A DNA stretch of 64,000 bases from Chitinophaga deserti (GTDB lineage Bacteria; Bacteroidota; Bacteroidia; Chitinophagales; Chitinophagaceae). The notes under the pieces are model-generated. The model had not been told where the DNA came from and ran no database searches. It saw nothing but the letters and a program-made list of their open reading frames with translations. Location: the NCBI RefSeq assembly GCF_003149455.1, contig NZ_QFFK01000007.1:310001-374000 (forward strand), given 5' to 3'. The position numbers and the translations under genes are program-made. Below are positions 1 to 64,000 of the stretch, piece by piece (positions within the stretch are counted from its first letter, which is position 1; every line of letters begins with the position of its first letter).

Positions 1-14
1 GGGAAGCCCCTAAA

Positions 15-443
15 ATGCGCTATTTTTCAGGCATGATTGAAGCATCGGACATCAGGGTCGGTAATTTGCTGTGGTATTACGATTACCATATGACCGAGAC
101 CGTGTTCCGTGTGGAAGGCATACACGAAGGTTATGTATTCAATACAGGCCTGCCGCGCAGCCGCCTGCCACTGGAAAAAGCGAACCCCGTTCAGCTGGAT
201 GTATCTTATCTTTTTCAGTTCGGTTTCCTGGCGGGAGACCGGGATTATGGGGAAGATCCGGACATCTACACGTACAAATACAACCGTACCGACAGTATCT
301 ACATCCGCGACGAAGGCGATAAGTTTCAGCCCCTTGCAGCCCATGAAGGGGGATTTGCGCCATATGGCAAGCCGGTCATCCATCTGCACCAGCTGCAAAA
401 CCTGTTTTACGACCTCACGCGGGAGGATGTGTTTATGCAGTAA
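15..443 (+). CDS. Small conserved hypothetical protein
   Basis: A 142-residue soluble protein with no signal peptide or membrane segment. It resembles a family of short Bacteroidota proteins that begin with a motif like M-I-x-A-S-D-I-R-V-G-N and end with a motif like H-L-H-Q-L-Q-N-L-F-Y-x-L-T; both are visible here. That resemblance is from memory of the family, and no biochemical role is known to me. Two ATG codons are possible, at 15 and 33; the family-like part starts at the second, but a purine-rich GGGAAG lies 8 bases before the first, so the longer form is listed. The gene is followed by the degenerate signal-peptidase-like gene on the same strand. Function not assigned. Confidence 0.7.
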   Translation: MRYFSGMIEASDIRVGNLLWYYDYHMTETVFRVEGIHEGYVFNTGLPRSRLPLEKANPVQLDVSYLFQFGFLAGDRDYGEDPDIYTYKYNRTDSIYIRDEGDKFQPLAAHEGGFAPYGKPVIHLHQLQNLFYDLTREDVFMQ

Positions 444-516
444 AGCAGTATCTTACCTTTTAAATTTCCGATTACCTATGAATAAAGCATTGAAAGCCGT
501 TGCTATCTGAGCCGGG

Positions 517-1161
517 GTGCTAATAGGCGTTTTTTTTGTAGCCCGCATCACCAAAGCCCTCGAATTTTACACAGTGGCTGTTCCTTCCAATTACCCAACA
601 TTGAAAGAGGGTCAGTTGCTGGTTGCTTCTAAATTATCCAAACCGGAACGTGGGAAATTCCTTTTATACAATGCGGTGAATCCTGATAATGGCGAAAAAG
701 GTATATGGATATTCCGCATAATTGGTATGCCGGGCGATGTATTGGAAATACGTGCCGGTGATGTGTATTTGAATGGCCAAAGGGCAAAGGATTCCGCATT
801 TGCTCAGTATATGTTCTATATTCACAAGGACCTGTTTACCCGTTTACAGCTTGAAGATGAAATTACGAAAGAGCAGGTTTGTTATTCCCCATCAGACTCA
901 GCTATTGTAACACTCAGCCTTGCGAGGCTGAATGAGCTAAAAATAAGCGGCACCCGTTATATTACGGCAAAAGGTGAAACACTTGATGAATTTGAAAAAG
1001 TCTGGAAGCACCGCTGGAATGTAGACCATTTCGGACAGATAAAAATTCCGGCAGGCAAGTATTTCGTTATGGGAGACAACAGGCATCGCGCACTTGATTC
1101 CCGTTTTCTCGGATATGTGGATGAAAAGGATGTTGTCGCCTGCGTGGTGGGCAACTATTGA
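517..1161 (+). CDS. Degenerate signal peptidase I-like protein (S26 family), probably inactive
   Basis: The protein has the S26 signal-peptidase layout: one N-terminal hydrophobic segment, a P-S-N-Y-P-T-L box where active enzymes carry P-S-x-S-M-x-P-T-L, then I-F-R-I-I-G-M-P-G-D, then G-D-N-R-H-R-A-L-D-S-R near the C-terminus. Active enzymes use a Ser-Lys dyad. Here the serine box is two residues short, and the usual lysine of the (Y/F)-(I/V)-K-R-V-I-G box is a phenylalanine (residue 66 counted from the GTG). In the same frame an ATG at 478 would give the natural longer N-terminus, but a TGA at 508-510 interrupts it after ten codons, exactly inside the membrane segment. Either translation starts at GTG 517 or this is a pseudogene. 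The 3' end overlaps the convergent SH3 gene by 7 bases. Confidence 0.65.
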   Translation: MLIGVFFVARITKALEFYTVAVPSNYPTLKEGQLLVASKLSKPERGKFLLYNAVNPDNGEKGIWIFRIIGMPGDVLEIRAGDVYLNGQRAKDSAFAQYMFYIHKDLFTRLQLEDEITKEQVCYSPSDSAIVTLSLARLNELKISGTRYITAKGETLDEFEKVWKHRWNVDHFGQIKIPAGKYFVMGDNRHRALDSRFLGYVDEKDVVACVVGNY

Positions 1162-1922
1162 CTTTGTTTCCTTACCATTTCCACATTCAGCATTTCTGAC
1201 AAGGCAGCCCTTTTATCAGCAGCTACCTCCATGTTGTTCTCTAATCCGAATTGCGTTTGTTTGAATATGATATTCCGCTCTTCGGAAGGCAGGGTGCGCA
1301 GCTGTTTCAGGAACCACTCCGGCTGGCAGATGTAGCATTCTCCAAGTGCATCTCCGGGTGTTTCGCTGGCAGAGCCGGTGTCGGCCACCATAATGCGGAA
1401 AAGGTCCTGTAATATGCGATCGTCGTTTGTGCGGCAGAGATACTTCGGCAGGAAGCGCAACGCGGGTTCATAGGAGTTATCGTACGTATCGGAAATGGAT
1501 TGACTCGTTTTGAGGAGTAATGCGTTATCCTCTGCCGTAAATTTATCCGGTGTATTTTCCCTGCGTTCGTTGATATCATTACGAAGGCTCACAAGGCGTT
1601 GGTAACCGCCGAATACTTTACGTAGCAGGCGCTGTGCTGCGGTATCGGGCAGTTGGTTGATGAGCCTTACACGGCTTTTATGAATATACCCGGAGCCATC
1701 CGGAGTAATAGACTGATTCAGTACTTTCCACCAGTCACCCCGTTTCTTTTCCACCACAAAAAACTGATTCTCCCCAATACTGTCTACCACAGGTGCATTA
1801 GCCGATGGAGCCTGACGGATATTGGTAAAATGATCTGCGTCTTCAATAACGGCCCATTGATGTGTTTGAGCGTTCACCGAAGTTGCTGCAATGAGCAGAA
1901 AGGGGATGAGGACAACGCGCAT
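1155..1922 (-). CDS. Secreted SH3-like (SH3b) domain protein
   Basis: The start at 1922 gives a clean signal peptide (M-R-V-V-L-I-P-F-L-L-I-A then cleavage near V-N-A-Q); the longer frame opens with a TTG and adds only a polar stretch. After the signal, residues of roughly 22-90 look like a bacterial SH3 fold: N-I-R-Q-A-P-S-A-N-A-P-V-V, then G-D-W-W-K-V and G-Y-I-H-K-S-R, the usual pattern of exported SH3 domains that contact cell-wall or other envelope polymers. The remaining 150 residues are helical and contain three cysteines, two of them in C-Y-I-C; I do not recognise that part. The protein is probably periplasmic. The assignment of the SH3 part is good; the cellular role is unknown. Confidence 0.7.
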   Translation of the reverse strand: MRVVLIPFLLIAATSVNAQTHQWAVIEDADHFTNIRQAPSANAPVVDSIGENQFFVVEKKRGDWWKVLNQSITPDGSGYIHKSRVRLINQLPDTAAQRLLRKVFGGYQRLVSLRNDINERRENTPDKFTAEDNALLLKTSQSISDTYDNSYEPALRFLPKYLCRTNDDRILQDLFRIMVADTGSASETPGDALGECYICQPEWFLKQLRTLPSEERNIIFKQTQFGLENNMEVAADKRAALSEMLNVEMVRKQSQ

Positions 1923-2368
1923 GGGTTTTGAGGGATTTGATGGCAATTTAGTAGGATTTACGATCCGGTTTTCTGCCGGGAAGGGATTTAACTTTTATTT
2001 GGGGAAAGGGGTATCCTGGCATAAGGACGTAATACCTTCATACATATAGTTTTCGGGGTGATAGTGCACTCACAAGCTTATTTGAAGCTTATTACAAGTT
2101 TATTACAATGTAGTATCTACGTAGCATGTACGGGACAACTACGGGTGAACCTGCAATTAAGTTCGGAGATGAGGTGGACTTGATGCGGAGGTGGTGCGGA
2201 TGCGATGCGGAAGTGGGGTTTTACTGATAGCAGGCGGGGAAAGGGAAGATTGGGCTCTTATTGCCCATGGCATTGGCTGGCGGAGGAGCGGCCTGCCGGG
2301 TAGATTTGGGTTCCATATTATCTGATATTTAATTAGTTATAACAAAATCTCTCAATTATGGCGATATG
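1923..2368. other. Intergenic region with no convincing gene
   Basis: This 446-bp stretch lies between the start of the SH3 gene and the 3' end of the gene at 2369-3142. No credible open reading frame was found. Its middle third is occupied by the 11-bp phased repeat array listed separately. The remaining parts show no clear terminator. Confidence 0.7.
2052..2216. repeat. Array of about 13-15 phased 11-bp repeats, drifting consensus
   Basis: Reading from 2074 in steps of exactly 11 bases, neighbouring units resemble each other and the consensus changes along the array. AAGCTTATT occurs at 2074 and 2085, with AAGTTTATT at 2096; TACG begins the units at 2118, 2129 and 2140; TGCGG begins the units at 2184, 2195 and 2206. 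The unit at 2173 is GGTGGACTTGA. Earlier units at 2052 (TTCGGGGTGAT) and 2063 may belong. The period equals about one turn of the DNA helix, so every unit presents the same face. It is not a multiple of three and is not coding. A related array is at 43395-43526. Confidence 0.7.
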
Positions 2369-3142
2369 CTATTCCCGTTGGATAACCGGCAGTCCGTTTT
2401 GAACGGGAACCGGTTTGTGAACGATGGTTCGTGGCGGGTAAGAGAGATGCTTATGGGGATTAACCTGGGTGGTAACCACTTTCTTTGGCTGGTCTTCTAC
2501 AACGGCGATAATATCTGCTGCTTCGCACTTCCTGTCGCGGATGTCAAAATCATCAAAAAACTGCTTTACCTGTAACGCTACTACCAGGGTGCCTTTACCC
2601 GGTACGTTAACCCACAGATCCCCGCCTTCGAAATCCTGGAAGCGCTCGTTGAGATCAATGCTCAGCACGGCAGTGTCTGTACCTGTAATAGAACGGGTGC
2701 TGAAATCGATCCGGGAAGCGATCACTTTGATCTCCATGCGGACGGCTTTTTTAAATCGCTGAAAGCATTGCGGTGGAATATGGAGCCTGCCGTCTTTAGT
2801 GAATACAGGCGGCGGGCCGAAGTACTTGCTTAACCCAGTGTAACCATTGAAGCGGAATCCTTTCAGGCCTGCGTGGTTGTTTCTGCCTGCTTCTAAAATG
2901 TAGCTGTTGAGACGGTTTACCAGCGCACGGTCGGGGAAGATGTCCAGGTGCGGCCTGATGGCATTGCGGACAAGAGCGCCTTTACGGCTGGCTGCGCCAA
3001 ACGTTTTAGCAGCACGGCGGGTGTTAGCAGTTTGCCGCACGGTGTCAGGAACGGTGCGTAAACAATGCTTACCGTTACGCTTGTAGGCAATGATATTGCC
3101 GAGCCTTCCGGTAAACGGGATGAGAGAATCTAAGATGGCCAT
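2369..3142 (-). CDS. Conserved hypothetical protein, DUF6266-like N-terminus
   Basis: A 257-residue protein with no signal peptide and no membrane segment. Its first 60 residues (G-R-L-G-N-I-I-A-Y-K-R-N-G-K, then a basic, alanine-rich helix) follow the pattern of a Bacteroidota family of unknown function (DUF6266-like: an opening G-x-x-G-x-x-V followed by a run of T/R/A residues). The C-terminal half is predicted to be beta-rich (G-D-L-W-V-N-V-P-G-K-G-T-L-V-V-A-L). These proteins often sit alone in Chitinophagaceae genomes, as this one does; it has 3' space to the repeat array and is divergent from the sulfatase gene. The family link is a memory-based guess and no function can be assigned. 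Confidence 0.65.
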   Translation of the reverse strand: MAILDSLIPFTGRLGNIIAYKRNGKHCLRTVPDTVRQTANTRRAAKTFGAASRKGALVRNAIRPHLDIFPDRALVNRLNSYILEAGRNNHAGLKGFRFNGYTGLSKYFGPPPVFTKDGRLHIPPQCFQRFKKAVRMEIKVIASRIDFSTRSITGTDTAVLSIDLNERFQDFEGGDLWVNVPGKGTLVVALQVKQFFDDFDIRDRKCEAADIIAVVEDQPKKVVTTQVNPHKHLSYPPRTIVHKPVPVQNGLPVIQRE

Positions 3143-3346
3143 AATATTGAGTTTTTTGTTATCCCTTAATATACAAAAAGCGCACCGGAAGTGTGTGCGA
3201 CTGCCATTAGAAGATATTCAATATCAGTGCATTAGGTATTGCAGGACGTCGAAGGTTAATTGTACTAAGGCATAGATATTTTCGAAGGTGACTGCATCCG
3301 GTTTTAGAAGATTTCGAAATTATGCATCTATCCCGGTCTTGATGAT

Positions 3347-3354
3347 TATATTTG
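3347..3354 (+). promoter_or_regulatory. Candidate -7 promoter element (TATATTTG)
   Basis: The octamer matches the Bacteroidota TAnnTTTG -7 consensus and lies 27 bases before the sulfatase ATG, which would give a short leader. No good -33 TTTG element is visible at the expected distance. Confidence 0.4.
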
Positions 3355-3380
3355 ACCGGACCATTAAAAACCCACTTCAG

Positions 3381-4907
3381 ATGTATATCCGCAGCTTGCT
3401 CATGGCTTCGCTGATGGTGTGGGGCGTGAACGCTTCCGCACAATCATCCAAAAGGCCGAATATCATTTTCATATTTTCTGATGATCATGCCTTTCAGGCG
3501 GTAAGTGCTTATGGCGGCAAGCTGGTACAAACACCGCATATCGACCGTATTGCCCGCGAAGGCGCTATCTTCCGGAATGCCCTCGTCACTAACTCCATTT
3601 GCGGGCCCAGCCGGGCTACATTGCTCACCGGTAAGTACAGTCACCGTAACGGTTATCCGCGTAACGAACAGCGGTTCGATGTAACGCAGGTGCTCTTCCC
3701 CCGCGTGCTGCAGCAAAATCAATATCAAACGGCCTGGATCGGTAAATGGCACCTGGGCAGCCTGCCGGAAGGCTTTGATTACTGGCGCATCCTGCCGGGG
3801 CAGGGGCATTATTACAACCCGGATTTTATTGAAAAAGGGCAGGATACCGCCCGCTCACAGGGTTACGTAACCAACCTCGTGACCGACTACTCCATCGACT
3901 GGATCCGGCACCGCGATACTTCCAAACCCTTCATGCTGGTGGTAGGCCATAAAGCTACCCACCGGGAATGGCTGCCCGACCTGCAGGACCTCGGCGCATA
4001 CGATGACGTTAACTTCCCGGTGCCCGCTAATTTCAACGATACGTACGAAAACCGCGAAGCAGCACGTAACCAGGATATGACCATCTCCAAAACCATGCGC
4101 CTCGACTTCGACCTGAAAGTACATGCCAACTACAACGGATGGGTCTATAACCGCTTCACTCCGGAGCAGCTGAGCGCCTTCAAAGGATATTACGATGGTA
4201 AGGTTACAAAGGAGTTCGACGAAAAGAAACTAACAGGTGATGCCCTCACCGCCTGGAAGTACCAGCGCTACCTGAAAGACTACCTCGCCACCGCCAACTC
4301 CCTCGACCGTAACATCGGCCGCCTGCTTGAATATCTCGACCGCAGCGGTCTTGCTGAAAACACAGTAGTCGTATACGCTTCCGATCAGGGTTTTTATATG
4401 GGCGAGCATGGCTGGTTCGACAAGCGGTTTATGTACGAAGAATCCCTGCGTACCCCCTTTGTAGTACGTTACCCCGGTGTCATCAAACCGGGTACGAAGG
4501 TAGACGGGCTGATGTGTAACATCGACTGGGCGCCTACCATCCTCGACTGGGCAGGCGTAACTGCTCCGGAAGAGATGCAGGGCCGCTCGTTTATGCCGCT
4601 GGTTACCAAGGGCGGCAATAAGTCCACCTGGCGTAAGGCGGCATATTACCACTACTACGAGTATCCCGAACCGCATAAAGTATCGCCTCACTTCGGCGTG
4701 CGTACGGAACGGTATTCACTGATACGGTTCTACGGGCCGGCAGACAGCTGGGAATTGTACGACCTCGCCAAAGATCCCGGACAGGTAAAGAACCTGATCG
4801 GAGCTAAGGGCTATGAGAAAATTACCGCAGAGCTGAAAGCCGAACTGCGCAAACAGATCGTTCAATACAAAGACAATGAGGCGCTCCGCCTGCTCGATAA
4901 AGGATAA
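3381..4907 (+). CDS. Secreted sulfatase (S1 family, Cys type)
   Basis: Hydrolyses sulfate esters, most likely on a sulfated glycan. Counting from ATG 3381, a signal peptide (about residues 1-21) is followed by R-P-N-I-I-F-I-F-S-D-D (metal-binding Asp34, Asp35) and the signature C-G-P-S-R-A-T-L-L-T-G-K with Cys74, the residue converted to formylglycine in this family. Further metal-site and fold markers are G-K-W-H-L-G, the S-D-Q-G-F-Y-M-G-E-H-G-W region and a C-terminal S-W-E-L-Y-D-L-A-K-D-P. The length, about 508 residues, is usual for the family. The frame extends 31 codons upstream, but those residues are not signal-like and the TATATTTG element lies inside them, so the later ATG is preferred. 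The gene stands alone and ends in a strong terminator. Substrate unknown; a maturating enzyme must be encoded elsewhere. Confidence 0.93.
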   Translation: MYIRSLLMASLMVWGVNASAQSSKRPNIIFIFSDDHAFQAVSAYGGKLVQTPHIDRIAREGAIFRNALVTNSICGPSRATLLTGKYSHRNGYPRNEQRFDVTQVLFPRVLQQNQYQTAWIGKWHLGSLPEGFDYWRILPGQGHYYNPDFIEKGQDTARSQGYVTNLVTDYSIDWIRHRDTSKPFMLVVGHKATHREWLPDLQDLGAYDDVNFPVPANFNDTYENREAARNQDMTISKTMRLDFDLKVHANYNGWVYNRFTPEQLSAFKGYYDGKVTKEFDEKKLTGDALTAWKYQRYLKDYLATANSLDRNIGRLLEYLDRSGLAENTVVVYASDQGFYMGEHGWFDKRFMYEESLRTPFVVRYPGVIKPGTKVDGLMCNIDWAPTILDWAGVTAPEEMQGRSFMPLVTKGGNKSTWRKAAYYHYYEYPEPHKVSPHFGVRTERYSLIRFYGPADSWELYDLAKDPGQVKNLIGAKGYEKITAELKAELRKQIVQYKDNEALRLLDKG

Positions 4908-4928
4908 TGGCAGAACTGCCATAAAAAA

Positions 4929-4960
4929 GGGCCGCCTCAAACAGATGAGGCGGCCCTTTT
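4929..4960. terminator. Bidirectional rho-independent terminator
   Basis: A perfect 11-bp GC-rich stem (4929-4939 pairing with 4946-4956, left arm GGGCCGCCTCA) with a 6-base loop, a T run on the right and an A run on the left. It separates the convergent sulfatase and baeRF genes and can serve both. Confidence 0.9.
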
Positions 4961-4962
4961 AT

Positions 4963-6414
4963 TTAGTAGCGCATTAAAGCAGCCAGCGGCCCGTTTCCGG
5001 GCATGTTATCCGGTGGCACGTAATGTACTTCCGCGCCATGGAGTAATGCCTGCGTAACGGCTGCATTAACCATGCATTCGCCTCCGTCTGCCTCACTATC
5101 ATGTAACCGGAGGATATTGTCCTGCTCGCTGAAGGTACCCCAGAGGCGTGCCCCTTCGCTGACGAGCAGCACTTCCGTGCGGGCGTAATAGCAGGCAGGA
5201 ATAATGTCAGCCGGTTCCCGGGAGCTAAGGTTGTTACCGAGGTTATTGCTGAACCGCTCAATGGCCTTATCGCGTTTTTCAAGGAAATAAGGCTCCATTA
5301 CCTGGCGGGCATTGCTATAAAGCTCCTGAACCGGCGTATGCTCCATATTTCCGGTGAGTGCCTGTTCAGACATATACCGGTACTTGGTGCGCTGCCTGAA
5401 GAGGGGGAGGATGTATTCCACGCCAGCCAGCAGGAGAGGCTGGTTGCTGGTGTTGAGTATTTCTTTCCAGAGGGTTTCATCCACCTCATCGAGATACATG
5501 GAGATATTGGCTTTGTTATCGGGCTTGCCGGCTCCAATGCCATGATAATTGGCCCCCTGGCCAGCGCCTGAGCTGCTGGTGCGGAAAAGCTTCTGGTCGT
5601 CTTTCTCTTCAAAGTGTACGACATCCTCCACGCCCCGCGGCATACCGGGCACTTCCACTTCCTGCATGCCCCATGCATCGGCCTCATATAGTGTGGCTTT
5701 GTGCTTGCTGAGGGCAAGGAGGAAGAATTTTTCCTGAGTGGTAAGGAGCGGAAGGAGCGGGCTTACATAAAACGAATGATTGATATAGCATTCTTCTTTT
5801 ACGGTGAAGGGCAGGCGGATGAACTGGCAATTGCCGGGGGCAAGAAAGATGGCGAGCCCTTCACGCTGGTTGCGCCAGAACGCATCGTCGTGCACCATGA
5901 TACGGGCGCATTCCATCAAAGGCCGGAGTTCTTCCCGCGGGGCGCCCTGGCTGATGAGCGACAGCTCTGCCTGGCGGATGAGTTGCTTGAGGGCTATACT
6001 GTCGAGTTGTTCGTTTACCTCCATGCCACGGCGGTGAGTGGGCAGGTAAATGGTGATAGACCATTTGGCCCGGTGGCGGGCGAGGGCAGCAAATTGTTCC
6101 CTGTCTATATTGGCGGGCAGCTCGGTGATACCCTGGGCGGCAATTTTTCCCGGTGCGGATGTAGGTTCGCCGTTAGCGCGCGGTTCCGGGGCAGTGAGGT
6201 CCTCTTCTCCTTTATGCACATTACGGTTAGGATGTAATACCCGCACATTGGCTGCGGTTTTTTCATCGCTTTCCGTATACTTCTCAGTTATTTTCCTGTC
6301 CTGCTCATACGTAGTGCCTTCCAAATTGGGGCGCAGCCCAAGTTCGCTTTCGCGGCCGTTGCCGGAAGGCTTTCCTTTTTGCGGGATGAATCTCCCATCT
6401 CTGTCTTTTCCCAT
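4963..6414 (-). CDS. baeRF-domain protein (bacterial release-factor-like family)
   Basis: A 483-residue cytoplasmic protein. The first ~90 residues are polar and disordered-looking (M-G-K-D-R-D-G-R-F-I-P-Q-K-G-K); the rest resembles the bacterial archaeo-eukaryotic release factor (baeRF) group, probably family 7: a segment L-A-R-H-R-A-K-W-S-I-T-I-Y-L-P-T-H, then L-A-I-F-L-A-P-G, and a late segment D-I-I-P-A-C-Y-Y-A-R-T-E-V-L-L-V-S-E-G with L-L-H-G-A-E-V-H-Y-V near the end. The fold is related to eRF1 middle domains; roles in ribosome rescue or stress are proposed for the family, not proven. I chose ATG 6414 because the 63 extra codons upstream are low-complexity and the M-G-K-D-R-D-G start is typical. 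It diverges from the small acidic gene at 6628. Confidence 0.75.
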   Translation of the reverse strand: MGKDRDGRFIPQKGKPSGNGRESELGLRPNLEGTTYEQDRKITEKYTESDEKTAANVRVLHPNRNVHKGEEDLTAPEPRANGEPTSAPGKIAAQGITELPANIDREQFAALARHRAKWSITIYLPTHRRGMEVNEQLDSIALKQLIRQAELSLISQGAPREELRPLMECARIMVHDDAFWRNQREGLAIFLAPGNCQFIRLPFTVKEECYINHSFYVSPLLPLLTTQEKFFLLALSKHKATLYEADAWGMQEVEVPGMPRGVEDVVHFEEKDDQKLFRTSSSGAGQGANYHGIGAGKPDNKANISMYLDEVDETLWKEILNTSNQPLLLAGVEYILPLFRQRTKYRYMSEQALTGNMEHTPVQELYSNARQVMEPYFLEKRDKAIERFSNNLGNNLSSREPADIIPACYYARTEVLLVSEGARLWGTFSEQDNILRLHDSEADGGECMVNAAVTQALLHGAEVHYVPPDNMPGNGPLAALMRY

Positions 6415-6627
6415 GATTTGAACAATTGGTGTACTTCCAACAGGCAGCAAACTCCATACCTCCGGAGGTGAGGCATGTAAGCCGCAACGCACACTGTTGT
6501 TGTTTCCCCGTATATCCTCATTTTGCGGAATCATTACACGTAACGCAACTGGTTTGCCCTGTTGTTGAAATACGCACGGCGTTTGTATGAGGTGTAATAA
6601 CATCTTTCACTTTAAAAAATCATTGCT

Positions 6628-6825
6628 ATGAAAACGCAGGAAAAAGAAATTCACGTCACCGCACAGCAGGTGAACCGCGATGAAGCAGAACGTGGCGCGG
6701 CAGCTCCCCGTAAGGTTCCGGGAGAAGAAAATGATGACATTTCTGAAGAAGAAGAGGAAGAACTGGATGAAAACGATCTGGCGGAAGATGATACCGATGA
6801 TGAAGAAAACGAAACGGATAATTAA
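6628..6825 (+). CDS. Small acidic low-complexity protein
   Basis: A 65-residue protein whose second half is almost entirely Glu, Asp and Asn (I-S-E-E-E-E-E-E-L-D-E-N-D-L), following a mixed-charge N-terminus that starts M-K-T-Q-E-K-E-I. No fold, signal or membrane segment is visible; it is probably disordered. It lies 24 bases before the membrane/SRPBCC gene and is likely cotranscribed with it and the dehydrogenase. A longer acidic protein with the same position before a small membrane protein is found at 36940. Function unknown. Confidence 0.75.
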   Translation: MKTQEKEIHVTAQQVNRDEAERGAAAPRKVPGEENDDISEEEEEELDENDLAEDDTDDEENETDN

Positions 6826-6849
6826 CAACCACAAGTAAAAGGATCTGAT

Positions 6850-7584
6850 ATGAATGAAAATGCATCAACATGCGGAAAACCCGCCGTAAACGTTGGCCGC
6901 GTGGAGCGCTATGCTTCGGCGGCTGCCGGTGCGGCACTGATTTTTAATGCGGTAACCGGTAAGCGGCTAAACTTCCTGAAGGGAGCCGCCGGTGTATTAC
7001 TGCTGTACCGTGCCATATCGGGTAATTGCCCGGTATATTCAGCCATGGGTAAAAAGCGGCTGCCCGACCCGGTGCAGAACATTAATATCCGCAGCACCAT
7101 TACGGTCAATAAACCCCGTGCAGAAGTATACGCTTTCTGGCGTAAACTGGAAAACCTGCCGCTGTTTATGAAGCACCTGAAATCTGTGGAGCAGCGCGAT
7201 GAAACGCATTCTCACTGGGTAGCACATTTCCCGGGATTCCCGGCGGTGATATCCTGGGATGCGGAGATCGTAAAGGAAGAAGAAGGCACTTTCCTGGGAT
7301 GGAACTCAATGCCTGACAGTTTGCTGGAAAACGCCGGAAAGGTGGAATTCCGTGATGCGGGAGAAGATCAAACAGAGATCCAGGCGGTGATTTCTTACCG
7401 CGCACCCATGGGCCCGGCAGGTGAATCAGTAGCACGGCTGTTTACACCCCTGTTCAGGAATATGGTGCAGGAAGACCTGCAGAATTTCGGCCATTATATC
7501 GAAACAGGTGAACTGCCCGCCACAAACGGGCAATATGGTGGAAGGACACCCAGAAAGACGCACTTCAAAAAGTACAATTTGTAA
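6850..7584 (+). CDS. Membrane-anchored SRPBCC (polyketide cyclase-like) protein
   Basis: Residues about 15-65 form a DUF2892/YgaP-like segment with two short hydrophobic stretches (A-A-A-G-A-A-L-I-F-N and G-A-A-G-V-L-L-L-Y-R). Residues about 75-225 are an SRPBCC lipid- or ligand-binding domain: I-R-S-T-I-T-V-N-K-P-R-A-E-V-Y-A-F-W-R, then L-P-L-F-M-K-H-L-K-S-V, and a C-terminal helix with L-F-T-P-L-F-R-N-M-V-Q-E-D-L. This fusion is common in stress-related gene groups of soil bacteria. The ligand is unknown. It sits between the acidic gene and a dehydrogenase, 46 bases before the latter, which suggests one transcript of three genes. Confidence 0.82.
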   Translation: MNENASTCGKPAVNVGRVERYASAAAGAALIFNAVTGKRLNFLKGAAGVLLLYRAISGNCPVYSAMGKKRLPDPVQNINIRSTITVNKPRAEVYAFWRKLENLPLFMKHLKSVEQRDETHSHWVAHFPGFPAVISWDAEIVKEEEGTFLGWNSMPDSLLENAGKVEFRDAGEDQTEIQAVISYRAPMGPAGESVARLFTPLFRNMVQEDLQNFGHYIETGELPATNGQYGGRTPRKTHFKKYNL

Positions 7585-7630
7585 AGCCTGATGCAGCAGC
7601 ATGGATTTATCACACCTAAAATAACAGGTT

Positions 7631-8407
7631 ATGCAGGAGCAACAAACCAGTCCGCTTACATTGGCGGGCGAACAGATTTCCCTTTCAGGGAAGCGGGTAC
7701 TCATAACGGGAGGCACTACGGGCATCGGGAGAGAAATTGCGAGGATGCTGGCCGCTGAAGGCGCCGGAGTATTGATATTTGGCCGGGAAGAAGGTCCTAT
7801 GCAGGAAGCCCTTAAAGATATCCGGGAAGTAGCAGGAGGGGAAGCCCCTGAAGGCTTTACTGCGGATGTGGCTACAAAGGAAGGCATCGAAAAGATCTTC
7901 GCGGAAGTGGATGCCCGGGGTGGAATAGATATTCTTGTGAACAATGCCGCCCTGGGATACGAGGGTATCATGCAGGGTGATTACGACAAATGGCAATACA
8001 TACTCTCCGTTAATGTGCTGGGGTACCTTGCCTGCACACACGAAGCGGCTAAAAGAATGGAGCAGTCCGGCAAACATGGCCAAATCATTTTCATTGGCTC
8101 CATGAGTGCCGATACCCGCGAAGGCAAAAGCTCCGTGTATGTGGCTACGAAATCAGGCATACAGGGTTTTGCCGAAGCTGTAAGAAAGGAACTGAATCCC
8201 AAAGGCATCCGTGTATCATTGATTGAGCCCGGTGCCGTGGATACAGATATGCAGGAGCAGTCATCTGCAGAAAAGCTGAAGAAGGTGGAAGAAAAGAAGA
8301 TGCTGATGGCGGAAGATATTGCGGCGGCAGTGCTCTTTGTTGTAACACGTCCTGAACGTTGTGATGTGGTGGAAATGAAAGTACGTCCCCAACAGCAATT
8401 GATCTGA
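7631..8407 (+). CDS. Short-chain dehydrogenase/reductase (SDR)
   Basis: A classical NAD(P)-dependent oxidoreductase of 258 residues. Visible motifs: nucleotide-binding T-G-G-T-T-G-I-G near residue 27, N-N-A-A near 105, the catalytic serine in I-G-S-M-S and the Y-V-A-T-K active-site motif, then P-G-A-V-D-T-D. The first 17 residues are an extra polar leader. The substrate cannot be told from sequence. It is the last gene of the acidic/SRPBCC/SDR group and is followed by a strong terminator. Confidence 0.9.
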   Translation: MQEQQTSPLTLAGEQISLSGKRVLITGGTTGIGREIARMLAAEGAGVLIFGREEGPMQEALKDIREVAGGEAPEGFTADVATKEGIEKIFAEVDARGGIDILVNNAALGYEGIMQGDYDKWQYILSVNVLGYLACTHEAAKRMEQSGKHGQIIFIGSMSADTREGKSSVYVATKSGIQGFAEAVRKELNPKGIRVSLIEPGAVDTDMQEQSSAEKLKKVEEKKMLMAEDIAAAVLFVVTRPERCDVVEMKVRPQQQLI

Positions 8408-8464
8408 TGTTGTAGCCTCCACATCATGGGGTGCGTAATCATCATTCATGCAGACCTTCAATAA

Positions 8465-8502
8465 GTAACAGCCGGTATCAAATACCGGCTGTTACTGTTT
8501 TA
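8465..8502 (+). terminator. Rho-independent terminator
   Basis: A perfect 14-bp stem, 8465-8478 with 8482-8495 (left arm GTAACAGCCGGTAT), a 3-base loop, and a following T-rich TGTTTTA. It ends the 6628-8407 transcript. Confidence 0.88.
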
Positions 8503-8622
8503 TGCAGCAGGACATTGCTTTGGTAATCAATCCGGTATTCCGTTTGTAATCATTGGAAGTTGTGGAAATACTTCTACCAGCCAGGCAGGCAAAAGCTGCA
8601 GCTGTTTTAAAAGCAGGTAATT

Positions 8623-10812
8623 ATGAATGGTTTTTCTCCCTGGTATTATTCCGATGGCCGGCAGGTAGCAGGCGCCCTTTGGCGGAAACAGAAAGGTGAT
8701 GTGTTGCTGGAAACTACATTGTCCGACGACTCACTATGGCTGAGGGTTACATTCCGGCAGCAGCCGGTGCTGGCATTGCGTGCCGGGTATTTCCCCGGCA
8801 ATGGCTTCAGGATATTGAAAACGGACGACGGCGGCAGAACTTTTTCCATGCAGGCGGCCACATCTGCTGGCCGCTTCAGGATCATGGTATCATTACCGGA
8901 CCAGTCGTATCCCATGTTGCGTTGCACCACATACCTGACCCCATCCACTGATTTTCGTATTCCCTTCTGGCCGCGGGACCTGATGGTACTGCAGGCTTCC
9001 GGCAAGCAGGAGGCATTGGAAGGGAAAGTGCATGTCAGGCAGGAAGGCGGGCGCTCCGGGTGGTTGTTCGGCGGAATCGAATCTGCTGACCCATGTGCGT
9101 TTCTTTACTTTCAAAACCTTACTGCCCTCAACGATTACGCCATTGCCACCCATACCAAACTAACGGATACGGTAGGTGGCGCCTGGCCGGAGCTGGGCTT
9201 TGGACTGCCGCCTTCGCCGGAAAAGGCATTGCCTGCGGGGAAGGAGATCGTTATCAGTGATGCCTTTCTCATGCTGCACGAATCGCTGCCAGCTAAAGAA
9301 AACGATCTTGCAGCCCTGTTCCTTGAAATGACGGGAAGGCTTTACCTGCAGCTACCCCTTCCGCCAACGAGCTATAAGCCCTGGCCCGATATTCTGAGCC
9401 ATACCCTGCGCGACCTCCAGGTGAACTGCGGATGCTGGTTCCGTGCAGGCGGGCATTCCTATCTCAATGCGTATTTATGTGACTATGATACCCCTCCCGA
9501 ACTCATGGTTCAACTGGCGGTGCTATTGCCTCTCATGGATTATGAACGCTGGAGCAACGAGCCATTGAAAATTGTTCAGACATTGAAGGATGGTATTCCG
9601 TTTTTCTACGATGAAAAGATCAATGCAACCGGCCGCTGGTTGCCCTCAACCATGGACCGGCTGGACCTTTCGGAGGAGCATAAGCACCCCCGGGTTATGG
9701 ATTCCTGGTATCTCCATCACCCGTTGGTAAACCTGGCGAGAATGGTAAAGGCGGGAGAGGATCACCTGAAGGATTTGTTATTCAATTCTGTGGAGTTTGC
9801 CATTAAGGTGGCACATCATTTCAAGTATGAGTGGCCGGTGTTTTATCACCTGGATACGCTGGAAGTAATTAAAGCGGAAACGCAGCCCGGTAAAGGTGGT
9901 GAACATGATGTAGCGGGTATCTATGCCCACCTCATGCTGCTGATGCATGAGATTTCGGGAGAGGATAGGTTTCTCGAAGAAGCGGCCACTGCGGGAAGGG
10001 CGCTGGAGCAGAAAGGTTTTCATTTGTTTTACCAGGCCAATGTAACGGCATTTGCCGCAAAGGCGCTCCTGCGGCTGTATATCATCAAGAAGGAAAAGGT
10101 TTTCCTGCAGGCAGCCATGGCGGCCCTCGCCGGCATTATGCGGAACACCGGCTTGTGGGATTGCAATTATGGCAATGGTGAGGGATTCCCCACCTTTTTT
10201 ATACTGTATCCGCTGAATAATGCACCGTATGCTGCAGTATATGAAGAACTGGAAGTGATGGCCTCCTTTCACGATATCATCAAAATGGCTCCCGAGGCAG
10301 GCCTCCCGTCTCATATCACGCTACTTTTGTCGGAATACATCCGGTATATGGTTCACCGTTGTGCCTACTATTATCCCCCCATGATCGACAAAAGCATGAT
10401 TGCGGAAAAAACCAAAACCGGTGAGATAGAAACCGATACCTGGATACCGCTGGAGGATCTGCAGGATGGCTGGGAAACCTCCGGAACTGTGGGACAGGAA
10501 GTATACGGTGCAGGGCTTCCCTTCGCCATCGTTTCCCGGCATTATAGTGTATTGGAAGATTGGGGTTGCATCGTGTTCCTCGACTATCCCATTTCTGAGA
10601 AAGTGGAGCAACTGGAGAATGGGGTGGCATTCCAGGCAGGCGGGCACCCGGACATGTTCTGCCGGTTGCGCCTGATGCCCATGGAAGGGTTTACTTTGAC
10701 AGACGGACAGGTGCAGGCGGATAAAGAGATGATGCAGGGTATTAAGCTGGAAGACGGGAGCCTGGAATTCAGTATTCCGGGACAGTGCAGGGTAGAGCTA
10801 CATTTTGGCTGA
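8623..10812 (+). CDS. Large cytoplasmic protein of unknown function, possible alpha/alpha-toroid
   Basis: A 729-residue protein without signal peptide. I do not recognise a family. The first ~230 residues look beta-rich and aromatic (S-P-W-Y-Y-S-D-G-R-Q-V-A-G-A-L-W). From about 250 the sequence is mostly paired helices with conserved-looking aromatic and acidic spots (D-S-W-Y-L-H-H-P-L-V-N-L-A-R-M, F-K-Y-E-W-P-V-F-Y-H-L, G-E-H-D-V-A-G-I-Y-A-H-L), resembling the beta-sandwich plus six-hairpin toroid of intracellular glycoside hydrolases. The last ~80 residues are beta again. This is inference from texture, not a family match. The gene stands alone between two strong terminators. Confidence 0.7.
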   Translation: MNGFSPWYYSDGRQVAGALWRKQKGDVLLETTLSDDSLWLRVTFRQQPVLALRAGYFPGNGFRILKTDDGGRTFSMQAATSAGRFRIMVSLPDQSYPMLRCTTYLTPSTDFRIPFWPRDLMVLQASGKQEALEGKVHVRQEGGRSGWLFGGIESADPCAFLYFQNLTALNDYAIATHTKLTDTVGGAWPELGFGLPPSPEKALPAGKEIVISDAFLMLHESLPAKENDLAALFLEMTGRLYLQLPLPPTSYKPWPDILSHTLRDLQVNCGCWFRAGGHSYLNAYLCDYDTPPELMVQLAVLLPLMDYERWSNEPLKIVQTLKDGIPFFYDEKINATGRWLPSTMDRLDLSEEHKHPRVMDSWYLHHPLVNLARMVKAGEDHLKDLLFNSVEFAIKVAHHFKYEWPVFYHLDTLEVIKAETQPGKGGEHDVAGIYAHLMLLMHEISGEDRFLEEAATAGRALEQKGFHLFYQANVTAFAAKALLRLYIIKKEKVFLQAAMAALAGIMRNTGLWDCNYGNGEGFPTFFILYPLNNAPYAAVYEELEVMASFHDIIKMAPEAGLPSHITLLLSEYIRYMVHRCAYYYPPMIDKSMIAEKTKTGEIETDTWIPLEDLQDGWETSGTVGQEVYGAGLPFAIVSRHYSVLEDWGCIVFLDYPISEKVEQLENGVAFQAGGHPDMFCRLRLMPMEGFTLTDGQVQADKEMMQGIKLEDGSLEFSIPGQCRVELHFG

Positions 10813-10837
10813 TCTGTTTTAAACCATATCCTATATC

Positions 10838-10876
10838 AAAAGAATGGCGGCTCCATTTTGAAGCCGCCATTCTTTT
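10838..10876. terminator. Bidirectional rho-independent terminator
   Basis: A 15-bp stem, 10838-10852 with 10862-10876 (left arm AAAAGAATGGCGGCT), 9-base loop; the arms end in A and T runs so it can work both ways. It lies between the convergent genes ending at 10812 and 10898. Confidence 0.88.
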
Positions 10877-10897
10877 GTAACATATTGCTCAGATGCA

Positions 10898-13120
10898 TCA
10901 GAAAGCCGCCTGTACTTTCAGTACCAGGTTTCTTCCCGGATTGCTGATGCCGGATGCGAACACGCGGTAATGCACGTCTAGGAGGTTTTCCAGTCCGGCC
11001 TGTACTTTAAGCCAGGGCATAACCGGGTAGCGTGCCGAAAGGTTGATGGTAGCCCAGGAAGGCATACCTTTTTCCGTAGCGTATACGAGATTGTCTTCGC
11101 CATTTGGGTTGTAGTTCTTAGCCCGCTTCCAGCCATTGAAAAGCACATAGCCTTCCGTTTCCAGCTGCCGCCAGCCGTATTGTATGCCCGCCTTCCCAAA
11201 TACGGGAGGGATGTGATCCATGGGCATACGCACTCCTTTGCCATCGGTATAGCGGCCGTGGGTGTAAGTGACATGGCCATAGGCACGCAGCTTTTCCAGC
11301 ACCTGCCATTGCAGCGAAGCCTGGAAGCCGGCAATAGTGGCTTTTGCTTTATTCTGCGAAGCAACAACGGGTGTAAGCACACCGTTGTACAACATCTCAT
11401 CTTTGCCATTGAACCGGAACCTGTCCAGCACTATAGCGTTGCGCATGATGCTGTAGAACCCGTTTAACTCCACAAACAACTGCTTCCCGAATTGCCTGGA
11501 GGCGCTCAGGTCGAAGTTGATGGTTTGTTCGGGCTTCAGGCCGGGGTTAGGTACTACCAGTTGTGTGCCGCCTGCAGATTCAAATACTTTGGCGATGTCG
11601 TCGATATTAGGTGCCCTGTAGCCTGTGGATGCTCCTGCAGATAGCTTGGTTTGCACATCCGGGAGGTAAATTAGGCCGAGGTTGGCGCTGTACGTAACAT
11701 GGTTTTGACTGGCCTCCGTAAATGGCAGGTGAAGCAGGGAGGTATCCGCGAAGGTGCTGTGCAGCGTGGTGTAGTTCACCCGGATGCCATCGTTCAGGAT
11801 GAGTTTACCAGGAACAATCTTGTACAGGTGCTGCGCATAAGCCCCGAAGTAGTGCATGTAATTGCGGCCGTCTGGATAACGGGTGTCCAGCCCGAAGGTT
11901 TTACCGCCATGCTGAATGTTTTGCCGGAATGCGGAAGACTTCAGGAAATTGAGCTGCCCGTCGCCCCCGGCATTCAGTTCATGCCGGCCTTTGCTTTTGC
12001 GCAGATCGAGATGGAAGGCAGCAACATGAATGTTCTCTACACGATGTTCGCGCTGGGTATTGCGATACGCCCGCTGCATCCTGCTTTCTTCCACCGCCTG
12101 GTAACTGGCGCCTGCCAGCAGCTGGTCGAAGAAGCCGCTGAGCCGGGTGGTTTTGTATTGCCAGGATGCCATGAGCCTGTCTTGCGGCCCGTAGTACCAT
12201 TCTGCCCAGCGGAGTTTACCATTGCGGACATCGGTGAGGCGGTCGTACCGGGGGATATCGCTGCTGGTGGAGTATTGAAGATTCAGGAGGTGCTCGCCGC
12301 CTTCGCGGGGCTGCCAGCGGAACTTCTGCAGCAGGTCGTATTGCCGGTAGGCACTGTGCCGCTGGATGCGATCGTCGGGATTGGTGAGGATAGAATCCAC
12401 GCCATTCACCTGGCTGATAAATTGCTTCCTTTTACCCCATTCGCCATCGTCACTATTGCGGTGTGCGCCCATGCGGAGGTCGCCGATATCGCTGTAGGAA
12501 AAGGAGGTGAGGGAAGCGAACTTCCTGCCGCCAACATTCACGTCGGCATGCCCGGTGTATTCCCTGAAAGCGCTGCTGTAGCGGGCGGAGAGATGAGTGG
12601 AGGTTTTGCTGAACTGAGGCGATTTTGTCCTGAAGTGAATAACGCCGCCCAGTGCATCCGATCCGTAAATGGTGGATGCGGGGCCATAAATGATTTCTAC
12701 CATTTCGGTAATATCATCGTCTATCGTGATCACGTTCTGCAGGTGGCCTGTGCGGTAAATGGCGTTGTTCATCCGAACGCCATCCACCACCAGCAAAATC
12801 CTGCTGGCTTCAAATCCCCGCAGCACAGGGCTTCCGCCGCCCAGCTGGCTCCTTTGTACGAATACTTTCCCGCTTTGCTCCAGCAGGCTTCCGGTGTTGT
12901 TGGACAATGAAGCCCTGATTTCCGGTGCATGTATCACTTCCACCTTTTGAGCAACATAGCGGCTTTTCTCTTCAAACTTATTGGCAGTTACTATTACTTC
13001 CGTTAACGGGTGTACAGAATCCCTTACGGCAGGGCGCTCCTGTGCAGCGGCAAGTCCTGCCTGAGCAAGGCATGCCAGCAGCAGCAGGGGTGCTTTTTTA
13101 TTGGTTAAAGATAAATGCAT
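10898..13120 (-). CDS. TonB-dependent outer-membrane receptor (heme/siderophore or cobalamin type)
   Basis: A 740-residue receptor that takes up a scarce ligand across the outer membrane using TonB energy. After a signal peptide (cleaved near A-L-A-A-A-Q) comes a TonB-box-like L-T-E-V-I-V-T-A, a plug domain (V-L-R-G-F-E-A-S-R-I-L-L-V-V-D-G-V-R-M-N and A-S-T-I-Y-G-S-D-A-L-G-G-V-I), and a beta barrel with the N-P-G-L-K-P-E-Q motif and a C-terminal aromatic residue (K-V-Q-A-A-F). It lacks the carboxypeptidase-like extension and SusD partner of glycan receptors, and the plug resembles the hemoglobin/transferrin receptor group. Ligand uncertain. Single gene. Confidence 0.9.
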   Translation of the reverse strand: MHLSLTNKKAPLLLLACLAQAGLAAAQERPAVRDSVHPLTEVIVTANKFEEKSRYVAQKVEVIHAPEIRASLSNNTGSLLEQSGKVFVQRSQLGGGSPVLRGFEASRILLVVDGVRMNNAIYRTGHLQNVITIDDDITEMVEIIYGPASTIYGSDALGGVIHFRTKSPQFSKTSTHLSARYSSAFREYTGHADVNVGGRKFASLTSFSYSDIGDLRMGAHRNSDDGEWGKRKQFISQVNGVDSILTNPDDRIQRHSAYRQYDLLQKFRWQPREGGEHLLNLQYSTSSDIPRYDRLTDVRNGKLRWAEWYYGPQDRLMASWQYKTTRLSGFFDQLLAGASYQAVEESRMQRAYRNTQREHRVENIHVAAFHLDLRKSKGRHELNAGGDGQLNFLKSSAFRQNIQHGGKTFGLDTRYPDGRNYMHYFGAYAQHLYKIVPGKLILNDGIRVNYTTLHSTFADTSLLHLPFTEASQNHVTYSANLGLIYLPDVQTKLSAGASTGYRAPNIDDIAKVFESAGGTQLVVPNPGLKPEQTINFDLSASRQFGKQLFVELNGFYSIMRNAIVLDRFRFNGKDEMLYNGVLTPVVASQNKAKATIAGFQASLQWQVLEKLRAYGHVTYTHGRYTDGKGVRMPMDHIPPVFGKAGIQYGWRQLETEGYVLFNGWKRAKNYNPNGEDNLVYATEKGMPSWATINLSARYPVMPWLKVQAGLENLLDVHYRVFASGISNPGRNLVLKVQAAF

Positions 13121-13171
13121 AGTATATCTGCTTTTTTGCCCGCATACATGTTTCGAGGCGGGAGGGGATAA

Positions 13172-13199
13172 ACGGGCACACCGTTGCCGGTGCGCCCGT
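13172..13199 (-). terminator. Probable terminator for the T9SS multidomain gene
   Basis: A 12-bp stem with one mismatch (13172-13183 with 13188-13199) and a 4-base loop; on the minus strand it is followed by TTTA. It lies 8 bases beyond the stop codon of the gene at 13207. Confidence 0.6.
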
Positions 13200-13206
13200 A
13201 AAATGG

Positions 13207-16200
13207 TTAACGCTGAATCACGAAGCGGGAAGTTTCCCTGCCGCCGGGTGTTTCTATGGTAAGGATATACATGCCGTTGGACAGATGACTGGTGTTAAGC
13301 TGGTAAGCAGTTTGTTGTAAGATACCGAACTGCTGCAGCTTACCGTCCATGTTATGCACCCAGAAGCGCACCGGAAGCTTAATGCCTGCAGGTAATTGTA
13401 TGTTTACGAACTGCTGTGCAGGATTGGGGAATACGCGGACGTTGCTCACTTTCGCAACGGTGGTTTCCTCCGGTTCAGCTGCCACTGCAGGTGCAGGTGC
13501 ATAAACATTGATTTCTGCCGCACTGGCCCATGCGCCGCTGCTGATGGAAGAAAGCGTTTTCAGCCGTACGAAGCGGGCGTTGCGTGCAGTGAACGTAACT
13601 ACACGTTCCGTTTTACCACTGGTGCTCCAGGTACCTGTGGCTGCTGCAGTACCCCAGTTTACGCCGTCGGAGCTGGTGTATATTTCATAACCGGCAATAG
13701 TGCCATTGGTGCCTGCATCCTGACGGGGCAGGTATCCAAATCGCCCGATAGTAGCACATGCGCCGAGGTCGATGTGCAGTTCATGCGGGTGCGTGGGAGA
13801 GGAGCTGTACCATGCGGTATGCCAGTAAGTAGCCGTATTCCCGTCAATGGCATCAATGGCACGGCCATTGCCGGCTCCTTCGCCAACTGCTTCTTCGGAA
13901 GAGAAGTATTTAACCGTCCAGTTGCTTTTTGCCGGAATGGTACCTCCGCCGCATGCGGGTGCAGATATAATATCGAAGCGCCATTTCTGAGCTGCGGTAT
14001 TATTGTCTGTATAAATCTGCACGTTTGTATTATCTGCATCTGTGCCATTAGCCACCTCCATTACTTTGGTAAGATCGTTAGCTGCCTGCAGTTTAAAGAA
14101 CCCGCCACCTGCGCTTACGATCTTCCAGCGTTGGGCGTTTCCGCTATTATCCGTCCACATATGCACATTGGTACCATTTGCCGTGCCGCCGCCGTTCACG
14201 TCGAGCGCTTTACCGGTGGTGTGCTGGGGCAGCAGTTTGTAGTAACCGCCGCTGAGGTTGATGAGCTTCCAGCGCTGGTAGTTGGCACTGTTATCCAGCA
14301 GGATGTTGACGTTGGTACCGTCTGCAGTACCGCCGCCTGTTACCTGCAGGTTCCTCGTAAGGGCGTTGCCGGGCTTCAGTTCGTAAATGGCACTGTCGAT
14401 GAGGCCGTTGCCTCCGGTGATGGTAATGAAGTTCGTTTTCGTAAGACTGTTATTTCCCTGATCGTCCGTCACCGTCAGCGATACGTTATATGTTCCAGCT
14501 GCACTGTATACCACTTTTGGATTACGCGCGGTGGATGTTGCCGGTGTACCTCCGGGGAACGTCCAGCTATAGGCTGCGCTCGTAACCTGCTGGGCGGAGT
14601 TGTTGTAGAAACGTGCTGTGTCTCCCACGGTTTTAGTGGCTGCGTCCACTGCTATGAGCGCCTGGGGTGCGGAGGTTTCGTACAGGTCGCTTACCCACAC
14701 ACTGCGGTTGGTGCCATTGATGAGTTTGGCATCTTTATAATCGATCGCTAAGCGGGTGCAGAAGGTAAGTGCGGGAAGACCGGTGTTGTACAATACCCAG
14801 TCGGCCATGGCATTGTTACGGTAGTAAACAGACCGTTTGGTGCCGATATACACTCCGCCGTTGGTGCCACGCTGGTGCAGGATCTCCGTTACCTGCTCTC
14901 CGTTCAGGAGGGTAGTGCTGAGGTTGGTCCAGGTGGTACCGCCGTCGGTGGATTTAAATACTTTCTGTCCGTCTACGGTTGAATTCACACGCGCCACCCA
15001 GATGTGATCGGGGTTGGCAGCGCTGATGGTGATATCAAAAGCAACGGAGCTGCTGGAGAGGCCTGTGGGTGTAACGTCCGTCCAGCTGGTGCCGCCGTTG
15101 GTACTGCGCATCACTTTCTTCACTGTTCCCAGCGTAGCGGCATACATGGTGGAGGGGTTCTGATAGCCTACTGCTATGCAGCCGACCTTTTCCCCGAAGT
15201 CGTATACGGAAGTGTATGTAGCACCTGCATCGGTTGATTTCCATAAAGCATTGCCTTCGCCCAGCCAGATAGTATTGTAATACTGTGCGTCCCAGATAAT
15301 ATCGCTGCTCTGGCCGATGGTGTAAGAGCGGTTAGGGAGCTTGCCATTGGGCAATGTAAGTGGTGCAGTGCTGCGGCTGCCGGTAAGTTGTTTGCGGCCG
15401 TAATCAAATACCACGATGCGGTCGTTGGCATAGGAAACCGCGCCGAGGTAGTTATCGCCACCACCGGTGCTGATCCAGCCATCGGTATAGGTATTGTTAT
15501 CCTTCAGCAGTGTGCCATTGTGATAGGTGCCGCCCACCATCACATTGTTGCCTTCCCAGTTGCCGACGCCGAAGCCCCAGAAATCTGTTCCCTTAATGCC
15601 TTTCATGCGTATCTGGAAATTGGCGCCGCCGTCGTTGCTATAGAAAATACCGCCATCGCAGGCGATCCAGAGATCACTGCCGTAAAAGCGGATATCGTGA
15701 ATGTCTGCATGCACATAGTTCACTTTGTTGGAATGGCTCCATTTGGCGGGGCAGGTCCAGTTCACGCCACCATCGGTACTCACCCAGCGGTTTACTGCGC
15801 CCAGCTGGAGGTTGTTGGCGTTGGCAGGATCTACGTCGAGGGCAAGGTCGTAGTAATACTGACCGCCGTCGTCAGAACCATCGTCTGCCCATGCCATAAG
15901 GTTTTTATTCGTGGTGGCGTTTGGTGGCCCACCGGGACCGCTACCGCAGCAGGAGAAAGACCATGTTTCTCCTGAATCGGTGCTTTTATATATCCCGTAA
16001 AGACCGCTGCCGCCATTGGCAGCACCTGTCGCGAGGGCATATACAATGTTGGCATTGGCTGCCGTCACGGAGATTTCGGTACGTTTCTGTTCTTCACCGG
16101 AAGCAGTGGGGTTGGGCCATCCGGTGGTTTTGATGGTCCAGGTAGCTCCACCGTCGGTACTTTTATAGAATTCAGTTTTAACACCTGTCTGCCGGATGGC

Positions 16201-17100
16201 ATAAGCCGTAGTGTTGCTTCCCGGTTTGAATTCCACTTCCTGGAAAATACCGGTCATAAGCTGTGTGAAAGTAGCTCCGGCGTCCAGAGAACGGTAAAGG
16301 CCCTGATTGGAAGCTACGAACAGGGTATTGTTGAACCCCGGGCGTGATACGATGTCGTTGATCGAATGGTTCACGCTGTTGAAGGTGGCATCACCAGCCT
16401 GAGAGAAGCTGGTTCCTCCATTCGTGCTTTTATAAAGCCTGCTGGCGCCGCCGAAGTAAACGATGTCGGCATTCAGCTGATCGATCTCAATGCTCACGAT
16501 GCTGCTCACGAGCATGTTGTCTGTAAGGGCTGTCCAGTTGAGGCCCTTGTCAGTGGATTTGAACAATCCCGCATTTGCAGTGCCTGCATACAGCACGTTG
16601 GTGTTGCTGAGGGATTGCTCTACTGTGTAGACGTGTGCTGCGCCGGAGGCATAGCTGGTGCCGGAGGCGCCATTGTCGAAATTGACAGGCCCTACGCAGG
16701 TCCAGTTAGCCACACCGCTGAGGGAGCGCAACTGAGCTGTTTCGTTGGAGCGCTGGAGGTAAGCGCGGCCGAGCTGGCGGTCTTTCTCATTAGGCCCTTT
16801 ATCGGGCGGTGCGCTGTAAGGGTTGCGGCTCACTTCGCGGAGCCATCTTTTGTAGTACTGTGTGTACTCGTTTTTCACAAAGGGATGCGTTTCGTAATAA
16901 CGCTCAAATGCTTCCGTGACCTTCTCGGGATCAGGGTTGGCGCTGTACATCAGCTTCACCCAGTCCGGCAGGTTCGGATTGGAGGCATTGACTTTCATTT
17001 CCATGGATTGTGCGGAGGCTGATTGCCATACTGCGGAAAACAATAGGGCGGCCAGGATGAGGGCCTTTAATGAAAAGGACAGAGGGTAGCGCGTTCGCAT
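13207..17100 (-). CDS. T9SS-secreted multidomain protein: BNR-repeat propeller, PKD, ricin-type lectin, discoidin-like domain
   Basis: A 1,297-residue exported protein. Start at ATG 17100 gives a good signal peptide; the upstream ATG at 17127 adds an acidic leader. Residues about 120-805 carry many BNR/sortilin-type blades with the signatures L-F-K-S-T-D-K-G-L-N-W, F-Y-K-S-T-D-G-G-A-T-W and V-F-K-S-T-D-G-G-T-T-W. A PKD domain follows (A-Y-S-W-T-F-P-G-G-T-P), then a ricin-like lectin with Q-R-W-K repeats at about 910-1045, an F5/8 type C (discoidin) domain at about 1055-1195, and a T9SS type A sorting domain at the end (V-F-P-N-P-A, then G-M-Y-I-L-T-I-E). The two carbohydrate-binding folds suggest glycan binding at the cell surface; the propeller may be enzymatic or structural. 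Confidence 0.88.
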   Translation of the reverse strand: MRTRYPLSFSLKALILAALLFSAVWQSASAQSMEMKVNASNPNLPDWVKLMYSANPDPEKVTEAFERYYETHPFVKNEYTQYYKRWLREVSRNPYSAPPDKGPNEKDRQLGRAYLQRSNETAQLRSLSGVANWTCVGPVNFDNGASGTSYASGAAHVYTVEQSLSNTNVLYAGTANAGLFKSTDKGLNWTALTDNMLVSSIVSIEIDQLNADIVYFGGASRLYKSTNGGTSFSQAGDATFNSVNHSINDIVSRPGFNNTLFVASNQGLYRSLDAGATFTQLMTGIFQEVEFKPGSNTTAYAIRQTGVKTEFYKSTDGGATWTIKTTGWPNPTASGEEQKRTEISVTAANANIVYALATGAANGGSGLYGIYKSTDSGETWSFSCCGSGPGGPPNATTNKNLMAWADDGSDDGGQYYYDLALDVDPANANNLQLGAVNRWVSTDGGVNWTCPAKWSHSNKVNYVHADIHDIRFYGSDLWIACDGGIFYSNDGGANFQIRMKGIKGTDFWGFGVGNWEGNNVMVGGTYHNGTLLKDNNTYTDGWISTGGGDNYLGAVSYANDRIVVFDYGRKQLTGSRSTAPLTLPNGKLPNRSYTIGQSSDIIWDAQYYNTIWLGEGNALWKSTDAGATYTSVYDFGEKVGCIAVGYQNPSTMYAATLGTVKKVMRSTNGGTSWTDVTPTGLSSSSVAFDITISAANPDHIWVARVNSTVDGQKVFKSTDGGTTWTNLSTTLLNGEQVTEILHQRGTNGGVYIGTKRSVYYRNNAMADWVLYNTGLPALTFCTRLAIDYKDAKLINGTNRSVWVSDLYETSAPQALIAVDAATKTVGDTARFYNNSAQQVTSAAYSWTFPGGTPATSTARNPKVVYSAAGTYNVSLTVTDDQGNNSLTKTNFITITGGNGLIDSAIYELKPGNALTRNLQVTGGGTADGTNVNILLDNSANYQRWKLINLSGGYYKLLPQHTTGKALDVNGGGTANGTNVHMWTDNSGNAQRWKIVSAGGGFFKLQAANDLTKVMEVANGTDADNTNVQIYTDNNTAAQKWRFDIISAPACGGGTIPAKSNWTVKYFSSEEAVGEGAGNGRAIDAIDGNTATYWHTAWYSSSPTHPHELHIDLGACATIGRFGYLPRQDAGTNGTIAGYEIYTSSDGVNWGTAAATGTWSTSGKTERVVTFTARNARFVRLKTLSSISSGAWASAAEINVYAPAPAVAAEPEETTVAKVSNVRVFPNPAQQFVNIQLPAGIKLPVRFWVHNMDGKLQQFGILQQTAYQLNTSHLSNGMYILTIETPGGRETSRFVIQR

Positions 17101-17380
17101 AGAACGGCCTTGGGCTTCGTAGACCATGAGGGTTTGTTTTATTTGGTTGATGAATGCTTATCGTTCTACAAACACTTCCAGGGAATTCATGTACATGATG
17201 AAATGCGCTCGCTAAGAATACTGCTCTGTGGGTTACGCGGAAGGGCCCGCTTATCAGCATATAGATCGGTTGACATGATGCCTCCATAGTAAAATACATA
17301 CGGCCGCTGCAGCAGGACGTAGGATCGAATTACGTTTTACAGTTATATTACAAAGCGGGGAGCAGGTGCAAACTTATTTG

Positions 17381-18283
17381 TCAGTCTTCGGTATGGGGCG
17401 GCCTGTTTCCCGGGTATCCGGCATCGGCATAGGTGCGGCGGTAGGCAAGGGGACTGTAAGAGGTGATTTCCCTGAACTGGCGGTTGAAGTTGGAAAGTGT
17501 CTGGAACCCGCTTTCGTAGGCGATCTGCGCCACGTCGAGTTTCTTTTCCAGCAGTAGTTTGCAGGCATATCCGATACGGATTTCACTGAGGAAGTCGGAG
17601 AAGGTTTTGTTGGCGTGGGTGCGGAAGTAGCGACTGAACGAAGTGGGGGTCATATTAGCCAGGGCGGCTGCTGCTTCCAGGCTGATCTTTTCCCTGAAAT
17701 GCTGCATCACATAGGCATGTACGTGATTCATCCGCTCGGTGTCTTCCGCTTTCAGGACATTGGTATAACCTTCCCCTGCCAGCAGGTGGTATTCTTCCGA
17801 CTCTGAAAGGAAGTGCAGTAATTGAAGGAGTGCCAGTACCCGGTCGAAATCGCGCAGCGGGGGTAATTCCTTCATGCGCCTGGCTGCTTCCTGTTGGGTG
17901 TGGCCGGTGAACCGGATACCCCTGCGGGTGCGGGCCAGTAATTGCCGGATACGCAGGGCTTCGTTTTTGCCCAGAAGCGCCTGGCCGAGGAGGTCTTCAT
18001 GAAAATAGATCACCACACCTTCCGTTTGCTTAGTGCGGTCACCTTCGAAATATTCCGGGTCGCTGCGCCAGAGGTGCGGCAGATCAGGCCCGGTAAACAC
18101 AAGGTCGCCGGGAGAGAAAGGCTCCACATGATCGCCGATGAAGCGGGTGCCGGTGCCTTCCAGTACCACAAACAGCTGGTACTCTGCATGGAAATGCCAG
18201 TTGTGATCGAAGTGAGGGGCATGCAGGTGATGGGATGCAAATGCACTGTCGGGTGAGATCCTTACTTTTTGAACGGCTTTCAT
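17381..18283 (-). CDS. AraC-family transcription regulator with cupin sensor domain
   Basis: Residues about 10-110 form a cupin (N-W-H-F-H-A-E-Y-Q-L-F-V-V-L-E-G and the F-S-P-G-D-L-V-F-T-G-P-D-L-P-H box), where a sugar or related small ligand probably binds. Residues about 185-290 are the double helix-turn-helix of AraC proteins, ending in A-Y-E-S-G-F-Q-T-L-S-N-F-N-R-Q-F. It reads away from the ThuA/isomerase/oxidoreductase genes with only 129 bases between start codons, so it most likely controls that operon. The 280 bases upstream of the T9SS gene next to it hold no gene. Confidence 0.9.
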   Translation of the reverse strand: MKAVQKVRISPDSAFASHHLHAPHFDHNWHFHAEYQLFVVLEGTGTRFIGDHVEPFSPGDLVFTGPDLPHLWRSDPEYFEGDRTKQTEGVVIYFHEDLLGQALLGKNEALRIRQLLARTRRGIRFTGHTQQEAARRMKELPPLRDFDRVLALLQLLHFLSESEEYHLLAGEGYTNVLKAEDTERMNHVHAYVMQHFREKISLEAAAALANMTPTSFSRYFRTHANKTFSDFLSEIRIGYACKLLLEKKLDVAQIAYESGFQTLSNFNRQFREITSYSPLAYRRTYADAGYPGNRPPHTED

Positions 18284-18412
18284 ATATACCTGTTATTTGT
18301 CCTGATATAGAAGTTAATCCGAAATCCATGACAAAATACAGTCTGAATCCGACAATATCGAGGAATGCCTTCATTTTTTTAAGTTGCAATTTGGAATTCA
18401 ATTACGACAGTC

Positions 18413-21400
18413 ATGAAAATTCGATTCCACGTTGTACTCGTACTGATTATTACCATGCTGACGGCATGCGGACGGGAGCACGAAGGCCCCTTGCAGGTGC
18501 TATTCCTCGGGCATGCCTCTACCCATCACCACTCTGAAAAGTATATGCCGCTGCTGGCGTCTGCGCTGGCAACGGAAGGTATCCAGTTTACCTATGCCGA
18601 TGATCCGGCAGTGTTGGATGAGGAAATCCTCCGGCATTACGACGTACTCATGTTGTATGCCAACCATGATTCTATTACACCCTCGCAGGAAGCCGCGTTG
18701 CTGGGGTTTGTGAAGGGAGGGAAAGGATTTGTGCCGGTACATTGTGCCAGCTATTGTTTCCGTAATTCTGCTGAGTTCGTGAAGATGACAGGCGGGCAAT
18801 TCAAAACACACGATACTGGTACATTCAATGTTACTACGCTTGACACCACTCATCCCGTTATGCAGGGTCTTCAGCCTTTCACAACCTGGGATGAAACCTA
18901 TATACACGATCACCTTTCCGACGACCGTACGGTGTTGCAGGAACGCCCTGAACAAGGCCGCAATGAACCCTGGACATGGGTGAAGGAGTATGGCAGCGGA
19001 CGGGTATTTTATACCGCCTATGGTCACGATGAACGTACCTGGAGCCAGACCGGCTTTCATCAGCTGCTGAAGAACGGTATCCTATGGGCAGCGGGCGATA
19101 AAGCAAAAAAGAGATGGGAAGCATGGCGTGCATCCATGCCCACCCTCGAATACCGCGACGAAGCCAATATACCCAATTACGAAAAGCGGGATCCTGCACC
19201 GCGTTATCAGCTGCCCCTTAGTCCGGAAGCTTCCGCGAAGCTAATCCAGGTACCTCCCGGGTGTGAACTGCAGCTTTTTGCATCAGAGCCTGATATCATC
19301 AATCCCATCGCCATGGCATGGGATGAGAAGGGAAGGCTTTGGGTAATTGAAACGGTGGATTACCCCAATACCGTGCGTGGCACGGAAGGGCAGGGCGATG
19401 ACCGGATCAAGATATGTGAAGACACGGATGGCGATGGACGGGCAGATAAATTCACCATCTTCGCTGATCACCTCAATATACCCACCAGTCTTGTTTTTGC
19501 CAATGGCGGCATCATCGTTTCACAGGCTCCGCATTTCCTCTTTTTACAGGATACAAATGGGGATGATAAGGCCGATGTGCGGAAAACGATTCTTTCGGGC
19601 TGGGGTACATTTGATACGCATGCCGGTCCTTCGAACCTCCAATACGGAATGGACAATATGATCTGGGGAACGGTAGGTTATTCCGGCTTTAAAGGCAATG
19701 CCGGTGGCCGGTTCCAGGAGTTCGGACAGGGTGTGTACCGTTTTGCGCGCGATATGTCTCAGTTTGAGTTCATGACTCCTACGAGTAATAATACCTGGGG
19801 GCTGGGTTTCAATGCAGCCAATGATGTATTTGCTTCCACTGCCAATAACACCCACAGTGTTTATATGGGTATCCCCAATGCTGCGCTGGTGGGTGTGGAA
19901 GGCGCCCCTGTTGCCGGAAGTATGAAGATAGACGGGCATTACGCCATGCATCCCATCACAGGGCTCGTACGCCAGGTAGATGTGTTCGGCGGGTTCACTG
20001 CCGCTGCGGGCCATGCTTTTTACACGGCCGCTTCCTACCCAGCCTCTTACAATAACACAGCATTTGTATGCGAGCCTACCGGCCACGTGGTGCATGTGGC
20101 ACGTATAGAAAAAGACGGTGCCGGTTTCCGCGAGAAAGATGGCTGGAATCTCTTTGCCTCTGCAGATGAGTGGGTGAGCCCGGTAGATGCCAAAACGGGG
20201 CCGGATGGGGCTGTATGGGTGCTTGACTGGTATAATTTCATTGTGCAGCATAACCCCACGCCCACACCCGAGCGAGGAGGGTATGCGGCGGAGAACGGAA
20301 AAGGGAATGCTTACGAGAATCCCCTGCGCGATAAAACGCATGGCCGTATATGGCGCGTGGTACACCGTGCATCTAAGCCCTCACCTGCGGTGAAGCTCAG
20401 CGATGCCGGCAGCTACCTCGATGCATTCAGCCACGAGAACCTCTTCTGGCGGATGACGGCGCAAAGGTTACTGGTAGAAAAGAAGGACACAACTAAAATG
20501 CAACAACTGGCGGAAATGACGGCAGGAAAAGCTCCTGCCGCATTACACGCCCTCTGGGCCATCGATGGACTGGGCGCTTCCGCCTCCCAAAGGAATGTCA
20601 TTGAAAAAGCGCTGCGTCACGAAGATGCGGCAGTGCGTAAAGCAGCGGTGCAGATACTGGCACGCCACCGTTGGAATGGTCAGCAGGCGCTGGCCGGTAA
20701 TATCCTGAACGATTCAGACCCAAATACAAGGCTGGCCGCGTTTGTAGCGTTGGCCGGCCTTCCTGTTTCCGATGAACTGGGCCGTAAGCTGTATGGCTTT
20801 AGCCAGGAACCGGCAGTACAGAAAGACCCCTGGCTGGCTAAAGGTGTATACACCGCAGCAGCCCGTCACCGTAAGGGTTTCATTACCGCATTTCTGGAAG
20901 CGAATCCCCGCTTTGGAGAAGCAGCTCCAGCAGAAGTGAACCGCTCAGCGCCTGCGCTTGACGATAAAGCATGGAAGCAAATGCGGCTGCCGCAATATTT
21001 TGAAGAAGCCGGACTGGAAATAGACGGCATCGTCTGGTTCCGCCTGGCAGCAGATATTCCTGCGGATATGGCGGGTAAACCAGCCCTATTATCGCTCGGG
21101 CCGGTGGATGATTCCGACGAAACATTTATAAACGGGAAACCGGTAGGGAAAACGGATAAGCTATGGGCGCAGCCACGGAAATATAAGTTAGCTGCCGGTG
21201 TACTGAAACCGGGACGCAACATCATTGCAGTAAAAGTGATAGATACAGGTGGTGGCGGCGGTATCTACGGCAAGCCGGAGGATATGTACATTGAAGCAGG
21301 CGGGAAAAAAATACCCCTTGCCGGTGAGTGGTTATATGAAACAGAGAAAGTGTTCGGCGGAGATGGGATTAAACTGTTCAGTGACCGCAGCCTCGCAGAA

Positions 21401-21844
21401 ACATTCGTTTACACCTATCTCCATAAGCAGGATGCTTCGACCACGCAGGCTCCCGCCGGGAAAGCGGATCAGACAGTGTTGCTGAAAGTGATTCAGAATG
21501 AAATGAAATATGATCAGGCTTCGTTTACCGTGAAAGCGGGAACGGTGGTAGATGTTGTACTCGAGAATCCTGATTTCATGCAGCATAACCTCGTGATCGT
21601 GCGGCCGGGTACACTACAAACTGTTGGGCAGGCAGCTAACAAGCTGGCGGCTGATCCAAAAGGCGCGGAGATGAATTATGTGCCCGATATGCCGGAAGTG
21701 CTTTTCGCTACCCGGCTCGTGAACCCGCAGGAAACAGTGACACTCCGTTTCCTCGTACCTGCGGAAGCGGGCGACTATCCGTTTGTTTGCACCTTCCCCG
21801 GCCACTGGTCTATCATGAACGGGGTAATGAAAGTAGTACGTTAA
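18413..21844 (+). CDS. Lipoprotein fusion: ThuA domain, PVC-type propeller, HEAT-like repeats, azurin-like cupredoxin
   Basis: A 1,143-residue lipoprotein (lipobox M-L-T-A-C near residue 20). Domains in order: ThuA, about 25-235 (V-L-F-L-G-H-A-S-T-H-H-H and the late F-Y-T-A-Y-G-H-D-E); a soluble-dehydrogenase-like beta propeller, about 265-640, with calcium-type D-T-D-G-D-G-R-A-D; helical HEAT-like repeats, about 650-840; a jelly-roll-like segment around 870-960; and a blue-copper domain in the last 115 residues. The copper site is readable: His in M-Q-H-N-L, then C-T-F-P-G-H-W-S-I-M, giving Cys1126, His1131 and Met1135 with the same spacing as azurin. The protein probably oxidises a sugar or handles electrons at the envelope. 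It begins a three-gene operon. Confidence 0.88.
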   Translation: MKIRFHVVLVLIITMLTACGREHEGPLQVLFLGHASTHHHSEKYMPLLASALATEGIQFTYADDPAVLDEEILRHYDVLMLYANHDSITPSQEAALLGFVKGGKGFVPVHCASYCFRNSAEFVKMTGGQFKTHDTGTFNVTTLDTTHPVMQGLQPFTTWDETYIHDHLSDDRTVLQERPEQGRNEPWTWVKEYGSGRVFYTAYGHDERTWSQTGFHQLLKNGILWAAGDKAKKRWEAWRASMPTLEYRDEANIPNYEKRDPAPRYQLPLSPEASAKLIQVPPGCELQLFASEPDIINPIAMAWDEKGRLWVIETVDYPNTVRGTEGQGDDRIKICEDTDGDGRADKFTIFADHLNIPTSLVFANGGIIVSQAPHFLFLQDTNGDDKADVRKTILSGWGTFDTHAGPSNLQYGMDNMIWGTVGYSGFKGNAGGRFQEFGQGVYRFARDMSQFEFMTPTSNNTWGLGFNAANDVFASTANNTHSVYMGIPNAALVGVEGAPVAGSMKIDGHYAMHPITGLVRQVDVFGGFTAAAGHAFYTAASYPASYNNTAFVCEPTGHVVHVARIEKDGAGFREKDGWNLFASADEWVSPVDAKTGPDGAVWVLDWYNFIVQHNPTPTPERGGYAAENGKGNAYENPLRDKTHGRIWRVVHRASKPSPAVKLSDAGSYLDAFSHENLFWRMTAQRLLVEKKDTTKMQQLAEMTAGKAPAALHALWAIDGLGASASQRNVIEKALRHEDAAVRKAAVQILARHRWNGQQALAGNILNDSDPNTRLAAFVALAGLPVSDELGRKLYGFSQEPAVQKDPWLAKGVYTAAARHRKGFITAFLEANPRFGEAAPAEVNRSAPALDDKAWKQMRLPQYFEEAGLEIDGIVWFRLAADIPADMAGKPALLSLGPVDDSDETFINGKPVGKTDKLWAQPRKYKLAAGVLKPGRNIIAVKVIDTGGGGGIYGKPEDMYIEAGGKKIPLAGEWLYETEKVFGGDGIKLFSDRSLAETFVYTYLHKQDASTTQAPAGKADQTVLLKVIQNEMKYDQASFTVKAGTVVDVVLENPDFMQHNLVIVRPGTLQTVGQAANKLAADPKGAEMNYVPDMPEVLFATRLVNPQETVTLRFLVPAEAGDYPFVCTFPGHWSIMNGVMKVVR

Positions 21845-21944
21845 TCCACATTTTAATATTCCGCGTTACAGATTCCCGGCATGGCAGGAGCGGCAAAAAG
21901 CCAGGCTCCTGCCGGCTCCGGGTGTAACACGCAAATTCTTGATC

Positions 21945-22802
21945 ATGCAGAATATTACGCTGGGCGCCAGCACCTGGCTCTGGACTTCTCCCTTCACCAC
22001 GCAATCCGTTCCTTTGCTGTACAAGATCCGTGAGATGGGCTTTGGCGCGGTAGAGATACCGGCAGAGTACCCGGAACTGATCGATGCCATGGCAGTTCGC
22101 CGTGCGTTGGAAGAAACGGGGTTGAAGGTTGTTGTATGCGGAGCTTTCGGTCCTTCTAGGGATTTAACGCATACGGATCCGTCTGTACGTGCAGGAAGCA
22201 TTGCTTACATGCGCCAGTGCCTGGAACTTTGTTCGGAATGGAATGCGCCTGTGTTTGCCGGGCCGATGTATTCGGCAGTGGGGAAAGCCCGCCAGCTTCC
22301 GGAAGCACAGCGGAAGGCGGAGTGGGACCTGGCGGTGAGGGGACTACTTGAGGTATGTAAGATAGCGGAACAACAGGGTGTACGCCTGGCAATTGAGCCG
22401 CTTAACCGTTTCGAATCCGATCTTGTGAATACCGCCGCCGATGCAAGGCGTATGGCGGAAGATATAGCGCATCCTGCGGCAGGAGTGGGGCTGGACAGTT
22501 TTCATATGTCCATCGAAGAAAGAGACCCCGGGGAAGCCATCCGTACTGCCGGAACGTGGCTCACGCATATGCAGGTATCAGAAAACCACCGGGGTATTCC
22601 CGGAACGGGGCAAACGCCCTGGAATTCCCTCCGTGATGCATTGCGGGATGTGGCGTACAAAGGCGTATTATCTATCGAAAGCTTTACACCAGATGTGCAG
22701 GAATTAGCGGGAGCCGTATGCATCTGGAAGCAGCTGGCGCCGGACCAGGATACTTTCGGCCGGGAAGGACTGGCCTTCCTCCAACAACTTTTAAAACACT
22801 GA
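21945..22802 (+). CDS. Sugar phosphate isomerase/epimerase-like TIM-barrel protein
   Basis: A 285-residue xylose-isomerase-like TIM barrel resembling D-tagatose/D-psicose 3-epimerases. Likely metal ligands are Glu in A-I-E-P-L-N-R-F-E, Asp in G-V-G-L-D-S-F-H-M, His in T-H-M-Q-V-S-E-N-H-R-G and Glu in L-S-I-E-S-F, the Glu-Asp-His-Glu set of this family. Start at ATG 21945 rather than the TTG at 21939. It lies 100 bases after the ThuA fusion gene and 3 bases before the oxidoreductase gene, so the three are probably transcribed together. A step on 3-keto or ketose sugars is likely; the exact substrate is unknown. Confidence 0.88.
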   Translation: MQNITLGASTWLWTSPFTTQSVPLLYKIREMGFGAVEIPAEYPELIDAMAVRRALEETGLKVVVCGAFGPSRDLTHTDPSVRAGSIAYMRQCLELCSEWNAPVFAGPMYSAVGKARQLPEAQRKAEWDLAVRGLLEVCKIAEQQGVRLAIEPLNRFESDLVNTAADARRMAEDIAHPAAGVGLDSFHMSIEERDPGEAIRTAGTWLTHMQVSENHRGIPGTGQTPWNSLRDALRDVAYKGVLSIESFTPDVQELAGAVCIWKQLAPDQDTFGREGLAFLQQLLKH

Positions 22803-22805
22803 GTC

Positions 22806-23936
22806 ATGAATAACCGTACTATCAATGTTGCCATCGCCGGCCTGGGATTCGGCGCAGAGTTCATTCCCATCTACCTCAAACACCCGGATGCGAAACTGAC
22901 TGCTATCTGTCAGCGAACCGCATCCCGCCTCAACGAGATCGGTGATGCTTTTGGTATTGCCGGGCGGTATACAGACTACGATGAAATGCTCCTCGATCCC
23001 AACATCGATGCCGTGCATATCAACACACCCATCCCTGACCACGGGCAGCAGGCGATCAAAGCCCTCCGTGCCGGTAAGCACGTAGCATGTACAGTGCCTA
23101 TGGCCACCACGGTTGAGGAATGTGAAGAGATCGTAGCGCTCTCCCGTGAAAAGAATCTGATCTATATGATGATGGAAACTGTGGTGTATGCCCGGGAGTT
23201 CCTGTTCATGAAAGAGAAATACGAAAAAGGAGAATTGGGGAAGGTACAGTTCCTGAAAGCAAGCCACCAGCAGGATATGGACGGATGGCCGGGTTACTGG
23301 CCGGGCCTGCCGCCCATGTATTACGCTACCCACTGTGTGGGACCGGTATTGGGGTTGATGCGCAGTGAAGCGGAATATGTTTCCTGCTTCGGCTCCGGCA
23401 CCATCCGCGAGGAAATGCATCAGTTCTATAATTCCCCCTACGCAGTAGAAACCACGCATATCAAATTCCGCAACAGTGATGTGAGCGCACACATCTACCG
23501 CTCCCTCTTTGATGTGGCGCGCCAGTACCGCGAAAGCTTCGAGGTATATGGTTCAAAGCAGTCGGTGGAATGGCCGTTGATAGAAGGGCAGCCGCTGGTA
23601 GTGCATACCGCCAAGCGCCCGGAGCCAGAAATTCCTGCAGAAACGGAGTGTCCTGATTATGCGCATTTACTCCCTGAACAGATCCGTTCCTTTACCCGGC
23701 ATGGGGTGTATGATGCGGAGGGTAAGCAGCACCTTTCCTTCACACAGGGGAGTGGACATGGTGGTTCGCATCCACACCTGGTGCATGCTTTCCTGGATGC
23801 CCTTAAAACCGGTACACAACCCTATCCCAATGCGGTGCAATCTGCGAATATCACCTGCGTTGGTATTTTGGCGCATGCATCAGCGCAGCAGGGCGGGGCG
23901 GTGATTAAACTACCGGCATTTTCTTTATCGAAATAG
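22806..23936 (+). CDS. Gfo/Idh/MocA-family NAD(P)-dependent sugar oxidoreductase
   Basis: A 376-residue protein with an N-terminal Rossmann fold (V-A-I-A-G-L-G-F-G-A-E-F) and the family pattern A-G-K-H-V-A-C-T-V-P-M-A-T-T, where the usual E-K-P is replaced by C-T-V-P-M. That loss of the E-K-P lysine, which often takes part in catalysis, is worth noting. The C-terminal half is the alpha/beta substrate domain with H-C-V-G-P-V-L-G. No export signal is visible, so it probably acts in the cytoplasm on sugars released by the upstream steps. Last gene of the operon, followed by a terminator. Confidence 0.88.
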   Translation: MNNRTINVAIAGLGFGAEFIPIYLKHPDAKLTAICQRTASRLNEIGDAFGIAGRYTDYDEMLLDPNIDAVHINTPIPDHGQQAIKALRAGKHVACTVPMATTVEECEEIVALSREKNLIYMMMETVVYAREFLFMKEKYEKGELGKVQFLKASHQQDMDGWPGYWPGLPPMYYATHCVGPVLGLMRSEAEYVSCFGSGTIREEMHQFYNSPYAVETTHIKFRNSDVSAHIYRSLFDVARQYRESFEVYGSKQSVEWPLIEGQPLVVHTAKRPEPEIPAETECPDYAHLLPEQIRSFTRHGVYDAEGKQHLSFTQGSGHGGSHPHLVHAFLDALKTGTQPYPNAVQSANITCVGILAHASAQQGGAVIKLPAFSLSK

Positions 23937-23961
23937 TATAACGTTGAATTGGTAAAACACG

Positions 23962-23988
23962 AACGGGGCACAAAAGTGCCCCGTTTTT
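23962..23988 (+). terminator. Rho-independent terminator
   Basis: A perfect 10-bp stem, 23962-23971 with 23976-23985 (left arm AACGGGGCAC), AAAA loop and a T run of five. It separates the sugar operon from the convergent PUL. Confidence 0.9.
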
Positions 23989-24017
23989 CCATATATGTAA
24001 GTTTCCGCTAAAACTAG

Positions 24018-25265
24018 CTATTTGCTCAGGTCCCGCTCTGCCCGTACAATGCCGGACTTAATACGGTCCCAAAGATTAAACTCGATCACCTGCACCACAT
24101 CAAACATCACAAGACCCTGACTCTGGGTAAGGCACACATACACCTGGTCTTCAATATCGGAGTGGTTTAAAGCGTAAAGACTGCCGTACATTTTACATGC
24201 ATCTCCAATAATGCGCTTACCCCGTGCCAGCCCGAATTCGATAGACTCCGGGTCGTTTTTGCCGTATGTCTTTTCGAGGTAGGTGCCGTTCATAAACACA
24301 TCCAGCTGTCCGGCGAAGCCTGTTTGCTTATATTCCGGGGAAGCCCAGGAGTATTCAGTGGAAGGATCGTATGTATTACTGGCCCAGTTCTGGCCATTAC
24401 TGTAAAGGTGACCATACCAGGAAGCTGCCCAGTATTCCAGCTGCACATCGGGCTGGATGGATTTGATCTCCTTCCTTGCGCGGGTTATGAAATCAGTGAT
24501 CACACCAGATCGGAAAGCAAACCATTGTTTAGCCAGCGGCCCGTCTTTGCGGACTTTTTGTCCATCATGCTTTTCCCAGCTAAAGATGTCTTCGGGCCAG
24601 TGCGCTACTTTTTTACCGATATGTGCTTCGAAGCGCTGACGGGTGTAGTCGGAGAAATCGTTCTCCACATCCGCGAAGCGGCAATAATCCAGTACATATC
24701 CGTCGATATCATACCCCGTTACAATTTCCCGGATGAAGTTCAGCGCGTATTCCTGTACTTCCGGCATAATGGGGTTGAGGAATGCGGCTACTTTCGACTT
24801 GTCTGTCCGGATGTCTTTCATCCCGTTGGGCGTATGCTCAAGGGTTGATTTGCCGGACAATTGCTTATCGCGATAGGCGGGGCCTGTTCCGCTTTGCGGG
24901 TGGCCAGCGGGGAAGATGGCAGTGGATACGCTTACTTTCAGGTTACGCTTGCGCGCTTCGTCGATAAACACCTGGAGGTAATCCCATTTCACATTGCGCT
25001 TGTCTTTCCCTACCTGCGTAAGCGGGTGCATGGTTTTCGTTTTTTTGTAGAGCACGTCACCGTAAATGGGGCGTACATCTATCACCACCTGGTTGAAACC
25101 TGCGGCTTTCGTTTTATCGAGGTAAAAACGGATGGAGTCTTTGCTGGAGAACCGTTTGAAGTTAGCTTCCGCATCGAACCACATGTATTTCGGTTTTTCC
25201 TGCACCGCAGGCCCTGGGCCGCCCGGTTGCCCGAGCAGGCCCATCATCATTAGGAATTTTATCAT
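24018..25265 (-). CDS. Family-10-like glycosyl hydrolase (GHL10/DUF187 type)
   Basis: A 415-residue TIM-barrel protein. After a short hydrophobic start (M-I-K-F-L-M-M-M-G-L-L) and a Gly/Pro-rich stretch come Y-M-W-F-D-A-E-A-N-F, then V-V-I-D-V-R-P-I-Y-G-D-V-L-Y, and further on Y-D-I-D-G-Y-V-L-D-Y-C-R-F and L-E-Y-W-A-A-S-W-Y, a typical set for putative glycosyl hydrolases of this group. Catalytic residues are not established for the family. The ATG overlaps the SusD stop codon (ATGA), so it is translationally coupled to the SusC/SusD genes and is the only enzyme in this locus. It probably cuts the glycan that SusC/SusD import. Confidence 0.85.
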   Translation of the reverse strand: MIKFLMMMGLLGQPGGPGPAVQEKPKYMWFDAEANFKRFSSKDSIRFYLDKTKAAGFNQVVIDVRPIYGDVLYKKTKTMHPLTQVGKDKRNVKWDYLQVFIDEARKRNLKVSVSTAIFPAGHPQSGTGPAYRDKQLSGKSTLEHTPNGMKDIRTDKSKVAAFLNPIMPEVQEYALNFIREIVTGYDIDGYVLDYCRFADVENDFSDYTRQRFEAHIGKKVAHWPEDIFSWEKHDGQKVRKDGPLAKQWFAFRSGVITDFITRARKEIKSIQPDVQLEYWAASWYGHLYSNGQNWASNTYDPSTEYSWASPEYKQTGFAGQLDVFMNGTYLEKTYGKNDPESIEFGLARGKRIIGDACKMYGSLYALNHSDIEDQVYVCLTQSQGLVMFDVVQVIEFNLWDRIKSGIVRAERDLSK

Positions 25266-26923
25266 TTTTGCCAGTCTTTATTTTGATCCAGAATTGAAGG
25301 GTTTTTATCGATTTCTGATTGCGGGATGGGGAATAAGTACATCTTGTCACTGAAAGCACGGGATTCTACACGAATGTAGGTATACACCAGCGTTCCTGCC
25401 CCGTTGCGGGTAACACGTACACCGTAAATATCGGTGCCGAGTATTTCAGGTCCTTTTTTCCAGCGGCGGGCATCCCAGAAGCGTTGCTTCTCGAAGGCGA
25501 GTTCCACGGCTCTTTCATCCCGGATACGCCTGCGCATTTCATGCTTATCCATTCCGGCCGGCAGATCTTCCGTAATGCCAGCACGGCGGCGGAGGGTGTT
25601 CATGGCATTGTATACTTCTGCAACAGGCCCATCGGCTTCATTCAGTGCTTCGGCATAGTTGAGATAGATCTCCGCGAGGCGGACAATGGGGAAGAACCTG
25701 CGTACACCGCTCTGGTTGTTGGCGTTCTGGAACTTACGCATGTAGTAGCTGGTGCGCGACCAGTCTCCGCCAATGGCAGGGTCCTGGTTGCCGCTAGGCA
25801 ACATGCTGAGGGTAACATTTTTATGAACGGCACCGTGGTAGTTGATAGAAGCGTAGAAGCGGGGATCACGGTCTTTGTAAGGATCCTGCGGGTTGTAGCC
25901 GCTGGTGGCATCCGTGATTTCCTTTCCGTTTTTCATGTTGTATTTGTCCACCATGTTCTGGGTAGGATTGGTACCGCCCCAGCCCATGCCTGCAGGGTCT
26001 GCAATGGCTTCGCTGAACGCTGCCCGGTTGCTGGACAGCAGCACTTCGTTATTGTCAGTGAACAGGAACACGTTCTGGTAAATTGGTGCCAAAGTGTATT
26101 TACCATCGTCGAGGATGGATTTGGAGATTTCTGCAGCGTTTCTCCATTTGGCGGCAGCGCTGTCAGGATTATGAAGCGGGCTTGCATAATACAGCAGCAT
26201 GCGGGATTTGAGGGCCTTTACAAGCGTTTTGGTGGCCCGCCCGATGTTACCGCGGTTCAATTCCTTTCCGGGATTATTGGGATCGGGTCCAAACCATACC
26301 AGGGGAATTTCTGCATTGGCACTACAGCTGTCCAGATCTTTGAGAATGAACTGCACGAGTTCATCTACAGAAGAGCGGCGGGCATTCCGGAGTACTTCCG
26401 AATCTGCGTCCAGCGGTTGTGTTACGATGGGTACACCTCCATAACGTTTCAGCAGCTCCCAGTAGTTCCAGGCACGGAGGAAGAATACTTCTCCCTTCAT
26501 ACGGCGTGGCGTAAGGTCGGACTGTGTTACCTGGCCTGCGTGCTTGTTAGGCACTTTGTCGAGGTTCTGGAGCAGGAGGTTACACTTGCGGATAGTGCGG
26601 TAAGTGTAGGCCCAGATATCGTCCGGATTATCATTGGGGCTCCAGGAGCCGTTCTGGTACTTTTCAACCGGCGTACCGCCAAATGAATTGTCCAGTTCTT
26701 CGGTACCGGCTCCGGTAGTGGAGTTGCCGATATCCATAAAGTTACCGGGCTTGGTAAAAGTATATGCGTAAACGTCGGTGAGGAATTGATTAGTGAGATC
26801 AATGTCGCCGAAGACTTTCGTTTCATCATAATCCAGCTGCGGGGCCTGGTCCAGCACTTTCTTGCAGGACGCTCCGCCGGCGAGGGTGGCGAGGAGCAGG
26901 AGGTATGTGGAGATTTTCTTCAT
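25262..26923 (-). CDS. SusD/RagB-type nutrient-binding lipoprotein
   Basis: A 553-residue surface lipoprotein that captures a glycan and closes the SusC barrel. It has a lipobox (G-G-A-S-C) near residue 20 and the SusD pattern: early T-P-R-R-M-K-G-E-V-F-F-L-R-A-W-N-Y-W-E-L and late V-R-L-A-E-I-Y-L-N-Y-A-E-A-L-N-E-A, then N-T-L-R-R-R-A-G and I-R-D-E-R-A-V-E-L-A-F-E, ending in P-I-P-Q-S-E-I-D-K-N-P. It lies 24 bases downstream of SusC and overlaps the hydrolase gene by 4 bases. The glycan is not predictable from sequence. Confidence 0.97.
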   Translation of the reverse strand: MKKISTYLLLLATLAGGASCKKVLDQAPQLDYDETKVFGDIDLTNQFLTDVYAYTFTKPGNFMDIGNSTTGAGTEELDNSFGGTPVEKYQNGSWSPNDNPDDIWAYTYRTIRKCNLLLQNLDKVPNKHAGQVTQSDLTPRRMKGEVFFLRAWNYWELLKRYGGVPIVTQPLDADSEVLRNARRSSVDELVQFILKDLDSCSANAEIPLVWFGPDPNNPGKELNRGNIGRATKTLVKALKSRMLLYYASPLHNPDSAAAKWRNAAEISKSILDDGKYTLAPIYQNVFLFTDNNEVLLSSNRAAFSEAIADPAGMGWGGTNPTQNMVDKYNMKNGKEITDATSGYNPQDPYKDRDPRFYASINYHGAVHKNVTLSMLPSGNQDPAIGGDWSRTSYYMRKFQNANNQSGVRRFFPIVRLAEIYLNYAEALNEADGPVAEVYNAMNTLRRRAGITEDLPAGMDKHEMRRRIRDERAVELAFEKQRFWDARRWKKGPEILGTDIYGVRVTRNGAGTLVYTYIRVESRAFSDKMYLFPIPQSEIDKNPSILDQNKDWQK

Positions 26924-26947
26924 GATTTAATCTTTCAGGATCAGGAA

Positions 26948-29900
26948 TTAGAAACTAACGGTAGCGCCGAAGTTGTAAATCTTCTGCTGTGGGTAAAAGG
27001 TGCCATTGCCGGATGGGGCCTCGGGGTCGAACTGGAAGTCTTTCATGTCTTTCATGTTCGTCCACAGGTTTTGCCCGTTCACGTAAAACCGGATGCCCTG
27101 CAGGCGCAGGCGTTGCACCAGGTATTTAGGCAGGCTGTACCCGATCTCGAAGTTCTTCAGGCGCACGTAATCCGTACGTTTCAGCCAGAAGTCGGAACCT
27201 ACGGTGTTGTTCGTATTGAGCGTGGCATGCAGTGCAGGATAAGTGGCAGTTGCTGCCGTTGCAGGTGTCCAGCGGCCCAGGTGCTTCTCGGTTACTTTCC
27301 CGTTGCTGAAGAATTCGTAAGCGGCAAAGCCTTCGAGGCGGGTGTAAGCACCAAATGCACCCTGGAACAATACACTGAAATCAAACGCTTTGTAATGTAC
27401 ACCGAAAGATGCGCCAAGGGTATGCGTGGGGATGTCGGTGCCGGCAATAGATGTCTGATCGTTCGGGTCTATAACACCGTCGCCATTGAGGTCAGCATAT
27501 TTGATATCACCCGGGATCAGCGTACCAAACTGGGTAGCGCTTTTGTTGATCTCATCCTGGTTCTGGAAGAAGCCGAGCGATTTATAACCGAAGTACTGGT
27601 TGATGGGGTGACCGGTACGCATCAGCCAGTCGTAGCGACGGGGAGGTTCATCTGCATACACCACGGTGCTTTTGGTAAAGTTGATGTTGCCCTTCACATG
27701 ATAGCCCCAGTTCTTGTTCACTTCGTTGGTATGGATCAGCTCCAGTTCAAAGCCATGGCTTTTGGTTTCGCCCATGTTGATGGCAGGGAGCGGGCCGCCG
27801 TAAGTGCCTACAATGGTACCCGGTGTAATGAGGATGTCGGTTACGTTCTTGGAGAATACATCGAGGTTGATGGCCAGTTTATCGTGGAAGAAGCGGGCTT
27901 CGAGGCCACCGTTGAGGATTTTATGTTTCTCCCAGGTAACATTGCGGGTGCCTGCGGAGCCTTCACTCAAACCGTTGTACCATACTTCGCCGTTCTGCCC
28001 GAAGCTATAGCCCGTTCCTGCCTGGTAGATGCTCTGCCAGAGGAAGCGCCTGCCGCCGATCTGGTCGTTACCCACCACGCCGTAAGAGCCGCGGAGCTTG
28101 AGGTAGTTAATGAAAGATACATCCTTCATGAAAGGCTCGCTGGTGAGTATCCAGCCGGCTGCCATAGAGGGGAAGAAGCCGAAGCGTGACCCTTTGGGGA
28201 AGTTCTCCGACCCGTCGTACCGGCCGTTTACATCCACAAAGTACTTGTTGTTATAGTTGTAGCTGAAGCGGCTCATAACGCCCTGTACGAAAAAAGGCTT
28301 TCCGTACTGGGAGCCCTGAATAACCCTTTTCCGTTGGTTATACAGTACCATCCCGGTTACGTTATGCTTACCGAATTGCTTCTGGTAGTTCAGGAAGCCT
28401 TCGAAGTTGAGTGCGTAGTTGGGTGAGCTGGATGCTTCGGTAATCGGTTCAAGGTTGGAGTCGTTACCCAGCTGTAAGCGCGACATATTAGTGGCATGAT
28501 CCCAAACATACATACCGTAACCCTGTGTACGGTTCATCCGGTAGTTGAATGCGCGGTCGAAGGAATAGTTGAGGCCGGCGCTCAGGCCTTCGGTAATGAA
28601 ATTAAGCTTGCGGAGAGCACGTACCGTACCCTGTGCGGTGCCGTCGAAAGTTTCTGTGAACCCCGTACGGCTGAGGTCACCAATGGGGTTCTGGGTGTGT
28701 GCGCCTGGTTGTGCGATCTTGCCATCAGGCAGGAGTGCGAGGTAAGTGGGTTGGTACCAATATACCTGGCGGAGCATATCACCTTCCACGCCTGCAGTGG
28801 GTGCGTGTTTGCTGGTAATTACACCGGCCAGGTCCACGGCTATGTTAAAGTCTTTGGACAGCGCAATGTCGATATTGGAACGGAAGTTCCAGCGGCGGAA
28901 TACATCGCGGGTATCATAATCCGGATTATCGTACTTACGGAGAATACCTTCCTGGTTCAGGTATGCGGCGGATACAAAGTACTTCACCTTATCGTTACCG
29001 CCATTGATGCTCAGGTTGTAACGTTGAGTGGGAGAGGTTTCGCGGAAGAGGAGATTTACCCAGTCGGTATTAGGGAAGCGTATAGGGTCTGATCCGTCTT
29101 TGTATTTCTGTAATGCTTCTTCGGAATATTGTGGTGATCTGCCGTCGTTGGCGAGGGCTTCGTTATATAAAGTTGCGTGGTTGTAGGAGTCGAGGAATTT
29201 AGGCAGCTGTGTGGCCTTATTAACGGCATAGTTGGCGCTGAAGTCTACTTTGGGAGGACCGGCCTTTCCGCGGCGGGTAGTTACCACCACTACACCGTTT
29301 GCACCGCGTATACCATATTGCGCGGTGGCGGATGCATCTTTCAGTACAGTGATGGATTCTATCTCCTGCACATCGATATTGTTCATGGTACGTTCCACAC
29401 CATCGATGAGGATCAGCGGACTGTTATCTCCGGAGGTGGAATAGCCGCGTATGAGGATGCGGGAGTGATCGGCGCCGGGGGAACCGCTGTTCTGCATGGC
29501 AATGAGGCCGGGAAGCCTTCCTGCCAGTGCGTTAGACAGGTTGGAGGCAGGGCTTTGTTTCAGTTCGTCGCCCGTTACCGTTACCAGAGATCCCACGATG
29601 GAAATCTTTTTCTGTTTGGTGTAACCTACTACTACCACTTCGTCCAGTCCGCCGGCGGTGTTCTGCATGAGTACATTCACGGAGGTTTCACCTTCCAGTG
29701 TTATTTCCTGCTTTTCATATCCTACATAGGAGAAAATGAGTATAGCATTAGCGGGCGCGCTGATGGAATATTTACCTTCTGCATCGGTAACCACGCCGGT
29801 GCTGGTTCCTTTCAGCTGAACGCTTACACCGATGAGAGGAGTGCCGGAACCGTCTGTCACCTTACCGCTGATGGTATTGTCGCGGGGAGGGCTGTTAGCA

Positions 29901-30304
29901 GAAATGATGCTGCCTTCCGGAGCTACGGATTTAGGGGCAGGCATTTTGGAAGGGCGCACGGAGAAGTAGCGGTCTGATTGTTTGAACTCGAGGCCGGTGG
30001 CATCCTTCAGGTAGATGAGGAAATTGTGAAGTGATTGGTTCCTGACTTGCAGCTGTACGGTTTGTCCGGCGTTGCAGGCTGCGGCATCATAGAGGAACCG
30101 GATGTTAGCCTGCTTTTCTATTTCTGCGAACACGCGGTCGAGCGGCAGTTTGTCGTAAGGCAGGTTGAGATAAATTTTTCTGGTGTCGAGCTCTTTAGCG
30201 CCTGAACGCGCCTGGGCCGCCACCGGTAACATGGAAATCATAAACAGCGCCAGCAGAAGGCCGCGGGCTGTGTTCGTTGCGAAACATCGTGGAGCATGTT
30301 GCAT
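26948..30304 (-). CDS. SusC/RagA-type TonB-linked outer-membrane protein with STN signalling domain
   Basis: A glycan importer of about 1,118 residues. From ATG 30304: signal peptide, STN (secretin/TonB short N-terminal) domain at about 30-95, carboxypeptidase-regulatory-like beta domain at about 125-205 (T-I-S-G-K-V-T-D-G-S-G-T-P-L-I-G-V), plug at about 215-330 with A-T-A-Q-Y-G-I-R-G-A-N-G-V-V-V-V-T-T, then the barrel. The STN domain implies that ligand binding is signalled to FecR and the sigma factor encoded upstream. The reading frame extends to a GTG at 30364, but that lies inside a hairpin and precedes a non-signal-like stretch, so ATG 30304 is preferred. Confidence 0.96.
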   Translation of the reverse strand: MQHAPRCFATNTARGLLLALFMISMLPVAAQARSGAKELDTRKIYLNLPYDKLPLDRVFAEIEKQANIRFLYDAAACNAGQTVQLQVRNQSLHNFLIYLKDATGLEFKQSDRYFSVRPSKMPAPKSVAPEGSIISANSPPRDNTISGKVTDGSGTPLIGVSVQLKGTSTGVVTDAEGKYSISAPANAILIFSYVGYEKQEITLEGETSVNVLMQNTAGGLDEVVVVGYTKQKKISIVGSLVTVTGDELKQSPASNLSNALAGRLPGLIAMQNSGSPGADHSRILIRGYSTSGDNSPLILIDGVERTMNNIDVQEIESITVLKDASATAQYGIRGANGVVVVTTRRGKAGPPKVDFSANYAVNKATQLPKFLDSYNHATLYNEALANDGRSPQYSEEALQKYKDGSDPIRFPNTDWVNLLFRETSPTQRYNLSINGGNDKVKYFVSAAYLNQEGILRKYDNPDYDTRDVFRRWNFRSNIDIALSKDFNIAVDLAGVITSKHAPTAGVEGDMLRQVYWYQPTYLALLPDGKIAQPGAHTQNPIGDLSRTGFTETFDGTAQGTVRALRKLNFITEGLSAGLNYSFDRAFNYRMNRTQGYGMYVWDHATNMSRLQLGNDSNLEPITEASSSPNYALNFEGFLNYQKQFGKHNVTGMVLYNQRKRVIQGSQYGKPFFVQGVMSRFSYNYNNKYFVDVNGRYDGSENFPKGSRFGFFPSMAAGWILTSEPFMKDVSFINYLKLRGSYGVVGNDQIGGRRFLWQSIYQAGTGYSFGQNGEVWYNGLSEGSAGTRNVTWEKHKILNGGLEARFFHDKLAINLDVFSKNVTDILITPGTIVGTYGGPLPAINMGETKSHGFELELIHTNEVNKNWGYHVKGNINFTKSTVVYADEPPRRYDWLMRTGHPINQYFGYKSLGFFQNQDEINKSATQFGTLIPGDIKYADLNGDGVIDPNDQTSIAGTDIPTHTLGASFGVHYKAFDFSVLFQGAFGAYTRLEGFAAYEFFSNGKVTEKHLGRWTPATAATATYPALHATLNTNNTVGSDFWLKRTDYVRLKNFEIGYSLPKYLVQRLRLQGIRFYVNGQNLWTNMKDMKDFQFDPEAPSGNGTFYPQQKIYNFGATVSF

Positions 30305-30357
30305 TTTTCTACATGGATTTTGGTTTGTATACTTTGATACGGGCAATACGATTCCCT

Positions 30358-30375
30358 GCGGCACACCGGTGCCGC
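30358..30375. promoter_or_regulatory. Stem-loop in the SusC leader
   Basis: A perfect 7-bp inverted repeat, GCGGCAC and GTGCCGC, with a 4-base loop, 54 bases upstream of the preferred SusC start. No T run follows. It could affect SusC expression relative to FecR, or be chance. Confidence 0.35.
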
Positions 30376-30438
30376 CCGCGGGTTACGGTTCGCAGGATGA
30401 ATGTGTTAAATGGTAAAATGCACAGGATGGATTTTATA

Positions 30439-31344
30439 TCATGGTTCCTGTTGGTTCGTTTGTGGTAGGAGCCAGAGGGAGTCGCCTTTTATCCTGTATT
30501 TCACATCGGCTATAAAGGCGATGTTTCGGATAACGAATTCCGGTTCTTCCCGGACGAATTCCCCTGTCACCTGCCACTCCCGGCTGGTTAATGCGGAGTC
30601 TGCAACGATATGGATGTTGTAATAATTCTCAAGTTTGGTGATCACTTCTTCCAGGCCAGCCCGGTTGAAGTATAATACGCCACTGCGGTAAGTTTCCGGT
30701 GCTGCCCGGCGGAGGGTCCGTTTGGCTCCGGTATAGCCAATAGCTTCACCCGGTTTCAGGTAAAGACTGTCGCGGTCCCGGGAAACCACAACTTTCCCAT
30801 ACCGCAGCCATACATTCACATCATTACTGCCTGCCGGAGCATGTACTTCGAAGGATGTGCCAAGGGCGGTGGTTTTCACGGAGCCGCTGACCACAGTAAA
30901 GGGGCTTCCTGCGTTACCGCGAACTTCGAAGGCGCCGTTCCCTGTCAGGTGCACGATACGTGCTCCCGAACCAAACCGGCTGGGATAACGAAATATGGAT
31001 GGGCCTTTGAGGAATACGACGGAACTGTCCGGCAATACGAGGCGGGTGGTTTTGCCTTCGGCTACCTGAACCGTCAGCTCCCGGGGAGCATTCAGCAGGC
31101 GCAGGCCATATACTGCCGCGCCGGCCAGTAAAACGGCGGCAGCGGCGGCAACCCAGCGGAGGGGAAGGCGGCGTACTGGCTTTCTGCGTGCTTCTATCTT
31201 GAGCCAGATAGCATCACGGTTGCCCGGGATAAGCGGAATATCGCCGGTTTCACCGTCCTGCAGCCATAGGGCCACGTCGGCCAGTTCGGCGTCGGTACAT
31301 TCACCACGGGCGAATTTGTCGATGAGCGTCTTAGATATGTTCAT
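30439..31344 (-). CDS. FecR-family anti-sigma factor
   Basis: A 301-residue single-pass membrane protein. A short cytoplasmic N-terminus (T-D-A-E-L-A-D-V-A-L-W-L-Q) precedes one membrane helix at about 64-83, then a periplasmic FecR domain: L-V-L-P-D-S-S-V-V-F-L, then F-R-Y-P-S-R-F-G, G-N-G-A-F-E-V and T-V-V-S-G-S-V-K-T-T-A-L-G-T-S-F-E-V, followed by the C-terminal DUF4974-like segment with Y-Y-N-I-H-I-V. It sits between the ECF sigma factor and SusC and is expected to hold the sigma factor until the STN domain of loaded SusC signals. Confidence 0.95.
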   Translation of the reverse strand: MNISKTLIDKFARGECTDAELADVALWLQDGETGDIPLIPGNRDAIWLKIEARRKPVRRLPLRWVAAAAAVLLAGAAVYGLRLLNAPRELTVQVAEGKTTRLVLPDSSVVFLKGPSIFRYPSRFGSGARIVHLTGNGAFEVRGNAGSPFTVVSGSVKTTALGTSFEVHAPAGSNDVNVWLRYGKVVVSRDRDSLYLKPGEAIGYTGAKRTLRRAAPETYRSGVLYFNRAGLEEVITKLENYYNIHIVADSALTSREWQVTGEFVREEPEFVIRNIAFIADVKYRIKGDSLWLLPQTNQQEP

Positions 31345-31420
31345 GCTAATGCAGGGAATGGTCCCATAGTATAAGTTCCTTTTGAAGCACTATACCCTAA
31401 ACAATTCTTAAAATATTTTT

Positions 31421-31960
31421 TTAAATGGTGCCGGAAGTGTGGCGGGAGCACTCGAGGAGGATGACGAGGAGCGACTGGCTAAGGGCACGGAGCGCTCTGG
31501 AAACATGGTATTCCACTGATTTGACGGATAATCCGGTACGTTCTGCTATTTGCTGGTAGGTAAGTCCTTCTTCCCGGTTCATGAGGAAGATGCTGCGGGT
31601 CTTTTCCGGAAGGGAGTCGAGGGTTTTACGGGCCATAGCCGTTATTTCCTTCACTTCGAGGGGGCGTTCCGGGTCGGAATGGCGGTGATGATCCTGGAGG
31701 GTATCCACCATCCGCAGGAGCGCCTGATCCATTTTACGTTGGCGGATGAGATATTTAAGGGAGAGATTCTTGGCTGCGCGCACGAGGTAATGGTCCATAT
31801 TCTCGATCACCTGCCGGTCGCGGTTATTCCACAGGGACATAAATACCTCCGTCACCGCGTCTTCCGCGGCCTCGCGCGATCCTATGGTAAAGTAGCATAC
31901 ACTGTATAACCTGGACCAATACCGTTCATATGTTGCCCTGAAAAACGCTTCGTCCATCAT
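31421..31960 (-). CDS. ECF sigma factor (Bacteroidota FecI-like type)
   Basis: A 179-residue RNA polymerase sigma-70 factor. Region 2 is at about residues 8-75 (R-E-A-A-E-D-A-V-T-E-V-F-M-S-L-W) and region 4 at about 110-165 (T-Y-Q-Q-I-A-E-R-T-G-L-S-V-K-S-V-E-Y-H). It is first in the PUL and is expected to activate the downstream SusC/SusD genes when released by FecR. The first codon may be ATG 31960 or 31957. It diverges from the YCII gene. Confidence 0.95.
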   Translation of the reverse strand: MMDEAFFRATYERYWSRLYSVCYFTIGSREAAEDAVTEVFMSLWNNRDRQVIENMDHYLVRAAKNLSLKYLIRQRKMDQALLRMVDTLQDHHRHSDPERPLEVKEITAMARKTLDSLPEKTRSIFLMNREEGLTYQQIAERTGLSVKSVEYHVSRALRALSQSLLVILLECSRHTSGTI

Positions 31961-32039
31961 TAAGTCACCTTGCCGGGAATATGGCCTCCGGACAATACTA
32001 ATGATATTTTTTAATAAATCCTAGTAGTGGGGGATTCCC

Positions 32040-32047
32040 TACTTTTG
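32040..32047 (+). promoter_or_regulatory. Candidate -7 promoter element (TACTTTTG)
   Basis: Matches TAnnTTTG and lies 14 bases before the ATG of the YCII gene, so the leader would be very short. No convincing -33 element. Confidence 0.35.
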
Positions 32048-32061
32048 TGGAAATCAGGTTT

Positions 32062-32520
32062 ATGAAGTACCTCTACCTCACTGTTGCTCTGTTAGTTACA
32101 TCCACCACCCTCCGGGCACAGCAGGGCAGCCCGGCCTATGACAAGCACCTGGCAGATTCCCTCGGGGCCGACCCCTATGGCATGAAAATGTATGTATTGG
32201 TGATCCTCAAAACCGGTCCCCGTCCATCAGATAACAAAGACACCGTATCGGCGCTGTTCCGCGGGCATATGGAGAATATGGGCCGGCTTGCAAAGGCAGG
32301 AAAACTGACCGTTGCAGGGCCACTGGGTAAAAACGACCGTAACTGGCGCGGGATATTCATCCTGAACGTAAAAGAGATTGATGAAGCGCAGCAACTCCTG
32401 AAAACTGACCCCGCCATTGCCGGAGGGCTTCTCGAAGCAGAATGCTACCGCTGGTACGGCTCTGCAGCATTGCCTATGTACCTGCCCTTCCCTGATAAAG
32501 TCCAGGAAAAGAAGCACTAG
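32062..32520 (+). CDS. Exported YCII-like domain protein
   Basis: A 152-residue protein with a signal peptide (M-K-Y-L-Y-L-T-V-A-L-L, cleaved near L-R-A-Q). The rest is a YCII-like ferredoxin-type alpha/beta domain: M-Y-V-L-V-I-L-K-T-G, then F-R-G-H-M-E-N-M-G-R-L and L-T-V-A-G-P-L-G, with the conserved His of the H-x-x-x-x-x-x-L motif and an Asp in T-D-P-A-I-A-G-G. Enzymatic activity in this family is poorly defined. The frame opens five codons earlier with GTG at 32047, inside the promoter-like octamer, so ATG 32062 is preferred. Its 3' end overlaps the convergent response-regulator gene by 4 bases. Confidence 0.85.
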   Translation: MKYLYLTVALLVTSTTLRAQQGSPAYDKHLADSLGADPYGMKMYVLVILKTGPRPSDNKDTVSALFRGHMENMGRLAKAGKLTVAGPLGKNDRNWRGIFILNVKEIDEAQQLLKTDPAIAGGLLEAECYRWYGSAALPMYLPFPDKVQEKKH

Positions 32521-33284
32521 CTCCCCGAAGGCAGGCGCCCTTCCAGCCAGCTCTTGAAATCATTTACCCGCTCGCGGCTGATAATGACATCTTCTCCCGC
32601 CACAGGTTCCAGTTGCAGGATAAAGCGGCTGTTGTAATAGGTCATGATCTTCCGGATACCGTCTATCTGTACTATAAACTGCCGGTTTATCCGGAAAAAC
32701 TGGTGCCTGTCCAGCAGCTTCTCCATCTGGTCGAGTGAGTAATCCAATGGCAGGCGCTGCCCTTCGAATGTAGTGGCCCAGGTTACGCCTTTGGTGAATT
32801 GCAGCCACGCTATATCTTTTGCTTTCACATAAATCAGCTGGTTATTGAGCCGCCCGATGAACCGGGCATGATCCCGCCGGAGGAACTCTTCTGCAATGCC
32901 TGCTATATCGAGCCGGTAGGGCTGTGCCGGCCTGAATTGTTCAAATTTGTCGAGGGCCTGCCGCAGTTCCTTCTGGTCGATGGGTTTCATGAGGTAATCG
33001 ATGCTGTTCACCTTAAAAGCCTGCAGCGCAAACCCGTCGTAGGCCGTGGTGAATATGATAGGCGTATTCACCTGTGCATGGTTGAACAGCTCAAAGCAGT
33101 TACCATCAGACAGCTGGATGTCCATAAACATCAGATCGGCCGGGTGTTCTTCTTTCATCCACTGCAGGCCTTCCGACACGGAAGATATCACCCCGGAAAT
33201 CTCGATATCGGGGCGGCATTGACGTAGTAACTGCGAGAGCCTTTCTGCATTATGGATCTCGTCTTCGAATATGGTTACTTTCAT
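32517..33284 (-). CDS. LytTR-family response regulator
   Basis: A 255-residue two-component regulator. The receiver domain (1-120) has the acidic pair F-E-D-E, phospho-acceptor Asp55 in M-F-M-D-I-Q-L-S-D-G, T-T-A-Y-D and Y-L-M-K-P-I-D. The C-terminal LytTR DNA-binding domain (about 145-250) has D-I-A-W-L-Q, F-F-R-I-N-R-Q-F-I-V and I-S-R-E-R-V-N-D-F. Its ATG overlaps the kinase stop codon by 4 bases, so the two are coupled and form one signalling pair. Confidence 0.95.
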   Translation of the reverse strand: MKVTIFEDEIHNAERLSQLLRQCRPDIEISGVISSVSEGLQWMKEEHPADLMFMDIQLSDGNCFELFNHAQVNTPIIFTTAYDGFALQAFKVNSIDYLMKPIDQKELRQALDKFEQFRPAQPYRLDIAGIAEEFLRRDHARFIGRLNNQLIYVKAKDIAWLQFTKGVTWATTFEGQRLPLDYSLDQMEKLLDRHQFFRINRQFIVQIDGIRKIMTYYNSRFILQLEPVAGEDVIISRERVNDFKSWLEGRLPSGS

Positions 33285-34342
33285 GAGAGGATAACCGGTA
33301 TTTTAACGGTGAATGTATCCGGAGAGGGTATCACTTCAATTCCTCTTCCTATAGACAGCTCGTAACGTTTATGAATATTCTCCAGCCCAATGCCTGAAGG
33401 AGTTTCCTGCTGCAACCGCGGCCTTAGCTGATTGGTGATAACAAGCGATCCGTTTTCGCTTTTAACTTCTATCAGTAATGGATCATTTGCGGAGAAGCGG
33501 TTGTGCTTGATCGCGTTTTCTACCAGCAACTGTAATGTGGCTGGGGGGATCAATCCTTTTTGCTGAATGTTCTCGTCTATTTGCGCATGAAACTGTATAC
33601 TGCTCTGATGCCTGATGCGTATCAGGAAGAGATAAGATTCCAGGAAGTCCAGTTCGGTACGGATGGGTACCAGGTTCTCGAATTTCTTATCGAGGATGTA
33701 GCGGTAGGTTTTCGCCAGCTGGGTGATGTAATCCGCTGCCAGGTCGGGGCTTTTATATACCAGGTTGGTGAGTACACTGAGAGAGTTGAAAAAGAAATGC
33801 GGATCTATCTGGTTACGCAGGGCATCGTATTTGGCCTGTATGTTCTCCCGCATAAGGCGTTCTGTCTGCAGCTGGTTTTCTTTCCATGCCTTGTAATAGA
33901 ACATAATGCCGTTAACGGTGAGCAGCAGCAGGTAAAAGATGTAGGTACCGAAGATAAGATCCCAGCTGAAATGACGCACGCTTTCCCAGGCTTCGTATCG
34001 GTCGAAGAAAAGGATGTCGAACGCGGCATAGGTCATCCCGAAAAAATAGGCAGCCACTAATCCATAAAGCAGGAGGCTTACAGCGGGTTTAATGAACTTC
34101 TGATGCGTATACCGCGGCTCTGCCCATGCAGCCACTTTAATAGCACCTTCCCATGCAAGAAGGCCATACAGCACATAACAGATGCTGAACATGTGCCCCC
34201 GCAGGTTGAATAAAGTAAGTTCGGCAATGAACGACTGGTCGAACGATTTGAAGATGGTGCTGATGAGGTACAGGATCACGATCCGTACGAGGTATCGGAA
34301 GTATTTGCTGGAAAAGTATTTGTCGAAAGAAGTAATCTCCAT
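33281..34342 (-). CDS. LytS-type sensor histidine kinase
   Basis: A 353-residue membrane kinase. About 150 N-terminal residues contain four or five membrane helices with no obvious extracytoplasmic sensor; then a short coiled coil (K-E-N-Q-L-Q-T-E-R-L-M-R-E-N-I-Q) leads into the His_kinase domain, with the phospho-acceptor in N-Q-I-D-P-H-F-F-F-N-S-L. The ATPase part has P-P-A-T-L-Q-L-L-V-E-N-A-I-K-H-N and G-I-G-L-E-N. It follows the NAD-dependent epimerase gene by 14 bases, so it belongs to the START/dehydrogenase operon and may sense the product of those genes. Confidence 0.94.
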   Translation of the reverse strand: MEITSFDKYFSSKYFRYLVRIVILYLISTIFKSFDQSFIAELTLFNLRGHMFSICYVLYGLLAWEGAIKVAAWAEPRYTHQKFIKPAVSLLLYGLVAAYFFGMTYAAFDILFFDRYEAWESVRHFSWDLIFGTYIFYLLLLTVNGIMFYYKAWKENQLQTERLMRENIQAKYDALRNQIDPHFFFNSLSVLTNLVYKSPDLAADYITQLAKTYRYILDKKFENLVPIRTELDFLESYLFLIRIRHQSSIQFHAQIDENIQQKGLIPPATLQLLVENAIKHNRFSANDPLLIEVKSENGSLVITNQLRPRLQQETPSGIGLENIHKRYELSIGRGIEVIPSPDTFTVKIPVILS

Positions 34343-34356
34343 GGGCTGCGGTACAA

Positions 34357-35343
34357 TTAAAAATAGTCATTTTCCTTCAACCAGGCGCAGGCGTCAATAA
34401 CGGCAGTTTCAGTGGATACATAGCGCATACCCAGTTCCCGCTCGGATTTGCGGCCGGTATAATAGTTTTCGAGGCACAGTAGCCAGGCGGTAGTGTAATT
34501 GAGCTTCGGCCTGCGCCCGGTGAGTTTGCCGGCAAGAGAGCCTGCCAGTCCGCCTGCTTTTAATATCCATCCCGGGATGGTGAGCAACATACGTTTCCTG
34601 CTTACGGTGCGGCTGACGATGCGGAAGAATTCCCGGTAGCTGAGGTTTTCACCGGCCAGCAGGTAGCAGTTGCCGGGTTTCCCTTTCTCCATGGCAAGGG
34701 CAATACCACGGCAAACATCTCCCACATGCACAAAGTTCTTTCCACCGGGCGGGCACCATACCCACCGCGAATTAATCCCATGCAGCAAAAGTTTGCCGCT
34801 GCTGGGGCGCGCATCATGCGGACCAATAATGAAAGTGGGGTTTACCACTACGGCAGGCAATCCGTGTTTCTCTACCTGTTCCAGAACATATTGCTGCGCC
34901 AGGTATTTGCTGTTGATATATCCGGAGCCTGCACCAAAGAGGGAGAAACCTGCCAGCTCGTTCCCCGGCTCAGTTTTAGAACCCGGGCCAAGAGTGTTGG
35001 CAGTGCTGACGTATATGAGCTTTCTCACATTATGCCGCCTGCAGGCATCGGCGATCAGTACGGTGCCGGTATAATTTACACGTTCGTAATCGTCGAAAGT
35101 AATGCCCCACTGGTCGGTAATGCTGGCGGCATGTACTACGTATTCGCAGCCGCTTACGGCGAGGTTCACGGCGGCTTCGTGCTGCACATCGCCGTGGAAG
35201 ATCTCGGCAGGTATGTCATCGAGGAGGCGGAGGTTGGCGGTGGGACGCACGAGCAGCCGTATGTCGTGGCCCAGCCGGTAGAGTTCGCGGGTGAGGTTGG
35301 CACCTAGTAGTCCGGTAGCTCCGGTGATCAGTACTTTACTCAT
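34357..35343 (-). CDS. NAD(P)-dependent epimerase / 3-beta-hydroxysteroid-dehydrogenase-like enzyme
   Basis: An extended short-chain dehydrogenase of 328 residues. Visible: T-G-A-T-G-L-L-G-A-N-L at the N-terminus, D-V near residue 50, Y-V-S-T-A-N-T-L-G and the catalytic Y-I-N-S-K, then V-V-N-P-T-F-I-I-G-P and F-V-H-V-G-D-V-C-R-G-I. The closest groups act on sterol-like, flavonoid or sugar-nucleotide substrates; the neighbouring START-domain gene favours a lipid. It overlaps the upstream SDR gene by 4 bases. Confidence 0.9.
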   Translation of the reverse strand: MSKVLITGATGLLGANLTRELYRLGHDIRLLVRPTANLRLLDDIPAEIFHGDVQHEAAVNLAVSGCEYVVHAASITDQWGITFDDYERVNYTGTVLIADACRRHNVRKLIYVSTANTLGPGSKTEPGNELAGFSLFGAGSGYINSKYLAQQYVLEQVEKHGLPAVVVNPTFIIGPHDARPSSGKLLLHGINSRWVWCPPGGKNFVHVGDVCRGIALAMEKGKPGNCYLLAGENLSYREFFRIVSRTVSRKRMLLTIPGWILKAGGLAGSLAGKLTGRRPKLNYTTAWLLCLENYYTGRKSERELGMRYVSTETAVIDACAWLKENDYF

Positions 35344-36128
35344 ACGCTGAACTGCATTTCTTTTTTCACTTCCCGGGAAATGAGCCGCAGCCGCATGCTC
35401 CCGGGCATGAGTTGCATGAGGAAATGACTGATCCTGTTGGCAAGGCCGGGTATGATCACGGGCTGTCCTGCCAGCGTTAACCGCAAGGCTATCCGGGCAA
35501 TTTCATGGGTAGGGAGTAATCCCATACGCGCTTTAAGCCCCTGGCCAATAATGCGCCTTGCCGTTCCGGAATTGGTGAGGATAGGGCCGGGGCATGCCAC
35601 GCTTACAGAGAGTCCTGTGCCAGCATACTCCTCCCGTATGCCCAGTGAAAAGGAGGTGATGAATGCCTTGGAGGCGGGGTACACTGTTTTGTAAGCTATG
35701 GGCGTGAAAGATGCCATACTGGAAATGTTGAGGATGTAACTGCGCTCGTGTTGTAGCAGGTGCGGGATCATCAGGCGTGTAAGCAATGCAGTACCCCTTA
35801 CGTTCAGCTGAATAATACGGTCGATGTTTTCCAAAGGCGTATCTGCCAGTGCTGCCGTACCACCGATACCGGCATTGTTGATGAGGAAACTGACGGGGAA
35901 AGCGGAAAGGATCTCCGGCAGGTGATATTGCATCTGGGCGGTATCGGTGAGGTCCAGCTCAAAAGCACGGACGTCTACCGGATACTCTTCCATGATATGC
36001 TGCGCAAGGGAAGAAGCCTGGCTGCCTGGCAGCGCGATGAGCACGAGGTTCATGCCCATCCGCGCGCACTGTATGGCAAAAGCCTTTCCCAGTCCGGCAC
36101 TGGCGCCGGTAATTAAAGTGTAGGTCAT
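35340..36128 (-). CDS. Short-chain dehydrogenase (SDR)
   Basis: A 262-residue classical SDR: T-G-A-S-A-G-L-G at the N-terminus, D-L-T-D near 65, N-N-A-G-I-G, catalytic serine in I-S-S-M-A, and Y-P-A-S-K, then C-P-G-P-I-L-T-N-S-G. The C-terminal helix is hydrophobic and basic, as in SDRs that act near membranes. Start and stop codons overlap those of its two neighbours by 4 bases, indicating coupled translation with the START protein and the epimerase. Confidence 0.92.
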   Translation of the reverse strand: MTYTLITGASAGLGKAFAIQCARMGMNLVLIALPGSQASSLAQHIMEEYPVDVRAFELDLTDTAQMQYHLPEILSAFPVSFLINNAGIGGTAALADTPLENIDRIIQLNVRGTALLTRLMIPHLLQHERSYILNISSMASFTPIAYKTVYPASKAFITSFSLGIREEYAGTGLSVSVACPGPILTNSGTARRIIGQGLKARMGLLPTHEIARIALRLTLAGQPVIIPGLANRISHFLMQLMPGSMRLRLISREVKKEMQFSV

Positions 36129-36721
36129 TGTTCTGCGAGTTGTTTGAATTGAGTCATCGTTTTCACGAGGTTGTTATGCACGATAGGGTCCGAAGCCCAG
36201 CGGGGAAGTTTCCGGTTGCGATGAGTAGTAATGAAGTACTGCACCTGTACCATCCCGGAATGCCGTGGCTCCATGATCCAGCGGCCTTTAACACCGGTAA
36301 GCCGTGTGCGGCCTTCTCCCGGCGGATAATCCGGATGCTGTGCGCTTTCGAATTGTACTTCCAGGGGGGAATGTATGTGGAAGGAGAGGCAGCAGTCCTG
36401 ATCTTCGAAAGGCCAGGGTATAGCGTAGCGGATGTAGTTATACCAGTGATCAGGGTCCGGAGCAGGCATTACTTTGTATTCCCGGGCGGAAGGGTTCCAG
36501 CGCGGGCCGCGTTGCGGATCCCTCAGGAGGCGGATAATGGCAGGAGCATCTGCCCGTACGAGGAATACGGCTTTCAGCTCACGTACGGCTTCGTCTCCGC
36601 CGCCGATCCAGCGCTCGTACAGGAAGATGTCGCTGGATTGCTTCACCAGCCGGAAATCAGCCGCGTGGAGCAGCGGGGCAGACAGCAGTTGTATCATGAT
36701 GATGAGGACGGTCAGTTTCAT
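36125..36721 (-). CDS. Exported START-domain lipid-binding protein
   Basis: About 198 residues with a signal peptide (M-K-L-T-V-L-I-I-M-I-Q-L-L, cleaved near L-L-H-A-A). The mature part is a START/polyketide-cyclase-like domain: L-V-K-Q-S-S-D-I-F-L-Y-E-R, then V-R-E-L-K-A-V-F-L-V, L-L-R-D-P-Q-R-G-P-R-W-N-P and W-I-M-E-P-R, a pocket for a lipid or other hydrophobic molecule. ATG 36721 is preferred over the TTG seven codons upstream because the signal starts there. First gene of a five-gene operon ending in a two-component system. Confidence 0.88.
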   Translation of the reverse strand: MKLTVLIIMIQLLSAPLLHAADFRLVKQSSDIFLYERWIGGGDEAVRELKAVFLVRADAPAIIRLLRDPQRGPRWNPSAREYKVMPAPDPDHWYNYIRYAIPWPFEDQDCCLSFHIHSPLEVQFESAQHPDYPPGEGRTRLTGVKGRWIMEPRHSGMVQVQYFITTHRNRKLPRWASDPIVHNNLVKTMTQFKQLAEQ

Positions 36722-36939
36722 AATCCGTTGATTTAAGGACAAAACTCGCCCCTGCAGGCGGGCAGGCCTTCAATTTATCCATGAGTTGCAGGATGGAGCC
36801 GTTGAGTTGTGGAATGTACAGGCGGCTCCGTTCAGCTACGGTTTGGCAGGAAGTGTGGCGGTAGCGCCACGGTATAAGGGCGCCTCTCCGGCTGTTACTG
36901 CATGGCATGGTTCTTTCACCACTTATCTAAACATCAGTT

Positions 36940-37401
36940 ATGAAAAACGAACGCGATTTACAGGATAATCCAAAAGATCTGGATAAGCTGGCACCTGAAG
37001 AAACCAGCATCGATCTCCCCGAAGTGAAAGACATCCCCGGTCAGGAACACATTCATGTGGAACAGCCTGCAGGAGAACTGGCAGATACTACAGCTTCATC
37101 GGCCGACGAAGAAGGAGAGGGCCTGCTGGATGATCTGAATGAAGATGATCCGGAAGGAGAAGATAATGTGAGTAATGGAGAGCGGAAATTGCTTGATGAT
37201 GCTGCCAATGTTGATCCGGATGATGAAGAAGAGCTGCGCCTGCATGAAGCCCGTCCGGATAGTACCGACGAAGATGGCGACCCGCTCAATGAAGACGAAT
37301 CCTTAGATGTACCGGGCAGTGAAGATGATGATGATGCGGAAGAAATAGGTTCGGAGGACGAAGAGAATAACGAATTCAGTACTGATAAAAACAGCGATTA
37401 A
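36940..37401 (+). CDS. Acidic low-complexity protein
   Basis: A 153-residue protein made mostly of Asp, Glu, Asn, Ser and Leu, with no signal peptide, membrane segment or recognisable fold; it is probably disordered. Short recurring pieces include L-L-D-D, N-E-D-D and D-E-D-G-D-P. It lies 11 bases before a small membrane-protein gene, as the 65-residue acidic protein at 6628 lies before another membrane protein. The 218 bases upstream hold no convincing gene. Function unknown. Confidence 0.75.
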   Translation: MKNERDLQDNPKDLDKLAPEETSIDLPEVKDIPGQEHIHVEQPAGELADTTASSADEEGEGLLDDLNEDDPEGEDNVSNGERKLLDDAANVDPDDEEELRLHEARPDSTDEDGDPLNEDESLDVPGSEDDDDAEEIGSEDEENNEFSTDKNSD

Positions 37402-37412
37402 AACTTATTGTT

Positions 37413-37649
37413 ATGGCAAATCTTACCAACAGCCACAAGGAAGGCAAAGTGGCGGAAATGATTGAAGATCAAACTGCAAAGTTACCGTCGGATACATACT
37501 TATGGGCCGCAATAGGGGCTATGACCGTATCCCTGGCGCTGACGTGTATGGGAAAGAAGCATGCGGGACTGTTTGTGGGCCAGTGGGCGGCGCCTTTCCT
37601 GTTGTTCGGGGTATATAATAAGCTCGTAAAGCAGGAAGGACATGACTAA
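37413..37649 (+). CDS. Small membrane protein of unknown function
   Basis: A 78-residue protein. A polar N-terminal 25 residues are followed by two hydrophobic helices, A-A-I-G-A-M-T-V-S-L-A-L and V-G-Q-W-A-A-P-F-L-L-F-G-V, separated by a short basic loop (G-K-K-H). The arrangement predicts a hairpin in the inner membrane. It is cotranscribed with the acidic protein and followed by a terminator. No homologous family is recalled with confidence. Confidence 0.75.
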   Translation: MANLTNSHKEGKVAEMIEDQTAKLPSDTYLWAAIGAMTVSLALTCMGKKHAGLFVGQWAAPFLLFGVYNKLVKQEGHD

Positions 37650-37769
37650 CTTATAATGCGTATACGTTTTAATTGTTAGATACGGTTAAAGCAGGCAAGT
37701 AGCGATGGGATCGATAAATGGTATTGCAAATATTGGACGGATTTATATGCAATACCGCAGGAGCCTGCA

Positions 37770-37798
37770 GGGCTGAACGGATGCGTTCAGCCCTTTTT
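37770..37798. terminator. Rho-independent terminator
   Basis: A perfect 10-bp stem, 37770-37779 with 37784-37793 (left arm GGGCTGAACG), 4-base loop, then a T run. It lies between the convergent genes ending at 37649 and 37802. Confidence 0.88.
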
Positions 37799-37801
37799 AT
37801 T

Positions 37802-38239
37802 TTATTCGGAACGCGTCCAGGTGGTGGTGCGCCCGAACATAGATACGCCGACATATCCACGGATGTCCAGCGTATTGCCTTTGAGTTTCATTTTACTGCT
37901 GTAGGTTTTGCCGCTTTTGGGATCATAAATCTTCCCGTCTTCCCACTCGGCATCGTCTGTATCATATTCAAAGCCGGAAAGGATCACGAGGCCCTGAAGC
38001 GGACGGGTGCGGAGAGCGGCATTGGTATTCTTCGCATCTTTCCGGGGTGTTTTGCCATCATCTTCCATGGCCTTCACCATCCAGATCAGCTTCCCGAAAT
38101 ATTGATTACCATTCCGGTAGATCTGAATTTTTGCATCTTTCTCTTCGTTGAGCCACACACCGTTGATGGCGTCGGCCTGTGCTTTGGAGATGGCCGGAAC
38201 GGCCAGTAATAAGCATATGGCTGCTATGATTGTTTTCAT
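37802..38239 (-). CDS. Exported DUF2147 protein
   Basis: A 145-residue protein with a signal peptide (M-K-T-I-I-A-A-I-C-L-L-L-A, cleaved near I-S-K-A-Q). The rest matches DUF2147: G-V-W-L-N-E-E-K-D-A-K-I-Q-I-Y, then L-I-W-M-V-K, G-L-V-I-L-S-G-F and W-E-D-G-K-I-Y-D-P-K-S-G-K-T-Y, and near the end D-I-R-G-Y-V-G. The fold is a small lipocalin-like barrel and the function is unknown. It diverges from the GH78 gene. Confidence 0.92.
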   Translation of the reverse strand: MKTIIAAICLLLAVPAISKAQADAINGVWLNEEKDAKIQIYRNGNQYFGKLIWMVKAMEDDGKTPRKDAKNTNAALRTRPLQGLVILSGFEYDTDDAEWEDGKIYDPKSGKTYSSKMKLKGNTLDIRGYVGVSMFGRTTTWTRSE

Positions 38240-38369
38240 GTGATATTGTTTTGATGATGCCCTTGTCCTGTAAATTAATGAAAAATAGTCAACGGGCAGG
38301 TAGGTGCAGGATAGTGGTTCTGGCGGAAATGTATATTTTGGGCATCACCGCCTGAAAACTGATAAAGAC

Positions 38370-41108
38370 ATGCATATAAGATCCTATCTATTCCACGTTT
38401 TGACAACTGCGACCATTGCCGCTGCAGCCCTTCCCGCTGCCGTGCATGCGCAATCCTTTCTGCCCGAAAAGCTGACAACAGAGTACCGCGAATCTCCCAT
38501 GGGCATTGCAGCGGCGCAACCGCGCCTCAGCTGGCAGACGCGTTCCGCCGGCCGCGATTTCATGCAATCTGCCTACGAACTACGCACCGGAGCCAATGCC
38601 GCTGCGCTAGCCAAAGGGAAAGAAATTGGCTGGCAAAGCGGTAAGGTAAGCTCCGGTGAATCGCTTCACATTCCCTATGGAGGCAACGCCCTGCAATCGC
38701 GCGAGCGCGTGTTCTGGCAGGTACGGGTGTATGACCGCAATGGTAAAGCATCCCCCTGGAGCAGCGTAGCATCCTGGGAAATGGGGCTGCTACAGCCGCG
38801 CGACTGGACCGCCGAATGGATTGGCCGTAGTAATGATACTACAGGCAAACCCGGCCCCAGTCCATTGTTCCGTAAGCCTTTCCAGGTGGCCAAACCCATA
38901 CAGCAGGCCCGGCTGTTCGTTACTGCACGCGGATTGTATGAAGCACACATCAACGGAAAAAGGGTAGGAGATGATTACCTCACACCGGGATGGACCGCTT
39001 ACGACAAACGCCTGCAGTACCAGGTGTACGACATCACATCCATGCTCCGAAACGGAGAAAACGTGGTAGGTGCCACGCTGGGCGACGGATGGTACCGTGG
39101 TAACCTCGTGTTCCTCAACCAGCGCAATACCTACGGTAAAACGGCTGCGCTCCTGCTCCAGATGGAAATCACTTACCGCGACGGCTCCCGCGAAACCATT
39201 GCTACCGATGGTTCCTGGAAAACCACAGATGCCGGCCCCGTGCGCTACTCCGATATCTATAACGGCGAAACACTTGATGCCCGCATGGAAATTGCCGGAT
39301 GGGCTGCTCCAGGCTTCAGTGATGCCGGCTGGCAATCCGCTTCCGTACTGCCGCTCACGAAAGATAATCTCGTGGCGCAGGAAGGACCGGGTGTTAAGAA
39401 GCACGAAAGACTGAAGCCCATTAAATTCATCACTACGCCTCAGGGCGAAACGGTGGTGGATTTCGGACAGAATATGGTAGGCTGGGTAGAGCTGCATGTA
39501 AAAGGCAATGCCGGCGATACCATCACCATTCATCATGCTGAGGTACTGGATAAAGAGGGTAATTTCTATACTGCCAACCTGCGTGCGGCAAAACAGGAAA
39601 ACAAGTTTATTCTCAAAGGTGGCGCTACTGAAACCCTTGCCCCCAGGTTTACTTTCCAGGGTTTCCGGTACATCCGGGTAAAGGGGATGCGCCAGGCAAT
39701 GGATACCAGCCTTTTTACTGCCATAGCAGTGTACTCCGATATGGGCGAAACCGGCAGCTTCACCTGCTCGCACCCGCTGATCAACCAGTTGCAGCGTAAT
39801 ATTCAATGGGGCCAGAAAGGCAACTTTGTGGATGTACCTACCGACTGTCCGCAGCGCGATGAACGCCTCGGCTGGACGGGCGACGCGCAGGTGTTCTTCA
39901 ACACTGCGGCTTACAACATGAACGTTACCGGCTTCTTCACCAAATGGATGAAAGATGTGGCTGCGGATCAGCGCCCCAATGGAGACATCCCCGTAGTGAT
40001 CCCAGATGTTAAGGTAATTCCCTGGGCAGGCTCTGCCGGTTGGGGAGATGTGGTGACCATCATCCCCTGGCAGTTCTACCAGAATTATGGCGACCGCCGT
40101 ATGCTGGAAGTGCAATACCAGAGCATGACCAACTGGGTGGATTATATCACTAAGATCAGCCGCAACGAGCTTTGGAACCACGGTCCTCACTTCGGTGACT
40201 GGCTGTTCTATTCCGCACCGCATGATAACGACGGCCGCTCTGCCATCACTGATAAATACCTCATTGCACAGGCATTCTATATCCACTCTACCCAGAATGT
40301 GATCAATGCTGCGAAGGTTCTCGGGAAAACTGCCGATGTAGAGAAATACGAAGCACTCATCAAAAGAATTAAGAACGCCTTCCTTCGTGAATATGTAACA
40401 CCCAGCGGCCGTATGGTATCCAGCACGCAAACTGCTTATGTACTGGCCCTGAATTTTGATATTCTTCCGGAAGAGCAGCGTGCAGCAGCCGCTAAGCGCC
40501 TGGTAGATAATATCGAATCTTACGGTAATCACCTCACCACGGGTTTCCTCGGTACGCCGTACCTCTGCCATGTGCTTACGCGCTACGGCTATACAGATGT
40601 GGCTTATAAGCTGCTGATGCAGGAAACCTACCCTTCGTGGCTGTATCCCGTTAAAATGGGAGCTACCACTATCTGGGAGCGTTGGGATGGTATTAAGCCC
40701 GATGGCACCTTCCAGGATGTTGGCATGAACTCTTTCAACCACTACGCATATGGCGCAATCGGCGACTGGATGTATAAAACTGTAACCGGCATTCAGCCCG
40801 ATCCTGCTGCACCCGGATACAAGCAGTTCCGTATTCAGCCCCGCCCCGGCGGAGGCCTCACGCATGCAAATGCGGAATTTAAATCACTGTACGGCACCAT
40901 TGCTTCTAAGTGGAAGCTGGCAGATGGTAAGCTGAAGCTGGAAGTAACCGTGCCTGCTAATACCTCTGCGAAGATCATTCTGCCCGGTGCTGCATCCGTT
41001 GCGGTAACCGAATCCGGCAAGGCGGTGCAAACCATTGCGGATGGTAAAGATGCATACCTGCAGGTAGGTTCAGGTACTTACGCTTTTGAGTATAATTTTC
41101 CCAAATAA
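38370..41108 (+). CDS. Secreted alpha-L-rhamnosidase (GH78)
   Basis: A 912-residue enzyme that removes alpha-linked L-rhamnose from plant glycosides or polysaccharides such as rhamnogalacturonan. ATG 38370 gives a good signal peptide (cleaved near V-H-A-Q). The multi-domain GH78 layout is visible: N-terminal beta domains (L-T-P-G-W-T-A-Y-D-K-R-L-Q-Y and D-G-W-Y-R-G-N), then the (alpha/alpha)6 barrel with the diagnostic acidic stretch D-V-P-T-D-C-P-Q-R-D-E-R-L-G-W-T-G-D-A-Q and D-W-L-F, and later W-E-R-W-D-G, followed by a C-terminal beta domain. The gene is alone, with no rhamnose catabolic genes in the window. A strong terminator follows. Confidence 0.95.
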   Translation: MHIRSYLFHVLTTATIAAAALPAAVHAQSFLPEKLTTEYRESPMGIAAAQPRLSWQTRSAGRDFMQSAYELRTGANAAALAKGKEIGWQSGKVSSGESLHIPYGGNALQSRERVFWQVRVYDRNGKASPWSSVASWEMGLLQPRDWTAEWIGRSNDTTGKPGPSPLFRKPFQVAKPIQQARLFVTARGLYEAHINGKRVGDDYLTPGWTAYDKRLQYQVYDITSMLRNGENVVGATLGDGWYRGNLVFLNQRNTYGKTAALLLQMEITYRDGSRETIATDGSWKTTDAGPVRYSDIYNGETLDARMEIAGWAAPGFSDAGWQSASVLPLTKDNLVAQEGPGVKKHERLKPIKFITTPQGETVVDFGQNMVGWVELHVKGNAGDTITIHHAEVLDKEGNFYTANLRAAKQENKFILKGGATETLAPRFTFQGFRYIRVKGMRQAMDTSLFTAIAVYSDMGETGSFTCSHPLINQLQRNIQWGQKGNFVDVPTDCPQRDERLGWTGDAQVFFNTAAYNMNVTGFFTKWMKDVAADQRPNGDIPVVIPDVKVIPWAGSAGWGDVVTIIPWQFYQNYGDRRMLEVQYQSMTNWVDYITKISRNELWNHGPHFGDWLFYSAPHDNDGRSAITDKYLIAQAFYIHSTQNVINAAKVLGKTADVEKYEALIKRIKNAFLREYVTPSGRMVSSTQTAYVLALNFDILPEEQRAAAAKRLVDNIESYGNHLTTGFLGTPYLCHVLTRYGYTDVAYKLLMQETYPSWLYPVKMGATTIWERWDGIKPDGTFQDVGMNSFNHYAYGAIGDWMYKTVTGIQPDPAAPGYKQFRIQPRPGGGLTHANAEFKSLYGTIASKWKLADGKLKLEVTVPANTSAKIILPGAASVAVTESGKAVQTIADGKDAYLQVGSGTYAFEYNFPK

Positions 41109-41139
41109 GTTTCCCATAACTGTAACAATCAAACATGCA

Positions 41140-41165
41140 AAAGGCCGCCCGTTGAGGCGGCCTTT
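41140..41165. terminator. Bidirectional rho-independent terminator
   Basis: A perfect 10-bp stem, 41140-41149 with 41156-41165 (left arm AAAGGCCGCC), 6-base loop, T-rich tail. It lies between the convergent GH78 and XRE genes. Confidence 0.88.
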
Positions 41166-41188
41166 GCTTTTAATGTATATCAATGCGG

Positions 41189-41401
41189 TTATTCGTCGTC
41201 GGGCTGAAAGTCGAGGATATCACCCGGTTTACATTTCAGTTCGCGGCAGAGGGCTTCGAGCGTTTCGAAGCGGATGCCTTTCACCTTTCCGGTTTTAAGC
41301 AGGCTGAGGTTGGTAACGGAAATATCGATCCGCGCTGCAAGGTCTTTCAGCGAAATCTTATTCTTGGCCATTTCCACGTCCAGGTTTACAATGATGCCCA
41401 T
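41189..41401 (-). CDS. Small XRE-family DNA-binding regulator
   Basis: A 70-residue Cro/C1-type helix-turn-helix protein: M-A-K-N-K-I-S-L-K-D-L-A-A-R-I-D-I-S-V-T-N-L-S-L and C-K-P-G-D-I-L-D at the end. The frame is open further upstream, but the start at 41401 is favoured because it overlaps the stop of the DUF2975 gene by one base (TAATG), a typical coupled junction. Pairs of DUF2975 membrane protein and such a regulator are widespread and are thought to act together. Confidence 0.9.
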   Translation of the reverse strand: MGIIVNLDVEMAKNKISLKDLAARIDISVTNLSLLKTGKVKGIRFETLEALCRELKCKPGDILDFQPDDE

Positions 41402-42015
41402 TATATAAAAGCTTCGTTTTCCTGTTGCAGCTGCAGGCCGTATCTGAATACATCTACCAGCAGGTAGATTACCACAGCAACAATAATATAGGGTATCCCC
41501 AAATTCCAGTTTACGCTGAATGTTTCTCCCGCCTGCGGTATCTGATCCTGTACGATTGCGCATTGTGTAACACTCAGCAGCAGGTTATATGGTGCGAACA
41601 GCCCGATAAACAGCGCCGTGAGCCTCAGCCGGTAGATGGTTTCCCCGGAAAAGGGGCTTTGTGCCAGCAGGGAGCGGAGCACGCGGCGGATGTTGTACAG
41701 GGCCGAAATCAGCAATATTTCGAACAGGAAGAAGAAGAGGAATGCTGTAACCTGGTTAAACAGGTTATTGGGTACATGCAAATGCACCATGGCGTCTTTC
41801 GCTTCTATTGTAGCCCCGGGCACCGGTATGGAAGACAGTGGTGCGTTTAAGCGTACCAGGGCGCTGAAGTCTGCCGAAGATTCGCCAAACATCGTTTTAA
41901 TAAGAAAATACAGGCCGATGGCCATCAGCCCGAAGTTTATATACCAGCAGGCTTCCACAAGCCAGCGGAAGGCGTGGAAAATCCGGTTGCGGTGGGCTGG
42001 AGGTGTTTTATACAT
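41401..42015 (-). CDS. DUF2975 membrane protein
   Basis: A 204-residue protein with four membrane helices (W-Y-I-N-F-G-L-M-A-I-G-L-Y-F-L, T-A-F-L-F-F-F-L-F-E-I-L-L-I, L-T-A-L-F-I-G-L-F-A-P and I-P-Y-I-I-V-A-V-V-I-Y-L-L) and a periplasmic loop between the first two. That layout and the coupled XRE gene identify DUF2975. Start at ATG 42015; an ATG at 42069 lies inside the upstream gene and adds a non-matching stretch. Probably senses a membrane or envelope state together with the regulator. Confidence 0.85.
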   Translation of the reverse strand: MYKTPPAHRNRIFHAFRWLVEACWYINFGLMAIGLYFLIKTMFGESSADFSALVRLNAPLSSIPVPGATIEAKDAMVHLHVPNNLFNQVTAFLFFFLFEILLISALYNIRRVLRSLLAQSPFSGETIYRLRLTALFIGLFAPYNLLLSVTQCAIVQDQIPQAGETFSVNWNLGIPYIIVAVVIYLLVDVFRYGLQLQQENEAFI

Positions 42016-42032
42016 ATAGGCAGATAAATGGA

Positions 42033-42602
42033 TCAGATGTATTGCAATAAGAAAATGTAAATACCGCAAATCACTGCTTCACCGGCCAGCAGTGCCGGCA
42101 GGAACTTCCGCACAGGGAGCTTTACTGAGCCGGCCACGTAACAGGCAAGGTCAGTAGGTGCAACAGGTGCAAAAGCCCACAGGGCAATAAACCATTGTCC
42201 GTAAGGCCCTTCCAGCCGCTGCCGCATGCGTGCGGTCTTTTCCGGATGGCGCTGCTCGAACCAGGCAGCGAGGCCCAGCCAGCCCGATAAGCGGTATAAG
42301 AGCCATGAAACCACTGCTATTGATGCCATAAATAATCCGAACAGGAACCAGGGTTCTTCCCGGAAGAGCAGGATGCCCGCTGCCAGAAATGGTGTGCCCG
42401 GAATAAGTACCAGGCCGCGTGCAACACATATGGCAAAGAATACCGCTGCGGTCCACCCCGGGTATTGCCCTACAAATGCAGACACTTCGCCGGCAGACAG
42501 GTGCTGTGCATACAGGAAGTATATGGCGATACTTCCCAACAGCGTGGTTGCCCAGATGATGCGCAGGTTGCGCCCGGTAACAGTGGCGTTATTTCTGGGC
42601 AT
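42033..42602 (-). CDS. DedA/TVP38-type (VTT domain) membrane protein
   Basis: A 189-residue protein with several membrane segments and the VTT features: an early P-G-T-P-F-L-A-A-G-I-L-L-F, a cytoplasmic stretch with R-L-E-G-P-Y-G, and F-A-P-V-A-P-T-D-L-A-C-Y-V-A-G-S. Members of this group are linked to lipid transport across the membrane. It overlaps the methyltransferase gene by 14 bases and precedes DUF2975 by 17 bases, so it is in the same operon. Confidence 0.85.
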   Translation of the reverse strand: MPRNNATVTGRNLRIIWATTLLGSIAIYFLYAQHLSAGEVSAFVGQYPGWTAAVFFAICVARGLVLIPGTPFLAAGILLFREEPWFLFGLFMASIAVVSWLLYRLSGWLGLAAWFEQRHPEKTARMRQRLEGPYGQWFIALWAFAPVAPTDLACYVAGSVKLPVRKFLPALLAGEAVICGIYIFLLQYI

Positions 42603-43125
42603 AGTATATGAAAGCGGGCGGAATATTAAAAAGGGTGAATCCGTAATTGACGGCCGGAAAGCGTTGACGGATGGCCGAAATATCTTTAAGGGAATATTGG
42701 AACTGGATGAAGAAACCGCCGGGCTTCAATGCCTCGTAGCACCTTTCCAGCAACTGCGTTTTAGTACCCGCGTCGAGATTGGCGAGCGGGATGCCGCTGA
42801 GGATGTAGTCGGCAGAATCATTAGGTACATATGAAGGGAGGCGGAGCACGTCGGCATTGAGATGGGAAGCACGCTGATCTTGCACGGCAGTAAGCTGCCT
42901 GTATAACTCCGGATTGATTTCAAAAGAAGTAAGGGTAGAAGCCGCACTCATTTTCTCAAGAATGCGCTTCGTCATAACGCCGGTGCCAGCCCCCAGTTCC
43001 ACGATAGACAGTGGTTTTTGAAACTGGATGATGTTCGTCATCCGTTTGGTCAGCACCGGAGAGCTCTCCATCACCGATCCCGTTTGCCTTATATTCTGCC
43101 ATGCGGCTCTGAAAAATGTGTACAT
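42589..43125 (-). CDS. Class I SAM-dependent methyltransferase, phospholipid N-methyltransferase-like
   Basis: A 178-residue methyltransferase. It starts F-F-R-A-A-W-Q-N-I-R-Q-T-G-S-V, the type of lead-in seen in PmtA-like phospholipid and rRNA dimethyl-adenosine enzymes, then the SAM-binding motif V-E-L-G-A-G-T-G-V-M-T-K-R-I-L and the post-motif E-I-N-P-E. The late I-P-L-A-N region and G-G-F-F-I-Q-F-Q-Y fit a phospholipid-type enzyme. ATG 43125 is chosen because the frame upstream is hydrophobic and not family-like. First gene of the membrane operon; a lipid substrate is inferred from motif and neighbours. Confidence 0.83.
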   Translation of the reverse strand: MYTFFRAAWQNIRQTGSVMESSPVLTKRMTNIIQFQKPLSIVELGAGTGVMTKRILEKMSAASTLTSFEINPELYRQLTAVQDQRASHLNADVLRLPSYVPNDSADYILSGIPLANLDAGTKTQLLERCYEALKPGGFFIQFQYSLKDISAIRQRFPAVNYGFTLFNIPPAFIYYAQK

Positions 43126-43394
43126 AGCGCGGAAATTGTGCTGTATGATGTAATACACCGAAGATAATAGCCTTTTTTCACAAAACAAATAAAAATTTAC
43201 GTAAAACATAAAATCTGTGATGAAATGCATAAATGTGGGAGGAAGGGTGGGGCATTTGTTATGAACGGACATATTTTCGGGATTTTTAACAACAGGAATT
43301 AAACTACCTTATCATCTGGCTGTTAATTCTAAGGATTAATTTTACTGTTTTTGAAGCAGTTGAAGACACCCCCTCCGCCAAACCGCTAATATGA

Positions 43395-43526
43395 TTTTAG
43401 CAACCTCACATACGCATCAAGTCCACCTCAAGTCCACCTTAAGTCCACCTCAAGGCCACCTTATATCCGCGCTTAACTCTCATTACACCCGGTGTTGACC
43501 CGGATTTCCCGCCATGTTCCCTGCCG
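43395..43526. repeat. Second array of about 12 phased 11-bp repeats
   Basis: In exact 11-base steps, TCAAGTCCACC is found at 43417 and again at 43428, with one-base variants at 43439 and 43450; the flanking units at 43406 (TCACATACGCA) and 43461 (TTATATCCGCG) keep the C-C-R-C core. Further units at 43483 and 43494 share A-C-C-C-G-G at the same offset, and those at 43505 and 43516 are C-rich. TCAAGTCCACC is the reverse complement of the unit at 2173, and the 18-base word CGCATCAAGTCCACCTCA at 43413-43430 is the reverse complement of 2170-2187. Confidence 0.72.
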
Positions 43527-43608
43527 CTGACTTCATTTAGGTAATATACCATCAATATTGCTACTGAATATGGCCCAAACGGTAACCGGCTTTACCGGTA
43601 AAGAAATA

Positions 43609-43629
43609 GCCCGTGTAAAAAACACGGGC
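43609..43629. terminator. Terminator-like hairpin with no adjacent gene end
   Basis: A perfect 8-bp stem (GCCCGTGT with ACACGGGC) and AAAAA loop, followed four bases later by TTTTT. No coding gene ends nearby on either strand, so it may end an unseen short transcript. Confidence 0.45.
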
Positions 43630-43918
43630 CCTCATTTTTCAGCTTCATAACCATTAAAAATATATAGCAATTTGCTTATTGTATCTGTTGTATGTACATG
43701 AGGTTACGGCAGGTTGCTAAAGCAACATGGCGCGCAGGGCTCAGTATGTTATCCGGGAAATAAATAGTGTAATACATGTGCTACTTCTGACGTAATATGA
43801 CGCAAAGTAATACAGATGCATATTATATCTCCTGCGGGGAGTATTGAAAGGAAGAATTATTGGGCTTAACTGCGAAACGGGAAGTTTAAAGCGGGGAGGG
43901 AATACGCCTGTTTTTGTC

Positions 43919-43926
43919 TAATTTCG
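43919..43926 (+). promoter_or_regulatory. Candidate -7 promoter element (TAATTTCG)
   Basis: One base off TAnnTTTG, 20 bases before the thioesterase ATG. A related TAACTTGG lies at 49057, 19 bases before the nitronate-monooxygenase-like start. No -33 element is clear. Confidence 0.3.
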
Positions 43927-43945
43927 CGGCAAAACCGGAACGTAC

Positions 43946-44344
43946 ATGAATTTTTATACCAGGAAATGGGTGAAACCGGAAGACCTCAATGCCCACGGAA
44001 CTTTGTTTGGCGGAAGCCTCCTCCGCTGGATAGATGAGGAAGCGGCGATATATGCTATCATTCAACTGGGCACCAACGGGTGTGTGACCAAGTATATGTC
44101 TGAAATCAATTTCATTAACTCTGCCCGCCAGGGCGATATTGTGGAGCTGGGCATTAAAGCCACCCACTTCGGCCGTACATCTATTACGCTGGCTTGTGAA
44201 GTGCGTAATAAGATCACACAGAAGTCTATCCTTACCGTAGATAAAATTGTGTTTGTAAGCGTGGATGAGAACGGTGTTCCTAAACCCCACGGCCGCACTG
44301 AAATCATTTATACCGACGAGCGGCTGCGCGAAGATCCGTTGTAA
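43946..44344 (+). CDS. Acyl-CoA thioesterase (hotdog fold)
   Basis: A 132-residue cytoplasmic hotdog enzyme of the YciA/acyl-CoA hydrolase type, cleaving acyl-CoA thioesters. The signature is N-A-H-G-T-L-F-G-G-S-L-L-R-W-I-D-E-E-A-A, with the likely catalytic Asp in W-I-D-E, then V-E-L-G-I-K-A-T-H-F-G-R-T-S-I and a hydrophobic strand V-D-K-I-V-F-V-S-V-D. Its end overlaps the convergent DUF3606 gene by 37 bases. Monocistronic as far as can be seen. Confidence 0.93.
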   Translation: MNFYTRKWVKPEDLNAHGTLFGGSLLRWIDEEAAIYAIIQLGTNGCVTKYMSEINFINSARQGDIVELGIKATHFGRTSITLACEVRNKITQKSILTVDKIVFVSVDENGVPKPHGRTEIIYTDERLREDPL

Positions 44345-44526
44345 TTTTCTTCCGGCAGGAGGATCTGCCGGCGCTGTGTTAACCAGGATTCAATTTCCCG
44401 GAGATCATTTCCGAGCGTATATACCGCTGCTTTTACCTTCTGCAGTGATACGTTGAACTTTACCGCCAGATGCATCAGGTCGGGCTGGGGAATGCCTTGC
44501 AACGGGTTTTTATGCCACTTTTCCAT
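44308..44526 (-). CDS. DUF3606-like small protein
   Basis: A 72-residue soluble protein: M-E-K-W-H-K-N-P-L-Q-G-I-P-Q-P-D-L-M-H-L-A-V-K-F-N-V-S and K-A-A-V-Y-T-L-G-N-D-L-R-E-I-E-S-W-L, which follow the DUF3606 pattern of two short helices with an A-V-x-x-V-G turn. ATG 44526 is chosen over a start 13 codons earlier because the family-like part begins there. The last 37 bases overlap the thioesterase gene in the opposite orientation. Function unknown. Confidence 0.7.
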   Translation of the reverse strand: MEKWHKNPLQGIPQPDLMHLAVKFNVSLQKVKAAVYTLGNDLREIESWLTQRRQILLPEENYNGSSRSRSSV

Positions 44527-44648
44527 GCTATACCTTTTTCCTCCTTTCCCGTAATTCCATGCCAAACGTATTATCCGTTATCATTAAGGCTTTCCGGCCC
44601 ATGATCGCGCCAACTGCTGTGGATTTCCATCCATAATCCGGGGAGGAT

Positions 44649-45176
44649 TTATGGATACGTGAACGTAATTCTGTCTGACTGCCCGATGGTGAGTGCCGTT
44701 AACCTGTTACAGGCATCCGTTTCCTGCCGGAATAACAACAAAGATGTTTCGCATACCCGCTCATGGTACTTACGGGTAAACCGGACAGACAGCGGCAACC
44801 TGTCTATCGACGCAAGTAGAGGGAGGTTCCAGAGTTCAGTATTGGCATTGGTTAGCTGCAATCGGCTTAGCAAAGCCCAATGATCGAAACGGACCGGTTT
44901 CAGGCCATAAGTTAATTCCAGTATAAATTCCTGTCCCGGTATGCGGGCATCGGTCCGTATAATCCGGAAAGGAAGATTTCCAGCCCATTGGTATTCAACC
45001 ACAACATTGGAAGCGCCTGCGTCATTACCGGGCGTGGCATATTGCATGCGCGACAGCCGGCCTTTTGCATCATACTCAAACTGCAGCCTTAATCCAGCTA
45101 CCGGCAAATTCCCGGGGCACACATCCGCCTGTACAGCTCCCGGGCCGGCGTCATAGTACATGGAATCAATCTTCAT
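44649..45176 (-). CDS. N-terminally truncated YD-type paralog of the next lipoprotein
   Basis: A 175-residue sequence without signal peptide that aligns by eye with the C-terminal half of the neighbouring lipoprotein: F-E-Y-D-A-K-G-R-L-S-R-M-Q-Y here matches Y-T-Y-D-G-N-G-K-V-S-R-M-E-Y there, and D-H-W-A-L-L-S-R-L plus E-L-W-N-L-P match D-P-W-A-F-V-N-R-Y and E-L-W-N-V-P. The exported N-terminal half is missing, and the frame is open upstream into the neighbour's end without a better start. It may be a decayed duplicate, or it may be expressed as a short protein. The gene follows 44 bases after its paralog. Confidence 0.6.
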   Translation of the reverse strand: MKIDSMYYDAGPGAVQADVCPGNLPVAGLRLQFEYDAKGRLSRMQYATPGNDAGASNVVVEYQWAGNLPFRIIRTDARIPGQEFILELTYGLKPVRFDHWALLSRLQLTNANTELWNLPLLASIDRLPLSVRFTRKYHERVCETSLLLFRQETDACNRLTALTIGQSDRITFTYP

Positions 45177-45220
45177 ACATGGCTGTTTTACTGTAAATTG
45201 TTCACTGCCAGCGCTTCGGG

Positions 45221-46006
45221 TTAATAAAACAGCTTCACCCAGTCGCCCGTTCCTGTAGTGCGCCGGGTTAAACGGCCGAATTTATCCACGTCATACTGAA
45301 AGTCCCAGCTGGCCTGTTCGGCGACCTGCCCGTTAGTTCTGCGGGTCCACATAATACGGGTAGGGAGCCTTTCCATACATTGCATAATAGGTACGTTCCA
45401 TAATTCATATTGAAAATCAATAAGATGGTAACGGTTTACAAATGCCCATGGATCAAAAACAAAGCCTCGGGTATTTTGTGTAAAATCGTACGTATACTCA
45501 TGGGCGTTACCGGGCGAAGTGGTTTTGATCTGGATGAGCAGTCCCTTATCGTTCCAGGTGTAAAAGCTTACAGATTGCAGCTGGGAAGTGGCGCCTTTGT
45601 ACCTGCTGTATTCCATCCTGCTCACTTTCCCATTTCCGTCATAGGTATAGTCGAGCCGGTTACCGCCTTCCTCGCGCATCCCCATATCATATTCCTCTAT
45701 CCGGGATATGCGGTGGTTACTGTTATAAAAGAAGGTGTCTTCTTTAATAGATGTTTTCTGCAGCAGGCCCAGTGTGCGATCGTTGTAGAGGTAATCCCGC
45801 TCCACGGCCGTAGTGGTTGGTCCGGCGCCTGCGGTTCGTTCCAGGTTACCGTTGGCGTCGTAAGACCAGGATTCGTGTGATCCGTCTTTCCATTCCATTC
45901 GTTTCAGAACGGTACTGGGGTCTTCATAAGGGGGCGTTCTGTCGCGCCTGCAGGCACAGAGGGATATAGCGCATAAGATGGTGAGCGCAAGCTGGGGTGT
46001 TCGCAT
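45221..46006 (-). CDS. YD-repeat-like lipoprotein
   Basis: A 261-residue lipoprotein (lipobox S-L-C-A-C near residue 19 from ATG 46006) with several short beta-hairpin segments of the YD type: W-S-Y-D-A-N-G-N-L-E-R-T, D-Y-L-Y-N-D-R-T, F-F-Y-N-S-N-H-R-I-S-R-I, Y-T-Y-D-G-N-G-K-V and F-Q-Y-D-V-D-K-F-G-R-L. Such repeats are found in Rhs-like shells but also in small Bacteroidota lipoproteins (DUF4595-like). Length and lack of a toxin end argue against Rhs. Start moved to ATG 46006 for the lipoprotein signal. It diverges from the heparinase-like gene. Confidence 0.78.
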   Translation of the reverse strand: MRTPQLALTILCAISLCACRRDRTPPYEDPSTVLKRMEWKDGSHESWSYDANGNLERTAGAGPTTTAVERDYLYNDRTLGLLQKTSIKEDTFFYNSNHRISRIEEYDMGMREEGGNRLDYTYDGNGKVSRMEYSRYKGATSQLQSVSFYTWNDKGLLIQIKTTSPGNAHEYTYDFTQNTRGFVFDPWAFVNRYHLIDFQYELWNVPIMQCMERLPTRIMWTRRTNGQVAEQASWDFQYDVDKFGRLTRRTTGTGDWVKLFY

Positions 46007-46123
46007 GGTATCAATATTTACGGGCAATACAAATGTAGGTAGTAGCACGGAGGCCGTCTGTCACATAAACATGTGGTTCGGGGAGAAAGATTGTATTTTA
46101 CCCGAAAGAAATTCCATCCTGTT

Positions 46124-47986
46124 ATGAAGCTTACCTGGCTTTTCCTTTTCCTCGGCCTTACTGCCCGTGGACAATCAGATACCTTATCCTCCAGCTTCCG
46201 GATGCCTTCCCATCCCCGTATCCTCTGGAAAGCGGGTGAGGAAGCGGCCGTACTGCGAAATATCAGCACCCCCGGCCCCTGCCAGGCCGTTCACCGCACC
46301 ATCATCAGTACATCCGAAAAGCTGCTGGGCGAGCCTGTCCTTCAACGGCAAATGACAGGCAAACGTTTGCTCAGCGTTTCAAGGGAATGCCTCAGGAGGG
46401 TTTTCTTCCTGTCATACGCCTGGCGTACTGAGAAAGACAACCGGTATGCCGACCGTGCTATCCGTGAAATGCTGGCAGTATCGGATTTTACCGACTGGAA
46501 CCCCTCGCATTTCCTCGATGTGGCGGAAATGACGATGGGAGTGGCCATTGGGTACGACTGGCTATACGACCGCCTCACGCCGGCACAACGAAAAGAAATT
46601 GGTGCCGCCCTCATTGAAAAAGGGATGCGTCCTTCACTCGAAAAGCGCTACAGCAACTGGCTGAAAGATCACCACAACTGGAACCAGGTATGCAATGCCG
46701 GTATGCTCTTTGGCTCACTGGCAGTATATGAAGATGCTCCTGAACTGGGACTTCAACTTATAAACCGCGGCATCCGCAGCATCGTACTGCCCATGGAAGC
46801 TTACAGCCCCGGAGGGGCTTATCCGGAAGGGTATAGCTATTGGGGATATGGTACCAGCTTTAATGTGCTGTTCATCAGCGCACTGGAAAACTTAACCGGC
46901 AGTGATTTCGGATTGCCTGCCATGCCCGGCTTCCTCCAAACCGCAGGCTACTTCCAGCATATGACAGGCCCGTTTGGCCTGCCGTTCAATTTTGCAGATG
47001 CAGGACGCGGAGGAAGCCTGGAACCCGCCATGGCCTGGTTTGCGCAGCGCACCAATAACCCCTCACTCATGTATGTGGAAAAGCAACGCCTGCAGCGCCC
47101 CGATGCGCATGCCGGCAACCGCCTGCTGCCTGCCATGCTGCTGTGGGGTAAAAACATCAACATGCAAAATGTGCCCGCTCCGGCTAAAACCTTCTGGACA
47201 GCAGCAGGAGAAATGCCTGTTGCGCTGATGCGTTCCGCCTGGAGCGATAGTTCGGCTATGTTCATCGGCTTCAAAGGTGGTTCGCCCAGTGTGAATCATG
47301 CGCATATGGATGTGGGTACTTTCGTTCTCGACTGGGGCGGAGTACGCTGGGCTTCGGATCTGGGTATGCAGGATTATAACTCCCTGGAATCCCGTGGCCT
47401 CAGCATCTGGAACAAACAGCAAAACAGCCAGCGCTGGCAGGTAATGCGGTACAATAACCTCGTACATAATACCCTCACAGTAAATAATAGCTTCCAGCTC
47501 GTGGAAGGCCACGCTGATATCATCGCCACAGGTACCGGTAAAACCCTGCAATTCGCAGTAACCGACATGTCTGCAGTGTATAAGGATCAGCTGAGCAAGG
47601 CCATCCGTGGTATTGCATTGTTACCCGGTAACCGCGCCGTGATACGGGATGAAGTGGAAGGCGGCAACGGCCCTGATACGATACAATGGCGGCTGCTGAC
47701 GCCTGCTGCCGTGGAATTGAAGAACGATCGGACTATTATACTCCGGAAAGACGGGCGCACAATGCATCTGGTAATCGATGCCCCGGTGCCGGTGAAGCTC
47801 CGCACCTGGAGTACAGATCCTGTACATGATTATGACGCACCTAACCCCGGTACCATCCTGGCAGGCTTCGAAGCCATTGTGCCCGCGGGTTTCAAAGGCG
47901 CCTTTACTGTTCATGTGATACCGGAAGGAGCGAAGCCGCCGCAAAATGTACCGGCACTGCATTCATGGAAAAAATGGAAACCCTGA
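46124..47986 (+). CDS. Heparinase II/III-family polysaccharide lyase (secreted)
   Basis: A 620-residue exported protein; ATG 46124 starts a signal peptide (M-K-L-T-W-L-F-L-F-L-G-L). The N-terminal (alpha/alpha) toroid includes D-H-H-N-W-N-Q-V-C-N-A-G-M and G-A-Y-P-E-G-Y-S-Y-W-G-Y-G; the C-terminal beta sandwich has N-H-A-H-M-D-V-G-T-F-V-L-D-W-G-G, a likely metal/catalytic histidine strand. The Asn/His, Tyr and His positions match those used by heparinase II/III and oligo-alginate lyases to abstract a proton from uronic acid. Substrate (heparinoid, alginate or other uronate glycan) cannot be decided. The terminator after it is strong. Confidence 0.9.
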   Translation: MKLTWLFLFLGLTARGQSDTLSSSFRMPSHPRILWKAGEEAAVLRNISTPGPCQAVHRTIISTSEKLLGEPVLQRQMTGKRLLSVSRECLRRVFFLSYAWRTEKDNRYADRAIREMLAVSDFTDWNPSHFLDVAEMTMGVAIGYDWLYDRLTPAQRKEIGAALIEKGMRPSLEKRYSNWLKDHHNWNQVCNAGMLFGSLAVYEDAPELGLQLINRGIRSIVLPMEAYSPGGAYPEGYSYWGYGTSFNVLFISALENLTGSDFGLPAMPGFLQTAGYFQHMTGPFGLPFNFADAGRGGSLEPAMAWFAQRTNNPSLMYVEKQRLQRPDAHAGNRLLPAMLLWGKNINMQNVPAPAKTFWTAAGEMPVALMRSAWSDSSAMFIGFKGGSPSVNHAHMDVGTFVLDWGGVRWASDLGMQDYNSLESRGLSIWNKQQNSQRWQVMRYNNLVHNTLTVNNSFQLVEGHADIIATGTGKTLQFAVTDMSAVYKDQLSKAIRGIALLPGNRAVIRDEVEGGNGPDTIQWRLLTPAAVELKNDRTIILRKDGRTMHLVIDAPVPVKLRTWSTDPVHDYDAPNPGTILAGFEAIVPAGFKGAFTVHVIPEGAKPPQNVPALHSWKKWKP

Positions 47987-47992
47987 TAAATG

Positions 47993-48021
47993 AAGAAGGA
48001 CGCCGTAATGGCGTCCTTCTT
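47993..48021 (+). terminator. Rho-independent terminator
   Basis: A perfect 12-bp stem, 47993-48004 with 48010-48021 (left arm AAGAAGGACGCC), 5-base loop, continuing T run. Confidence 0.88.
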
Positions 48022-48077
48022 TTATTTTACACGTTTTGATTCTGTTTCAAGACCGGTTTGCCTTTCGCCCGAAACTA

Positions 48078-48240
48078 TTAGCCAGCAAAAATACCTGCAA
48101 AGTCGCGGGTGCTGGCCCAGCGGAAAGATTTGAAGAGATCGCTTACGCCGATGCGTATTGTGCCTTTATCTTTCAGTACTTTCCGTTGCACGCCAATATT
48201 CACCTGCCGGATAGGTTGCACTGGAATCAAATCTTTCCGA
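48078..48240 (-). pseudogene. Relic of the C-terminus of an outer-membrane beta-barrel (TonB-dependent) receptor
   Basis: The minus-strand frame reads Q-V-N-I-G-V-Q-R-K-V-L-K-D-K-G-T-I-R-I-G and then V-S-D-L-F-K-S-F-R-W-A-S-T-R-D-F-A-G, the typical penultimate strands of Bacteroidota outer-membrane beta-barrel receptors, which normally continue to an E-S-R-Q box and an L-x-x-x-Y-R-F-G end. Here a stop follows G-I-F-A-G and no good ending is seen in any frame. The preceding ~600 residues are absent. This is inferred from family memory, so the identification is moderate. Confidence 0.5.
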
Positions 48241-48961
48241 TGCGGAGCAAAACAGGGAAATGGATTTCTCTTTCTGCAGGTTCTCCCCATGCATCTTTGA
48301 GTTCATCCGCAATAATAGCGATGGGGTCGTGCTGATGTGCTTTCATATAGTGCTGTACGGCAGACCAGGTGGAGAGGTACCCGGTAAGGTGCCCCCAGCT
48401 CCAGGTAACGGAATGTGCAAAGTAGGGTGTGGGGAATGGCGGGTAGGGGAAGGGGATGGTGAGATAGTTTTCATCGATATACTTCCGCTCACGGTCCCAG
48501 TACTGGCCGAGGATGTCTACATACAGCTTCCGGATCACGGTATCGAGTTCCGGCGTAATGTGCAGGAGTCCGTAACCGATTACAGCAAGGATACCTCCGG
48601 GGCGGAGGGTGCGGTTCACTTCGCGGTAGAAGGCATCGAAATCGAACCAGTGTATGGCCTGGGCTACGGTAATGAGGTCGAAGGAGCGGTCTGCGAATAC
48701 GGTTTTCTCAGCAGGCTGGAGGGAATAGCGGATGTTAGGCTGTGGGCGTGCCTGATCGAGCTGAGGCTGGCTGATGTCAGTAGCTTCCACCTCCCGGAAG
48801 TATCCGGAAAGTTTTTCTGCCACCTGTCCGTTCCCGGTGCCGCAATCCCAGGCGTTTTCCCTGTCGGGAGCAATGGAAAGCAGGAAATCAAAAAGCTCAT
48901 CGGGGTAATGGGGGCGGAACTTCGCATAATCCCCGGACTGTTCTGAGAAAACATCTTTCAT
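48227..48961 (-). CDS. Class I SAM-dependent methyltransferase
   Basis: A 244-residue cytoplasmic methyltransferase: F-S-E-Q-S-G-D-Y-A-K-F-R-P-H-Y-P near the N-terminus, the SAM motif W-D-C-G-T-G-N-G-Q-V-A near residue 40, then D-L-I-T-V-A-Q-A-I-H-W-F-D and L-R-P-G-G-I-L-A-V-I. It resembles UbiE/trans-aconitate-type small-molecule methyltransferases; substrate unknown. Start at ATG 48961; six more codons are possible upstream. It diverges from the nitronate-monooxygenase-like gene and its end overlaps the receptor relic. Confidence 0.88.
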   Translation of the reverse strand: MKDVFSEQSGDYAKFRPHYPDELFDFLLSIAPDRENAWDCGTGNGQVAEKLSGYFREVEATDISQPQLDQARPQPNIRYSLQPAEKTVFADRSFDLITVAQAIHWFDFDAFYREVNRTLRPGGILAVIGYGLLHITPELDTVIRKLYVDILGQYWDRERKYIDENYLTIPFPYPPFPTPYFAHSVTWSWGHLTGYLSTWSAVQHYMKAHQHDPIAIIADELKDAWGEPAEREIHFPVLLRIGKI

Positions 48962-49082
48962 GGGGTAGTATTTGTACAAAAATAACCATTCCGCCGGTAT
49001 AAAACTCCGCAGGGTAAAACGTGATTGCCGTCACATTCCGGGCGGGGAAAGTGGGCTAACTTGGCGGTATAAACGGAATACA

Positions 49083-50144
49083 ATGACACAATCCAATAAG
49101 ATCACGGATATGCTGGGGATAAGGTATCCCATTTTTCAGGGCCCCATGGGCGCAGGGCTTTCCACGCCGGCACTGGTAGCTGCGGTATCAGAAGCGGGCG
49201 GACTGGGCGGATATGGTGCCTATACGCTGCAACCGGAGGAGATCCGGGAGCTGGGGTCAGATATCCGGAAACTTACTACAAAGCCCTGGAACCTGAACCT
49301 CTGGGTATCTGACGTGGACCCCGCACTTGCTAACTATACAATAGCTGAATTGGATCGCGTTAAAGAAGGTTTAAAGCCTGTTTTTGAAGTGCTAGGGGTA
49401 GATATGCCATCTCCTTCCATCTCTATACAAAGTAAGTTCGCAAAGCAGGCAGAGGCCATGCTGGCGGTGAAGCCCGCAGTGTTCAGCTTCGTGTTCGGCA
49501 TCCCTGACGAGGCTATTCTGAAGGAGTGTCGCCGGCAGGGGATTATAACTGCCGGTGCTGCCACTACGCTGGATGAGGCATTGGCGCTGGAGGATGCAGG
49601 GGTAGATGTGATTGCGGCGGCAGGTTTTGAAGCGGGTGGCCATCGTCCGAGTTTTCTGGCTAAGGCTGAAGATTCCCTGAATGGGGTATTCTCCCTGGTG
49701 CAGCAATTACACCGCCATATCAGCAAACCAATTGTAGCCGCAGGCGGTATAGCTGACGCAGCAGGGGTGGAGGCAGTATTAAGGCTGGGTGCTTCGGCCG
49801 CCCAGATTGGTACGGCCTTCCTGGCCTGTGAGGAATCCGGCGCTTCTGCAACTTACCGGGAAAGGTTGTTTTCCCCCGAAGCCCGGTATACGGAGCTTAC
49901 CCGCGTATATACAGGGCGCCTGGCGAGAGCGGTATGTACAGAGCTGGGAGGGCAGTTTGCCGGCCGGGAAAACGAACTGGCTCCCTTCCCTCTGCAATCA
50001 CAATTAATGGCTCCTGTCTGCAAAGCGGCACTGGAAACGGGAAATTCTGCCTATTCCGCCATCTGGGCAGGCCAGAATGCAGGCGGCCTTCACAATCGTT
50101 CCGCAGCTGCACTGATGGAAGAGTTGATAACAGGTTGCAGGTAA
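49083..50144 (+). CDS. Nitronate monooxygenase-like FMN enzyme (2-nitropropane dioxygenase family)
   Basis: A 353-residue flavoprotein TIM barrel that oxidises alkyl nitronates or related compounds. Motifs: I-R-Y-P-I-F-Q-G-P-M-G at the N-terminus, A-A-G-F-E-A-G-G-H-R with the His of the family, P-I-V-A-A-G-G-I-A-D and G-A-S-A-A-Q-I-G-T-A-F-L near the FMN phosphate site. ATG 49083 is chosen; the 37 upstream codons are not family-like. A TAACTTGG element at 49057 may be its -7 box. No operon partner. Confidence 0.9.
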   Translation: MTQSNKITDMLGIRYPIFQGPMGAGLSTPALVAAVSEAGGLGGYGAYTLQPEEIRELGSDIRKLTTKPWNLNLWVSDVDPALANYTIAELDRVKEGLKPVFEVLGVDMPSPSISIQSKFAKQAEAMLAVKPAVFSFVFGIPDEAILKECRRQGIITAGAATTLDEALALEDAGVDVIAAAGFEAGGHRPSFLAKAEDSLNGVFSLVQQLHRHISKPIVAAGGIADAAGVEAVLRLGASAAQIGTAFLACEESGASATYRERLFSPEARYTELTRVYTGRLARAVCTELGGQFAGRENELAPFPLQSQLMAPVCKAALETGNSAYSAIWAGQNAGGLHNRSAAALMEELITGCR

Positions 50145-50227
50145 TCAGTAATTTATCATATGGGGTGGTTTTCAGGTAAACTAAGGTGAAAAACCACTGT
50201 TTAGGCTTTACCGTTATGAAATACGAA

Positions 50228-50257
50228 TTGCACATAATATATTTGCACATAATATAT
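50228..50257 (+). repeat. Perfect tandem duplication of a 15-bp word upstream of the giant gene
   Basis: TTGCACATAATATAT occurs twice in direct contact. The junction creates TATATTTG (50238-50245), a perfect match to the TAnnTTTG -7 consensus, about 170 bases before the giant gene. It may be a promoter or a binding site; no -33 element is obvious. Confidence 0.55.
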
Positions 50258-50415
50258 CCCTTTTAATGCTATATCCCTGGAATCACCTGTACCTATGAGT
50301 GCATCCCGCGTTGGTATTTAAGGGTTTGAGACAGTAACGTGCAGCTATCGCCCCAGCATTCCTTATTGCCGTCAGGCGCCTGTTGTTCGATTTCCACCAT
50401 CGGAATCCAATTTGC

Positions 50416-53400
50416 ATGCTTAGATTTTTACGCTCCCTTACCTTTCTTTGGCTCTTATTATTACAGTTTGTCAGTATAACCGCCAGATCCCAGGACCTCC
50501 TCACATTCAACAGTCCGTTTACAGGGACCATAGAGGATATTGTCCATGGATATTCCATTTTTACGGGCAGTTCATTACAGGCAACCAGCAATAACGGTGT
50601 GGCATTCGATTTCGCATCGGCCTTCAGTTATCGCGACCAGCCGAATGGCAAAGGCATACTTACCCAGCAGCATAACGGGGGCTTTAGCTTTAGCCGTGCA
50701 TTGGGTTTCTGGTATACCGAAACCGCCGGTGACAAGGTTATCTTTTCCAGGGCAGACGGGAAGAATTTCACGTTTACCTCGGTTATGATAGGTGTGGTGG
50801 CTCCCATAAATCCCAAAATGGTGATGTTCAGAGGGTATCGTAACGGTGTACTCGTAGCTTCTGAAGCAGTTTCTGTAGGGGTAGGGGGGAGTACTTCACA
50901 AACCTATTTCGCGTCTGCGGCAGCCTGGAAGGTTGTTACCCAGGTGGAAGTAGAAAGCCTGAGCGGCACTTTCGGACTGATGTTCGATCAGCTCACGGTA
51001 GATGTAGCCCCCGAGCCGCAGTTATCGTTTAATTCGGCAGTAGTGAATCCGCAGCTGCAAATTTATCAGTTTACCGGCACAATCATATCGAATACGGGCC
51101 CCGGCATCACGGAAGCCGGGTTTTACTGGACGGATCAGCCATTGCCACAACCTATAACACAAAACACTTTTAAAGCCATCGAAGGAACCAATATTACCGG
51201 CGGTTTCGTATCCAGTTCCATATTAATGGCAAAAGGAGCTTCGTACAGATTAGTTTCTTATGTTAAAAACAGTATAGGAACATTTTATTCGGCGGAGCGG
51301 ATTATCAATATCCCGCTCGATCCTCCTGTTATTACGAGGGTTACTTCCTCACCCACCAAAGAAGAGTACGTTACGTATAATATGGCGTTTCTCAGACCGG
51401 TTTCCCTTCCGCAGCTGCCTGCTATGCTGAACCTGGTAACCACAGGCAATATTTCAGGTAATTTCACAACGGCACATAGTATAGGTAACGGTTGGAACGT
51501 GACGGTGCAAACTACAGGAGACGAAGGTTCCATTCAACTGGAATTTACCGGAAATAACACGTCTGTTCCTTATACTTCCACTACCAAAGCTGGCAGCCCT
51601 GCAATAACTATCGACCGGGTAAAGCCGGTTGTATCGATAACTTCTCCCTCACCTGCCGTATCCATCGGTCCGGATTTCAGTATCAGTTATTCGCTGTCGG
51701 AAACCGCCAGTGTAACTTATTCCGTGGATGGTGGTCCGGCAGTTCCAGCTACCAGTCCGTTTACCTATACAGCTCCGGGGCCGGGTTCATATGTTATGAC
51801 TATCTCGGCTTTGGATGGTGTGGGCAATGCGTCAGTTCCGCAGACACTGAATTTAGCAGTGGTGCAAACCCCCACCGCAGCATTTGTGAGTACGCCTCCT
51901 GCAACTACCAATAATACCAACGCTGCTTTTACAGTAAATAGTGATATTCCGGGCAGTACATTTTCTTACGAACTGGACGGTGTGCTACAAAGTGCTACCG
52001 GTAACACTTTGTCACTTTCTGGTTTGATGCCGGGTACACATACTTTACTGGTTTTTGCAGAATCAGGTGGAAATAAACAGGCTACAGGTACCGCATTTAC
52101 CTGGGAAATAGATCAGACAGTTCCCGGCAAACCTGTCATTACCGGCCTGATCAATGATAACGGTTTTTCAAATAGCGATCGGATCACTTCTTCAACTTCC
52201 GTAGGTGTTTCAGGAGAATCGGAACCCGGTGCCATCGTAAATATACAATACGACGGTACGTTTGTAGGACAGTCTATTGCGGACGGGAGCGGGGCCTGGA
52301 GCTTCCTTTACCCCTTCACGGTTACTGCCGGTAATCATATTTTCAAGGCTACGCAAACTGATAAAGCCGGTAACGTTAGCACTTTCAGTGATGACTTTTC
52401 ATTTACGGCAGACCTTACCCGCCCAAAGGTTACTTCCATAGCGCAACCCCCGGCAGGAAATCTCAGGCCCGGGTTAAGTATAGAATTCATCGCCACGCTG
52501 AGTGAACCGATAGACGGCTATCCCAATAGCTGCTCTATGTTCTATACATACGGCGGCCAGTCTTATGAATTTGAATTTGGGGGCTTCCAGGATGGGAATA
52601 AGATTATTTTCCGCTATGTGTTAAAGCCCGGGGAATCCTTCACCAATATGTTCCAGTCGGGGTGGACCTTCAACGGCATTGTTGCAGATCATGGAGATAT
52701 GACAGATATATCTGGCAATCATGCAGACTTTACCACCGTGCCTGCTCCAGTCGTAACCAATATTATAAATAGTGACCCCGTAGCGCCTGTAGTAACGGGG
52801 GATCCTGTTATTACTGATGGGAATTATATATTGAATAGTGAAATACTGATTACCCGTACATTCAGCGAGAATGTTTTTGTTACCGGTAATCCCAGTATCA
52901 TATTAATCATAGGCTCTGAAGTAGGCAGGGCTAATTATTTTAGTGGCAACGGAACAAGTACGCTCACCTTTAAGTATGCAGTACCCGCGGATGTGGAAGG
53001 AGTAGTAGAGGCGTATAAGTCCTTATCCATGGCGGGTGCCACTATCAAAGATGCGGCCGGAAACAATGCAACCGGCCTTTCGGCTGGAGGATCAGTTATC
53101 AATTCCAATGCTATTGTAGATTCAAAAGCACCCCGTTATTCAGGTACTGCTGTAATTACTCCGTATGTTACCGGAGGGCAGGAGGTGCAGTTGGATATCT
53201 CATTCAATGAAAATGTATTTGTTACTTCACCCCCGGTTCCATACATCCAGGGGATGGTAGGAGGAGTAGCCAGACAATTCGATTATGCATTTGCGAATGG
53301 CAAAAAGTTGCGTTTCAAATGGACCGTTCCTGCGGATGTGGAAGATCATGATGGTATCGAGCTTTCTGATGCGATACAGGGTGCTGGTTTAATAATAACT

Positions 53401-56400
53401 GACGGGCTCGGAAATCCTGCCGTACTTGATTTAGGAGATTCTATCCGGATCACTTCAGGATTGATTATTGACTCTAAAGCACCTGTAATCACTGAAATAG
53501 TGCAACCTGATGCAGGGTTCTACAGATCCGGTGCCGTATTGGTTTATACGGTTAAGTTTAGTGAAATTGTATTAGTTGGTTCCGCCTATCCAAAACTTCA
53601 TGTGAATATTGGAGGCACACCACATATTTTAAATTATTGGAACGGCGATGGTACGAAAGAATTGAAATTCAAGTTAGGAGTTCAACCTGGCATGAATGAG
53701 CCTGTGGGAGTACTGATAAGTGCTTTTGCTCCCGGTACCCTTACTGATTTCTATGGTAATGCCTTTAACGGAACAGTAATTCCAATTCCTGCTATCAGCG
53801 GTATTGTCATCGATAATACTGCGCCGTTAGCTACTTCATTTACAAGTACTTCCGGTAATTACAAGTTGGGTGATGTGATTTCTTTTGAAATCGGGTATAA
53901 CGAAGAAATGGTGGCATTTGGCTCCAATCTGGCACTGGAAGTAGGGATCGGCTCCCGTACAGAATATTTGCCATTAACACTCAGCGCAGACAAACTTTCT
54001 CTCCGTGCTTCCTATACCGTTGCTGCGGGAGATGAGGATCTGGATGGTATATTTATTATCCGTCAGATTCGTTCCCGGGATGGCACCAGTCACCTGAAAG
54101 ACAGGGCAGGCAACGTATTCTCACTAGCCTTCCCCGGAACTTTATATAACATTAATGTAGATGGTAATGCACCGCAGGTACTGGGCCACCAGATTTTGGG
54201 TGATTACTATAAACCCGGAGACGTACTGAAGGTAAATGTCACATTCAACAAACAGGTGTCCGTTACCAGTGGTGTACCTGAACTGGATATTGTGACAGGA
54301 GCTACTGTGCTTACGCTGCATTATACAGGGCAGCCAGGATCTTCTGTACTGACGTATGAGCTGACTATTCCTGCCGGTGTGCCTTGCGGAAGAATCGATG
54401 GAATACAATTCTCTACACTCACCCGTAGTGGTGTTATCTCTGATAATTTCGGGAATGTACTCACATCAGCCGCCAACTTTACGATGGTTGATAATCATTA
54501 CTTCGACAATTGTGCACCGGTCATAACTAATACCCTCAATTTCTCCGTTAATGAAAAGTCTGCCGCCGGTACGTTTGTAGGTCAGCCTGTAGCCACAGAA
54601 TCACCGGATGCGTCAAGAACTTTGACCTGGGAAATATCCGGTCAAATAGATCTTGGCGGGCATGGGATATTTCCCCTGGCGATTAATACCGCCACAGGGG
54701 AAATTACCGTGAAAGACCCTGATGGCTTCAGATTCGCTGTACAGCCTGTAGTTACCGCACTGGTTCGGGTATACGACGGTGCCAACTGGAGTAATTCCCA
54801 TACGGTAACCGTGACTGTACTCGATGTAAACGAAGCCCCATCCAATATCACCATTTCCAATACTACCATCAATGAGGTTGAGCATATCGGTGCCACGGTT
54901 GGCGCACTCAGTTCTACGGATGATGATGCTGGTGAAACATTCACCTATTCTCTCGTAGCAGGTACCGGTTCTGCCGACAACAATTCATTTGCAATTGCCG
55001 GCAACAGCCTCATAACAAATACGATCTTAAACAGATATACTAAAGCCAGCTACGCCATTCGTGTACGTACTACCGACTCTGATGGCCTGTACTTCGAAAA
55101 GGCTTTTACCATTAACGTTACTGACACTTCGCGCCCGAGAATTAACTGGGAGTCTCTGGTGGATGGCAGCAGTAAGAATGCAGCATTTGATGTTGTGCTG
55201 GTTAGTACTGAACCGCTGTTAGGGTTAAGCGTAAGTGATTTCAACATATTAAACACAACAGTCAGCAATCTGGTGAATTTAGGTTCAAACCGTTATCAGA
55301 TAACACTGACACCAACATTGGACGGCGTATATACCATTTCATTACCCGATAACGTAGCGCAGGATAATGCAGGAAATCAGAATATTGGTTCCGGTAACCG
55401 GACGTTCTACTACGACACCCAACGTCCTACAGTTATAATGTCAGGACTGACTGCTTCACCTGCCAATGTTCCGATACAGTTCGACCTTATCTTTTCAGAA
55501 AAGGTAAGCGGCCTGAGTGAAGTGGGGATGCTGGTATTTAATGGTAATACTGTTATCACTACTACTGATCAGCAGCATTATTCGGTAACTATTACCCCCA
55601 TTGCTAATGGAGCAGTAACCTGGGGCCTCTATAATGATATTGCCAGAGACGCTGCGGGTAATGGTAGTGTTGGATTGGGTAATTATACCGTGGTTTATGA
55701 CAACACCCGTCCTACTGCTACACTGTCTGCTATTCCCGCAGGGCCTAATGTTAATGGCAATGTGAATATCACGGTAGATGTATCAGAACTAAATCTAACC
55801 TTACTGGCTTCTCACTTCGTGCCTGTTAACGCCACGATAAGCGGGTTTTCGCAGGTTTCCAGTACCATATACCAGTTTACACTGGTGCCCGGCAGTGAGG
55901 GAGCATGCTCTGTTCAGTTGGCCGAAAACAGCTTCAAAGATGCTGCCGGTAACTGGAACACTGCCTCAAACAAGATCGACTTAAACTTTGATGTTACACC
56001 GCCGACCGCAACAATGACGACTTCGGCGCCTGCCAATACCAATGTATCTCCGATTCCTGTAACGCTGACTTTCTCTGAGAAGATGTCGGGCCTAAATCCT
56101 GCTGTATTCAATACCGCCGCATCTGGCACCATTCATAACCTGACAACTACTGATAACATCACGTGGACTTTCGATCTATTGCCATCAGCACCGGGCGATG
56201 CCGTTGTAGTTTTGCCGGCTGGTTATGTAACTGATCTTGCGGGCAACTTAAATACTGGTATTAATGAGGTGAGAGTCAAATATGACCCGACTGCTCCATC
56301 GCCGATATTCTATACCTCATCTTCCGGAGGAATCAATCAGCCAGTGTATGTAAGGGTAATGTTCATGGAGGAAGTAACTGGATTTACTGAAACTGATCTT

Positions 56401-59400
56401 GCATTGACCAATTGTACGGTATCAGACTGGGTGGTGGAAGATTCGCGGAATTATACATTCACCATTAACGGCACACCTGACACACAAGGGGATATGTCGG
56501 TTGCATTGCCTCAGAATATACTTACCGATCTGGCTGGTAATGGTAACATTGCCGGCAATATTACTGTAGCATATGACCGGAAGGGCCCGGTGGTTTCCAT
56601 GACAAATCTTGCAGCAGGAGTAGTAACAGGTCCATTCCAGGTGCGGGTTTCTGTAGGTGAAACACCATATGGATTTGCAGCAGCAAACATGCTGATAATA
56701 AATGGTTCTGTTACCAGCTTTGCACCAGATGGAGTTAATTCATTCCTGATCACTGTTACACCTGACCAGGACGGTGATGTTTATGTAGCATTGCCGGTTA
56801 ATGCCATCCTGGATGCCACAGGTAATGGTAATACTCCTATAGACTTCACAGTGCCTTACGACTTGAACCCTCCAACGCCAACCATTCATACCCATTACAG
56901 TTCACCTTTCAACGGTGATTTCGATGGCAGTGTGATATTCAGTGAAAGAGTATCTGGCTTTGTACAGAATGAACTGCTTATTACGAATGGTACTATTTCT
57001 AATTGGGCAACTACAGACAATATCGCTTATACCTTCACAGTAACACCGCTCAGTGAAGGAACCGTTACATTAAATGTGAATGCAGATGTAGCGGTGGATC
57101 GTGTGAACAGGAACAACCTGGCGGCTGCGCCCTTAAGTGTACAAATTGATAAAACTCCTCCTACAGTCCAGCTGGTTTCCAGTACACCAAATCCTACCAA
57201 TAGCTCCATATCCTTGACGGCTACCTTCTCGGAAGCTGTATATGGCTTTACTGATGCAGATGTCGTAATTTCCAATGGCACCATCGGTAATTTCCATACA
57301 AACGATGGTATTGTATATACGTTTAATGTGGTACCAGCCGGAGAAGGTAACATTACTGTTACATTACACCCCGGTGCAGGGCGCGACAGGGCTGGCAATG
57401 CCAACACGCTGGCGATGTTGACTATTGTGTATGATATTACACCACCTGATGCCGTTATCACTTCCTCTGCTACCTCACCCACCAGTGCGGCAATACCTTT
57501 CACGGTAACCTTCACCGAAAAGGTGCTTAACTTCGTGCAAACCGATCTGCAGGTGACAAATGGCAACATTACCGGGTTCACCACTACCGATAACATCACC
57601 TGGGATGTTACAGTAGCGCCTGTTGCTGATGGGCCTGTTACGGTTGGAATGCTTTCTGGCATAGCAAACGATGAAGCTGGTAATCTTAATAATGCAGCAA
57701 CAGATATTATCGTAACATATGATGGCAGTGTACCGGGTGTTACACTCAGCACTACATCTCCGGCTATTGCTAATACCGCCATTACATTAACTGCCACCTT
57801 TACGGAGGCGGTAACAAGTTTCCCGCTTACCGACTTCGTGGTGGTAAATGGCCAGGTAAATACACTCGTGCAGGTTTCACCCAATAAATGGACATTTACT
57901 TTAACCCCGGTTGGTAATGATATAGATGTATCCGTTTATCTCCCTGCCGGTAAAGCATTCGATGGGGCAGGGAACGGAAATGCCTTGTCAAATACGCTTA
58001 CTTACCACTATGACGCCACAGCGCCGGCTGTACTTACCAGTACTACCGCCGGCTCAAATGTAAAAGCGCCTTTCGAAATTACTGTTCAGTTCAGTGAACC
58101 GGTTTCCGGGTTTACAGCATCAGATATTGTGCTTGATAACGGAACGGTTACTTCGTTCACAATTTCCGGCACTAATAAATGGACGATAACTGTTACGCCG
58201 GTTAGGGATGATGCTGTAAATGTGCAGTTCCCGGCCAATATGGCAACGGATGCCGCAGGCAATGGAAATACGGCTGGTGGAACAATGACTTTCCACTATG
58301 ATGCTACGGCTCCTGGTGTAACGCTTTCCACTTCAGCAGCTTCTCCCGTAAATGGTGCATTTACTGTAACGGCAACATTTACCGAACCCGTATCTGATGT
58401 TATACTGAGTGATGTAAATGTGTCAAACGGTACCAAATCAGGGTTCACTGTTCTTGATGCATCTACCTATACCTTTATCATAACACCAACTGCCGGTGCT
58501 GTAAGCATCAGCCTGCCAGCAGGAGCAGGAACGGATCTTAGCGGTAATGGCAATACTGCTTCCAATACACTGGCACTCCAATACGACGGCAACCAGCCTA
58601 CAGTTGTCATTACAACAACGGCTGCATCTCCTACTAATGGAGGTATCCCCGTTACTGTAACATTCAGTGAAGCCGTGACCGGTTTCGCAGCAGGGGATAT
58701 CACCGTAACAAATGGTAATGTAACCGGACTGACAACCAGCGATCTCATCACCTGGAACTTCATGGTTATACCTGCCACCAGTGGACAGGTGACGGTTAAT
58801 ATCGCGGCCAATGTAGCGGCCGATGGTGCTGGTAATGGTAATGCCGCCGCAGCACAGCTGGCTGTAGTATATGATATTATTCAGCCGGATGTTACGATAA
58901 CTACAACGGCTCCCGCATTCACGAATGCACCTGTCCCGGTAACGGTAACCTTCACTGAAACGGTGAATGGATTCGATCAGGGAGATCTGATTATTACTAA
59001 TGGCAATATTTCCGGCTTCACAACCAGTGATAACAGAGTTTGGAACTTTACGATAACACCAGCCGCAGATGGTTTTGTAACCATCAACGTGGCAGCCGGT
59101 ATGGCGGCAGACCTTGCTGGTAATGCAAACAATGGGGCTGCAGAGTTGAGTGTTGAGTACGACGCTTCCCGTCCTTCAGTTACACTTGTCTCAAATGTAG
59201 CTTCGCCTGTCAATTCATTAATGCCGATAACAGTGACTTTCTCCGAAACAGTAAGCGGCTTCGACGGATCGGATCTTATTATCACTAATGGTACTATCTC
59301 CCGCTTTGTGGATATAGATCAGCAATCCTTTATCATCAGGATAACACCAACTGCAGAAGGAGCTGTGACCATATCACTCCCTGCGAATATTGCGACGGAT

Positions 59401-62400
59401 GCCATGGGCAACAGCAATACCGCCGGTAATATGCTGACGCTGGTTTATGACATATCAGCTCCGGCTGCTACTTTTACCACTACCGCAGTATCTCCTGTTG
59501 GTACTCCGTTCCCAGTAACCTTAACCTTTACAGAGCCGGTTGCCGGCCTTGATATCTCTGAAATTCAGGTGGGCAACGGTATTGTATCAGCGTTAACCAC
59601 TACCGATCAGCAAACCTGGACGTTCACGGTAACGCCCGCAGCTGACGGCAGGGTAACTGTTAATCTGCCTGCAGGTGCTGTTCAGGATGCTGCAGGTAAT
59701 GCAGGTGCTGCAGCTGTAGAGCTTGCACTGGATTATGACGCATCGAAACCGGGAGCAGTTATTTCGACAATTGCAACCTCTCCGGTGAATGCAGCCTTCA
59801 CAGCAACAGTGACCTTTACTGAAGCAGTAACAGGCTTCACGGCAGGGGATGTGTCCACCACGAATGGTACGATCTCAAATTTAGCTACCAGCGATAATAT
59901 CACGTACACCTTTACCGTAACGCCTGTTACTTCCGGTAATGTGACTATTAATGTGGCGGCTGATGTGGCGACCGATATTTCAGGTAATGGCAATACAGCT
60001 GCTGCTGAACTTGCAGTGGTATATGATGGATTGAGTCCTGTAGTGGTTATTACTACTACGGCAACCTCGCCAGTAAACGCAGCCTTCCCTGTAACGGTAA
60101 CCTTCTCAGAAGCAGTGGCAGGGTTTGATGTGAGTGATATCAGCATCACGAACGGTATAGTTTCTAACTTCGTTTCCAATAATAGTATCTTCTATTCCTT
60201 CACCGTAACGCCTGTTGCTTCCGGCAATGTGACTATCAATGTTGCGGCTGGCGTGGCAAACGATGCTGCAGGGAATGGTAATGCGGCAGCCGGTCAGCTT
60301 TCGCTGGTTTATGACAACTCGCTCGTAGGTACGACAATAACTTCTGCGGTAACATCCCCGGTAAACGGGGCGTTCCCTGTAACCGTGACCTTCACGGAAG
60401 CCGTAACGGGCTTCATGGCAGGAGAAGTAACAGTAACCAACGGTACAATCTCCAACTTCGCTACCAGCGATAATATTACCTACACCTTTACTGTGACGCC
60501 AGTTGCCTCCGGTAATGTAACTATCAATGTGCCAGCTAATGTAGTGACCGGTGGTGCGGGTAATGGTAATGCTGCTGCTGCGGAACTGGCCATTATGTAT
60601 GACGGCATGAAGCCGGGAACTGTTATTGCTACTGCAGCAACTTCACCGGTAAACGCAGCCTTCCCTGTAACCGTGACCTTCACGGAAGCAGTAACGGGCT
60701 TCACGGCAGGAGATGTATCCGTCACTAACGGTACAATCTCCAACTTCGCTACCAGCGATAATATTACGTACTCTTTCACCGTAACGCCCATTGCTAATGG
60801 CAATGTGACGATTAATGTAGCCGCTAATGTGGCAAACGATGCAGCGGGTAATGGTAATACTGCGGCCACGGAGCTGGCACTGGCGTATGACGGATTGAAT
60901 CCTGTAGTTGTCCTTTCGACTACAGCAACATCACCGGTTAATGCAGCCTTCCCTGTAACCGTAACATTCTCAGAAGCAGTTACAGGCTTTGATGTGAGTG
61001 ATATTACCATCACCAATGGTACTGTCTCCAGCTTCGCAACCAGCAATAATATCATATACACCTTTAGCGTAACGCCTGTTGCTTCCGGCAATGTGACGAT
61101 CATTGTTTCAGCAGGAGTGGCAAATGATGCTGCAGGTAACAGTAATGCAGCTGCAAATCAACTGTCGCTGAATTACGACGCCTCTCTGGTAGGCACTGCT
61201 ATTGCCACTACGGTTACTTCACCTGTAAATGCAGCCTTCCCTGTAACTGTGACCTTCACGAAAGCAGTAACAGGCTTCATAGCAGGGGATGTGTCTGTAA
61301 CCAATGGTACTATCTCGAACTTCGCGACCAGCGATAATATCACCTATACCTTTACCGTAACGCCTGTTACTTCCGGTAATGTGACGATTAATGTCTCGGC
61401 CAATGTGGCAACAGATGCAGCGGGTAATGGTAATACAGCTGCCGGGGAGCTGGCGCTGGTGTATGACGGTGTTAAACCGGGTGCTGTTATCACTACTACA
61501 GCAACTTCACCGGTAAACACAACCTTCCCTGTAACTGTGACCTTCACGGAAGCAGTAACGGGCTTCACGGCAGGGGATGTGTCTGTAACCAATGGTACTA
61601 TCTCGAACTTCGCGACCAGCGATAATATTACCTATACCTTTACCGTAACGCCTGTTGCTTCCGGTAATGTGACGATTAATGTCGCAGCCAATGTGGCAAC
61701 AGATGTAGCGGGCAATGGTAATACAGCTGCTGGGGAACTGGCACTGGTGTATGACGGTGTTAAGCCGGGTGCTGTTATCACTACTACAACAACTTCACCT
61801 GTTAATGCAACCTTCCCTGTAACTGTGACCTTCACGAAAGCAGTAACGGGCTTTATAGCAGGGGATGTGTCTGTAACCAACGGTACTATCTCGAACTTCG
61901 CTACCAGCGATAATATCACCTATACCTTCACCGTAACGCCTGTTACTTCCGGCAATGTGACGATTAATGTCGCAGCCAATGTGGCAACAGATGTAGCGGG
62001 TAATGGTAATGCGGCTGCTACTGAACTGGCACTGGTGTATGACGGTGTTAAACCGGGTGCTGTTATCACTACAACAACAACTTCACCTGTAAACGCAGCC
62101 TTCCCTGTAACCGTGACCTTCACGGAAACTGTAACGGACTTCACAGCAGGGGATGTGTCTGTAACCAATGGTACTATCTCGAACTTCGCGACCAGCGATA
62201 ATATTACCTATACCTTTACCGTAACGCCTGTTACTTCCGGCAATGTGACGATTAATGTCGCAGCCAATGTGGCAACAGATGTAGCGGGCAATGGTAATAC
62301 AGCTGCCGGGGAACTGGCACTGGTGTATGACGGTGTTAAGCCGGGTGCTGTAATTGCTACTACAACAACTTCACCTGTTAATGCAACCTTCCCTGTAACT

Positions 62401-64000
62401 GTGACCTTCACGGAAGCAGTAACGGGCTTTGTGGCAGGGGATGTGTCTGTCACCAATGGCACTGCCTCTAACTTTGCTACCAGCGATAATATCACATATA
62501 CATTTACCGTAACGCCCGTGGCTTCTGGTATTGTGAGCATCAATGTTGCTGCTAACGTGGCAACTGATGTAGCGGGTAATGGTAATACAGCTGCCGGGGA
62601 ACTGGCAATTGTGTTTGATAATATCCGTCCGGGTGTAGCAATCACCACTACGGCAAGTTCGCCAACCAATGGACCGGTACCCGTGACTGTGACCTTCACG
62701 GAAGCGGTAACAGGCTTCGATGCATCAGACTTGAATATCACGAATGGCACCATTTCCAGCTTTACTGCTGTAGATGCGGCGACGTATACCTTTACCGTTA
62801 CCGCCGCCGCCGATGGCGTCGTGAGGATCAACTTACCTGCCGGTGTGGCCAACGACGCTGCCGGTAACAGTAATACCCCTGCCGTGGAACTGAATTATAG
62901 TTACACTGGTACAAAACCTGATGTAACACTCACAGCTACCGGAACAAACGCTGTCAATGCCCCAATTGCCCTGACCATCCGCTTCAGCACAGCGGTAGCC
63001 GGTTTCGACGCATCCGATATACAATTGGATAATGCCACCATAAGCGCTCCTGTATCTGCTGATGGCATCACCTGGCAAGCCACGGTAACACCTGTTGCTG
63101 AAGGAGCCTTCAGCGTGAGCATCCCGGCCAATGCAGCACAGGGTACCGGCGGTAACGGTAATACCGCATCTAATGTACTTAACAGAGTATACGATGTAAC
63201 AAGGCCAGCTGCAGCATTGCAGATTACTCCGGCATCCGGCAGCAATTATACTGTAACCGCCACATTTACAGAGGCAGTTACCGGATTAGCAGCAGGAGAT
63301 ATCAATATCACCAATGGAGTGGTATCGAACCTGCAATCTACAGGTGCTAATACTTATACATTTACCATTACAGCACTGGCAGAAGGAAATGTAACTGTGA
63401 AGATCCCGGCAAACGCAGCAACAGATGCAGCAGGCAATGGAAATACCGCCAGCGCGGATGCTACTGTATTCCACAGTGCCGGTGCACCATCAGTAACGAT
63501 TACATCTGCTTCCGCAGCAGTTCTGAATCATGCATTCAATGTAACGTTTACTTTCTCCAAACCAGTAACCGGCTTCACGGCAGGTGATGTGGAAGTAACG
63601 AACGGGGCGGTGTTGAACCTGACTGCTGTTACTGACCGCACCTTTACGGCCAGTATCGTTCCGGCAGGAGATGGGGAAGTAACGCTTGTTGTACGCGCGG
63701 GTGCTGCGGTAGACCAGGGAGGTAAGGCCAATACTGCATCCAATACCCTCAGCAGGCAGTATGACGGTACCCGTCCTGGTGTAGCAGTAACCACTACGGC
63801 AGTATCTCCGGTGAACGGTGCCTTTACAGTTCAGATCCGCTTTACAGAGAAGGTGAATGGCCTCACTAACGGAGGTCTGCAGCTTCAGAATGCTACTGCG
63901 GGTGTGATCACCACTACTGACAACATTACCTATACCACTGTAATTCGTCCTACTGGTGGGTTTATTCAGATATCCGTGAAGGAAAGCGCCGTAACAGACG
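50416..64000 (+). CDS. Giant secreted adhesin-like protein with cadherin-like and about 31 Ig-like domains (3' end outside window)
   Basis: One open frame of 4,528 codons runs from ATG 50416 to the end of the window without a stop. A signal peptide (M-L-R-F-L-R-S-L-T-F-L-W-L-L-L-L, cleaved near T-A-R-S-Q) is followed by an unidentified beta-rich domain to about residue 195 and several divergent Ig-like domains. Calcium-type segments recur, such as V-D-G-G-P and D-K-A-G-N-V-S. Residues about 1367-1572 hold two cadherin-like repeats (D-V-N-E-A-P, D-D-D-A-G-E, T-T-D-S-D-G). From residue 1573 on, Ig-like domains of 95-97 residues repeat in tandem, each with a T-F-(T/S)-E-A-V-T-G-F strand, N-G-T-I-S, a T-V-T-P strand and D-A-A-G-N-G-N-T-A. 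It is probably a surface adhesin or matrix protein; a T9SS or CHU-type C-terminus would be expected but is not in view. The nitronate-monooxygenase-like gene is upstream. Confidence 0.93.
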   Translation, partial: MLRFLRSLTFLWLLLLQFVSITARSQDLLTFNSPFTGTIEDIVHGYSIFTGSSLQATSNNGVAFDFASAFSYRDQPNGKGILTQQHNGGFSFSRALGFWYTETAGDKVIFSRADGKNFTFTSVMIGVVAPINPKMVMFRGYRNGVLVASEAVSVGVGGSTSQTYFASAAAWKVVTQVEVESLSGTFGLMFDQLTVDVAPEPQLSFNSAVVNPQLQIYQFTGTIISNTGPGITEAGFYWTDQPLPQPITQNTFKAIEGTNITGGFVSSSILMAKGASYRLVSYVKNSIGTFYSAERIINIPLDPPVITRVTSSPTKEEYVTYNMAFLRPVSLPQLPAMLNLVTTGNISGNFTTAHSIGNGWNVTVQTTGDEGSIQLEFTGNNTSVPYTSTTKAGSPAITIDRVKPVVSITSPSPAVSIGPDFSISYSLSETASVTYSVDGGPAVPATSPFTYTAPGPGSYVMTISALDGVGNASVPQTLNLAVVQTPTAAFVSTPPATTNNTNAAFTVNSDIPGSTFSYELDGVLQSATGNTLSLSGLMPGTHTLLVFAESGGNKQATGTAFTWEIDQTVPGKPVITGLINDNGFSNSDRITSSTSVGVSGESEPGAIVNIQYDGTFVGQSIADGSGAWSFLYPFTVTAGNHIFKATQTDKAGNVSTFSDDFSFTADLTRPKVTSIAQPPAGNLRPGLSIEFIATLSEPIDGYPNSCSMFYTYGGQSYEFEFGGFQDGNKIIFRYVLKPGESFTNMFQSGWTFNGIVADHGDMTDISGNHADFTTVPAPVVTNIINSDPVAPVVTGDPVITDGNYILNSEILITRTFSENVFVTGNPSIILIIGSEVGRANYFSGNGTSTLTFKYAVPADVEGVVEAYKSLSMAGATIKDAAGNNATGLSAGGSVINSNAIVDSKAPRYSGTAVITPYVTGGQEVQLDISFNENVFVTSPPVPYIQGMVGGVARQFDYAFANGKKLRFKWTVPADVEDHDGIELSDAIQGAGLIITDGLGNPAVLDLGDSIRITSGLIIDSKAPVITEIVQPDAGFYRSGAVLVYTVKFSEIVLVGSAYPKLHVNIGGTPHILNYWNGDGTKELKFKLGVQPGMNEPVGVLISAFAPGTLTDFYGNAFNGTVIPIPAISGIVIDNTAPLATSFTSTSGNYKLGDVISFEIGYNEEMVAFGSNLALEVGIGSRTEYLPLTLSADKLSLRASYTVAAGDEDLDGIFIIRQIRSRDGTSHLKDRAGNVFSLAFPGTLYNINVDGNAPQVLGHQILGDYYKPGDVLKVNVTFNKQVSVTSGVPELDIVTGATVLTLHYTGQPGSSVLTYELTIPAGVPCGRIDGIQFSTLTRSGVISDNFGNVLTSAANFTMVDNHYFDNCAPVITNTLNFSVNEKSAAGTFVGQPVATESPDASRTLTWEISGQIDLGGHGIFPLAINTATGEITVKDPDGFRFAVQPVVTALVRVYDGANWSNSHTVTVTVLDVNEAPSNITISNTTINEVEHIGATVGALSSTDDDAGETFTYSLVAGTGSADNNSFAIAGNSLITNTILNRYTKASYAIRVRTTDSDGLYFEKAFTINVTDTSRPRINWESLVDGSSKNAAFDVVLVSTEPLLGLSVSDFNILNTTVSNLVNLGSNRYQITLTPTLDGVYTISLPDNVAQDNAGNQNIGSGNRTFYYDTQRPTVIMSGLTASPANVPIQFDLIFSEKVSGLSEVGMLVFNGNTVITTTDQQHYSVTITPIANGAVTWGLYNDIARDAAGNGSVGLGNYTVVYDNTRPTATLSAIPAGPNVNGNVNITVDVSELNLTLLASHFVPVNATISGFSQVSSTIYQFTLVPGSEGACSVQLAENSFKDAAGNWNTASNKIDLNFDVTPPTATMTTSAPANTNVSPIPVTLTFSEKMSGLNPAVFNTAASGTIHNLTTTDNITWTFDLLPSAPGDAVVVLPAGYVTDLAGNLNTGINEVRVKYDPTAPSPIFYTSSSGGINQPVYVRVMFMEEVTGFTETDLALTNCTVSDWVVEDSRNYTFTINGTPDTQGDMSVALPQNILTDLAGNGNIAGNITVAYDRKGPVVSMTNLAAGVVTGPFQVRVSVGETPYGFAAANMLIINGSVTSFAPDGVNSFLITVTPDQDGDVYVALPVNAILDATGNGNTPIDFTVPYDLNPPTPTIHTHYSSPFNGDFDGSVIFSERVSGFVQNELLITNGTISNWATTDNIAYTFTVTPLSEGTVTLNVNADVAVDRVNRNNLAAAPLSVQIDKTPPTVQLVSSTPNPTNSSISLTATFSEAVYGFTDADVVISNGTIGNFHTNDGIVYTFNVVPAGEGNITVTLHPGAGRDRAGNANTLAMLTIVYDITPPDAVITSSATSPTSAAIPFTVTFTEKVLNFVQTDLQVTNGNITGFTTTDNITWDVTVAPVADGPVTVGMLSGIANDEAGNLNNAATDIIVTYDGSVPGVTLSTTSPAIANTAITLTATFTEAVTSFPLTDFVVVNGQVNTLVQVSPNKWTFTLTPVGNDIDVSVYLPAGKAFDGAGNGNALSNTLTYHYDATAPAVLTSTTAGSNVKAPFEITVQFSEPVSGFTASDIVLDNGTVTSFTISGTNKWTITVTPVRDDAVNVQFPANMATDAAGNGNTAGGTMTFHYDATAPGVTLSTSAASPVNGAFTVTATFTEPVSDVILSDVNVSNGTKSGFTVLDASTYTFIITPTAGAVSISLPAGAGTDLSGNGNTASNTLALQYDGNQPTVVITTTAASPTNGGIPVTVTFSEAVTGFAAGDITVTNGNVTGLTTSDLITWNFMVIPATSGQVTVNIAANVAADGAGNGNAAAAQLAVVYDIIQPDVTITTTAPAFTNAPVPVTVTFTETVNGFDQGDLIITNGNISGFTTSDNRVWNFTITPAADGFVTINVAAGMAADLAGNANNGAAELSVEYDASRPSVTLVSNVASPVNSLMPITVTFSETVSGFDGSDLIITNGTISRFVDIDQQSFIIRITPTAEGAVTISLPANIATDAMGNSNTAGNMLTLVYDISAPAATFTTTAVSPVGTPFPVTLTFTEPVAGLDISEIQVGNGIVSALTTTDQQTWTFTVTPAADGRVTVNLPAGAVQDAAGNAGAAAVELALDYDASKPGAVISTIATSPVNAAFTATVTFTEAVTGFTAGDVSTTNGTISNLATSDNITYTFTVTPVTSGNVTINVAADVATDISGNGNTAAAELAVVYDGLSPVVVITTTATSPVNAAFPVTVTFSEAVAGFDVSDISITNGIVSNFVSNNSIFYSFTVTPVASGNVTINVAAGVANDAAGNGNAAAGQLSLVYDNSLVGTTITSAVTSPVNGAFPVTVTFTEAVTGFMAGEVTVTNGTISNFATSDNITYTFTVTPVASGNVTINVPANVVTGGAGNGNAAAAELAIMYDGMKPGTVIATAATSPVNAAFPVTVTFTEAVTGFTAGDVSVTNGTISNFATSDNITYSFTVTPIANGNVTINVAANVANDAAGNGNTAATELALAYDGLNPVVVLSTTATSPVNAAFPVTVTFSEAVTGFDVSDITITNGTVSSFATSNNIIYTFSVTPVASGNVTIIVSAGVANDAAGNSNAAANQLSLNYDASLVGTAIATTVTSPVNAAFPVTVTFTKAVTGFIAGDVSVTNGTISNFATSDNITYTFTVTPVTSGNVTINVSANVATDAAGNGNTAAGELALVYDGVKPGAVITTTATSPVNTTFPVTVTFTEAVTGFTAGDVSVTNGTISNFATSDNITYTFTVTPVASGNVTINVAANVATDVAGNGNTAAGELALVYDGVKPGAVITTTTTSPVNATFPVTVTFTKAVTGFIAGDVSVTNGTISNFATSDNITYTFTVTPVTSGNVTINVAANVATDVAGNGNAAATELALVYDGVKPGAVITTTTTSPVNAAFPVTVTFTETVTDFTAGDVSVTNGTISNFATSDNITYTFTVTPVTSGNVTINVAANVATDVAGNGNTAAGELALVYDGVKPGAVIATTTTSPVNATFPVTVTFTEAVTGFVAGDVSVTNGTASNFATSDNITYTFTVTPVASGIVSINVAANVATDVAGNGNTAAGELAIVFDNIRPGVAITTTASSPTNGPVPVTVTFTEAVTGFDASDLNITNGTISSFTAVDAATYTFTVTAAADGVVRINLPAGVANDAAGNSNTPAVELNYSYTGTKPDVTLTATGTNAVNAPIALTIRFSTAVAGFDASDIQLDNATISAPVSADGITWQATVTPVAEGAFSVSIPANAAQGTGGNGNTASNVLNRVYDVTRPAAALQITPASGSNYTVTATFTEAVTGLAAGDINITNGVVSNLQSTGANTYTFTITALAEGNVTVKIPANAATDAAGNGNTASADATVFHSAGAPSVTITSASAAVLNHAFNVTFTFSKPVTGFTAGDVEVTNGAVLNLTAVTDRTFTASIVPAGDGEVTLVVRAGAAVDQGGKANTASNTLSRQYDGTRPGVAVTTTAVSPVNGAFTVQIRFTEKVNGLTNGGLQLQNATAGVITTTDNITYTTVIRPTGGFIQISVKESAVTD
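55132..64000 (+). repeat. Tandem array of about 31 Ig-like domain units inside the giant gene
   Basis: From 55132 the coding sequence repeats every 285-291 bases and from about 58690 every 288 bases exactly, as shown by the equivalent alanine codon at 58690, 59842, 60418, 60706, 61282, 62434 and others. The early units are diverged, the middle units alike, and those at 61186-62625 nearly identical. The last unit is cut by the window end. Each unit begins at the short linker after Y-D-G or Y-D-x. Confidence 0.9.
59746..62625 (+). repeat. Recently amplified 288-bp units with higher-order structure
   Basis: Ten units starting at 59746, 60034, 60322, 60610, 60898, 61186, 61474, 61762, 62050 and 62338. 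The first six carry the linkers K-P-G, S-P-V-V-V, L-V-G-T, K-P-G, N-P-V-V-V and L-V-G-T, that is, a three-unit period of 864 bp repeated twice; the middle units also share F-D-V-S-D. The last four all start with K-P-G-A-V-I and differ at few positions. Units at 61186 and 61762 share T-K-A-V-T-G-F-I and V-T-S-G-N, hinting at dimer duplication. Confidence 0.85.

Follow-up and report, generated by a model that had tools for sequence, protein, structure and literature searches.

Several described systems resemble the arrays reported here, each in part only. BldC, a small wHTH protein of 68 residues (a type that also includes RdfS and Xis), binds direct repeats head-to-tail at a site written AATTXXXX(C) (PMC5859096), and in its filaments on an extended site successive protomers are separated by one turn of DNA (PMC11963761). 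R1 ParR requires two 11-bp repeats (PMC9426499), and in ParR/parC centromeres direct repeats of close to 11 bp adjoin the gene for the protein that binds them. REP/BIME sequences with their RAYT partners (REPtrons) are dispersed extragenic repeats, some of them palindromic, with a bias toward convergent genes, and a repeat class is linked there to a gene copy bearing the same repeat. No such arrays as ours were found among the titles and abstracts listed on Chitinophaga or Bacteroidetes repeats, on REPIN/RAYT and on extragenic 11-bp tandem repeats, most subscription papers remaining uncovered, so that absence from print is not shown.

The dispersed repeat studied here is of a kind that fits none of the known systems testable in this work. 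Unlike REP/BIME sequences, its unit is defined by an 11-bp phase and is tied to a different gene family; a Y1/RAYT origin was rejected, as the Y1 transposase domain PF01797 gave no match in this genome (G000) at E 0.01 while matching in 6 of 14 controls. The likeness to BldC lies in the direct repeats, in a candidate protein of about 65 aa, in an AT-rich step followed by C, and in about one protomer per helical turn, binding being inferred here. However, that protein has no detectable sequence kinship to a solved structure, and the BldC repeats at whiI are 9 bp, whereas we deal with many dispersed, diverged arrays of several classes. In contrast to parC, these arrays occupy many chromosomal sites, and no ParM was named among ten module-neighbour proteins scanned, without a dedicated ParM search. 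The parallels with BldC and ParR are to be taken as analogies of action only, no kinship having been found.

The window, i.e., the whole 64-kb stretch of DNA that was analysed, contains two arrays, W1 and W2, the only places in which a scan scoring periodicity with lags p and 2p gave period-11 peaks of 78 or more (scores 131 and 110). Their features are as follows.

43395..43537, + strand: W2, an 11-bp phased array of 13 units of the TCAAGTCCACC class, a copy without a gene
43417..43438, + strand: core word of the class, in two perfect copies
43252..43600, + strand: stretch found in this genome and missing from the sister genome (28 bp there), by sister comparison
2063..2216, - strand: W1, an 11-bp phased array of about 14 units, the 3' end of a gene-carrying element

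In 11-bp steps from 43395, W2 reads TTTTAGCAACC, TCACATACGCA, TCAAGTCCACC (43417) and TCAAGTCCACC (43428), followed in order by TTAAGTCCACC, TCAAGGCCACC, TTATATCCGCG, CTTAACTCTCA, TTACACCCGGT, GTTGACCCGGA, TTTCCCGCCAT, GTTCCCTGCCG and CTGACTTCATT. The original prediction, made from the window alone, spoke of about 12 units in exact 11-bp phase, of a perfect unit at 43417 and 43428 with its reverse complement at 2173, and of an 18-bp word shared in reverse orientation by two gene-free gaps. Its description of the repeats was accurate: 13 units were counted, both perfect copies were seen, GGTGGACTTGA sits at 2173, and the word CGCATCAAGTCCACCTCA at 43413 is the reverse complement of 2170-2187. 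As for the gaps, one point needs correcting: the gap of W1 makes up the 3' end region of an element, the gene of which (2369-3142) adjoins it, and it is therefore not unrelated gene-free space. W2 is flanked by divergent genes and resembles the solo arrays L005, L019, L010 and L030. The sequence TTTTCGGGATTTTTAAC at 43274, within the stretch 43252..43600, looks like a left end by eye only; a profile search for left ends gave no match in this stretch, and inverted repeats were sought in it and none was found. Coding sequence was rejected as an explanation of the array, stops recurring in a 33-nt cycle when the units are read by eye.

The 18-bp word is clearly not confined to the window. Over the 6.33-Mb genome, 36 exact copies were counted (19 forward, 17 reverse) against none of the reversed pattern, and neighbouring exact words are spaced by multiples of 11 bp. 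The word lies inside an 11-bp array with related units in 28 of 28 places examined, namely 26 distinct loci among 30 fetched plus the two in the window, places on C22 and C23 being left out; at L010, the locus maximum comes from a second array 600 bp off. In the survey given below, only one of 17 arrays (L193, in a 99-codon ORF) overlaps an ORF of at least 90 codons, the other 16 being outside such ORFs. The original prediction of a dispersed element family, which a word no more frequent or phased than expected would have refuted, is thus upheld by the genome-wide counts and by the phase and intergenic position that it proposed to check: the word is strongly over-represented and phased, and period-11 arrays stand almost always between genes. 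Its one-mismatch count was less telling, since 115 occurrences against 80 for the reversed control mean that most such forms are background. The word is the core of one array class among several, hereafter class 1, which is also the class of the gene-carrying element.

This element, which is 1.3 kb long and of which W1 forms the 3' end, comprises three further features.

2063..3322, - strand: complete element, with left end, gene and array
2369..3142, - strand: 257-aa gene of an uncharacterised multi-copy family, with 20 intact copies in the genome
3143..3322, - strand: conserved left end (TTTCGAAAnCnTCTAA...)

In 13 of the 28 word places, a left end precedes an ORF of some 255 codons that has the array downstream on the same strand, the left end being partial or degenerate in the profile search at L008, L009 and L013; L012, L025 and L029 hold left end and array without the gene, and 12 of the 28, W2 included, lack the gene as well as any left end detected by the profile. 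Of 34 close within-genome copy pairs, 24 have their left boundary between -173 and -199 relative to the ATG and the other 10 nearer to it, and the right boundary varies from +206 to +599 after the stop. All 20 gene copies of this genome are open, and an array lies downstream of every one; the sister genome, ‘Chitinophaga pinensis isolate 3’, holds at least 24 copies (23 by search and one at the L045 place). The downstream period-11 score was 92-135 in 43 of 43 copies examined (20 own, 23 sister), versus at most 93 at periods 8, 10, 13 and 14. Among distant copies, it reached 95 or more in 11 of 33 rows (L052 and L104 being one place). Over the whole comparison, seven rows (L043, L046, L062, L064, L078, L092 and L100) gave upstream period-11 scores of 85-93.

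The intact genes of the 257-aa family were shown to be under purifying selection, with dN/dS of 0.10-0.25 in 15 chosen pairs of copies and a median of 0.208 over 109 own pairs with dS below 1.5. Searched against Pfam, NCBIfam and PHROG, the protein gave no family match above cut-off or at 0.001, nor did any PDB sequence match it at E 10. A structure predicted from 48 sequences (pLDDT 85.7), which replaced an earlier AF2 model (pLDDT 65), has a strand-rich C-terminal part, for which Foldseek returned weak beta-sandwich matches only, none at E 0.001 or better. Some likeness to DUF6266 (PF19781) was noted: the N-terminal segments align in hhalign over 55 columns (E 6e-4, probability 29%), and a DUF6266 gene adjoins one module of another genus (L131). 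However, scanned members of the present family, L172 included, fall below the Pfam cut-off, and DUF6266 was rejected as the family of the gene; it was not found in this genome by a search whose controls were also silent.

Beyond class 1, period-11 arrays were surveyed in twenty 20-kb stretches of six large contigs (400 kb), a small sample with stretches and threshold of our own choosing. Seventeen arrays were found at period 11, versus 0-2 at periods 7, 8, 10, 13, 14, 16, 17, 19 and 20, which gives a density of about 42 per Mb and, by extrapolation, some 270 per genome. Convergent gaps of at least 200 bp hold an array in 8 of 10 cases, as against 8 of 63 for other gaps (Fisher p 3e-5), a generous test because the array itself lengthens the gap. 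It looks as though hundreds of arrays with an 11-bp step lie between Chitinophaga genes, tied to an uncharacterised gene family. Their units sort into several sequence classes (by our own sorting) and no single motif is common to all classes, the classes being not fully separate since W1 weakly matches a solo array of another class, L186:17614 (2e-6). Array phase outlives array sequence. Gap lengths that are multiples of 11 were also commoner in arrays (32 of 358) than in 5' regions (8 of 279), a weak result because forced alignments create many short gaps.

Home modules, in which a 257-aa-family gene and/or an HTH-like gene stands beside an array of the same class, were found for four classes. 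The HTH call on this second protein, of about 65 aa, rests on its size and on a look at its sequence only; Pfam gave nothing above cut-off and the PDB nothing convincing by sequence. Three copies of the HTH-like gene occur in this genome: at L171 (HTH-C5), an array lies directly 3' of it; at L172, the array is 2.5 kb away and adjoins a 257-aa-family relative; and at L173 (own C3), a weak short array 3' of the third copy (score 90 / below threshold) has no solo partner among the arrays tested. At L174, a 257-aa-family relative has an array, with no HTH labelled beside it. When 19 solo pieces and 19 control pieces were searched, the L171 array matched the solo arrays L108:5495 (2e-31) and L190 (8e-26), the L172 array L196 (5e-35) and L186:17614 (1e-28), and the L174 array L191 (8e-21), the best control being at 0.07. 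Arrays of modules thus match solo arrays elsewhere, so that a class consists of a home module and of scattered solo arrays.

In Chitinophaga and in other Bacteroidia alike, the HTH-like gene stands divergent from a family member, and some of these loci have arrays adjoining the pair. In Chitinophaga HTH loci of about 3 kb each, the period-11 score was 80 or more in only 5 of 28, with at most 69 at other periods; in all five, the HTH gene is followed on its 3' side by the array, at a distance of 8-120 bp. Relatives of the 257-aa family occur in 37 of 295 genomes of the class; in other Bacteroidia, a pattern search placed the relative divergent from an HTH-like gene of about 65 aa in 10 of 14 loci taken, and L137 and L139 have clear 11-bp arrays upstream of the gene (scores 94 and 102). 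In five members of the genus (G002, G007, G008, G010 and G012), gene copies and words are present and the HTH search gave no match, which speaks against a general role of the HTH protein: either some genomes do without it or the search overlooked it. Some neighbouring genes recur as well. An uncharacterised pair is seen near the HTH and 257-aa-family modules at L171, L172, L176, L178 and L135; one gene encodes a ‘HISLYLALF..W’ protein, three of which were scanned and matched nothing in Pfam, and the other an AAA-like ATPase with a weak match to PF00004. A DUF5675 gene follows the family member at L129 (Pfam match), with similar ORFs by eye at L131 and L136, and in a genome that belongs to another family, three same-family HTH-like ORFs follow one another on one small contig (G034:C228; L156, L168).

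Comparison with the sister genome bears on how the arrays spread. Some sites differ by presence or absence: the 348 bp within which W2 lies correspond to 28 bp in the sister, and the full element at L001 to 68 bp. The full sister element at L096 faces an own site (L108:18320) that is occupied by a gene-less array of a different class. Most sites, by contrast with simple insertion, are old and shared. A syntenic sister copy exists for 17 of 20 own gene copies, plus L045, L043 being unresolved. In 11 of these 17 pairs, gene identity between the species is only 75-84%, yet at least one of the two copies shares 92-99% identity with a paralogue of its own genome. The outer flanks of these pairs are mostly 80-96% identical, poorly aligned flanks being those to the left of L037 and L049 and to the right of L039, L048 and L049. 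Ten of the 17 survey arrays could be placed in the sister, where all ten sites score 80-117 at period 11 and at most 73 at four other periods. By eye, the array class differs at 4 of these 10 sites (L180, L187 and both L189 arrays), including one reciprocal swap. Persistent sites with a changed class, together with genes that resemble their paralogues, point to fixed sites that undergo gene conversion or replacement, and not to simple insertion, as far as sequence comparison alone can tell. The sister stretches hold 17 period-11 arrays in 380 kb, a figure that is not unbiased since they were picked to overlie own arrays. Five sister copies (L084-L087 and L101) are 97-99% identical at different loci, and this genome holds a different family member at 4 of these 5 loci.

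These observations leave room for an unusual transposable element, of which the arrays would be right ends or solo remnants, moved by the 257-aa protein or by a protein acting in trans, with MITE-like gene-less copies. We consider this unlikely but still worth entertaining, on account of the conserved left end, of dispersed copies without flank homology, of the internally deleted L012, L025 and L029 that keep left end and array, and of the presence or absence of W2 and L001 (own only) and of L096 (sister only). The original prediction had suggested looking for conserved flanking ends and target-site duplications; the former exist, on the left side of gene-carrying copies, and the latter were not established, the flanks of empty sites being too diverged for any to be shown. 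The two window copies have no terminal inverted repeats of the IS or MITE kind (other copies were judged by eye), the gene-carrying one showing a single internal inverted pair of 18 nt at 78%. Moreover, the right boundaries vary, and no transposase is recognisable in the 257-aa protein, which matches no family above the cut-offs, has no structural match at E 0.001 and shows no transposase-like fold. The age of most sites (at least 18 of 20 gene copies and all 10 placed solo arrays are shared), the other-class array at the own site matching L096, and class exchange at fixed sites are likewise unlike simple insertion.

The reading that we favour, tentatively and stopping just short of calling it probable, is that of protein-coated arrays, with one protomer per turn, homogenised by recombination; both the binder and the spreading mechanism are inferred, in the absence of binding data. 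W2 would be one solo member of a set of arrays that lie between genes throughout the genome and keep an 11-bp step, i.e., about one helical turn; on these arrays a small module protein would assemble head-to-tail, one protomer per turn. The HTH-like protein of about 65 aa would be the first candidate binder and the 257-aa-family protein the second, binding being a supposition for both. Several findings weigh against this reading, namely the slender basis of the HTH call, the small share of HTH loci with a clear array, the five genus members without an HTH match, the lack of a labelled HTH at L174, the weak and partnerless array at L173, the incomplete separation of the classes and the want of a motif common to them, besides the small size of the survey. 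Recombination (gene conversion) between dispersed copies may keep a class alike and may swap arrays between sites. The composition of class-1 units modulo 11, with A/T at positions 2-3 and C/G at 8 in both this and the sister genome, and more weakly in distant copies, is the in-phase pattern expected from selection by a small protein binding once per turn. As a first guess, the coat would insulate transcription or the chromosome at convergent 3' ends; it is not known whether it serves instead in compaction, or in protecting or multiplying the module.

The wider picture, of Chitinophaga chromosomes with hundreds of protein-coated, helically phased arrays in several specificity classes, each class encoded and maintained by a small module of its own, and competing or being exchanged at fixed intergenic sites without a transposase of their own, is possible rather than expected. 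If right, it would describe a dispersed repeat system defined by helical phase and not by sequence, with its own selected gene family. It would offer a testable handle on the class-wise marking of convergent gene ends or chromosome sites, another on the exchange of repeat classes between fixed sites, and a first lead for an unannotated gene family of Bacteroidia.

A role in RNA was weighed in two forms. The arrays may be Rho-utilisation sites, unstructured C-rich and G-poor RNA with a C every 11 nt downstream of genes, in line with the C every 11-13 nt described for rut sites (PMC6407284). Class-1 arrays have such a C-rich, unstructured core with a regular step (C/G of 3.1-4.1 around the core on the sense strand of the gene), and arrays favour convergent 3' ends. 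We nevertheless find this improbable, as C/G falls to 1.1-2.0 beyond three units from the core, W2 lies between divergent genes, and the strict step and conserved core word exceed what Rho needs. Orientation also fails in 5 of 9 convergent arrays, only 4 of 9 having their C-rich side facing both genes.

Even less can be said for RNA or cruciform hairpins of the REP/BIME kind, with the 11-bp step as that of A-form RNA. Eight of 19 solo arrays do fold better than shuffles (z below -2), 5 of 19 arrays have inverted halves (dyad of at least 55% over 60 pairs), and convergent placement is as described for REPs (PMC3733652). However, 3 of 19 control pieces also pass, and no folding is seen in class-1 arrays, with 1 of 31 below -2. 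A known RNA element was rejected as a candidate, with no Rfam match in the window and unstructured class-1 arrays. Neutral tandem repeats, propagated through slippage and drift, are very improbable, and the period controls already tell against them: unit number does differ between close copies and 11 is the commonest gap length above 4 (25 of 358 gaps), but there is a single period in which diverged units stay in phase, with an intergenic and convergent bias and a fixed link to a gene under selection.

The coated-array reading may also be set beside other genomes. In the genus, the 18-bp word was found in 31 of 40 genomes, in several of them only at control level, and over 25 genomes word copies track gene copies (Spearman 0.68, p 2e-4; 0.64 without this genome), versus 0.27 (p 0.19) for a control word. 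Five genomes with fully listed words were checked for words that share the strand of a gene copy and lie no more than 1.6 kb downstream of it; such words were 7 of 9 in G012, 6 of 15 in G004, 4 of 16 in G008, 1 of 3 in G007 and 0 of 15 in G003. Period-11 arrays number 1-4 per 100 kb in the Chitinophaga genomes G007, G008, G010 and G021, and no trusted period-11 excess was seen in G001 and G014 of the same genus (3 and 4), in G150 of another genus (0) or in G234 of the same class (4). A very regular 11-bp array of ATGCTTCTTCG at L233:17741 in G014 (score 179) is possibly coding. Elsewhere in the window, at 59773-62618, a 288-bp unit is repeated in tandem about ten times (TRF score 2915); this stretch is also matched in the sister genome and is probably a repetitive coding region.
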